Below are positions 1 to 38,638 of a stretch of 38,638 nt of DNA, one piece after another. The stretch comes from Acidovorax sp. (GTDB taxonomy: Bacteria > Pseudomonadota > Gammaproteobacteria > Burkholderiales > Burkholderiaceae_C), in assembly GCF_027492855.1 (NCBI RefSeq), contig NZ_JAPUDY010000101.1:1-38638 (forward strand). Direction: 5' to 3'. The notes below the pieces were generated by a model. The model saw only the letters and a list, made by a program, of their open reading frames with translations, had not been told where the DNA came from and ran no database searches. Both the position numbers and the translations under genes were made by a program. Positions within the stretch are counted from its first letter, which is position 1, and the number at the start of each line of letters is the position of its first letter.

Positions 1-16
1 CTGAGACAATCGGGGG

Positions 17-1477
17 ATGAGCGAACCGAAAGAACTATCCCCCTCGTTTGAACCCGCGGCGCAAGACGCAGCCGATCTGCCCGAAGGCTGGCTGCAGGTG
101 CAGTCCATGGACCTCGATGCCCAGGGCGTGGCCCGCAAGCCCGATGGCAAGGTCATCTTCATCGACGGCGCGCTGCCGTCCGAGCTGGTCACCGCCAACA
201 CCCACCGCAAAAAGAACAACTGGGAGCAGGCCAGCCTGGTGGCGATCCACCGCGAGTCGTCCCAGCGCGTGCGCCCCGGCTGCCAGCACTTTGGCTTGCA
301 CGGCGGTGCCTGCGGCGGCTGCAAGATGCAGCATTTGCACGTGGGCGCCCAGGTGGCCGTCAAGCAGCGTGTGCTGGAGGACAACCTCTGGCACCTGGGC
401 AAGGTCAAGGCCGAAACCGTGATGCGGCCCATCGAAGGGCCCGCCTGGGGTTACCGCTACCGGGCCCGCTTGGCCGTGCGCCACGTGATCAAGAAAGGCC
501 AGGTGCTGGTGGGCTTTCATGAGCGCAAAAGCCGCTACATCGCCGACATGCAGACCTGCAAAATTTTGCCCCCGCATGTGGACGCGATGCTGATGCCGCT
601 GCGCGCCCTGATCGCCGGCATGGACGCGCGCGATACCTGCCCGCAGATCGAGCTGGCCTGCGGCGACAGCGTGACGGCCATGGTGCTGCGCCACCTGGAG
701 CCGCTGTCGGCAGACGACCTGGCCCGGCTGCGCGCCTTTGCCAGCGAACATGGCGTGCAGTGGTGGCTTCAGCCCAAGGGCCCCGATACCGTGAAATTGC
801 TGGACGAAGGCGGCGAGGAGCTTTCGTATGCGCTGCCGGACTTCGGCATCACCATGCCCTTCAAGCCCACCGACTTCACCCAGGTGAACCCGCATATCAA
901 CCGTGTGCTGGTCAGCCGCGCGCTGCGCCTTTTGGATGTGCAGCCGCATGAGCGCGTGATCGACTGGTTCTGCGGCCTGGGCAACTTCACGCTGCCGCTG
1001 GCCACCCAGGCGCGCGAGGTACTGGGCATCGAGGGCAGCGAGGCCCTGGTGGCCCGTTCGCGCGAAAACTATGCATTGAATCAGGCCGTAGCGCACAACC
1101 ATAAAGCGCTAGCAGCTACTGATTTTGTAGCGCGCAACCTTTTCGAGATGACCCCCGCGATGCTGGTGGCCGATGGCGCCGCCGACAAATGGCTGGTGGA
1201 CCCGCCCCGCGAAGGCGCCTTCGCGCTGGCCAAGGCGTTGGCGGACATTGAGCAATCGCGCATCGGTGCCGAGGGCGCTGACCCACTGCCCGCAGGGGCC
1301 GAGGGCTGGACGCCCCCGAAGCGCATCGTGTACGTGAGCTGCAACCCCGCCACCCTGGCGCGCGATGCCGGGCTGCTGGTGCACCTGGCGGGCTACCGGT
1401 GCACGGCGGCGGGCATGGTCAACATGTTCCCGCACACGGCGCATGTGGAGAGCATGGCGGTGTTTGAACGGGCGTAA
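17..1477 (+). CDS. rlmD: 23S rRNA (uracil-C5)-methyltransferase RlmD
   Basis: The 486-residue protein is a RumA/TrmA-family SAM-dependent methyltransferase that makes m5U in 23S rRNA (U1939 in E. coli). An N-terminal TRAM-like RNA-binding segment (about residues 20-80) precedes the [4Fe-4S] cysteines in [11 protein letters not shown] and MQTCKIL. The SAM-binding fold follows ([14 protein letters not shown]), and the catalytic nucleophile lies in [11 protein letters not shown] near the C terminus. A GGGGG run sits just before the ATG. Oddity: around residues 356-372 ([18 protein letters not shown]) the DNA is half of the genome-wide palindromic repeat (aaagcgctagcagctac), apparently read through in frame between the SAM motif and the catalytic region. 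The family assignment is firm; RlmD rather than another RumA paralogue is inferred from length and the Fe-S cysteines. Confidence 0.93.
1103..1131 (+). repeat. Half copy of palindromic repeat inside rlmD
   Basis: The stretch contains agcgctagcagctac, the half-element shared with the intergenic copies near 3.4 and 6.0 kb. It is in frame with rlmD and encodes part of [10 protein letters not shown], so the element appears to be tolerated as a protein insertion. Confidence 0.55.
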
Positions 1478-1538
1478 GGGGAGCGCTGCGGCGGCCCATG
1501 CCGCCGCCCCACGGCGCCGCAGGCCTGCGCGACTTGTG

Positions 1539-1916
1539 TCAGCTGCGGTTGCGGCCGGTGGCTGCGTCGCGCGGTTCGGTTTCGATGTCGGCGCTGCTGC
1601 CCTTGCGCTCGGGCTTTTCAGCCTTGCCCAACACCGAGGGTGCGCCCTCGATCTTGTTCTCGCGCATATAGGCGTCCATGTCCTTCCAGCCTGCAAACAC
1701 CGAGGCCTTGGCGGCCTTGGGGTTGAGCGTGTAGCAATCCTCCAGCCCCCGCAGCGCATGGCGGCAGGCGCCGCCAATGGCCTTGGCCTCCGCGTCCCGC
1801 TGGGCGATGCGCGGATCAGGGCCCAGGCCGGGGATCTTGTCGCAGCCCGCAAGCAGCAGCAGGCCGACAAAAGCAACCGTCAGGCGAAGCGGGGTGGATG
1901 GGCTTTGGGGAAACAT
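1539..1916 (-). CDS. Small putative lipoprotein
   Basis: The 125-residue product has a type II signal peptide: a hydrophobic run LTVAFVGLLLL followed by the lipobox LLAGC, so the mature lipoprotein would start at Cys25. The remainder is hydrophilic, with two cysteines in CRHALRGLEDC that could form a disulfide, and a charged tail. I recognise no enzymatic domain. The gene runs convergently toward rlmD with a 61-bp gap. No Shine-Dalgarno is visible; a GATAAT hexamer (1925-1930, minus strand) lies only 8 bp ahead of the ATG, so a leaderless or very short-leader mRNA is possible. Exported lipoprotein is well supported; the function is unknown. Confidence 0.7.
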   Translation of the reverse strand: MFPQSPSTPLRLTVAFVGLLLLAGCDKIPGLGPDPRIAQRDAEAKAIGGACRHALRGLEDCYTLNPKAAKASVFAGWKDMDAYMRENKIEGAPSVLGKAEKPERKGSSADIETEPRDAATGRNRS

Positions 1917-1974
1917 GTACTTGCATTATCGGCACACGCGCCGCGCTATTGAGGCCTGATCTGGCGCCGCCCGC

Positions 1975-2001
1975 AAAAAAGGCTCCCGAAGGAGCCTTTT
2001 T
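1975..2001. terminator. Bidirectional intrinsic terminator after the Bax-inhibitor gene
   Basis: The stem GGCTCC/GGAGCC closes a 4-nt loop (TTCG on the minus strand), with an A-run on one side and a T-run on the other. It lies 30 bp beyond the stop of the minus-strand membrane-protein gene. Confidence 0.85.
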
Positions 2002-2031
2002 GATGGGAACAAGGAAGAAGCGGTGCGCAGA

Positions 2032-2727
2032 TCAGTCGCGCTCGCCACCCATGATGCCCAGCAGGGCCAGCAGGCTCTGGAACACGTTGAAGATGTCCAG
2101 GTACAGGGCCAGCGTGGCGCTGATGTAGTTGGTTTCGCCGCCGTCCAGAATCTGCTTCAGGTCATACAGCATGTAGGCGCTGAAGATGCCGATGGCAGCC
2201 ACCGAGATGGCCATCATGCCCGCGGACGAGCCCACGAACACGTTGATGACAGCGCCAACCATGAGCACCAGCGCGCCCACCATCAGCCATTTGCCCATGC
2301 CCGACAGGTCGCGCTTGATCACGCTGGCCAGGCTGGCCATCACGAAGAACACGCCCGCCGTGCCGGCAAACGCTGTCATGATGAGCTCGGAGCCGTTCTT
2401 GAAGCCCAGCACCATGCCGATCATGCGCGAGAGCATCAGGCCCATGAAGAACGTGAACGCCAGCAGCACGGGCACACCGGCGGCAGAACGCTTGGTCTTT
2501 TCGATGGCGAACATGAACCCGAACGCGCCGCCCAGGAAAACGATCAGCCCCAGGCCGCCGTTGAGCGAACGGGTGATGCCGGTGGACACGCCGATCCAGG
2601 CGCCCAGCACCGTGGGGATCATGCTCAGGGCCAGCAGCCAGTACGTATTGCGAAGCACCTTGTGGCGCTCTTCCTGCGAGATGCCATAGCCCGCAGAGTG
2701 GCCCAGGGTGGTGACTTGGTCATTCAT
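2032..2727 (-). CDS. Bax inhibitor-1/YccA family membrane protein
   Basis: A 231-residue, seven-helix integral inner-membrane protein of the BI-1 (TMBIM) family, related to YccA, which modulates FtsH, and to YetJ-type calcium leak channels. Hydrophobic segments follow one another from about residue 33 to the end, for example YWLLALSMIPTVLGAWIGV and MAISVAAIGIFSAYMLYDL. The C-terminal segment with LYDLKQI and LYLDIFNVFQSLLALLG is typical of bacterial members. The ATG at 2727 is preferred over an upstream in-frame codon because GGAGAG lies 7 nt before it and the protein then starts MNDQVTTL, as is usual. It is monocistronic, with an intrinsic terminator behind. The substrate or partner cannot be read from sequence. 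Confidence 0.9.
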   Translation of the reverse strand: MNDQVTTLGHSAGYGISQEERHKVLRNTYWLLALSMIPTVLGAWIGVSTGITRSLNGGLGLIVFLGGAFGFMFAIEKTKRSAAGVPVLLAFTFFMGLMLSRMIGMVLGFKNGSELIMTAFAGTAGVFFVMASLASVIKRDLSGMGKWLMVGALVLMVGAVINVFVGSSAGMMAISVAAIGIFSAYMLYDLKQILDGGETNYISATLALYLDIFNVFQSLLALLGIMGGERD

Positions 2728-2959
2728 CTTGTGTCTCTCCTTGTTGGCCTGCACAGCGCAGACCTGCAAATTTTAGATGGTGGCGGTTTTGCGGCCTGCA
2801 ATAACCGCGTCCGGTCACCTACTTTTGGTAAGGGTACTTTCACCCTGGCTGGGGGCAACGGCAAGAGCCAGGGCGCTATGCTCAATGGCTCTTGTGCCTG
2901 GGCCTTTTTATTGGACCCTGTGCGCACCCCTCTTGTTCCCTTTTTTTCCGGACACCGTT

Positions 2960-3367
2960 ATGAAGACCAAACACGAACTCGAACTGGCCGACGTCAAGGC
3001 CATCGCCGCTGCCGCCGAAGCCGAAGCCCAAAAGAACCATTGGGCCGTGACCATTGCCATCGTTGATGACGGCGGCCACCTGCTGTGGCTGCAGCGCCTG
3101 GACGGCGCGGCGGCGGTGTCGTCCCACATTGCCCCTTCCAAGGCCCGCACGGCCGCTTTGGGCCGCCGCGAGAGCAAGGTCTATGAGGACATCGTCAATG
3201 GCGGCCGCGTGGCCTTTCTGAGCGCTCCCACCATCGACGGCCTGCTCGAAGGCGGCGTGCCGATCCTGAAAGACGGCCAGTGCATCGGCGCCGTGGGCGT
3301 GAGCGGCGTGAAGTCGACCGAGGACGCTCAGATCGCCCGCGCAGGGATCGCCGCGCTGGGCCTGTGA
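2960..3367 (+). CDS. GlcG/HbpS family protein (DUF336)
   Basis: A 135-residue cytoplasmic protein of the GlcG/HbpS (PduO C-terminal) family, known in some members to bind haem or corrinoid-type ligands. The family pattern is visible: AVTIAIVDDGGHLLWLQRLDGA, then SSHIAPSKARTAA, then GGVPILKDGQCIGAVGVSG near the C terminus. The ATG at 2960 gives the family's usual length; a longer in-frame extension upstream is rejected because it has no family character. No signal peptide is seen. The gene stands alone with an intrinsic terminator behind, next to the iron cluster. A role in haem handling is only inference. Confidence 0.85.
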   Translation: MKTKHELELADVKAIAAAAEAEAQKNHWAVTIAIVDDGGHLLWLQRLDGAAAVSSHIAPSKARTAALGRRESKVYEDIVNGGRVAFLSAPTIDGLLEGGVPILKDGQCIGAVGVSGVKSTEDAQIARAGIAALGL

Positions 3368-3379
3368 GCGCAGATTCGA

Positions 3380-3437
3380 TGGCGCTATTGTTTTCATAGC
3401 TGCTAGCGCTTGATCCTCTTGCGCTAGAGGCCTAAAA
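3380..3437. repeat. Comamonadaceae-type palindromic repeat, copy at 3.4 kb
   Basis: Contains atagctgctagcgcttg and an imperfect inverted arm (TAGCGCTTG atcct CTTGCGCTA, 3404-3426). The same core is perfect at 5989-6011 and 12612-12634. It sits between a stop codon and a terminator. Confidence 0.65.
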
Positions 3438-3460
3438 GACGTTGAAACATTGGCGCCCAT

Positions 3461-3488
3461 AAAAAAACCGGCCTTTGAGCCGGTTTTT
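3461..3488. terminator. Intrinsic terminator after the GlcG-like gene
   Basis: The stem ACCGGC/GCCGGT with a 6-nt loop is flanked by an A-run and a T-run of seven. It can serve the plus-strand gene before it and, on the other strand, hemP. Confidence 0.85.
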
Positions 3489-3661
3489 TTATGGAAGCGC
3501 TGACAGTGGCAGCGGAGGAGAGAAGGCGGTGTGAGAAAAAAAGCCTGGCTACGCGGGCGAACCCGTTGGCTGGCAAAAACGACCCTTGCGGACTTATTGC
3601 AAGTCCGGGAGTCGCCCCACGATGAAACTGATGATGGATGGCCAGGTGGTGTGGCGTCGTC

Positions 3662-3883
3662 TTATTTGGTCAGGATGAGCTTGCCCAGCTTGGTGGCCTG
3701 AAGGCGGTACACCGAGCCGTTGTGGCTGATGGCCACGGTCTTTTGGCCCTGCAGCAGGGAGCGGCTGTCCACAGCGGCGGTCACGGCCTCAGCGCAGGTA
3801 GCGCCCTCGCTGGAGGAGAACGAAACCACATTGTCAGCGGTGGCGGAGCGCAAGAGCGAGGCGGCGGTCAGGGTGGCTTGCAT
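3662..3883 (-). CDS. hemP: Hemin uptake protein HemP
   Basis: A 73-residue HemP-family protein. The conserved C-terminal block SRSLLQGQKTVAISHNG followed by VYRLQATKLGKLILTK matches the family signature (S-LL-G, I-H-G, Y-L-T, KLILTK). HemP proteins are small cytoplasmic factors linked to haem or siderophore uptake operons; in some proteobacteria they act as activators of haem-receptor genes. The ATG at 3883 is chosen because AGGA lies about 8 nt upstream; the alternative ATG at 3901 has no ribosome-binding site. A strong promoter overlapped by a Fur-like site lies just upstream. The gene follows exbD in the same direction after 210 bp. Confidence 0.88.
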   Translation of the reverse strand: MQATLTAASLLRSATADNVVSFSSSEGATCAEAVTAAVDSRSLLQGQKTVAISHNGSVYRLQATKLGKLILTK

Positions 3884-3913
3884 GGAGTTTTCCTGTGTCA
3901 TTGCAGTGCGTTT

Positions 3914-3946
3914 TGCTAATGATAACGATTCGCAATTACAAGTCAA
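3914..3946 (-). promoter_or_regulatory. hemP promoter with overlapping Fur box
   Basis: On the minus strand a -35 TTGACT (3941-3946) and a -10 TATCAT (3919-3924) are separated by 16 bp. A Fur-like sequence, TTGCGAATCGTTATCATTAG, covers the spacer and -10. Iron-responsive repression is inferred from this overlap. Confidence 0.75.
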
Positions 3947-4093
3947 GCGAATTACGTGTTTCTTTTTGTACGGCCATTTCGTGAGTGGCCATGGGTTGGT
4001 CTGCAGGGGCGCTACAAAAAAAAGAATGCCCGGCATGCAAGGCTTGCCGGGCAAGTGGGGGGCGAAGAGTATTGGTGCTCTATCAGGCGACTG

Positions 4094-4504
4094 CTACTGC
4101 TGCGGGTCGGTCACAAAACCGATCTTGCGCACCCCGGCGCGCTGGGCGGCGGCCATGGCCTGGGCCACGCGCTCGTAGCGCACTTCCTTGTCGCCGCGGA
4201 TGTGCAGGTCGGGTTGGGGCTCCTTGGCGGCCTCGGCCTGCAGGCGGGGGAAGAGTTCTTCCTCGGTTACCTGCGACTCGTTCCAGTAGTACTTGCCATC
4301 GGCCGACACCGACAGGCGCACGGTTTCGGGCTTGATGGTTTCGGGCTGGTTGGTGGCGCGGGGCAGGTCCACGTTCACCGAGTGCTTCATCACCGGCACG
4401 GTGATGATGAAGATGATGAGCAACACCAGCATGACGTCCACCAGGGGCGTCATGTTGATTTCGTTCATCACGTCATCGGCATCGTCTTGGGTTCCGAAGG
4501 CCAT
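4094..4504 (-). CDS. exbD: Biopolymer transport protein ExbD
   Basis: A 136-residue ExbD: a short cytoplasmic N terminus, one transmembrane helix (about residues 20-42) and a periplasmic domain. The proton-pathway aspartate is present in NMTPLVDVMLVLLIIF (Asp23, equivalent to Asp25 of E. coli ExbD). With ExbB it forms the proton-driven motor that energises TonB. The C-terminal fold is visible in LHIRGDKEVRYERVAQAMAAAQRAG. The start lies 3 bp after the exbB stop, so the two are translationally coupled. TolR is a possible relative, but pairing with exbB and tonB supports ExbD. Confidence 0.94.
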   Translation of the reverse strand: MAFGTQDDADDVMNEINMTPLVDVMLVLLIIFIITVPVMKHSVNVDLPRATNQPETIKPETVRLSVSADGKYYWNESQVTEEELFPRLQAEAAKEPQPDLHIRGDKEVRYERVAQAMAAAQRAGVRKIGFVTDPQQ

Positions 4505-4507
4505 GGC

Positions 4508-5224
4508 TTAGCCGCCCTTCTTCATGGGCAGCACCTTGCCAGGCTCACCGGCGTTCACGCGGGCGCCGGTGACGAAGTAGGCGTGCAGGTCGTGGGCAAA
4601 GCTGTTGAGGCCACCCAGGATGGACTTGTTGCCGCGCACCAGGGCGTTGTAGCCCAGCACGGCGGGGATGGCCACGGCCAGGCCCAGGGCCGTCATGATC
4701 AGCGCCTCGCCAATGGGGCCGGCCACCTTGTCGATGGTGGATTGGCCCGAGGTGCCGATGGCCAGCAGCGCATGGTAGATGCCCCAGACGGTGCCGAACA
4801 GGCCGATAAAGGGGGCGGTGGAACCGACCGATGCCAGGATGGCCAGGCCCGACTGCAGGCGCGAGGTGAACTCGTCGATGCAGTTGCGCAGGCAGCGCGT
4901 GACCCAGTCGCTCACGTCCAGGCTGTCATGCAGGTGGGCCTTGGTGTTGCGGTGGTGGGCGGTGGCTTCGCGGCCTTCCAGGGCCAGGTGGCGGAAGGGG
5001 TTGGCCGGGTCGGCGCCCAGCTTGGTCAGACCTGCGGCAAAGTCCTCGCTGTGCCAGAAGTCTTGTGCGGCGCGGGCGTGTTTCTTGAACTTGATGATGT
5101 CCAGGGCCTTGATGAGGATGACGATCCACGAGGCCAGCGACATGGCCAGCAGCAGGATGGCGACGGCGCGGGTGACAAAGTCGCCCTGAATCCATACGTT
5201 GGCGATGCCGAATTGCGATTCCAT
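4508..5224 (-). CDS. exbB: Biopolymer transport protein ExbB
   Basis: A 238-residue MotA/TolQ/ExbB-family proton channel with three transmembrane segments: near the N terminus (FVTRAVAILLLAMSLASWIV), and in the second half a pair around GSTAPFIGLFGTVWGIYHALL and AGPIGEALIMTALGLAVAIPA. The glycine-rich signature GLFGTVWGI is diagnostic. The ATG at 5224 follows CAGGGAG about 8 nt upstream; a longer upstream extension lacks family similarity. It is the middle gene of tonB-exbB-exbD, the inner-membrane motor that powers outer-membrane siderophore receptors such as the one encoded at 8.4-10.7 kb. Confidence 0.94.
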   Translation of the reverse strand: MESQFGIANVWIQGDFVTRAVAILLLAMSLASWIVILIKALDIIKFKKHARAAQDFWHSEDFAAGLTKLGADPANPFRHLALEGREATAHHRNTKAHLHDSLDVSDWVTRCLRNCIDEFTSRLQSGLAILASVGSTAPFIGLFGTVWGIYHALLAIGTSGQSTIDKVAGPIGEALIMTALGLAVAIPAVLGYNALVRGNKSILGGLNSFAHDLHAYFVTGARVNAGEPGKVLPMKKGG

Positions 5225-5277
5225 GAAAAAAACTCCCTGAAGCGATGATCTAAAGCGTTGATTGACTGATGACTTGA

Positions 5278-5973
5278 CTATTCGAGAACGAAGTTGACAG
5301 GGACCAGGTTCCACATGGTCTCGGCCACGCCGTTGCGCTTGCCCGGCACGAAGCGCCAGCGCATGACGGCTTCCTGCGCCTGGCGGTCCAGCCGGTCGAA
5401 ACCGCTGGACTTGTTGATTTCCACTTTCTGCGGCAGGCCGTCGGTGCCGATGAGCACGCGCAGCACCACCTTGCCTTGCTCGCCCATGCGCTTGCTGATG
5501 GCGGGGTAGCTGGGCTTGGGGTTGTTCAGGTAAGCCGCGTCGCTGGATGGCAGCTCGATTTTTGGCGGCGCTGGAGGCGCGGGTGGTGCCGGGGGCGTGG
5601 GTGGGGCCGGGGGCGCCATCGGAGCCTCGATGGGCGGGGCCGGTGGCTGCGGCGTGGTGATGCCGGTGGGCGCATTGGGCGCGGGTGTTGGGTCCGCGAT
5701 AGCTACGGGCATGGGGGCTGGGCGCGGGGCCACCTTGGGCGCCGGGCGCGGCGGTGGTGGAGGTGCGGGCGGTGGCGGCGTGACCTTGGGCGGTGCGGGC
5801 GGCGCGATGAACTCGCTCAGCAGTTCGGCCGGGACGATGATTTCCGCGGCGCGGTGCAGCAGGCCCGTTTGCAGGGCCCAGATGCCTGCAACGTGCAGTG
5901 CAAGGACGGAACCCACGATCACGGTGTTGCGGCTAACACCCCCAGGAGTGGAGAAACGATCAGGGTGAGACAT
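5278..5973 (-). CDS. tonB: TonB energy-transducing protein
   Basis: A 231-residue TonB. An N-terminal anchor helix (about residues 17-35) contains SVLALHVAGIW; its serine and histidine recall the conserved pair of E. coli TonB. A long Pro/Ala-rich periplasmic spacer follows (about residues 55-140, many PAPP and PPAPP units). The C-terminal receptor-binding domain has NPKPSYPAISKRMGEQGKV, LIGTDGLPQKVEINKSSGFD and AVMRWRFVPGK. It transmits the ExbBD proton-motive signal to outer-membrane receptors. No Shine-Dalgarno is visible ahead of the ATG at 5973: a palindromic repeat begins 15 bp upstream, so translation initiation may be weak or structured. Confidence 0.93.
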   Translation of the reverse strand: MSHPDRFSTPGGVSRNTVIVGSVLALHVAGIWALQTGLLHRAAEIIVPAELLSEFIAPPAPPKVTPPPPAPPPPPRPAPKVAPRPAPMPVAIADPTPAPNAPTGITTPQPPAPPIEAPMAPPAPPTPPAPPAPPAPPKIELPSSDAAYLNNPKPSYPAISKRMGEQGKVVLRVLIGTDGLPQKVEINKSSGFDRLDRQAQEAVMRWRFVPGKRNGVAETMWNLVPVNFVLE

Positions 5974-5980
5974 AAAAATG

Positions 5981-6016
5981 ATAGCAGCTAGCGCTTGTCA
6001 ATCAAGCGCTAGAGCC
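5981..6016. repeat. Palindromic repeat copy just upstream of tonB
   Basis: The arms TAGCGCTTG (5989-5997) and CAAGCGCTA (6003-6011) are perfect inverted repeats around a 5-nt loop, flanked by the family's atagcagc segment. It would form a stem immediately before the tonB start codon on the mRNA. Confidence 0.8.
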
Positions 6017-6032
6017 ATAAAAGACTTGTTAT

Positions 6033-6107
6033 TTATTTGCGAAAGATCCACCAGGCCGAGCCTGCGACGAGGATCAGGCTGCCAGCGAGTGTTGAGAGGA
6101 GTTCCAT
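6033..6107 (-). CDS. Putative 24-residue membrane micro-protein
   Basis: The open frame reads MELLSTLAGSLILVAGSAWW followed by IFRK and a stop. That is one hydrophobic helix with an N-terminal acidic residue and a basic C-terminal end, the look of a single-pass micro-protein. GGAAAG lies about 8 nt before the ATG. Its first 34 bases overlap the 3' end of bfd in another frame, suggesting translational coupling, and tonB lies downstream. It is too short for standard gene callers. The coding call rests on the ribosome-binding site, the helix composition and the position only; no family is recognised. Confidence 0.45.
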   Translation of the reverse strand: MELLSTLAGSLILVAGSAWWIFRK

Positions 6108-6346
6108 GACTTGCTTTCCAAAATGGAGCTGGCAAGCTGGATGGTCTGCGGCGCCGCGTCATTGTGCAATGCTGCCACCGGATTCGAGGCACAGCATTGC
6201 GCCACCACATCACGGGCGCAGCTTTCGCAGCTTCCGCATTGGGTGGCCACGCCCAGCTCAAACTGGATCTCGTCGAAGCTCATGCCCGCACGTGCGTGGC
6301 GAGCAATCTCACGGTCAGAAATCCGGCGGCATACACAGACGATCAT
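6074..6346 (-). CDS. bfd: Bacterioferritin-associated ferredoxin-like protein
   Basis: A 90-residue BFD-like [2Fe-2S] protein. Its N terminus MIVCVCRRISDREI and the pair in GVATQCGSCESCARDV supply the four cluster cysteines in the C-x-C and C-x2-C arrangement of Bfd, which reduces bacterioferritin to release stored iron. An extra tail of about 35 residues is unusual for the family. The ATG at 6346 is preferred: an in-frame ATG at 6388 overlaps the -10 hexamer of the promoter, so it would lie upstream of the transcript start. It is the first gene of the bfd - micro-ORF - tonB - exbB - exbD series. Confidence 0.87.
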   Translation of the reverse strand: MIVCVCRRISDREIARHARAGMSFDEIQFELGVATQCGSCESCARDVVAQCCASNPVAALHNDAAPQTIQLASSILESKSWNSSQHSLAA

Positions 6347-6386
6347 GGCGGCAGGCAGTGTGGCTGGCTGTTGAAGGAATGATTGC

Positions 6387-6416
6387 ATTATAAATACGAA
6401 TCTCTCGCATTTGCAA
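6387..6416 (-). promoter_or_regulatory. bfd promoter with Fur-like operator
   Basis: Minus-strand -35 TTGCAA (6411-6416) and perfect -10 TATAAT (6387-6392) are spaced by 18 bp. The palindrome AAATGCGA-N5-TCGTATTT (6392-6412, one mismatch) fills the spacer and resembles a Fur box. This suggests iron repression of bfd and the genes behind it. Confidence 0.75.
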
Positions 6417-6457
6417 TAAATCAATTCTGCCAACAGGGGGAAGGCTGCCAAGACCCG

Positions 6458-7600
6458 TCACGGGCCCGGGGTGTTGTCTTCGCCCAGGAACAGCGCAGGC
6501 GGTGCATCGGCCAGCGTGGCGCAGCCGGTGAGCGCCATGGCGATCTCCAACTCGTCGCGCAGCAGGCGCAGCACGTGGGCCACCCCGGCGGCGCCTGCGT
6601 TGGCCAGGCCCCATACGGCGGGGCGCCCCACCAGCACGGCCGATGCGCCCAGTGCCATGGCCTTGAGCACGTCGGTGCCGCGCCGGATGCCGCCGTCTAC
6701 CAGCACGGGCAGGGCGCCCGCCACGGCATCGGCCACCCTGGGCAGGACGCTGGCGGTGCTGGGGCTGGTGTCCAGGGTGCGTCCACCATGGTTGGAAACG
6801 ATGAGGCCCGCCACACCCAGCGCAGCCGCCTGGCGCGCGTCGCCGGGGTGGAGCACGCCTTTGAGCAGCACCGGCAAGCGGGTGATGCCTTGCAGCCACT
6901 GCACGTCGTCCCAGGTGGGTGCGTGGTGGAGCAGGCCATCGAACAAAGCGCTCTGGCCGGGAGACAGATACACCGGTGGAGGTGGCGGCAGGTTCGCCAG
7001 GTTGACGGCAGAGATGCCCGCAGGCAGGCGAAACCCCGCACGGCGTTCGCGGTCGCGTGCGCCGCTGCTGGGCGCGTCCACCGTGAGCACCAGCGCCTCA
7101 TACCCGGCCGCTTCGGCGCGTTGCACCAGTTCACGGGTAAAGCCGCGGTCGTGTTGCAGGTAGAGCTGGAACCACAGGGGGCCGCGCCCCGGATCGTTGC
7201 GGATGGCCTGGGCCACGGCTTCCAGCGGTGTGCTGGCCTGGGTGCTGAGCACCAGGCCCGCGCCCAGGGCGGCGGCTGCATAGGCGGTGGCCAGTTCTCC
7301 GTCGGGATGGGCCATGCGCTGAAACGCCACGGGCGCCAGCAGGATGGGGTGGGCAAGCGTGCGGCCCAGCAGCGGTGTGCGGGTGTGGCCGCCCGCCAGG
7401 GAGCGCAGCACACGGGGGTGTAGAGGCAATTCGTCCCAGGCGCTGCGGTTGGCGCGCAGCGTGATCTCGTCGGCAGCGCCGCCACTGAAGTAGGCCCATG
7501 CGTTGTCGTCCAGGTGCTGGCGCGCCAATGCCTCGTGGTCTGCGAGGGTGACGACCTCGGGAGGGATCTGCTGCAGTGCGGGAATTGTGGTCATACCCAT
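6458..7600 (-). CDS. FMN-dependent alpha-hydroxy-acid oxidase family protein
   Basis: A 380-residue flavoenzyme of the lactate/glycolate/mandelate oxidase family, which oxidises 2-hydroxy acids to 2-oxo acids. Visible FMN-barrel motifs are YFSGGAADEITLRAN near the N terminus, PLWFQLYLQ, LTVDAP, the lysine in LPVLLKGVL (Lys247), and the catalytic SNHGGRTLD (His271, Arg274). VLVDGGIRRGTDVLKAMALGA and VLVGRP form the phosphate-binding end. There is no membrane-targeting loop as in LldD, so the acceptor may be oxygen or unknown. The start is either 7600 or the ATG two codons on (7594); neither has a clear ribosome-binding site, and a terminator-like repeat hairpin ends 2 bp upstream. The substrate is undetermined. 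Confidence 0.85.
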   Translation of the reverse strand: MGMTTIPALQQIPPEVVTLADHEALARQHLDDNAWAYFSGGAADEITLRANRSAWDELPLHPRVLRSLAGGHTRTPLLGRTLAHPILLAPVAFQRMAHPDGELATAYAAAALGAGLVLSTQASTPLEAVAQAIRNDPGRGPLWFQLYLQHDRGFTRELVQRAEAAGYEALVLTVDAPSSGARDRERRAGFRLPAGISAVNLANLPPPPPVYLSPGQSALFDGLLHHAPTWDDVQWLQGITRLPVLLKGVLHPGDARQAAALGVAGLIVSNHGGRTLDTSPSTASVLPRVADAVAGALPVLVDGGIRRGTDVLKAMALGASAVLVGRPAVWGLANAGAAGVAHVLRLLRDELEIAMALTGCATLADAPPALFLGEDNTPGP

Positions 7601-7601
7601 G

Positions 7602-7640
7602 AAAAAAGCATCCAGCGTTGATGGATCAAGCGCTGGATGC
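7602..7640 (-). terminator. Repeat-derived terminator between piuC and the oxidase gene
   Basis: The perfect 10-bp stem GCATCCAGCG/CGCTGGATGC closes a 13-nt loop and is followed on the minus strand by six T (7602-7607). It belongs to the palindromic repeat family (CAGCGCTTGATCCATCAACGCTG). It ends transcription after piuC, but its T-run nearly touches the next start codon. Confidence 0.75.
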
Positions 7641-7687
7641 TATCGAAAGATGAGAAGAAAAATAGGTGCACCCCGAAGGGCGCCTGG

Positions 7688-8374
7688 TCAGACATCCGCC
7701 CACATGCGCAGCAGGTTGTGGTAGGTGCCGGTCAGCCCGATCACGGCGGGCGCTGTCTCACCGACGGTGCTGCGCAAATGGATCAGATGCTGGTCCATGT
7801 CGAACAGCAGCCGTCGCTGCTCGTCGCTGCGCACCATGCTCTGGATCCAGAAAAAGCTGGCCAGCCGATGGCCACGTGTCACGGGCTCCACCCGGTGCAC
7901 GCTGGTGCCGGGGTAGAGCACCATGTCGCCTGCGGCCAGCTTGACGCGCTGGGGGCCGAAGGTGTCTTCCACCACGAGTTCACCGCCATCGTAGTCGCCG
8001 GGGCTGCTCAGGAACACGGTGCAGGAGACGTCGGTGCGCACGCGGCCCTTGCCGTCAGGCAGAAAGCGCACGGCGCTGTCTACGTGGTTGCCAAAGGCGT
8101 TGGCAGCGCCCCCATAGCGGTTGAACATGGGGGGGGAGATGGTTTTGGGCAGCGCCGCAGAAAAGAACAACGGGCTGCGCTCCAGCCCGCGCAGCAGGAT
8201 CTGCCGCAGCGCCTGCGCCTGCTCGCACTGTTCGGGCAATTGCTCGTTGTTCTTGGCCTGGGCGGCCTGGGGTCCCGCCGACGTGCGCCCGTCATGCCAC
8301 GGCGCATCTTGCAACAGCTCTTGCGCGGCGCTCAGCTCAGCGGCGTTCAGGAGTTGGTGGATGTGCAGCAGCAT
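7688..8374 (-). CDS. piuC: PKHD-type Fe(II)/2-oxoglutarate hydroxylase, PiuC-like
   Basis: A 228-residue 2-oxoglutarate- and Fe(II)-dependent dioxygenase of the PiuC/YbiX group. The facial triad is visible: His97 and Asp99 in [10 protein letters not shown] and His160 in GTSVHRVEP, with Arg170 in TRGHRLAS to hold 2-oxoglutarate. The N-terminal [14 protein letters not shown] is typical. These genes stand next to catecholate-siderophore receptor genes, and here the start lies 49 bp after the receptor stop in the same direction, so co-transcription is likely. The natural substrate of the family is not settled; a link to siderophore use is inferred from context. Confidence 0.9.
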
Positions 8375-8423
8375 GGTGGTGTCGGGCGCGTGTCGGTCGG
8401 AGTTGGTGGCTTGCCGTGCTGGC

Positions 8424-10703
8424 TTAGAAGCGCGTGCCCACCGTCAGGCGGATGTTGCGCGGCTCGCCCAGCGTTACGAAGCCAGGATACAGCTGATCGC
8501 CGTAGCTGCGGTTGGCCACGTTGTTGATGTTCAGCTTGGCGTACAGGCTTTCGGAGAAGTTGTACTGGAACATCAGGTCGGCGGCCACATAGCCTTGCGA
8601 GCGTGCCGTCGCCGACGCTGCACCGGTGGAGCCGGAGACCGGGCGGTTCTCGCTCACGCCACGGATGCCACCGGCCACGCGGAACTTGTCGGTGGCCTGG
8701 TAGCCCAGCCAGACGCTGCCGCTGTGCTTGGGTGTGAGGCCCACGCGCATGCCCACCGTGTTGGCGGCGGCGCTGCCGGTCTTGTCGATGGTGGCAACGG
8801 GAATCCAGGTGTAGGACGCATAGATGTCCCACTTGGGGCTGATGCGGCCGACCACGTCCAGCTCCACGCCGGAGGCATGGCGCTTGCCGTTGAGCAGGTA
8901 GGCGGTGCCAGCGAAGTCGGCATCGGTCGTGCGCTCGTTGTACTTCTCGGTGCGGAAGATCGCGGCGCGGGTGGACAGGTTGCCGTTCAGCCAGTCGAGC
9001 TTGGCGCCCAACTCGAAGTTGCGGCTCTTTTCAGCATCCGTGTTGGCGTTCTGTTGCGAGGTGAACTTGTAGGTGTCGGCCGAGGTATTGAACGACGTGC
9101 TGTACGAGAAGTGGTAGGACGCCGTGTCGCTGGGCTGGAACAACACGCCCAGGCGCTGGCTCCACAGGGAGTTGTAGCGCAGCTCGGTGACTTCGTGGCG
9201 GGTGAAGGCGCCAGCGGTGTACAGGTCACGCTCGGGCGTGGAGCTCACGCGGTCCCAGCGCAGGCCGCCCAGAAGCTTCCAGTGCGGGGCGATTTGCACG
9301 ATGTCCTGCACGAAGGCGCCCACCGAGGTGGCGCCGTAGTTCTGGTCGTAGCGGTACTTGGGCGAAACGGCCAAAACAGTGCCGTCGTCAGGCTTGCCGA
9401 CCGTGGTGGGGCCCTTGCCGAAGTTGGTGCCTGGCTGGCCGCTGGCCACGTCGAAGAAGGCGCTTTCCTTGCTGGCGTCCAAGCCGGTCATCAGCTCATG
9501 CTTGAGCCCGCCCCAGTTGGCCTTGGTGGTGTAGGTGGACTGGGCGTAGATGCCTTCGTGGGTGTCCTGGCGGGGGCTCAGGCCCGAGCGGTTCAGGATG
9601 GTGTTGCCGTTCAGGTTGGCCCAGGTGGTGGGTGCACCGTTGGTCTGGCCGAAGCTGGCGGTCGTGCCCCACTGGGAGCGGTCGAATTGGCCCGCGCGCA
9701 CCTGGGTCGTCAGTTCGCTGTCGCCGTCAAAGCGGTGAATCCACGACGCCATGCCATACGTGGCCCGGCCGCGCAGGTAGTCGCTTTGTGTGCCGTAGAA
9801 GTTGCGGGGGTTGATCAGCGTTGGCGCTGCGCCCTGCAGGTAGCGGATGTTGGACTGGGGGACGTTGTCGGAGTCCAGGTGGAACATGCCCACGCTGAAT
9901 TCGTCGCGTGTGCCCACGCCCCAGCTGACGGTGGGGGCGATGCCGTACTTGTCGATCTTGGCGCCGTGGTTGTCGCCCTTGGTGTACATCAGGTTCAGGC
10001 GGAAAGCAGCGTTTTCGCCCAGAAGCTTGTTCAGGTCGGCCGTGGTGCGCAGCACGCTGTCGGTGCCGTAGGTGGCTTCCAGCTCATACTGGTCGATCAG
10101 CAGGGGCTTCTTGTTGACCTGATTGACCACGCCACCCGTGGAACCACGGCCAAAAAGCATGGAGGCGGAGCCGCGCAGGACTTCGATGCGGTCGTAGTTG
10201 AAGGTGTCGCGCTCGTACTGCGAAGGGTCCTTCATGCCGTCGATCATCAGGTCGCCCACGGTGGCGACGGGGAAGCCGCGCAGGCGGATGTCCTGGTCGG
10301 TGCCGTTTTCGGTGGCGGCGAAGGTGATGCCCGAGGTGTAGTGCAGGGCTTGCTTGAGCGTGTCGAGCTTGGCCTCGTCCATCAGACGCTCGGTCATGAC
10401 GGTCAGCGACTGCGGAATGTCGCGGATGGCCTGTTTGCTCTTGCCGATGGTGGTCTGTTTGGTCTGCAGTTTGTCCTTGGACTGCACTTCGGCCGCTTCT
10501 TTCACGGTCACGGTGCCCATGGTGGTTTCCGTGGTGGCGGTCTGTGCCCAGCTGCCTACGGAGGCGGCCAGCATCAGGGCTCCCAGCGGGAGCAGTGCCT
10601 TTTCGGATGCTGTACCGGTGTGTGCAGCAGGGGTGGGAGACGCAGTGGATGTTTGTTGTGTACGCAGCACGGAGCTGCGGCGCTGAGCGCGTGATTTTGC
10701 CAA
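8424..10703 (-). CDS. TonB-dependent siderophore receptor (Fiu/PiuA-like)
   Basis: A 759-residue outer-membrane receptor. An export signal ([19 protein letters not shown]) is preceded by a long basic N terminus. The plug domain contains [46 protein letters not shown] and VVNQVNKKP. The 22-strand barrel ends in the C-terminal signature [20 protein letters not shown] with terminal Phe. Pairing with piuC suggests a catecholate-type substrate. The start codon is TTG at 10703, supported by GGAGG 5 nt upstream. A Fur-like palindrome lies 130 bp upstream. Energy comes from the TonB-ExbBD system encoded downstream on the same strand. The exact siderophore is unknown. Confidence 0.93.
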
Positions 10704-10834
10704 GATGGCCTCCGTCGATGGAATGCAGGGTGGGGGTGCATGTGGCGCGCAAGGGCGCCGGTGGCGGCGAGAGGCAGTGGCTAGATCAACATGGCTGTCA
10801 TGGCTGTGCGTCGTCGTGCTGCTTTATGTTACAT

Positions 10835-10857
10835 CAAATGCGGGTCATTCTCATTTG
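10835..10857 (-). promoter_or_regulatory. Fur-box-like palindrome upstream of the siderophore receptor
   Basis: The ends CAAATG and CATTTG are perfect inverted repeats enclosing cgggtcattct, giving an AAATGCG...CTCATTT arrangement like the other two Fur-like sites in this window. Iron control of the receptor is inferred. Confidence 0.65.
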
Positions 10858-10899
10858 TGTTGATGTTTACATGCCACACAATAGGGCGCCCAAAAATGC

Positions 10900-10924
10900 A
10901 AAAAGCCGGCAGAACCGGCTTTTT
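10900..10924. terminator. Intrinsic terminator after the SWIB gene
   Basis: The stem AGCCGG/CCGGCT with a short loop is flanked by A5 on one side and T5 on the other. It is symmetric and so may act in both directions. Confidence 0.8.
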
Positions 10925-10944
10925 GCTTTGCAGGCAGGGCGCCT

Positions 10945-11265
10945 TTATTTGACGTGCTTGCCGATGAGGCCAGCCAGTTCAAACATGGACACCTGGGGCT
11001 TGCCAAACAGCTCCTTGAGCTTGGCGTCGGCATTGATGTTGCGCTTGTTGGCGGCATCCTGCAGGTTGTGGGCCTTGATGTAGACCCACAGCTTGCTGAT
11101 GATCTCCGTGCGCGGCAGCGGAGCCGAGCCCACCACGGCGGCCAGCGCGGGGCTGGGCGTGAGCGCCTTCATGAAAGCGGCGTTGGGGGTGCGCTTCTTG
11201 GCGGGTGCAGCGGCCTTTTTGGCTGCTGGGGCTGTGGATGCCGGCGCTTTTTTTGCAGTTGCCAT
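10945..11265 (-). CDS. SWIB/MDM2-domain protein with lysine/alanine-rich tail
   Basis: A 106-residue protein with two parts. The N terminus (about residues 1-28) is a histone-H1-like Lys/Ala/Pro tail (KKAAAPAKKRTP). The rest is a SWIB domain: LTPSPALAAVVGSAPLPRTE, then KLWVYIKAHNLQD, then LKELFGKPQVSMFELAGLIG. SWIB domains are best known from eukaryotic chromatin remodelling and from chlamydial proteins; stand-alone versions occur in betaproteobacteria. DNA or nucleoid association is inferred from the basic tail. The ATG at 11265 follows AAGGA about 8 nt upstream. It is monocistronic with its own terminator. Confidence 0.88.
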   Translation of the reverse strand: MATAKKAPASTAPAAKKAAAPAKKRTPNAAFMKALTPSPALAAVVGSAPLPRTEIISKLWVYIKAHNLQDAANKRNINADAKLKELFGKPQVSMFELAGLIGKHVK

Positions 11266-11591
11266 GTTGGGTTTTCCTTGTTGGAAGTAAATTTTCACCA
11301 GCGAAAACGACGCTTTCCCACTGGCAGAGCGATGCTAATGGGAAAAAATCGGGTTTCCAAGGGAGAAATGGCTTTTTTTGCCTCGATTTGTAGCTGTGGC
11401 GCTGCGCTGCGCGTTGCAATGGGCGCTACAACAGCGTCAGCCTTGACAAATGCCCTCTGCTCCGGCGTCGGCCAATGTGGGCTGCCCAAGGGTCGATGAT
11501 GCGGGGTGATGATGGCCTTGGCCCTGCATGTTCCTGGTATTTTTCCCATTTTGTTGTTGTTCGTTTCACCGTCTGAAAGGCTTTTGTCGAT
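11266..11591. other. Intergenic region between divergent SWIB and RraA-like genes
   Basis: These 326 bp hold no supported gene. An imperfect inverted segment (tgtagctgtggcgc near 11390 and gggcgctaca near 11421) resembles a degraded member of the palindromic repeat family. Promoters for the two divergent genes must lie here, but I see no convincing hexamers. Confidence 0.5.
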
Positions 11592-12104
11592 ATGTCCGCA
11601 GCTTCCCCTACCTCCTTCGCCACCTGCGATTTCTGCGATGCGCACAAGGCCGACGTGAGCGGTGCTTTCCGTGTCTTGCCGCCCGTCTTTCAGAGCTTTG
11701 GCGGCAAGGCGGCCTTCGCGGGCCCGGTGAGCACCGTCAAGTGCCATGAGGACAACAGCTTCGTCAAAGCCGCCGTGGAATCCCCCGGCGAGGGCCGTGT
11801 GCTGGTGGTGGACGGCGGCGGCTCGCTGCGCCGCGCGCTGGTAGGAGGCAACCTTGCGGCAGCGGCCGCGCGCAATGGCTGGGCGGGCATTGTGGTGGAT
11901 GGCTGCGTGCGCGACGTGGCCGAGCTCAACGCAGCGGCCGTGGGCATCCGGGCGCGGGCGCTCATGCCACTGCCCACCGAGCGGCGCGGCGAAGGCCAGC
12001 GCGACGTGGCCGTGCAGATAGAGGGGGTGTGGGTGCGGCCGGGCGACTGGCTGTATGCCGATGCCGACGGCATCGTGGTCAGCGCACAGGCGCTGACGGC
12101 CTGA
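11592..12104 (+). CDS. RraA family protein (RNase E regulator-like / HMG aldolase-like)
   Basis: A 170-residue member of the RraA/MenG-like fold. The family includes RNase E inhibitor RraA and divalent-metal 4-hydroxy-4-methyl-2-oxoglutarate aldolase/oxaloacetate decarboxylases. The ligand-site block is present: GGSLRRALVGGNLAAAAARN, then GWAGIVVDGCVRDVAEL (the D-G-x-x-R-D motif) and the end GDWLYADADGIVVS. Length matches proteobacterial RraA (about 160 residues). Because the aldolase residues (G-N-L-A, D-x-x-R-D) are kept, enzymatic activity is as likely as RNase E control. It runs convergently with the exporter gene 14 bp on. Confidence 0.88.
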   Translation: MSAASPTSFATCDFCDAHKADVSGAFRVLPPVFQSFGGKAAFAGPVSTVKCHEDNSFVKAAVESPGEGRVLVVDGGGSLRRALVGGNLAAAAARNGWAGIVVDGCVRDVAELNAAAVGIRARALMPLPTERRGEGQRDVAVQIEGVWVRPGDWLYADADGIVVSAQALTA

Positions 12105-12118
12105 TGTCCTGACGCTGG

Positions 12119-13075
12119 TCAGCGCGGCCGGTCGCCCCGGCCCACGCGCAGCGCGGCGCGCGAGGGCAGGGTGGCCATCAGCACACTCGCCAGGGCGATC
12201 GCAAACGCAAACAATTGCATGCCGGTGAGCGACTCGCCCAGCACAAGCACGCCCACCAGGGCCGCGCTGACCGGCAGCAGCACCGAGAACACGCCCCCTT
12301 GCGCGGCCGGGACGACCTTGAGCCCGGTCATCCACAGCCACACGGTCCACATGCAGGCGGCCAGGGCGTAGAACAGCAGCAGCGCCCAGGTGCCCCAGCC
12401 CACGGCCGCAAAGTCAAAGCCCAGTGCCAGGTACAGCCCGAACGGCGTGGTCAGCACAAAGCCCCACAGGTTGATGAGCGAGGTGATGCGCTTCGGCCCC
12501 AGGCTGCCCGTGAGCTTCTTGCCGATCACGGTGTAAGCCGCTTCACAGACCACGGCGCCCACCAGCAGCAGTTGCCCCAGCCAGGCATTGCTTGGGGTGT
12601 TTTCAGGCCCTAGCGCTTGTGTATCAAGCGCTACATGCTCTGGTTTTGATAGTGAGAAGAGGGCGATACCCACCACGGCGCAAGCCACGGCGATCCAGGT
12701 GCGCGGGGCCACGCGCTCGTGCAGAAAGGCCCAGCCCATCAGCGCCACGGCGGCCGGAATGGCGGCCAGAGTCACGCCCGCTGATACGGCATCGGTCAGG
12801 CTCACGCCATAGATCATGCAGATGGTGAACAGGAAATTGCCCAGAAACGACTCCAGAAACAGCAGCCGTTTCGTCTGTGGGGTCAGCGGCGGTTCGCCTG
12901 CGGGCTTCTTGAGCCAGTGCAGCATGGCAACGCCACCGATGCCAAAACGCATCCAGGCCAGCAAAAACACCGGCAACACGGCCGCCAGCGGCTTGGACAA
13001 GGCCACATAGCTGCCCACCAGCGCCATGCTGAGGGCTAGGCACAGATAGGCGAAGGGGCGGCTTGGCGTGTTCAC
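12119..13075 (-). CDS. EamA/DMT-family exporter
   Basis: A 318-residue drug/metabolite transporter with ten predicted helices and two EamA repeats, beginning FAYLCLALSMALVGSYVALS and ending GMQLFAFAIALASVLMATL. Likely a small-metabolite or amino-acid exporter of the inner membrane; the substrate is unknown. The start is taken as GTG at 13075, because the first helix begins just after it and the next ATG would cut that helix; no ribosome-binding site is evident. Between the two halves the sequence SLSKPEHVALDTQALGPENT is encoded by a full copy of the palindromic repeat inserted in frame. It is divergent from the cyclotransferase gene, 36 bp away. Confidence 0.85.
   Translation of the reverse strand: MNTPSRPFAYLCLALSMALVGSYVALSKPLAAVLPVFLLAWMRFGIGGVAMLHWLKKPAGEPPLTPQTKRLLFLESFLGNFLFTICMIYGVSLTDAVSAGVTLAAIPAAVALMGWAFLHERVAPRTWIAVACAVVGIALFSLSKPEHVALDTQALGPENTPSNAWLGQLLLVGAVVCEAAYTVIGKKLTGSLGPKRITSLINLWGFVLTTPFGLYLALGFDFAAVGWGTWALLLFYALAACMWTVWLWMTGLKVVPAAQGGVFSVLLPVSAALVGVLVLGESLTGMQLFAFAIALASVLMATLPSRAALRVGRGDRPR
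12612..12655 (-). repeat. Palindromic repeat copy inside the EamA gene
   Basis: The perfect arms TAGCGCTTG (12612-12620) and CAAGCGCTA (12626-12634) enclose a 5-nt loop, followed by catgctctggttttgatag, the family's flank. It keeps the reading frame and codes for part of the loop between the two EamA halves. Confidence 0.8.
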
Positions 13076-13111
13076 TAGACTGGGGTTCTGTTCAAAAAAA
13101 GAGTGCGCATC

Positions 13112-13531
13112 ATGCCCGACGAACCCATGCCGCCCCGGCTGCCCCGCTGTGTTTTTGTGTACGGCACCCTGCGCCGTGGCGGCAGCAACGACATCACGCG
13201 GCTGCAGCCCGCGCCCCGTTTTGTGGGGCTGGCGCAGGTGGCCGGGCGGCTCTACCACCTGGGGGCTTATCCGGGCATGGTGCTGGGCGGCAGCGAATGG
13301 GTGCAGGGCGAGGTGTACACCATTGAACCCGCCTTGGAGGCCACCCTGGATGCCATTGAAGGCATTGGCGGGGGCTCGGACGATGAGTACATGCGGCAAG
13401 AGGTGGTGGTGCCGGTTGCGGGGCAACCGATGACTTGCCTGGTCTATGAAATCAACCCCCGCTGCGTGGCGGCAGCCCCGGTGATCGCACAGGGCGACTG
13501 GTTCATGGCCGTGGACCGGCGTGTTGATTGA
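13112..13531 (+). CDS. Gamma-glutamylcyclotransferase-like (GGCT/AIG2) protein
   Basis: A 139-residue GGCT-fold protein. The substrate-loop motif VFVYGTLRRGG stands near the N terminus, and a conserved acidic region LEATLDAIEGIGGG then DDEYMRQEVVV supplies the likely catalytic Glu. Further family features are GRLYHLGAYPGMVLG and WVQGEVYTI. The family turns gamma-glutamyl amines or peptides into 5-oxoproline; the actual substrate here is unknown. The ATG at 13112 is preferred over GTG at 13103, since AAGAG lies upstream at workable spacing. It is divergent from the EamA gene. Confidence 0.85.
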   Translation: MPDEPMPPRLPRCVFVYGTLRRGGSNDITRLQPAPRFVGLAQVAGRLYHLGAYPGMVLGGSEWVQGEVYTIEPALEATLDAIEGIGGGSDDEYMRQEVVVPVAGQPMTCLVYEINPRCVAAAPVIAQGDWFMAVDRRVD

Positions 13532-13597
13532 TCTCCCGTCATGTGAAAGTTAAATTTCTTGATGTGGAATTTGATAAATGCTGCGTTGCCGCATTTT

Positions 13598-13612
13598 TTC
13601 TCAATATGAGAA
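13598..13612. repeat. Short palindrome in the aceA upstream region
   Basis: TTCTCAATATGAGAA is an inverted repeat (6-bp arms) in an AT-rich stretch that contrasts with the surrounding G+C. It is a possible operator for a dimeric regulator; the identity is unknown. Confidence 0.45.
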
Positions 13613-13675
13613 ATTGATTTTCGTATTGAGGAATATCGCTGATAAGCTGTTGTTTTTTAACGAGAAAATTTATCT

Positions 13676-13720
13676 CTTCTATAAGACATAAGAGCTTGCG
13701 CAAGTCTTATAGAAGACTTA
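13676..13720. promoter_or_regulatory. Nested inverted repeats upstream of isocitrate lyase
   Basis: The arms CTTCTATAAGAC (13676-13687) and GTCTTATAGAAG (13704-13715) are a perfect 12-bp inverted repeat. Between them CTTGCGCAAG (13695-13704) is itself a perfect palindrome, and AAGTCTT/AAGACTT gives an alternative overlapping hairpin (13702-13719). It lies 65-110 bp ahead of the aceA start. An operator for a carbon-source regulator or an RNA switch is inferred. Confidence 0.6.
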
Positions 13721-13784
13721 CAGTTGTCTCCAAGGGCGGCACAGAGCAGCCCGGCGTTTTCAACCAACCTCCTGGAGTGATCTC

Positions 13785-15116
13785 ATGCCCCAATCCCTCA
13801 ACGAACAACTGAGCCGCGAACAACAAATTGCCGCCCTGGAAAAAGACTGGGCCCAGAACCCCCGCTGGAAGGGTGTGAAGCGCGGCTACACCGCCGCTGA
13901 TGTGGTGCGCCTGCGCGGCTCGCTGCCCATCGAGCACACGCTGGCCAAGCGCGGCGCCGAAAAGCTGTGGGAAAAGGTCAACGGCGGTGCCAAGAAGGGC
14001 TACGTGAACGCCTTCGGCGCAATCTCCGCCGGCCAGGCCATGCAACAAGCCAAGGCTGGCCTCGAAGCCGTGTACCTGTCGGGCTGGCAAGTGGCCGCCG
14101 ACGGCAACACATCGGAAACCATGTACCCCGACCAGTCGCTGTACGCCTACGACTCGGTGCCCACCATGGTGCGCCGCATCAACAACACGTTCAAGCGTGC
14201 TGACGAAATCCAGTGGGGCCGTGGCATCAACCCCGGCGACAAGGAATTCATCGACTACTTCCTGCCCATCGTGGCCGATGCGGAAGCCGGTTTCGGCGGC
14301 GTGCTGAACGCTTTCGAGCTGATGAAGAACATGATTGCCGCTGGCGCTGCTGGCGTGCACTTCGAAGACCAACTGGCTGCCGTGAAGAAGTGCGGCCACA
14401 TGGGCGGCAAGGTGCTGGTGCCTACGCAAGAAGCTTGCGAAAAGCTGATCTCCGCCCGCTTCGCCGCTGACGTGATGGGCGTGCCCACCATCATCCTGGC
14501 CCGTACCGATGCGGAAGCCGCCAACCTGATCACGTCTGACCACGATGCCAACGACAAGCCTTTCCTGACCGGCGAGCGCACGCAAGAAGGTTTCTACCGC
14601 GTCAAGAACGGCCTGGAGCAAGCCATCAGCCGTGGTGTGGCCTACGCCCCCTACGCCGACCTGGTGTGGTGCGAAACCGGCGTGCCAGACATTGGCTTCG
14701 CCCGTGAATTCGCCCAGGCCGTGCTGGCCGCCAACCCCGGCAAGCTGCTGTCGTACAACTGCTCGCCATCGTTCAACTGGAAGAAGAACCTCAACGACTC
14801 GCAGATTGCCTCCTTCCAGGAAGAACTGTCGGCTCTGGGCTACAAGTACCAGTTCATCACGCTGGCTGGCATCCACATCAACTGGTTCAACACCTTCCAG
14901 TTCGCCCACGCTTATGCCCGCGGCGAAGGCATGAAGCACTACGTGAACATGGTGCAAGAGCCCGAGTTCGCAGCCCGCGACAAGGGTTACACCTTCGTGT
15001 CGCACCAACAAGAAGTGGGCGCAGGCTACTTCGACGACGTGACCACCGTGATCCAGGGCGGCTCGTCCAGTGTGAAGGCCCTGACGGGTTCGACCGAAGA
15101 AGAGCAGTTCCACTGA
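13785..15116 (+). CDS. aceA: Isocitrate lyase
   Basis: A 443-residue isocitrate lyase of the glyoxylate shunt, cleaving isocitrate to glyoxylate and succinate. The active-site signature KKCGHMGGK carries the catalytic Cys203. Other conserved parts are [54 protein letters not shown] and the C-terminal SCSPSFNW-like [11 protein letters not shown]. Length agrees with bacterial ICL (about 430 residues). CTCCTGGAGTGATCTC before the ATG contains GGAG. The gene is monocistronic: AT-rich operator-like sequence in front and an intrinsic terminator behind. Growth on acetate or fatty acids would need it. Confidence 0.97.
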
Positions 15117-15167
15117 TCTGAGGGGCTTTTGTGCCACCCCGGTGTGGCGCAAAATGCACCGAATAGA

Positions 15168-15197
15168 AGCCCGAAGCACCCGCTTCGGGCTTTTTTG
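15168..15197 (+). terminator. Intrinsic terminator after aceA
   Basis: The stem AGCCCGAAG/CTTCGGGCT is followed by six T, 50 bp after the stop codon. Confidence 0.9.
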
Positions 15198-15259
15198 TTG
15201 GCATCAAGGTTAAAATACGAACAAATTCACTGCACAAGAGCGAGAAAGGCAATCTGGTT

Positions 15260-15301
15260 ATGACACCGCGAACTACATCGGAGATGTTGACCGGCCGTTA
15301 A
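15260..15301 (+). CDS. thrS leader peptide (Thr-rich)
   Basis: The 13-codon frame reads MTPRTTSEMLTGR then TAA. Four of 13 residues are Thr, two of them adjacent (ACT ACA), which is far above chance for this length. GAGAAAGG lies about 10 nt before the ATG. It sits between a promoter-like hexamer and an intrinsic terminator, 132 bp before thrS, and its Thr codons overlap one arm of the leader hairpin. The role would be to sense charged tRNA-Thr; the peptide itself probably has no function. Confidence 0.75.
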   Translation: MTPRTTSEMLTGR

Positions 15302-15345
15302 GGCTGGCTGTTCGCGCCTGCACGAGATTGCACCCTCCTCCAGAA

Positions 15346-15371
15346 AGCGCGGACCTGTTCCGCGCTTTTTT
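15346..15371 (+). terminator. Attenuator terminator before thrS
   Basis: The perfect 8-bp stem AGCGCGGA/TCCGCGCT with a 5-nt loop is followed by T-rich sequence. It ends 61 bp before the thrS start, where a terminator only makes sense as a conditional one. Confidence 0.88.
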
Positions 15372-15432
15372 GTTTTTGGGCCTGGCGCGAGCCCGCATCC
15401 ATTGCACTGATTGAAAAGAAAGAGTGACTCCC

Positions 15433-17352
<1,920 letters not shown>

Positions 17353-17439
17353 TTTTTGCATGAAAACCTGCTTTGGCGCTTGCTGAATGCGCGGTTGTTG
17401 CTACAAAAATTGTAGTGTTTTGATTAAAGGAAGATAGCC

Positions 17440-18039
17440 ATCGCTACTGAATTTCGTGATCGTCGCCACCGTGAAGAGCGCAAGCACCGCCTGAACCGTG
17501 AAATCATGGCCCCGGAAGTTCGTCTTTCCGGACCTGACAATGAGCCCCTGGGCGTTGTCAGCCTGATGGAAGCCTTGCGCATGGCAGGTGAGCTGGATGT
17601 GGATCTGGTGGAAATCGCTGCCACGGCGAACCCTCCGGTGTGCCGCCTCATGGACTACGGCAAGTTCAAGTACCAAGAGCAAAAGCGTGCGGCGGAAGCC
17701 AAAGCCAAGCAGACGGTCATTGAGATCAAGGAAGTCAAGTTCCGTCCCGGAACGGATGATGGCGACTACAACATCAAGATGCGCAATATCCGCCGCTTTT
17801 TGGCGGATGGCGACAAGTGCAAGATCACGCTGCGGTTTCGTGGCCGTGAAATCACGCACCAGGAGCTGGGGCTTGCGCTGCTCAATCGCATTCGCGACGA
17901 GCTGGGCGACACCATCATCATCGAGCAGTTTCCCAAGCTGGAAGGCCGCCAGATGATCATGATGATTGCGCCGGGCAAGAAGAAGCCCGCTGCCAAGCCA
18001 GCGGCCGAAGCAGCACCCGCATCGGGCGCTGCGGCCTGA
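17440..18039 (+). CDS. infC: Translation initiation factor IF-3, non-AUG start (ATC)
   Basis: A 199-residue IF-3, which binds the 30S subunit and checks start-codon pairing. The N-domain shows [20 protein letters not shown], then [20 protein letters not shown] and [10 protein letters not shown]; the C-domain shows [20 protein letters not shown] and [14 protein letters not shown]. The first in-frame ATG (17506) would start inside the N-domain. AAGGA (17427-17431) lies 8 nt before an ATC at 17440, and an in-frame TAA at 17425 blocks anything longer, so ATC is the likely start. IF-3 genes are known for rare AUU-type starts, allowing IF-3 to repress itself. A Lys/Ala tail ([20 protein letters not shown]) extends the C terminus. 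It lies 87 bp after thrS. Confidence 0.93.
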
Positions 18040-18130
18040 GGATGGGGCGGGTGGTTTGAAAATTTGAGGGCTGCGCCTGTTGCATCTGTGACGGCGTGGC
18101 GCTTGAAGGGGGTGTGCAAACACCGCCAAA

Positions 18131-18196
18131 CGAAAGGCGAAAGCCTTTCGACAAAAGTGGCTCGGGGCCAACAAGTTTGCAAATCGTTTTGCAAAC
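18131..18196 (+). promoter_or_regulatory. Structured infC-rpmI spacer, candidate L20 control site
   Basis: Two hairpins lie in the 189-bp spacer: CGAAAGGC-GAAA-GCCTTTCG (18131-18150, perfect 8-bp stem, GNRA loop) and GTTTGCAAA-TCG-TTTTGCAAAC (18175-18196). In other bacteria ribosomal protein L20 represses this operon through leader structures; such a role here is inferred. Confidence 0.5.
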
Positions 18197-18228
18197 GCCT
18201 CACGAGCACAAAGAAAAGGAGCATTCAC

Positions 18229-18432
18229 ATGCCCAAAATGAAGACCAAGAGCAGCGCGAAAAAACGTTTCCGCGTTCGTCCCGGTGGCACCGTCAAGCGC
18301 GGTCAAGCCTTCAAGCGTCACATCTTGACCAAGAAGACCACCAAGAACAAGCGCCACCTGCGTGGTGCAGTTGCTGTGCATGAGACCAATATGGGCTCTA
18401 TCGCACAAATGCTGCCCGGCATGGGCGTGTAA
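18229..18432 (+). CDS. rpmI: 50S ribosomal protein L35
   Basis: A 67-residue L35, a small basic protein of the large subunit. [20 protein letters not shown], then [20 protein letters not shown] and the end [17 protein letters not shown] match the family over its whole length. AAAAGGAG lies 7 nt before the ATG. It sits 25 bp before rplT, the conserved order of this operon. The spacer in front is long and structured, suggesting translational control. Confidence 0.96.
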
Positions 18433-18457
18433 TTAACGACGAACAAGGAGTACATAC

Positions 18458-18817
18458 ATGCCTCGCGTCAAACGTGGTGTAACGGCCCGTGCCCGTCACA
18501 AGAAAGTTCTCGCCCTTGCCAAGGGTTTCCGTGGTCGCCGCGGTAATGTCTATCGCATCGCCAAACAGGCGGTGATGAAGGCTGGGCAATATGCCTACCG
18601 TGACCGCCGCACCAAGAAGCGCGTGTTCCGCCAGTTGTGGATCGCCCGTATCAACGCCGCTGCCCGTGAACTGGGCCTGACCTACAGCCAGTTCGCCAAC
18701 GGCCTGAAGAAGGCTTCCATCGAGATCGACCGCAAGATGCTGGCCGACCTCGCAGTGCACGACAAGGCTGCCTTTGGCAGCATCGTTAACCAAGTCAAGG
18801 CCAAGCTGGCTGCTTGA
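18458..18817 (+). CDS. rplT: 50S ribosomal protein L20
   Basis: A 119-residue L20, which binds 23S rRNA early in large-subunit assembly. The N-terminal basic extension [20 protein letters not shown] and the globular part [20 protein letters not shown] then [20 protein letters not shown] are canonical, as is the length. AAGGAG stands 8 nt ahead of the ATG. In other bacteria L20 also represses its own operon, so the hairpins between infC and rpmI are a plausible target. Confidence 0.97.
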
Positions 18818-18829
18818 GTTCACGATGGG

Positions 18830-18908
18830 CAGCTATCTTCTTGATAGCTGCTTGCGCAATAACAGCAAGGGCTAGGGCTTGAAAAGGCACTAGCCCTTGT
18901 TTATTTTC
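18830..18908 (+). terminator. Paired hairpins in the rplT-pheS gap, terminator-like
   Basis: The first hairpin, CAGCTATC/GATAGCTG, belongs to the repeat family. The second has perfect 10-bp arms CAAGGGCTAG (18866-18875) and CTAGCCCTTG (18890-18899) with a T-rich tail, ending 11 bp before the pheS start. It may lower transcription into pheST. No Phe-rich leader peptide is present. Confidence 0.55.
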
Positions 18909-18918
18909 AAGAGTCGAT

Positions 18919-19971
18919 ATGAACGAGTTGGATTCCCTGGTCGAAAGCGCGAAAGAGCTGTTTGCGCAAAGCGCCACCCCCGCTGATCTGGAAAACGCCA
19001 AGGCACAGTTTCTGGGCAAGTCGGGCCGTGTGACCGAGCTCATGAAGGGCATGGCGCAGCTTCCCGTCGAGGAAAAAAAGTCCCGCGGCGCTGCCATCAA
19101 CGTTGCCAAGCAGGCCATCGAAGCCGCCTTGACCGCGCGCCGCCAGGCGCTGGCCGATGCGGAGCTGCAAGTACAGCTCAAGGCCGAAGCCCTGGACGTG
19201 AGCTTGCCGGGGCGCCAACGCGGCCAAGGCGGGTTACACCCCGTATCGCTCACGCTCGAACGCATTCAGGGCATCTTTGGTTCCATGGGCTTTGACGTGG
19301 CCGAAGGCCCCGAGATCGAGACCGACTGGTTCAATTTCACCGCGCTGAACACGCCTGAAGACCATCCCGCGCGTTCCATGCACGACACGTTTTACGTGGA
19401 GGGCGGCACTGCCACCGCCCCCAACCTGCTGCGCACACACACCAGCCCCATGCAGATCCGCCATGCGGTGCAGCATGTCAAGCAGCACCGAACGCTGCTC
19501 GACGCGGGCCAGCCCATGCCCGAGATCCGTGTGATCGCCCCTGGCCGCACCTACCGTGTGGACAGCGACGCCACACACTCGCCCATGTTCCACCAGTGCG
19601 AAGGCCTGTGGGTGGGCGAGAACGTGAGTTTCAAGGACCTCAAGGTCATCTTCACGGCTTTCTGCCGCACTTTCTTCGAAAGCGACGACCTGGTGCTGCG
19701 CTTTCGCCCCAGCTTCTTCCCGTTCACCGAGCCCAGTGCCGAGATCGACATCCAGTTCCAGACCGGCCCACTGGCTGGCCGCTGGCTGGAGGTGGCCGGT
19801 TCGGGCCAGGTGCACCCGAACGTGGTGCGCAACATGGGGCTGGACCCCGAGAAGTACATCGGCTTTGCCTTTGGCATGGGGCCTGACCGCCTGACCATGT
19901 TGCGCTATGGCGTGAATGACCTGCGCCTGTTCTTTGACGGCGACATCCGCTTTCTGTCGCAGTTCCAGTAA
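18919..19971 (+). CDS. pheS: Phenylalanyl-tRNA synthetase alpha subunit
   Basis: A 350-residue class II catalytic subunit of the (alpha-beta)2 PheRS. An N-terminal coiled-coil (about residues 1-95, rich in Ala, Glu and Lys) binds tRNA. Motif 1 region: [20 protein letters not shown] and [11 protein letters not shown]. Motif 2 region: [20 protein letters not shown]. Motif 3: [20 protein letters not shown]. The ATG follows GAGTCGAT directly, so the ribosome-binding site is weak. pheT follows after 123 bp that hold a long double hairpin. Confidence 0.97.
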
Positions 19972-19982
19972 CGCAAAAAGGT

Positions 19983-20068
19983 GAGCTGCCAGCGCTTGTA
20001 TTCATTCCATTTCAATGCTTTTTGATATTCAAATCAAGCATTGACAAGCGCAAGCAGCTCTCTTTTTA
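19983..20068 (+). repeat. Long nested palindrome between pheS and pheT
   Basis: The outer arms GAGCTGCCAGCGCTTGT (19983-19999) and ACAAGCGCAAGCAGCTC (20044-20060) pair at 15 of 17 positions. An inner pair CAATGCTT/AAGCATTG is perfect. A T-rich tract (tcttttta) follows, so it could also act as a leaky terminator. The outer arms belong to the same repeat family as the other copies. Confidence 0.7.
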
Positions 20069-20094
20069 AGAGCAAACGCTAAAGAGTCTTCACT

Positions 20095-22542
20095 ATGCAA
20101 TTTCCCGAGTCCTGGTTGCGCGAATTCTGCAACCCACCCCTGAGCACCCAAGAACTGGCCGACACCCTGACGATGGCAGGCCTGGAGGTCGAAGAACTGC
20201 GCCCCGTGGCACCGCCTTTCACCAAGATCGTGGTGGGCGAGATCAAGGAGGCCGTGCAGCACCCCGACGCCGACCGCCTGCGCGTGTGCCAGGTGGACGT
20301 AGGGCAGGGTGCCTTGCTCAACATCGTGTGCGGCGCACCCAATGCCCGCGTGGGCATCAAGGTGCCCTGCGCCATGGTGGGCGCCGAGCTGCCGCCCGGC
20401 GACGATGGCAAGCCTTTTCTCATCAAGGTGGGCAAGCTGCGCGGCGTGGAAAGCCAGGGCATGCTGTGCTCGGCGCGCGAGCTCAAGCTGTCGGAAGACC
20501 ATGGCGGCCTGCTGGAGCTGGACGCCTCGGCCCCCGTGGGCCAGGACATCCGCGAGCACCTGAACCTGGACGACACGCTGTTCACCCTGAAGCTCACGCC
20601 CAATCTGGCGCATTGCCTGAGCGTGTATGGCATTGCCCGCGAAGTGTCGGCCCTGACGGGCGCGCCGCTGAAGCAGCCCACGTTCCCCGCCGTGGGCGCC
20701 CAACTGGCCGACAAGCTGCCCGTGAAGGTGAGCGCTCCGGACCTGTGTGGCCGCTTTTCTGGCCGCATCGTGCGCAATGTGAACACCCGCACGACCACGC
20801 CGCAGTGGATGCTGGACCGCCTGGCGCGCTGTGGCCAGCGCGGCGTGTCGCCGCTGGTGGATATTTCGAACTATGTGATGTTCGAGTTCGGCCGTCCCTC
20901 GCATATTTTTGACCTGGACAAGATCCACGGCGGCCTTCATGTCCGCTGGGGCCAACCGGGCGAGCAGCTCAAGCTGCTCAATGGCAACACCATCACCGTG
21001 GATGACAAGGTGGGAGTGATCGCTGACGACAACCAGGTCGAATCGCTGGCCGGCATCATGGGTGGTGATGCGACGGCGGTGTCTGACGACACGAAGCACA
21101 TCTACATCGAGGCCGCTTTCTGGTGGCCCAAGGCGGTGGCAGGGCGCTCGCGCCGCTTCAATTTCTCGACCGATGCGGGCCACCGCTTCGAGCGCGGTGT
21201 GGACCCGAGCCTCACGGTGGAGCACATCGAGCGCATCACCCAGTTGGTCATCGACATCTGCGGCACGCCTGATACCGCGTGTGGCCCCATGGACGACCAG
21301 TCGGTCAACCTGCCGGTGCCACAGCCTGTCACGCTGCGCGTGGCGCGCGCCGCCAAGGTCATCGGCATGCCGCTCACGCAAGAGCAGTGTGCGGGCGCTC
21401 TGCAGCGCCTGGGCCTGCCCGTGGTGCAGGGCGAAGGCACGCTCACCGTGACGCCACCGGCCTACCGTTTTGACATCGCGATCGAGGAAGATCTGATCGA
21501 AGAAGTCGCGCGCATGGTGGGCTACAACAACCTGCCCACCACACCACCCCTGGCCCCCATCACGCCCAAGCTGGCGCTGGAGGCCACGCGCAGCCCGTTT
21601 GCCGCGCGCCGCGCCCTTGCCGGGCTGGGTTACCAGGAAACCATCAATTTCAGCTTTGTGGAAGATCGCTGGGAGCAGGAACTGGCGGGCAACGCCCAGC
21701 CCATCAAGCTGCTCAACCCAATTGCCAGCCAGATGAGCGTCATGCGCTCGACGCTGTTGGGTTCTTTGCTACAAGTTTTGAAGTTCAACCTGGACCGCAA
21801 GGCCGAGCGCGTGCGTGTGTTCGAACTGGGCCGCGTGTTCCTGCGCGATGCAACCGTGCGCAACACTGACACGACGGTGGAAGGTTTTCATCAGCCCATG
21901 CGGGTTGCCGGTATCGCCTATGGCCCGGGCGACATGCTGCAGTGGGGCCGCAAGGAGCAGTCCATCGACTTCTTCGATGTGAAGGGCGATGTGGAAGCGT
22001 TGCTGGCTCCGTTGCAGGCGAGCTTCGAGCCCGCCACCCATCCCGCCATGCACCCTGGCCGCTGCGCCCGCGTGCTGGTGCAAGGCCGTGCCATCGGTTT
22101 CGTGGGCGAGTTGCACCCGCAGTGGCGCCAGTCCTGGGATCTGCCCCAGGCCCCCGTGATGTTCGAGCTGGAGCTGGACGCCGTGCTGCAGCGTGTGGTG
22201 CCGCAGTTCAAGCCCGTGGCCAAACACCAGGCCGTGGAGCGCGACCTGGCCGTGGTGGTGGCAGAGCGCGTAACGCATGCCGACATCATGGCGGCGGTGC
22301 AGCAGGCCGTTCCCGGCGCCATGCTGCGCTCGGCCGTGCTGTTCGACGTGTACCGCCCCAAGGCCCTGCGTGCAGGGGAGGAAGCCCCTGCGGGCGGCTT
22401 GGCGCAAGGTAAAAAAGGCCTGACTGTGCGGCTGATTTTGGGCCGTGACGAAGCCACGTTGACGGAGGCCGAGATCGAGGCCACCGTGCAGGCTGTGGTG
22501 GCGCAGTTGGCAGAGCGCACGGGTGCAAAGCTGCGTGTTTGA
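20095..22542 (+). CDS. pheT: Phenylalanyl-tRNA synthetase beta subunit
   Basis: An 815-residue PheRS beta chain. The N-terminal domains include MQFPESWLREFCNPPLSTQE and the EMAP-like tRNA-binding domain (about residues 40-150: VVGEIKEAVQHPDADRLRVC, GAPNARVGIKVPCAMVG, GMLCSARELKLSEDHGGLLE). The B3/B4 editing domain follows (LVDISNYVMFEFGRPSHIFD), then B5 and the catalytic-like fold (RFERGVDPSLT; YRFDIAIEEDLIEEVARMVG), and a C-terminal FDX-ACB domain (KHQAVERDLAVVVAERVTHA). Length is typical (E. coli 795). It holds the Tyr-editing site and forms the enzyme with PheS. ihfA follows after 24 bp. Confidence 0.97.
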   Translation: MQFPESWLREFCNPPLSTQELADTLTMAGLEVEELRPVAPPFTKIVVGEIKEAVQHPDADRLRVCQVDVGQGALLNIVCGAPNARVGIKVPCAMVGAELPPGDDGKPFLIKVGKLRGVESQGMLCSARELKLSEDHGGLLELDASAPVGQDIREHLNLDDTLFTLKLTPNLAHCLSVYGIAREVSALTGAPLKQPTFPAVGAQLADKLPVKVSAPDLCGRFSGRIVRNVNTRTTTPQWMLDRLARCGQRGVSPLVDISNYVMFEFGRPSHIFDLDKIHGGLHVRWGQPGEQLKLLNGNTITVDDKVGVIADDNQVESLAGIMGGDATAVSDDTKHIYIEAAFWWPKAVAGRSRRFNFSTDAGHRFERGVDPSLTVEHIERITQLVIDICGTPDTACGPMDDQSVNLPVPQPVTLRVARAAKVIGMPLTQEQCAGALQRLGLPVVQGEGTLTVTPPAYRFDIAIEEDLIEEVARMVGYNNLPTTPPLAPITPKLALEATRSPFAARRALAGLGYQETINFSFVEDRWEQELAGNAQPIKLLNPIASQMSVMRSTLLGSLLQVLKFNLDRKAERVRVFELGRVFLRDATVRNTDTTVEGFHQPMRVAGIAYGPGDMLQWGRKEQSIDFFDVKGDVEALLAPLQASFEPATHPAMHPGRCARVLVQGRAIGFVGELHPQWRQSWDLPQAPVMFELELDAVLQRVVPQFKPVAKHQAVERDLAVVVAERVTHADIMAAVQQAVPGAMLRSAVLFDVYRPKALRAGEEAPAGGLAQGKKGLTVRLILGRDEATLTEAEIEATVQAVVAQLAERTGAKLRV

Positions 22543-22566
22543 TGATGTTCAAAGGGGGGTGATGCC

Positions 22567-22893
22567 ATGATTGAATTTGCCGTTGAAAGCCTGGAGACAC
22601 CGGCGCTGACCAAGGCCCAACTGGCGGACTTGTTGTTTGATCAGATCGGGTTGAACAAGCGCGAGTCCAAGGACATGATTGACGCGTTCTTCGACCTGAT
22701 TGCCCAAAGCCTGGTGGAGGGCAAGGACATCAAACTCTCAGGCTTTGGCAACTTCCAGATCCGCACCAAGGCACCACGCCCTGGGCGCAATCCGCGCACA
22801 GGCGAGGCGATTCCGATCAAGGCGCGCCGTGTGGTGACCTTTCATGCCAGCAGCAAGCTCAAGGAGCAGATCCAGACAGCGGCTGTTGTGTGA
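22567..22893 (+). CDS. ihfA: Integration host factor alpha subunit
   Basis: A 108-residue HU/IHF-family protein that bends DNA as a heterodimer with IhfB. The DNA-intercalating beta-arm tip [14 protein letters not shown] is present, with the core [20 protein letters not shown] and [14 protein letters not shown]. The N terminus is about ten residues longer than E. coli IhfA. AAAGGGGGGTG is the ribosome-binding site. Its place after pheT is conserved in many proteobacteria and identifies the alpha subunit. Confidence 0.95.
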
Positions 22894-22990
22894 ACTTTTG
22901 TCGATTTTGTTGCCAAGATGAAATGGATGGCTGGCGAGATCTGCGTGTCTGCAGTACGCTTGTCGGCTTTCCGGTTTGAATCTGCATTCC

Positions 22991-23425
22991 ATGGGCACCA
23001 CCCTTCCTTCCATCCCTGCCAAGCGATACTTCACGATTGGTGAGGTGGCGGAGTTGTGCGGCGTCAAGCCCCACGTGCTGCGGTATTGGGAGCAGGAGTT
23101 CACGCAGTTGCGCCCCATGAAGCGGCGAGGCAACCGGCGCTATTACCAGCACCATGAAGTGCTCATGATCCGCCGCATCCGGGATTTGCTGTACGACCAG
23201 GGCTTCACCATCAGCGGAGCCCGTAACCGCCTTCAGGAGCTGGCGCATTCCGCGCGCGGCGAGTCTGAGGAAAATGCCTCGACCGAGTCTTTCGAGAACG
23301 AGTTGCCAAGCATGTTGGTGGATAGCGCGCGTGATCTGTCGATTGCTGCAACAGGCTTCGCACTGGACTCCAACGCAGTACGCAAAGAATTATTTGAGAT
23401 TCGCGCGCTGCTTTCTCCGAACTGA
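22991..23425 (+). CDS. MerR-family transcriptional regulator
   Basis: A 144-residue MerR-type regulator. The winged-helix DNA-binding domain is YFTIGEVAELCGVKPHVLRY followed by WEQEFTQLRPMKRRGNRRYY, then a dimerisation helix (LMIRRIRDLLYDQGFTISGA). The C-terminal part is short and acidic, without the metal-binding cysteines of metalloregulators, so it is of the small MerR type that commonly follows ihfA in this operon. The ATG at 22991 is taken as start; an in-frame TTG at 22976 is possible, and neither has a clear ribosome-binding site. The target is unknown. The tRNA-Pro gene follows after 30 bp. Confidence 0.88.
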   Translation: MGTTLPSIPAKRYFTIGEVAELCGVKPHVLRYWEQEFTQLRPMKRRGNRRYYQHHEVLMIRRIRDLLYDQGFTISGARNRLQELAHSARGESEENASTESFENELPSMLVDSARDLSIAATGFALDSNAVRKELFEIRALLSPN

Positions 23426-23438
23426 GGTTTTTTCTGCA

Positions 23439-23444
23439 TATAAT
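23439..23444 (+). promoter_or_regulatory. -10 element for tRNA-Pro
   Basis: A perfect TATAAT lies 11 bp before the tRNA 5' end, overlapping the region just after the merR stop. No good -35 is seen at the standard spacing. Confidence 0.6.
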
Positions 23445-23455
23445 CTAAGTCTTGT

Positions 23456-23532
23456 CGGCGTGTAGCGCAGCCTGGTAGCGCACTTGCATGGGGTGCAAGG
23501 GGTCGCGAGTTCGAATCCCGCCACGCCGACCA
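23456..23532 (+). tRNA. tRNA-Pro (anticodon GGG)
   Basis: The 77-nt cloverleaf is complete. The acceptor stem CGGCGTG/CACGCCG is perfect, discriminator A, encoded CCA. The D-arm contains AGCGCAGCCTGGTAGCGC. The anticodon arm CTTGC-ATGGGGT-GCAAG gives anticodon GGG. The T-arm contains GTTCGAATC. The GGG isoacceptor reads CCC and CCU proline codons. Confidence 0.97.
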
Positions 23533-23543
23533 TTGATAGCAAA

Positions 23544-23574
23544 AGCCCAGAATCGAAAGGTTCTGGGCTTTTTT
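23544..23574 (+). terminator. Intrinsic terminator after tRNA-Pro
   Basis: The 9-bp stem AGCCCAGAA/TTCTGGGCT with an 8-nt loop is followed by six T, 12 bp after the tRNA. Confidence 0.92.
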
Positions 23575-23626
23575 GCTTTTCGTCTTTCGAAAGCAAAGCG
23601 CCCACAGTGGGCCAACAAGGATCTTC

Positions 23627-23938
23627 ATGATCGATGGACTGGTGGCCGGAAGGCTCTATGGAGACACCGAGCAGCGCTCCGACAAGGCGGGCAAGACGTT
23701 CACGCTGGCCAAGGTGCGGGCCACAACGGCAGATGGGGAGCTGTTGTTCGTCAACGTGATTGCGTTCGACGCGCAGGTGTGTACCGCCATGCAGGGCTTT
23801 CGGGAGGGCGATTCTGTGGCCTTGTCAGGCAGCCTCACCCCCCGTGTCTGGACCGACAAACAAGGCAATGCCCGGCCTGCGCTGGACATGGTGGCGCACC
23901 GGGTGATTGGTGTGCCCGATGTTGAACACGGGCGTTGA
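23627..23938 (+). CDS. Short single-stranded-DNA-binding (SSB/OB-fold) protein
   Basis: A 103-residue OB-fold protein similar to the DNA-binding core of SSB but without the acidic C-terminal interaction tail. Motifs: MIDGLVAGRLYGDTEQRS, KTFTLAKVRATTADGELLFV, NVIAFDAQVCTAMQGFREGD and VALSGSLTPRVWTDKQGNAR. AAGGA lies 7 nt before the ATG. It cannot be the main cellular SSB without the tail, so it is probably an accessory paralogue, or PriB-like. The next gene starts 42 bp downstream, in the direction of the copper-efflux operon, but no functional link is evident. Confidence 0.75.
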   Translation: MIDGLVAGRLYGDTEQRSDKAGKTFTLAKVRATTADGELLFVNVIAFDAQVCTAMQGFREGDSVALSGSLTPRVWTDKQGNARPALDMVAHRVIGVPDVEHGR

Positions 23939-23979
23939 ACTTCCTTGTGACCAAGGACTCCACATACACTCATTGTCCT

Positions 23980-24381
23980 ATGGTCCACAACCGCCGCCTC
24001 CGCCTGATCACAGTGTGTCTCGCACTGATCAGTCTGCTGTTCATGCAGCTGGCGGTGGCAAGCTATGCCTGCCCGGGCGCGCAATCTTCCTGGATTGCTG
24101 ATAGGGCGGCCATGGCCGAGGCGGGAATGCCTTGCGCCGAAACCATGTCGCTGCGCATGGACGGCGAGCAGCCCCATCTGTGCCAAGCCCACTGCCAGGC
24201 AAACCAACAAACCGCAGACAAGTACGAACTGCCTGCGCTGGCATCCGCAGCCCTGGCGGACATCGCCTACACGCCCTTCATTGCACCAGCCGTATCCGAG
24301 AAAGCGCCTGTTCAGTCGCCGCTCTTGATGCGCTCCACAGCCCCGCCTTTGGCCGTGCAGCACTGCTGCTTTCGCATTTGA
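23980..24381 (+). CDS. Exported Cys/His-containing protein preceding cusCBA
   Basis: A 133-residue protein with an N-terminal signal peptide (RLRLITVCLALISLLFMQLA then VASYAC). The mature part is rich in Cys and His: PCAETM, HLCQAHCQ and the terminal QHCCFRI. These could bind Cu(I) or Ag(I) in the periplasm. It is not a family I can name with certainty. A GTG at 23947 is an alternative start, but the signal peptide favours the ATG at 23980. Position 76 bp ahead of cusC in the same direction suggests a role in copper or silver handling; this is inference from context and composition. Confidence 0.65.
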   Translation: MVHNRRLRLITVCLALISLLFMQLAVASYACPGAQSSWIADRAAMAEAGMPCAETMSLRMDGEQPHLCQAHCQANQQTADKYELPALASAALADIAYTPFIAPAVSEKAPVQSPLLMRSTAPPLAVQHCCFRI

Positions 24382-24457
24382 CATCCCAGACCGTCTGAGC
24401 GTTGCCTGAGGCACTTCGAGTGCCCCGGCAGCTTGTTCTTCGTTGTCTGGAGATGAC

Positions 24458-25750
24458 ATGTCTTGTTTGCCTTTGGCCCGCTGGTGGGTCGCTGCTGCCA
24501 TGGCGGCAGCCTTGATCGTGCCCGCCTGGGCCGGCACATCCGATGAACCCCTGACCCTGAGCGAAGCGCTGGCCCTGGCTGCCGTGCGGTCGCAACAACT
24601 CGTGGCCAACCGGGCCGCGGCGGCCGCGTCGCGGAACATGGCCGTTGCGGCGGGCCAATTGCCAGACCCCATTCTCAAGCTCGGTGTGGACAACCTCCCG
24701 CTGAACGGGCCGGACCGGCTGAGCTTGTCGCGCGACTTCATGACCATGCGGCGCATTGGTGTGGCGCAGGAGTTACCCGGCGCGCAAAAGCGCCAACTGC
24801 GCACTGAGCGCTTCGAGCGCGAAGCCGATCTTTTTGTCGCCCAAGGCCAGATGAGCCTGGCCAACCTCCGGCGGGACACTGCTCTCGCATGGATCGAGCG
24901 TTACTACACCCAGCAGATGCGGGACTTGGTGCTGCGACAGATCGAGGAGACCAAGGTCCAGGTCCAGTCGGTCGAGTCTGGTTTTGCCATTGGGCGAAGC
25001 AGCCAGGCCGACGTGTTTGCAGCGCGGTCTGCCCTTGTCCTGCTGGAAGACCGCTTGAGCACGGTGAACAAGCAGCAACAAAACGCTGCCTTGACTCTCG
25101 CCCGATGGATAGGCCCGGACGCCGAGCGGCCGGCCGCCGATGCCCCAGCCTGGCAGGCGAGCCCGCTTGAAGAGGGTCGGCTGCAGGAGCACATCCTGCT
25201 CCATCCCGATCTGCTGGTGCTCAAGGCGCAGGTGGATGCCGCCCAGGCCGACTCGCGGCTGGCTGAGGCCAACAAAAAATCCGACTGGAGCGTCGAGGTG
25301 ATGTACGGCCAGCGCGGCTCTGCGTACTCGAACATGCTCTCCGTCGGCGTTTCGATTCCCTTGCAATGGGACCGGGCCAACCGGCAGGACCGTGAACTCG
25401 CGGCCAAGCTGTCCATGGTGGACGAAGCACGCGCCAAGTACGAGGACATGCTGCGAAGCCATGAAGCCGAGGTGCGCAGCCTGCTCAATGACTGGCAAAC
25501 CGGCAAGAGCCGGGTCGTTCGCCATCAGGGCGAGCTGATTCCTTTGGCTAAACAGCGCTCACAAGCAGCGCTGACGGGATATCGCACAGGCAAGGTAGAC
25601 CTTGTCGCTGCCCTGACTGCACGCCGCGATGAGATCGACGCTCGCATGCAGGCGCTCTTTGTCGAGATGGAAACAGCCAGGAGCTGGGCCCAACTGAACT
25701 TTCTTTCCCCCAGCGACAACCTTGCCACGCCAGCCCAGGAGAAATCATGA
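24458..25750 (+). CDS. cusC: CusC-like outer-membrane efflux channel (TolC family)
   Basis: A 430-residue TolC-family outer-membrane protein. The signal peptide ends at PAWAGTSDEP, followed by LTLSEALALAAVRSQQLVAN, the typical first OEP repeat, and a second repeat near LQEHILLHPDLLVLKAQVDA. Long coiled-coil helices make the periplasmic tunnel. The ATG at 24458 has GGAG six nt upstream; an earlier in-frame TTG is ignored. It forms the exit duct of the tripartite Cu(I)/Ag(I) exporter. Its stop overlaps the cusB start as ATGA, so the genes are translationally coupled. No cusRS two-component pair is visible in the window. Confidence 0.9.
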   Translation: MSCLPLARWWVAAAMAAALIVPAWAGTSDEPLTLSEALALAAVRSQQLVANRAAAAASRNMAVAAGQLPDPILKLGVDNLPLNGPDRLSLSRDFMTMRRIGVAQELPGAQKRQLRTERFEREADLFVAQGQMSLANLRRDTALAWIERYYTQQMRDLVLRQIEETKVQVQSVESGFAIGRSSQADVFAARSALVLLEDRLSTVNKQQQNAALTLARWIGPDAERPAADAPAWQASPLEEGRLQEHILLHPDLLVLKAQVDAAQADSRLAEANKKSDWSVEVMYGQRGSAYSNMLSVGVSIPLQWDRANRQDRELAAKLSMVDEARAKYEDMLRSHEAEVRSLLNDWQTGKSRVVRHQGELIPLAKQRSQAALTGYRTGKVDLVAALTARRDEIDARMQALFVEMETARSWAQLNFLSPSDNLATPAQEKS

Positions 25751-27387
25751 GAAAAACCCACATCCTCTTGGCCGTCGTCCTGGTGCTGACGGTTGCCGCT
25801 GGCGGCTATGCCGCCTTTGAAATGGGAATGCGGCGCGGCGTCGGCATGGCCGCCCCCGGCGCAAATGTTTCCACGCCAAGCAATACCACCACGCAAGCCG
25901 CTGCGCTCGTGGCACCAGGGGCCGTGCCCCAGAGCATTGCTGAAGGCGAGGACGCCACCCGGCGCCATATGGCAGCGGGCATCCAGGCCGGACAGACGGA
26001 CCCGGCCAATGGACGCAGGATTCTGTACTACCACGACCCCATGGTGCCGGGCAACAAGTTCGACAAGCCCGCGAAATCCCCCTTCATGGACATGATGCTG
26101 GTCCCCGTCTATGCGGATGGCGATGCCGATCAGGGCAAGGTGAGCGTGAGCCCACGTGTCCAACAAAACCTGGGCGTGCGAACCGCCGTCGTTGCCGAAG
26201 GCCAGTTGGCACCACAGGTGAATGCTGTTGGCAGCATTGCCTTCAACGAGCGCGATCAGGCCACGATCCAGGCCCGTGCCACCGGTTATGTGGAACGGCT
26301 GCACGTGCGCGCCACACTGGATCGGGTTGCCAAGGGCCAGCCGCTGGTTGAGCTCTTTGTGCCCGAATGGGTTGCGGCGCAGGAGGAGTTTTTGTCCCTC
26401 CAGCGCATGCAGGGGAACGATCTCGCAGGTCTCGTCGATGGTGCGCGTCAGCGCATGCGGCTGGTTGGCATGAACGACGCGCAGATCGCGCTGGTGGAGC
26501 GCACCGGCAAGACACAAGCGCGTACCACGGTCTTCTCGCCCATTGCCGGAGTGGTGACTGAACTGTCGGCCCGCGAGGGGATGACCGTCATGGCGGGGGC
26601 GCTGCTTTTTCGCATCAACGGGCTGTCTTCCGTATGGGCCAATGCCGAGGTTCCCGAGAGCCAGGCAGCGCTGGTGCGGCCAGGTGCGATGGCGCGTGCG
26701 CAAAGCCCTGCAGCACCCGGCGTTACATTCGAAGGACGGATCCAGGCCATCCTGCCCGAAGTCAATGCAGGTACGCGCACCCTCAAGGCGCGCCTGGAGC
26801 TGGCCAACCCCGGCTTGCGGCTGGTCCCCGGCATGTTCGTCTCGATGCAGTTCATGGACGCGCAGGGAGATCGCGCGCTGTTGGTTCCGACCGAAGCCGT
26901 CATCCAAACCGGCAAACGCACAGTGGTGCTGGTTGCCGAAGACAACGGCAAATTCAAGCCGGTGGAGGTTCGATCCGGTGTCGAGTTCGGCGGCCAGACT
27001 GAGGTCAAGAGTGGCCTGCAGGCCGGCCAGCGTGTTGTGGTCTCCTCGCAGTTCCTGATCGACTCCGAGGCCAGCCTCAAGGGGGTGGAAGCGCGCCTGA
27101 ATGAAACGCCAGCACCGGGCGTCAGCGCTGCAGCTTCGCGCCATGAGGGCGAAGCACAGATCGTGTCCATCGACAAGGACTCCATCCTGCTGTCGCACGG
27201 CCCCATCCCGTCCATCCAGTGGGGGCCGATGACCATGGAGTTCAAACCGCCGCCACCGAACGCGCTGCCGCGCCATCTGGAGAAAGGCGATCACGTCACG
27301 ATCGAATTTTTCATGGACAAGGACGGGTTGCCCCAACTCACGCGGGTGTCACCGCTACCGACACCAGCCCCAGGAGCCAAGAAATGA
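25747..27387 (+). CDS. cusB: CusB-like adaptor with heavy-metal-binding and C-terminal CusF-like domains
   Basis: A 546-residue RND periplasmic adaptor. In order: an N-terminal membrane anchor ([20 protein letters not shown]); a heavy-metal-binding segment [20 protein letters not shown] then MDMMLVPVY (about residues 94-125); the lipoyl and hairpin region ([32 protein letters not shown]); beta-barrel and membrane-proximal parts; and a C-terminal CusF-like domain. The latter has the metal-site pattern [18 protein letters not shown] (His, Trp and two Met, as in CusF). E. coli keeps CusF as a separate protein, so this is a CusB-CusF fusion. It is coupled to cusC and cusA by ATGA overlaps. Confidence 0.93.
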
Positions 27388-30300
27388 TCGCCCGGCTGAT
27401 CCGCTGGTCCATCGTCAACCGTTTCCTGGTACTTCTGGCCACGTTGATCCTGGGCGCGTGGGGCGTTTATGCCTTGCTCCGGACGCCGCTGGACGCATTG
27501 CCCGATCTGTCGGACGTGCAGGTCATCCTGCGCACCACCTACCCGGGCCAGGCGCCGCGCATCGTCGAGAACCAGGTCACCTATCCGCTGACCACGACGA
27601 TGCTGTCTGTACCGGGGGCGAAGACCGTGCGCGGCTATTCGTTTTTTGGGGACTCGTTCGTCTATGTGCTGTTCGAGGATGGCACAGACCCTTATTGGGC
27701 GCGCTCGCGCGTGCTGGAATACCTTAACCAGGTGCAGTCTAGGCTACCGGCTGCGGCCAAGGCTTCGCTCGGGCCCGATGCCACTGGAGTGGGTTGGATA
27801 TACCAGTATTCCCTGATCGATCGCACCGGCACCATGGACTCGGGCCAACTGCGGGCCCTGCAGGACTGGTTTCTGAAGTACGAGCTCAAGACCGTGCCCA
27901 ACGTTGCTGAAGTCGCTTCCGTGGGCGGCATGGTGCGCCAGTACCAGATCGTGCTGGACCCCGACAAGCTGGCCGCCTACGCCATCCCCCACACGCGCAT
28001 CACCGAAGCTGTGCAAAGGGCGAACCAGGAAACCGGCGGCTCGGTGTTGGAGCTGGGGGAGGCGGAGTACATGGTGCGCGCGTCGGGCTACCTACAGTCA
28101 CTGGAGGACTTTCGGCAGATCCCGCTCGTGACCACACCGGCGGGTGTCTCGGTGCGGCTGGGCGACGTGGCACGCATTCAACTGGGCCCGGAGATGCGCC
28201 GTGGCATTGGCGAGCTCGACGGTGAAGGCGAAGCCACGGGCGGCATCATCGTCATGCGATCGGGCAAGAACGCGTTGGAGACCATAGCGGCGGTCAAGAC
28301 CAAGCTCAAGTCTCTGGAAGCCAGCCTCCCCAAAGGCGTGGAAATCGTGCCGGTATACGACCGCTCCAGCCTGATCGAGCGCGCCGTGAAGAACCTCTCG
28401 TTCAAGCTGCTTGAGGAGTTCCTGGTGGTTGCAGCCGTGTGCCTGGTTTTCCTGTTCCACCTGCGCTCGGCTTTCGTGGCCATTATCTCGCTGCCCCTCG
28501 GGATCCTGGCCGCATTCATCGTCATGCACTACCAGGGAGTCAATACCAACATCATGTCGCTGGGTGGTATCGCCATCGCCATCGGCGCTATGGTTGATGC
28601 CGCCGTGGTCATGATCGAAAACGCCCACAAGCACCTGGAACACTGGACGCATACGCATCCAGACCGGAAGCTGGAGGGCGAGGAGCGCTGGCGCGTGATC
28701 GGCGACTCGGCAGCCGAAGTGGGCCCCGCCTTGTTCTTCTCCCTGTTGATCATCACGCTGTCTTTCATCCCCGTTTTCACGCTGGAGGCGCAAGAGGGCA
28801 GGCTGTTTGCCCCCTTGGCGTTCACCAAGACCTATGCCATGGCCGCCGCGGCGGGCCTGTCGGTGACGTTGATCCCGGTGCTGATGGGTTACCTGATCCG
28901 AGGGCGCATACCCGACGAGAAGGCCAACCCGCTCAATCGCCTTCTGATCGCGGTGTACCAGCCCCTGCTCAATGGCGTGCTGCGGGCGCCCAAGCTTACG
29001 CTGGCGATTGCCGCCGCCGTCCTGGTCGTCAGCCTGTGGCCGCTGCAACACATTGGAGGCGAGTTCATGCCAAGGCTTGATGAGGGGGATGTGTTGTACA
29101 TGCCCACGGCCTTGCCGGGCCTGTCGGCAGGCAAAGCAGCGCAGCTTTTGCAACAGACCGATCGCCTGATCAAAACGGTGCCTGAAGTGGCGAGCGTCTA
29201 TGGCAAGGCTGGCCGTGCCGAGACGGCCACCGACCCGGCGCCGATGGAAATGTTCGAGACCACGATCCAGTTCAAGCCGCGCGAGCAGTGGCGAGAAGGC
29301 ATGACGCAGGACAAGCTGGTGGAAGAACTCGACCGCATCGTCAAGGTACCCGGCCTGGCCAACATCTGGGTGCCGCCGATCCGCAATCGCATCGACATGC
29401 TGGCCACCGGCATCAAGAGTCCGGTGGGGGTCAAGGTCGCTGGAACAGACCTTGTGGAAATCGACCGCATCACAACGCAGATCGAAAAGGTGCTCAAGGA
29501 CGTGCCAGGCGTCTCCAGTGCCTTGGCAGAACGGCTCACGGGCGGGCGTTATGTAGACGTGAACATCCGCCGTGATGCCGCCGCCCGGTTTGGGCTGAAC
29601 ATTGCCGATGTGCAGTCGGTGATCGCCTCGGCCGTAGGGGGAGAGAACATCGGCGAGACAGTCGAAGGGCTGCAACGTTTCCCCATCAACGTCCGCTACC
29701 CCCGAGAAACACGTGACTCTTTGCAAAAGCTGCGCAGCCTGCCCATCGTCAGCCCCCAAGGCGCTCGTCTGCTGTTGTCCGATGTGGCGGATGTGCGCAT
29801 CTCTGACGGGCCACCCATGCTCCGAAGCGAAAACGCCAGGCTCTCGGGCTGGGTCTATGTGGACATTCGTGGCAGGGACCTGCGCTCGGCCGTGCAGGAC
29901 ATGCAAAAGGCGGTGGCGCAGGAGATTCAGTTGCCCTCGGGCTACTCGGTTTCCTGGTCCGGCCAGTTCGAGTTTCTGGAGCGTGCCACCGCAAAACTCA
30001 AAGTGGTGCTGCCGTTCACGCTGCTGATCATCTTCGTGCTGCTGTACCTGACGTTCCGCAGCATCGGGGAAGCGCTGCTCATCATGGCCACGCTGCCGTT
30101 CGCCCTGGTGGGAGGTATTTGGCTGCTCTATCTGCTGGACTACAACCTTTCCGTCGCTGGCGCGGTGGGTTTCATCGCGCTGGCCGGGGTGTCTGCAGAG
30201 TTCGGCGTGATCATGCTGCTGTACCTCAAACATGCCTGGCAGAGCCGTATCGACCAGCAACGGACAGCACCTGCAGACCTGCTGGACGCCATTCGCGAGG

Positions 30301-30539
30301 GCGCAGTGCTTCGGGTGCGGCCCAAGGCCATGACGGTAGCCGTGATCCTGGCGGGCTTGCTGCCCATCATGTGGGGAGCGGGTACAGGATCGGAGGTGAT
30401 GCAGCGCATTGCTGCGCCGATGGTTGGCGGAATGATCACCGCGCCCTTGCTGTCCATGTTCGTCGTCCCCGCCGCCTACCTGCTCATGCGCCGTACCCGC
30501 AAGGGTGGCGCGGCGCTCCGGATTACTTCATCAATGTGA
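27384..30539 (+). CDS. cusA: CusA-like Cu(I)/Ag(I) efflux RND transporter
   Basis: A 1051-residue heavy-metal RND pump with twelve helices and two large periplasmic loops, driven by protons. The proton-relay region [19 protein letters not shown] carries the conserved Asp. Methionines that bind Cu(I)/Ag(I) in E. coli CusA are kept: [27 protein letters not shown] and [20 protein letters not shown]. This supports monovalent metals over Zn/Cd/Co pumps (CzcA). The C-terminal helices include [20 protein letters not shown]. It starts in ATGA overlap with cusB; a terminator follows 90 bp after its stop. Confidence 0.95.
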
Positions 30540-30626
30540 GGATGACGTCAAATGTGCGTGCCGCTTCGTCATGTAGTGGGTCTGGTGGGCGGGGGGGCTC
30601 GCAAACCCAAAAACTGAGCGGGCAAT

Positions 30627-30653
30627 AAAAAACCGCCCCGAGGGGCGGTTTTT
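30627..30653 (+). terminator. Intrinsic terminator after cusA
   Basis: The stem AACCGCCCC/GGGGCGGTT closes a 3-nt loop (GAG), with A-rich sequence before and five T after it. It also protects the tRNA fragment from read-through. Confidence 0.9.
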
Positions 30654-30673
30654 ATAGGGGAAACCCCATTTTT

Positions 30674-30720
30674 TGGTGCCGGAGAGATGAATCGAACACC
30701 CGACCTTCTCATTACGAATG
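30674..30720 (-). other. Displaced 3' half of tRNA-Thr(CGT): island attachment site
   Basis: The minus strand reads, from anticodon loop to 3' end, CATTCGTAATGAGAAGGTC, then GGGTGTTCGATTCATCT (T-arm) and CTCCGGCACCA. The loop TTCGTAA gives anticodon CGT (Thr), and the end carries discriminator A and CCA. No 5' half (D-arm, acceptor 5' strand) follows at higher coordinates; instead the integrase gene begins. This is the pattern left when an island inserts into a tRNA 3' end and pushes the old 3' segment aside. An intact tRNA-Thr copy is therefore expected at the far end of the island, beyond this window. Confidence 0.82.
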
Positions 30721-30807
30721 CGACGACATATGTCGTTTTTCCTAGGAGAAATCGAAGAATTTCCTGAAAATGGCACAAATTTGGCACTTTCACGGATTCG
30801 GAGTTAC

Positions 30808-31959
30808 ATGGGTACGATTACAAAGAGAGTCGGAAAGACAGGCACCTCGTACAAGGTTCAGGTACGGCACAAGGGCTTCCCTCCCCAGACTGAGACCTTC
30901 AGCACTAAGGAAAAAGCAAAAAGGTGGATGAATAGTGTTGAGAGCGCAATGGAGGACGGTCGGTTCGTCAACACGAAAGAGGCTTCGACAACTACCCTAG
31001 AGCAAGCCTTGATCAGGTACGCGACAGCTGTGATTCCGAGCAAGGCATATCCTGAGAAGGAGATGTCTTTCATTCGACATTGGTTGGCGCAGGGGGTCGC
31101 GAAAAAGGCTCTGGCCAACTGCCGAAGCAGCGATTTTTCGTTGCTGCGCGATCTTTGGCTCAAGCAGGGTGACAAGCCCAGTTCGGTCACGCGCCGGCTC
31201 GCAGTGATTTCCCATGTTTTCACTGTCGCCCGGAACGACTGGAACTATGAAGGTCTCAACAATCCTTTGTCCACCGTCACCAAGCCGAAAGTTGACAACG
31301 CGCGGGAGCGGACCGTAAAAGACAGGGCTGCTTGCGAGGACGAGTACGCGGAAGAACTGGAAGAACTGGAAGAATCGGAAGATGATGTTGAAGACCCCAC
31401 CGATCGCGCCAACATCATGGGGGAAGTCGACCTTTTGGCTGTAAATACTGACTCAAAGATGCTTCCCCGAGCAATAGACTTTGCCCTGGAAACTGCCATG
31501 CGTCGTAGTGAGCTGGCATCGCTACGGTGGGCGAATGTGCAAATGAGAACGAGGGTGGCACGCCTGCCGAAAACAAAAAACGGTACAGCACGCGATGTCC
31601 CGCTGTCACCCAGAGCACTTGACATCCTTCGTAGCTTGCGATCGGACGTGTTGGACGAGGAGAGGGTGTTTCCGTTAACTCCCGATGCCATCACGCGCGC
31701 GTTTCGGCGTGCGCTAAAGCGTGCGCGTGAGGTCTATGTCCAGGAATGCATTGCCGCCAGTCGCCCGCCGGATGAGACGTTTTTAGTAGGGCTACGATTC
31801 CATGACCTCCGTCATGAAGCAACAACGCGTTTAGCAAAGATCTTCGCCATGCACGAGTTGGCGAAAATCACGGGGCACAAAAGCTCCAAGATGCTTCTGC
31901 GCTACTACCACCCGAAAGCGTCAGATTTGGCAAAGAGATTCGAAGAACTTGCCCCATAG
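30808..31959 (+). CDS. Tyrosine-recombinase integrase
   Basis: A 383-residue site-specific tyrosine recombinase. A short N-terminal DNA-binding part (MGTITKRVGKTGTSYKVQVR) and a core-binding domain precede the catalytic domain. Catalytic residues are visible: Arg232 in AMRRSELASL, Lys in KTKNGTARDVPLS, His332 and Arg335 in RFHDLRHEATTRL, His357 in ITGHKSSKM and the nucleophile Tyr366 in LLRYYHPKA. GGAG lies 6 nt before the ATG. A very acidic insertion (EELEELEESEDDVED, from repeated gaagaactg units) is unusual. It lies 87 bp from the tRNA-Thr fragment, so it is the likely integrase of this island. Base composition is lower in G+C than the core genes to the left. Confidence 0.95.
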   Translation: MGTITKRVGKTGTSYKVQVRHKGFPPQTETFSTKEKAKRWMNSVESAMEDGRFVNTKEASTTTLEQALIRYATAVIPSKAYPEKEMSFIRHWLAQGVAKKALANCRSSDFSLLRDLWLKQGDKPSSVTRRLAVISHVFTVARNDWNYEGLNNPLSTVTKPKVDNARERTVKDRAACEDEYAEELEELEESEDDVEDPTDRANIMGEVDLLAVNTDSKMLPRAIDFALETAMRRSELASLRWANVQMRTRVARLPKTKNGTARDVPLSPRALDILRSLRSDVLDEERVFPLTPDAITRAFRRALKRAREVYVQECIAASRPPDETFLVGLRFHDLRHEATTRLAKIFAMHELAKITGHKSSKMLLRYYHPKASDLAKRFEELAP

Positions 31960-32213
31960 TGGCGTTGCTGCGTATGCCGGTTTTGATTGGCCATCATTCT
32001 CGTGTTGCTTGACCAAGTGCGGTGATGACCGTCGGCGCCGACAGCGGCTTTGCAGCGGAAGGAGTCAATCACAGTGACACCAATTCTGTCGCTGGCCGAC
32101 TCTGAATCGGTTGATTGAAGGCTTGCCACGGTTTCTCGATCCGCAAGCGGCTCTCAGCGTCAACAAGTAGCGGCCAGCACCAATTCAGCCACCGCTGCGA
32201 CATCAGCCGACGA

Positions 32214-32903
32214 TTAGACAGTTCGTGCCGTGACCTTCCCTGCCTTAGCGAGAGGCCTCTCAGCAGGGTTGGCCAAGTAAGGAAGGTAGCGGCTTGCCGT
32301 AAGCCAGGAGATGCCGAAGGCGATCAGGCCGGCCGTCTCTCCGTACCAGACAAGGCGCCTGATTTCGAGTGCCAAGAGGTAGTTCAGACCCATCGCAAGC
32401 GACGCGACCGCAATGACGACGGCACACGCGAGATAGACCCACTGGCGACGCTGCGCCTCCGGATATTGGAGCCGTTGCTTTTTGTCGCCAGCGCGCGTGT
32501 AAAAGATCAAGCAAAAGGCGATGAGAATGATAAAAAGGACGCCCGCTGCCCCTCCGTGGACTAGGGGCACGTCACCGACTTCTCGGGCGCAGGCTTTCAA
32601 ATCCTGGCTCACAACGCAGTTGCAAGGGAACAGCGCGACGCATACTGCGGCCAAGGCAGCGACCTTAGCGAGGATCATCTCGCCCTTGCTGTAGCCGTTG
32701 TACGCGACGAGGAATGCCGCGATCGCGAACAAAAAGCCCAGAAAGATTGTTTGAGCCCAGCCGCCTTCCCAGTAGGAAGCGCTAATGGAGTCTAGAGCCC
32801 TTGTCGAGAACGCGTTCGTTAAGGTTCCGAGTGTCGTGGCGACAACTCCAACCATCAGCTTGAGCGTCTGCTGGTCGATCTCCGGCCGATTCGGATCTTG
32901 CAT
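32214..32903 (-). CDS. Uncharacterised six-helix membrane protein
   Basis: A 229-residue protein with about six hydrophobic segments: LMVGVVATTLGTLTNA, TIFLGFLFAIAAFLVAY, VAALAAVCVALFP, GVLFIILIAFCLIFYTRA, VYLACAVVIAVASLAMGLNY and ETAGLIAFGISWLTAS. SASYWEGGWA precedes helix 2, and two near cysteines (FPCNC) plus one in LKACAREVG may face the outside. The ATG at 32903 is chosen for GGAG six nt upstream. I do not recognise a named family. It lies on the opposite strand from the integrase, inside the island; 254 bp of non-coding DNA separate the two. Function unknown. Confidence 0.75.
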   Translation of the reverse strand: MQDPNRPEIDQQTLKLMVGVVATTLGTLTNAFSTRALDSISASYWEGGWAQTIFLGFLFAIAAFLVAYNGYSKGEMILAKVAALAAVCVALFPCNCVVSQDLKACAREVGDVPLVHGGAAGVLFIILIAFCLIFYTRAGDKKQRLQYPEAQRRQWVYLACAVVIAVASLAMGLNYLLALEIRRLVWYGETAGLIAFGISWLTASRYLPYLANPAERPLAKAGKVTARTV

Positions 32904-33686
32904 ATCCATCTCCAGTTTGCAACACAAGGCGAATGGTCTAGTGATCGAGTCGCCATGCGCGCGGCGACCACAAATCGACCTCGGACCGACTGGCGAATTA
33001 TCAGTCGTGCTGAAGCACCCGGACTATGCCCTTAATCATTTCTGCGGATAGGGTGTTCCCGAGCGCGGCTCGGCGAGTTACGCGGTAAAAGATGGCCTAG
33101 CGGTACAGCGGTTTCGATCCTATACCGCAGCTGTGCCTTCGCTCGGTTGCGACTGGGTTGCTGTAGTTCGTCGTGGCTCGTTCTCAGGCGCCCCACTGAC
33201 CGGTGCCGGTAGCGCTGCTGCCATGAACCGCGGGGAAGGCGGTGGACGCATTCGAACGACTGCTCGCGCCTGCGTCCATCTGCTGCCGCCCCTCCGCGGG
33301 CATTCGCGCTGACTAACCGAGTTACCATTCGCCAGCGACTGCGGACATTTGCTGAAACGGATTCGACAGCCTCTGCCTGTCAGGAGGCAACCCATCAGGG
33401 CGGCTGCTTGCCTCCAATCAATGGCGCACTGGCGCTCATCGGGTTAACCACGAAGGTTTGATCCGTTAGGACTGTCACACAGTGCCATTACTTTTCAAGA
33501 ATTTGATAGCGCTGTACCCGTCAAAAACTGGATGCGCCCTAAGCTGGGCGGCTTCGTCCGTTAGGGTTCATACGTACAAGGATCACGGCGAGGTTCTTAG
33601 ATCATCTCAGAATTGATAAGTAACGAACAATTGGGTTCGTGGCACGTCGCTCCGAACTCATCGGCATGCACTACAGGAGAAGGTCG
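32904..33686. other. 783-bp intergenic stretch in the island
   Basis: Six-frame reading gives only short open frames without ribosome-binding sites or recognisable motifs. I see no tRNA, terminator or repeat that I can support. The promoter of the large plus-strand gene should lie in its last 100 bp, which is AT-richer (33600-33635). Decayed island DNA is the likeliest content. Confidence 0.5.
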
Positions 33687-36600
33687 ATGGTGAACGCAAT
33701 TGTTTCGTCGGATACGTTCAAGTTCCTCGATATTCGATCCGAGAAGCGGCGGTCAGCTGAAGATCGCCGCTTCACTATCGATCGCTCGGACCTCAAGTTC
33801 CCGCAGACCGATTTCGAGAAGGCCCTCGTGGCGCTAAAGCGCACGGGTGGCAGCTACGCTAAGGAAATGAGCACAGCCGCCGGCATGCAATTCTTGCCAA
33901 TCGACCAGGCCTTTGTCGACAGGGTGACGGCGGTTACCAGGCTACTCGGCGACCGGTCGCTGACGCCAGAGCAGGCCGCTAGCAACATCGTCGCGCTCAT
34001 ACCGCGAGCCGCCGATATCCAGGCGCAATTGATCAATCCTGCGGCAGCTGTCTGGGATCGCTACGTTGCCTGTGTGATCGCTCAGAGCGTGGGCAGTGAC
34101 AAACCGGATCAGCAAGATGGGGCCCTGGCAGAGGCAATCCGTGCGGCAGCCCTGCTGTTCCTGCTGCGCGAACAGGGCGACGCAGACGTTCACCCGTCCT
34201 GCTTCCTGATGGGGTCGATCCGAATTGGCCCCGACTTAGTCGACGTCGAGCAACTGCGTCGTGACTGCAAAGCAGAGGGACGCGGCAAGGGCGACGATAC
34301 GGCGCGTCTCTCGCAGGATTCGGCGGTCGAGGAGGTTGTACAACTGGAGCTCGCGCTGGGCGAGCTGCGCAACTTCCTGACCACCTGGAGCGCTGCGCCG
34401 CCGCCGGCGCCAGCCGCGCCCGCTCCACCCGTAGCCGCGGACGCGGTCATTACCAAGACGTTCCCCGGAGACCTCGCCTCGATTCCGAACGCTGTAGTGT
34501 CGGCCTCGACCCAGGCGCTGCTTACCCGCGACTACGGCGGCACGGCCGGGGTCAATTCGATCGACGGGGTTGACCTGCCAAGGACGATTGCCCGAATCGA
34601 CCAGCGCCTGCGAGACGCGGGCGAGCCGCTGTTTGCGCTCGCCTCGAGCCAGGACATAGCGTCGGCGACTCAGCAAATGCGCCTGCTTGGACAGGAACTG
34701 GCCCGCTCGAAGTCTTGCAGCCTCGACCCGGCGAAGGTCGCGCGGCTACCGCTTCTGCTGCCGACGCCGATCCTCGGGCCGGTGCTGGTTGGCGGCACGT
34801 CGGCGCCGTCGAGTATCCGAGCACTTGGCGTCGGCGATCTCAAGATCGTCAAGCAGACGCTGCTCCGCTACGACGCCGGCGAGGTCGCACACATCGAGAA
34901 CGTCCTGGTCGGGCAGTCGAAGGAGCGGCTGCATTCGGTCAAGCAGTCGACCGAGGAGACCTTGTTCGTCTCGACCGAGCGATCCGCGTCAGTCGAGAAA
35001 GACCTGCAGTCGACCGACCGATTCGAGCTCGCCGAGGAGACGCAGAACACGATCAAGCAGGAGCGCGCCAACGAGACCGGCGTCACGATCACGGCATCCT
35101 ACGGCCCGGTGTCGGTATCGGCGAACACTCGCTTCAACGACTCGAGCAGTCAGGAGCAAAGCAGCAAGGTGTCGCGGAAATTTGCACGCGAGACAGTCAA
35201 CCGCTCGGTCGAGAAGGTCGAGCAAAAGGTACGTGAAGAGCGCACCCGCAGGACGACGCTGCAGGTCGAGGAAACCAATCGCTACACCCAAGAGGCGAAG
35301 ACAAAGAATATCGTCGGTATCTATCGCTGGGTCGACAAGGTCTACCGGGCGCGGGTGCACGTCTACGGCAAGCGAATGATGCTCGAGTTCATGGTTCCCG
35401 AGCCAGCTAGTGTGTTCCTGCGCAGCCGTACATTTCGTCCGGACGACCCGGGTGCGGTAACGCCGCCGGACGCGCTGGCGTTCGGTCCCAACGACATTAC
35501 TCGTTACAACTACACCGGCCTTGCCGCGCGCTACGGCGCTGAGGTGGAGGCGCCGCCGCCGCCGCTGCGCGAGATGCACATGACCCTGCGCTCCAACACC
35601 GATACGCAACCGAGCAAGATCGAAATTACTGAGGGGTGGGTGGCGATTCGAGCCTCTGGCTCGGCGGCATGGCTGGCTCAGCCCAATGGGTGGCTAATGC
35701 TGCAGGTTGGCCACGCCCAGTGGGAAGGTGGTGCCCCGTCTTGGCCACCGCAGTCGCTTGGCGATGTTTCGGGCGAGATACCAGTAGCGGTCACAACTAA
35801 CCGCATCTCCGCCTACAACGTGATGGCCAGCGTAGTCGCCGTTCCGACGCCCCGCCTCGAGGAAAAGTGGCGGCTCGACACCTACAAGGCCATCCGCACT
35901 GCCTACGAGCTGCGGTTGTCCGAATATCGCGACTACCTTGCCTCGCAGCGCCAAGCCGAGCTCAACCTCGAGGTTAGCCAGGATGCTGAGAGCCGGGCGA
36001 TCGAGCGCCGGGAACTGCAGCGTAGCTGCATCGAACTGTTGACGCAGCAGCATTTCGACACGCTCGGCGCAATCACTAACAATCCCAACAGCGGCTGGCC
36101 GGAAATCGACTTTGCTAAGGCCGCAGCGCAGGGCGAGCGCGTCGGCTACTTCCAGCAAAGCTTCGAGTGGGAGCAGATGACCTACATCTTCTACCCCTAT
36201 TTCTGGGGTCGCCAATCCGAGTGGAAGGCGATGCTGGCCAGCAGCGGCGGCGATGCCCTGTTCGGCAGGTTCCTGGCTGCGGGCTTCGCGCGGGTGGTAG
36301 TGCCGGTTAAGCCGGCGCACGAGAGCGATGTCGCCTATTTCTTGGCGACAGGGAGATTGTGGCAGGGTAGCGAGCCGCCGACGATCGGGGACCCACGCTA
36401 TGTCGACATTCTCGACGAGATCAAGGAAAGTCTCGACGCGCCCGACGAGGGCTCGCCCGAGGGCGAGCCCTGGCAATTCAAGATCCCGACCTCACTGGTG
36501 TTGCTCGATGAGAGTGAGAAGCTGCCGTCCTGGCCCGAGCAGCCCGGCGGGCTCGGCACCTTCACGCCATCAACTGCGACTTGCGATGGCGTTCCATATA

Positions 36601-36869
36601 ACTTAGCGCAATGGCCTGATGCCCAGGCGGTGCTAGTAGCCATCCGCAAGCTCGGCTACGCGATCCCCGAGGCTGGCGACGCCATCGCGACGCTGCGCAA
36701 GGCGCGCGGCACCATTCGCGCCGTGCAGACGCGCTTCAATCAACTCGGAGCCGCCGAGGTCGTTGGGCGGCCGCTTACCATCGACGGCGATCCCGGTCCG
36801 TGCACTCTGCGCGCACTAAGCTACTTCACCGCTCTCCTCCACGACGGGAAGTGGCCCGGAGTCGGATAG
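33687..36869 (+). CDS. Giant uncharacterised protein with C-terminal peptidoglycan-binding-like domain
   Basis: A 1060-residue protein without signal peptide or clear membrane helix. Layout: an alpha-helical N region (1-234); a Pro/Ala linker (about 235-252, PPPAPAAPAPP); a mixed region (to 374); a conserved-looking core (about 375-580) with LLRYDAGEVAHIENVLVG, charged Glu/Thr-rich coil, VTITASYGPVSVSANTRF, then IYRWVDKVYRARVHVYGKR and EFMVPEPAS; a long helix (about 726-765, YRDYLASQRQAELNLEVS); and a C-terminal block TIRAVQTRFNQLG then LTIDGDPGPCTLRAL, like PG_binding_1 domains. AGGAG lies 7 nt before the chosen ATG; an earlier GTG at 33639 lacks one. I believe the core occurs in uncharacterised proteins elsewhere, from memory only. 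It pairs with the next gene, 7 bp on. Confidence 0.85.
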   Translation: MVNAIVSSDTFKFLDIRSEKRRSAEDRRFTIDRSDLKFPQTDFEKALVALKRTGGSYAKEMSTAAGMQFLPIDQAFVDRVTAVTRLLGDRSLTPEQAASNIVALIPRAADIQAQLINPAAAVWDRYVACVIAQSVGSDKPDQQDGALAEAIRAAALLFLLREQGDADVHPSCFLMGSIRIGPDLVDVEQLRRDCKAEGRGKGDDTARLSQDSAVEEVVQLELALGELRNFLTTWSAAPPPAPAAPAPPVAADAVITKTFPGDLASIPNAVVSASTQALLTRDYGGTAGVNSIDGVDLPRTIARIDQRLRDAGEPLFALASSQDIASATQQMRLLGQELARSKSCSLDPAKVARLPLLLPTPILGPVLVGGTSAPSSIRALGVGDLKIVKQTLLRYDAGEVAHIENVLVGQSKERLHSVKQSTEETLFVSTERSASVEKDLQSTDRFELAEETQNTIKQERANETGVTITASYGPVSVSANTRFNDSSSQEQSSKVSRKFARETVNRSVEKVEQKVREERTRRTTLQVEETNRYTQEAKTKNIVGIYRWVDKVYRARVHVYGKRMMLEFMVPEPASVFLRSRTFRPDDPGAVTPPDALAFGPNDITRYNYTGLAARYGAEVEAPPPPLREMHMTLRSNTDTQPSKIEITEGWVAIRASGSAAWLAQPNGWLMLQVGHAQWEGGAPSWPPQSLGDVSGEIPVAVTTNRISAYNVMASVVAVPTPRLEEKWRLDTYKAIRTAYELRLSEYRDYLASQRQAELNLEVSQDAESRAIERRELQRSCIELLTQQHFDTLGAITNNPNSGWPEIDFAKAAAQGERVGYFQQSFEWEQMTYIFYPYFWGRQSEWKAMLASSGGDALFGRFLAAGFARVVVPVKPAHESDVAYFLATGRLWQGSEPPTIGDPRYVDILDEIKESLDAPDEGSPEGEPWQFKIPTSLVLLDESEKLPSWPEQPGGLGTFTPSTATCDGVPYNLAQWPDAQAVLVAIRKLGYAIPEAGDAIATLRKARGTIRAVQTRFNQLGAAEVVGRPLTIDGDPGPCTLRALSYFTALLHDGKWPGVG

Positions 36870-36876
36870 GCGTTTG

Positions 36877-37968
36877 ATGCGCCGCTACTTGTTCTGCGCG
36901 GGGATGGATTACTTCCATCCGACATCCCGCGAATACCCAACCTACGCCGACCGCCGCGCGGCGCAGTTGGCAAAGGCTGCGCCGCGCGGCGAGGCGCTGC
37001 GGTTCGACATCTTCGACATGGCGCGCGGCACCAGGACCATCCGTCGCGTGGCCTGGAGCAACGGCAAACCCCGGGAGTCGCGGGAAGAGCTGAAGGTCGC
37101 GCGCCCGGTCGACGTTGCACGTGATATGGTGAAGGGTCAGACAACGCCGCACGGCGTTATGCACGTACTCAAAGATGGCCGATTCGACCTGATGTCGATC
37201 ACTCAGGTCTACGAGGCCGGGATCGGGATTGGTACTGACGAACCGGGTACGTTGCACGAGTTCAGCATCTTTTCGCATTCTTACGAGAATGGACCGATCC
37301 TGCTCAACAGCAACGATGACCGCCTGTTAGCCGTGCCGCCTCGCGGCGCCACAGCGGCACAGGCGAGGGCGCTGAAGATAAGAGGGTTGATGCGCGATCC
37401 CGACGACAAGGATTGCCGCGCGCAATATGACTTCGCAGCCCCAACGATGGACGAGGCGGAGTTGGCCGCTTTCCACCAAGCCTTCGCCAAGGCTGGCCGA
37501 TGCTGGGTCTGGGGCTGTACGTTCGAGTACGAGGCCAACACGCTGCTGAGTGTGTTCCGCCGCGCGTTGGGGGACCGAAAGGACTTCGCTAAGGACCCAA
37601 CGATCGTTGTCAAGCTGCGGACGAGCGAGGAAGTCGAAGGTGTCCTGGCATTCAATACCTGGCTTCGTCTCGACCCTGCCGTACTGCGACGCAAGCTCCA
37701 GTTCAATATCGGCTATTCCGCGCTCAAGCAATTGATGTGGCGCAAGCTCACGTCGACCTACCCCTATGCCGCCGCAGTTGGCCTGCGGGTCCCAGTCATT
37801 GGCGCCGCCTATGGCACTTTCGCCGAGCCGGAGGGGACTCAAGGGCTGATGCGCGTCAGTGGTAAGACCAGTGCCAACGTAACCTTCTACAAACAGCACT
37901 TTGGCATGAAGATTGACCCGGAGCGTCGCAATTACTTCGTCTTCACCCACGACATGAAGCCGCAATGA
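36877..37968 (+). CDS. Uncharacterised partner of the giant protein
   Basis: A 363-residue soluble protein starting MRRYLFCAGMDYFHPTSREY; no signal peptide is seen. A striking block, GTLHEFSIFSHSYENGPILL (about residues 123-142), has two His, two Ser and a GPIL turn and could be a catalytic or binding site. The second half has DEAELAAFHQAFAKAGRCWV and WGCTFEYEAN, with Cys and Trp close together. AGG lies 6 nt before the ATG, which itself is 7 bp after the stop of the giant gene, so the two form an operon. I do not recognise the family. A secreted-effector, enzyme or defence role cannot be chosen from sequence. Confidence 0.82.
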   Translation: MRRYLFCAGMDYFHPTSREYPTYADRRAAQLAKAAPRGEALRFDIFDMARGTRTIRRVAWSNGKPRESREELKVARPVDVARDMVKGQTTPHGVMHVLKDGRFDLMSITQVYEAGIGIGTDEPGTLHEFSIFSHSYENGPILLNSNDDRLLAVPPRGATAAQARALKIRGLMRDPDDKDCRAQYDFAAPTMDEAELAAFHQAFAKAGRCWVWGCTFEYEANTLLSVFRRALGDRKDFAKDPTIVVKLRTSEEVEGVLAFNTWLRLDPAVLRRKLQFNIGYSALKQLMWRKLTSTYPYAAAVGLRVPVIGAAYGTFAEPEGTQGLMRVSGKTSANVTFYKQHFGMKIDPERRNYFVFTHDMKPQ

Positions 37969-38366
37969 GCGCGGGTTACCGCGTTATGCACGGCAAAGGG
38001 CATTACAAGAAGCCAACATGCGCATGATAGAGCGACAAGCTGGATCGAGTTGGGAACCATCGTTGGCTGACGGCAGAAGCGGGTGTCAGGCTAACCGCGA
38101 ACGGCAGAAATCAGCCTGAAGGCGCCGCGCGCGGAGCTGGCTCTGCAGCGGTTGCTGCCGGTCGCCCGGCCCCTTTGCCAACTTACGCTAACTGCCATCA
38201 AGCAGTCGCTGGATCCGGCTACGTTGGGCGGCACGATAGTCAGCTATTTGGTATGCAGCGGCCGAAGGACTTGAGCGTGGTGCAGCACAGCCGACGTTGA
38301 GCGGCCCTGGCTGCGGCTCATAGACTATCTGTAGCCAGCCCGTTCAACTGCACCAGGAGCGCCCCC
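37969..38366. other. 398-bp non-coding stretch in the island
   Basis: No open frame with a ribosome-binding site, and no convincing terminator or RNA gene. It has the look of degraded mobile DNA with no trace I can assign. Confidence 0.45.
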
Positions 38367-38588
38367 TTGACCTCGCCATTTGACAGCCAGATTCTCGACA
38401 GCAAGACCAGCAACGCACTCACCAATTCGGCCACGTTCGCGATGTCGCTGGGCGCGAGGGAGCTTTTCCACACCAACTTTCTCGGGTTCCTGCTGGAGTC
38501 CGACCGCGACGAACTGAAAGGCCTTCAAGTCGCTTTGCGTCAGGCACTGAGCTTCGAGGTGGCCCAAGGTGAATCGCCCCGGTTTTGA
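38367..38588 (+). pseudogene. PD-(D/E)XK-like nuclease gene, truncated by an IS3-family end
   Basis: Only the first 73 codons remain, from MTSPFDSQILDSKTSNALTN to GESPRF. The block GARELFHTNFLGFLLESDRD resembles the N-terminal E-L-F-H-x-N-F-L motif of PD-(D/E)XK nuclease-superfamily proteins, often in defence or restriction loci. The catalytic PD...EXK part is missing. The stop TGA (38586-38588) is the first three bases of the inserted element, so the gene was broken by transposition. CAGGAGCG precedes the start. The nuclease family call rests on a short motif. Confidence 0.6.
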
Positions 38589-38638
38589 ACTGACCCCCAG
38601 AAGTTGGACAAACTTCAAGGGGTTTCATGAAGAAGTAT
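38586..38638 (+). mobile_element. Left end of an IS3-family insertion sequence
   Basis: TGAACTGACCCCCAGAAGTT then GGACA matches the terminal inverted repeat style of IS3-family elements, and ATGAAGAAGTAT (M-K-K-Y) at 38627-38638, preceded by AAGGGG, is the start of a typical OrfA transposase. Only 53 bp lie in the window; the rest runs off the right edge. Confidence 0.75.

Follow-up and report, generated by a model that had tools for sequence, protein, structure and literature searches.

A probable threonine-sensing attenuator in front of thrS in Acidovorax and other Burkholderiales

Introduction

The stretch of DNA that precedes thrS in a genome of Acidovorax sp. raises the question of whether the synthesis of threonine--tRNA ligase can be matched to the supply of charged tRNA by a ribosome stalling on a short threonine-rich frame. 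The window analysed here is the whole stretch of 38,638 nucleotides (contig NZ_JAPUDY010000101.1), and its nearest named relative, judged by thrS, is Acidovorax facilis (98% identical). The order Burkholderiales in the GTDB sense holds nearly all former Betaproteobacteria.

An earlier note on this DNA had read a complete threonine-dependent attenuator in front of the gene. The region is very probably a classical ribosome-mediated transcription attenuator placed before thrS, which would sense the charging of Thr-tRNA. This reading is backed by the anatomy of the leader, the frame-specific enrichment of threonine codons, conservation in many families and predicted switching above that of shuffled sequences; to these we infer a promoter, translation of the frame, termination and a response to threonine.

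Structure of the leader

All the parts of the attenuator named in the earlier note, namely the frame, the 1:2 and 2:3 pairings and the terminator, are present between 15211 and 15371. The features, all on the forward strand, are as follows.

15211-15216, + strand: TAAAAT, a -10-like box and candidate promoter of the leader transcript, from reading of the sequence
15242-15249, + strand: GAGAAAGG, a purine-rich stretch conserved in alignment A1 and candidate Shine-Dalgarno site for the leader frame
15260-15301, + strand: leader peptide frame MTPRTTSEMLTGR with stop codon TAA; similar or homologous frames occur in relatives
15267-15273, + strand: segment 1, CGCGAAC, spanning codons 3-5 and paired in the MFE fold with segment 2 (GTTCGCG, 15310-15316)
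15269-15274, + strand: CGA-ACT (Arg4-Thr5) codon pair, common to most leaders (80 of 100)
15275-15287, + strand: small hairpin ACATC/GATGT within the 1:2 domain, from folding
15291-15307, + strand: hairpin CCGGCC/GGCTGG around the stop codon, 93.7% of cells paired in A1
15310-15317, + strand: segment 2, GTTCGCGC, with segment 1 or segment 3 as alternative partners
15344-15371, + strand: intrinsic terminator, with the stem at 15344-15368, segment 4 at 15359-15365 and an unbroken T run to 15371
15347-15354, + strand: segment 3, GCGCGGAC, the 5' arm of the terminator, from the terminator search and pair counts
15433-17352, + strand: thrS, threonine--tRNA ligase (score of 721 bits with TIGR00418, whose cut-off is 383.65)

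The codons of the leader frame (ATG ACA CCG CGA ACT ACA TCG GAG ATG TTG ACC GGC CGT TAA) give the peptide M T P R T T S E M L T G R, which is the 13-codon peptide with four threonines, two of them adjacent, that had been described. The described pairing of a segment inside the Thr codons with a second segment is that of segments 1 and 2, and the second segment can indeed pair alternatively with the 5' arm of the terminator through 8 bp, one of them G-U. The three pairings 1:2, 2:3 and 3:4 are all possible in the window and are mutually exclusive. An independent terminator search recovered the same terminator with bounds 15342-15370, and the terminator before thrS is conserved in alignments A1 and A2. 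From the end of the T run to the ATG of thrS there are 61 nt, as previously stated. The 159-nt leader folds with z = -3.8, for part of which the terminator accounts; the leader occurs once in its own genome by DNA search, and no Rfam family reached its gathering score over it.

Many of the comparisons were made with 76 leaders that follow a pattern called here MTPRT, written after the sequences had been viewed, which requires CCG as third codon and AC[TGC] as fifth and leaves codon 2 and codons 6 onward free. The alignments A1 and A2 contain 21 and 25 of these 76; A1 consists of Comamonadaceae-type leaders, and pair counts are from A1 only. TANAAT is found 5' of the leader ATG in 39 of the 76, in 28 of these at a distance of 48-50 nt, the spacing in the window being 49 nt; no sigma-70 site was detected at the leader by consensus scan. 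RGAAAGG lies within 25 nt 5' of the ATG in 62 of the 76. The ACATC/GATGT hairpin is not well conserved, just 60% of its cells being paired in A1.

Proposed mechanism

RNA polymerase would start about 35-40 nt 5' of the leader frame, as judged from the -10-like box, and a ribosome would begin to translate the leader peptide. If Thr-tRNA were short, the ribosome would stall at Thr codon 2, 5 or 6 and cover segment 1, and segment 2, left free, would catch the emerging 5' arm of the terminator and allow transcription into thrS. If Thr-tRNA were plentiful, the ribosome would reach the stop codon, open the stop hairpin and cover part of segment 2, and the terminator would form. It would form also if the frame were untranslated, segments 1 and 2 then pairing with each other. 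The gene behind the attenuator, thrS, belongs to the metabolism of the amino acid sensed.

Gene neighbourhood

The NCBIfam assignments give the order aceA, thrS, infC, rpmI, rplT, pheS, pheT and ihfA, in which aceA (13785-15116) has its own terminator just 5' of the -10-like box of the leader. Judging by gene order, control by the attenuator might extend to infC, rpmI, rplT and pheST. The gap between rplT and pheS contains at 18866-18907 a terminator-like element, a 10-bp hairpin CAAGGGCTAG/CTAGCCCTTG followed by TTTATTTT, which may separate the transcription of pheST from that of thrS.

A piece within the interval 18822-18915 may be a repeated intergenic element: its own genome has six further matches to it, 26-50 bases long and 78-92% identical. 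Some Rhodoferax-type leaders (L017, L035, L052) have pieces like it (GCTAC..AAATT..ATAGT) between segment 2 and the terminator. The infC gene (17440-18039) has an apparent non-AUG start, ATC, after AAGGAAGATAGCC, and the translation from there matches infC; the start codon of E. coli infC is AUU.

In 27 of 31 hand-picked loci tRNA-Val(GAC) stands beside thrS, with or without a Thr leader between them, the four loci without it being three of the family of the window and L109. The linkage was observed in L098-L100, L105, L106, L113, L114, L122, L147, L160, L166 and L168, among others, and extends to other gammaproteobacterial orders (L174, L176, L180).

Distribution among relatives

The thrS gene was found in 195 of 200 genomes across the order. 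The near set comprised 80 thrS loci of named genomes, 78 of them with upstream sequence after L067 and L075 had been dropped; a leader frame precedes thrS in 51 of these 78 and is missing in 27. For the order as a whole, 76 upstream regions were picked by hand among the matches listed, one to five per family from 44 families, and a short Thr frame with a terminator was found before thrS in at least 36 of the 76 loci and in 22 of the 44 families. The short frames of the order-wide loci carry Arg-Thr, or in a few cases Leu-, Pro- or Lys-Thr, examples of the peptides being MFKRTTTTRISR, MSFRTTTTGTLNQG, MFFPLARTTTRNFRPMSR and MCSSQTFRTTTPSL; the leader peptide of Leptothrix (L065) is MTPRTTTTTTSTSTEV. 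A search of 399 genomes for the core 17-mer ACACCGCGAACTACNAC gave 13 matches, of which 12 fall at thrS. The leaders are related to each other, so that such counts are not independent trials.

A quick thrS tree of 79 rows needs at least 14 changes between presence and absence of the leader, support being weak for 25 of its 76 inner branches; L021, with a leader, and leader-less L030, for example, are joined by short branches. The tree counts cannot separate gain from loss, and it is the leader sequence common to the carriers which suggests that some relatives lack the leader through loss. The leader frame and segment 2 are gone, with TAAAAT and a GC-rich terminator retained, in L005, L006, L007, L020, L025, L036 and L040, and L030 is likewise leader-less but has TAAAAAT; in such loci the retained box and terminator are a few tens of bases apart, directly 5' of the essential thrS.

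Two single loci may be mentioned. In L016 (Polaromonas) the leader retains its core sequence, with ATA in the place of the start codon and a degraded frame, and looks recently inactivated. The thrS of L021 groups in the tree with that of Malikia spinosa, and for this reason the name of the bin, a record titled Chitinophaga pinensis (Bacteroidota), looks wrong.

Threonine codons in the short frame

At the local Thr frequency, the presence of at least four threonines among the 12 non-start codons of the window frame has P = 0.002, and among 5000 dinucleotide shuffles of the leader 191 gave a frame of 8-30 codons with at least four threonines and a TT pair. The window by itself is therefore weak evidence, barely beyond chance, and the case rests on the relatives.

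When the MTPRT-type leaders are reduced to the 74 distinct ones, 71 have ACA as their second codon and 68 have ACT as their fifth, the threonine at codon 5 being imposed by the pattern; ACA and ACT together make up only 9 of the 119 Thr codons in five genes of the window. From codon 7 onward, threonine is encoded by 95 of 537 codons in frame (17.7%) against 8 of 463 (1.7%) and 13 of 463 (2.8%) in the other two frames. The MTPRT-type peptides have between 2 and 9 threonines, four on average, and 58 of the 76 contain TT. A further 24 leaders outside the pattern had their frames picked by eye for Arg-Thr or Lys-Thr, and for this reason threonine was counted in them only past the first such pair; the share was 44 of 196 codons in frame (22%) against 7 of 172 (4%) and 9 of 172 (5%). 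Four of the 24 (L115, L140, L158, L159) have a single threonine in the whole peptide. The conserved Thr codons for which the earlier note would search the relatives are thus found as an enrichment across families that is specific to the frame.

In several leaders outside the family of the window (L122, L129, L140, L143, L117, L158, L105, L108) a Thr-Cys pair, ACT TGC or ACT TGT, stands right after an Arg or Leu codon.

The CGA-ACT codon pair

The least expected part of the thrS attenuator is the CGA-ACT pair. In 89 of 100 leaders the codon directly 5' of the control Thr codon is CGA, the Thr codon being the rare ACT in 80 and ACG in 9 more; 24 of these 100 frames were the ones picked by eye, whose CGA-ACT frequency is biased by the choice. 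With no frame chosen by eye, the hexamer CGAACT was found in 27 of the 76 order-wide loci and 20 of the 44 families, its reverse complement in 4 loci; by number of loci it ranks 8th among hexamers, and the seven above it resemble pieces of the terminator. Of 28 CGAACT sites, 27 have a start codon in frame no more than 13 codons away and a stop codon no more than 25 away, a share for which the chance rate was not computed. In five genes of the window CGA is one of 155 Arg codons.

The idea that CGAACT is kept only to pair with GTTCG is insufficient, as 50 of the 80 CGA-ACT leaders have neither GTTCG nor GTTCA within 60 nt past the stop codon, though weaker or partial complements may occur there. 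The constancy of the pair is not explained by that pairing. CGA is read by an inosine anticodon, and slowly; its presence in the P site could slow decoding in the A site and turn a single Thr codon into a sharp test of Thr-tRNA charging. One might then speculate that the true sensor is not a run of codons but one primed codon, the control Thr behind CGA, with the other Thr codons accessory, a suggestion which we hold to be rather doubtful. The pair would in that case be kept for decoding rather than for contacts in the RNA, as the 50 leaders lacking GTTCG and GTTCA suggest. A related study concerns CGA-CGA pairs in yeast (PMC6301793).

Predicted switching and covariation

As a measure of switching, the probability that the 5' arm of the terminator pairs upstream before the 3' arm exists was predicted for 75 leaders, L032 being left out. 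Stalling at Thr5 gave a mean of 0.68 and a leader free of ribosomes 0.40; a ribosome that had reached the stop codon gave an intermediate mean, 0.58 or 0.52 according to which of two footprints was used. For the window, stalling gave 0.81, the ribosome at the stop codon 0.70 or 0.44, and the absence of a ribosome 0.30. Counting differences above 0.1, the stalled state was higher than the untranslated one in 48 of the 75 leaders and lower in 9, and it was higher than the state with the ribosome at the stop codon in 38 and lower in 12, or 42 and 11 with the larger footprint. A ribosome at the stop codon lowers the predicted antitermination only modestly. Averaged over the 75 leaders, the stalled state exceeded the untranslated one by 0.284, against at most 0.077 in 20 sets with the sequence linking frame and terminator shuffled; over the 24 further leaders the mean excess was 0.304, against at most 0.104 in 30 shuffle sets. 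Together with the in-frame Thr enrichment across families, this predicted switching in two sets of leaders argues for the ribosome stalling that the earlier note had postulated.

Taken leader by leader, duplex energies did not surpass those of dinucleotide shuffles: the 1:2 pairing had a mean z of -0.32 and p <= 0.05 in 5 of 76 leaders, the 2:3 pairing a mean z of -0.56 and p <= 0.05 in 11 of 76. The finished terminator is the most stable fold at equilibrium, even with segment 1 removed; the choice of antitermination must consequently be made during transcription of segment 3.

Compensatory changes, proposed earlier as a check on the alternative stems, were found in one element of the structure. 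In the stop-codon hairpin five of six pairs have changed on both sides (A1). Over the whole structure 22 cells changed on both sides, 8 of them in this hairpin, a number reached by none of 500 shuffles, and nine pairs have such changes, as many being found in 7 of 500 shuffles; related sequences can exceed shuffles of this kind without any structure. The number of further pair types, 17, is not unusual, 88 of 500 shuffles reaching it, and is one of five covariation measures. In the 1:2, 2:3 and 3:4 cores no covariation was seen in the A1 pair counts: six of the seven pairs of the 1:2 core are invariant over the 21 sequences, the 2:3 pairing has 96.4% of cells paired and zero changes on both sides, and the terminator stem is mostly near-invariant. 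Columns that hardly vary speak neither for nor against the switch; their near-invariance is as expected of segments with two partners, yet it is not positive evidence.

Other explanations of the leader

It could be supposed that thrS lies behind a constitutive, leaky terminator inherited from the tRNA-Val which stands before the gene in many relatives, and that what is conserved is a small RNA or another RNA element with incidental Thr codons. The adjacency of tRNA-Val(GAC) and thrS in 27 of the 31 loci tested, the box and terminator retained without a leader in L005, L006, L007, L020 and L025 (in L030 as TAAAAAT), and the fact that much of the conservation is at the nucleotide level, synonymous positions included, agree with such a view. 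It leaves aside, however, an enrichment of threonine which is frame-specific while codons and positions vary, a stall-dependent switching above shuffles and the in-frame start and stop of 27 of 28 CGAACT sites (chance rate not computed), and we consider it improbable.

A second alternative is an arrest peptide, in which stalling would be set by the sequence (Arg-Thr after Pro or Phe) or by a drug or metabolite, and not by the charging of Thr-tRNA. The part common to the peptides is Arg-Thr, and L115, L140, L158 and L159 carry that one threonine only; extra Thr codons are nevertheless enriched while other residues vary, just four residues are joined when the ribosome is at codon 5, and the controlled gene is the Thr-specific one. 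This makes an arrest peptide less probable still.

Comparison with known control systems

The thrS operator of E. coli acts at translation. It and the leader of the window share a feedback on thrS that is matched to tRNA-Thr, but differ in means, the operator being protein-mediated: E. coli ThrRS binds stem loops in its own mRNA that resemble tRNA-Thr (PMC7373986). A search for operators of that type, recognised here as a hairpin with an anticodon-like NGU loop, gave none in the 75 nt directly preceding thrS in the window. As a comparison set, thrS was found in 33 genomes of the same class outside the order of the window; 29 of these yielded loci, 8 of which have such a hairpin just before the gene, against 2.6% in mononucleotide shuffles; all eight loops are CGU, GGU or UGU, the tRNA-Thr anticodons. 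Within the order the hairpin occurs in 7 of 100 loci with a leader and in 1 of 67 without, against about 3% in shuffles. The contrast drawn earlier with the control of E. coli thrS agrees with these counts, and the distribution fits an E. coli-type operator in other orders and attenuation in that of the window. A role of ThrRS itself, which would bind the leader RNA much as it does its mRNA in E. coli but act on termination, is on the same counts the least probable of the alternatives, and it would leave the in-frame Thr codons unexplained.

The attenuator of E. coli pheST (the pheM leader) is ribosome-mediated, has a leader rich in Phe and is placed before pheS. The leader of the window resembles it in serving an aminoacyl-tRNA synthetase operon and in being rich in the cognate amino acid; it differs in that this amino acid is threonine and that it stands before thrS, whereas the E. 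coli element lies before pheS inside the thrS-infC-rplT-pheST cluster. The leader of the enterobacterial threonine operon is a Thr-rich attenuator that controls thrABC and senses Thr and Ile. This Thr_leader (RF00506) governs biosynthesis, unlike the leader of the window, which precedes a synthetase gene; its best match in the window had 24.8 bits against a gathering score of 55 and lay at 15125-15198, outside the leader, a position which identifies it as the aceA terminator. The T-box found before thrS in Firmicutes binds uncharged tRNA directly, with no translated frame, and has in common with the reading proposed here a transcriptional sensing of tRNA-Thr charging through a terminator switch. 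No T-box match was obtained from Rfam at the gathering score in the window, nor was one among the 19 weak matches over 15116-15440.

Significance

The mechanism of ribosome-mediated attenuation is already known, and the thrS attenuator is new as a member within the literature searched, which covered titles and the beginnings of abstracts with few subscription journals and showed, among the matches listed, no attenuator of a betaproteobacterial thrS. If the attenuator is true, ribosome stalling in Betaproteobacteria would be a third way for thrS to match the synthetase to charged tRNA, the other two being the protein operator of E. coli and the T-box of Firmicutes. A comparative survey of 2013 (PMC3766115), which used Rfam models and included genomes of Burkholderia and Ralstonia, treats attenuators for His, Leu, Thr and Trp and suggests a gammaproteobacterial origin for them; an attenuator across betaproteobacterial families would widen the map. 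How switches are lost before an essential gene could be studied in the close relatives that repeatedly lack the leader, and the constant CGA-ACT pair may help to understand what makes a good control codon.
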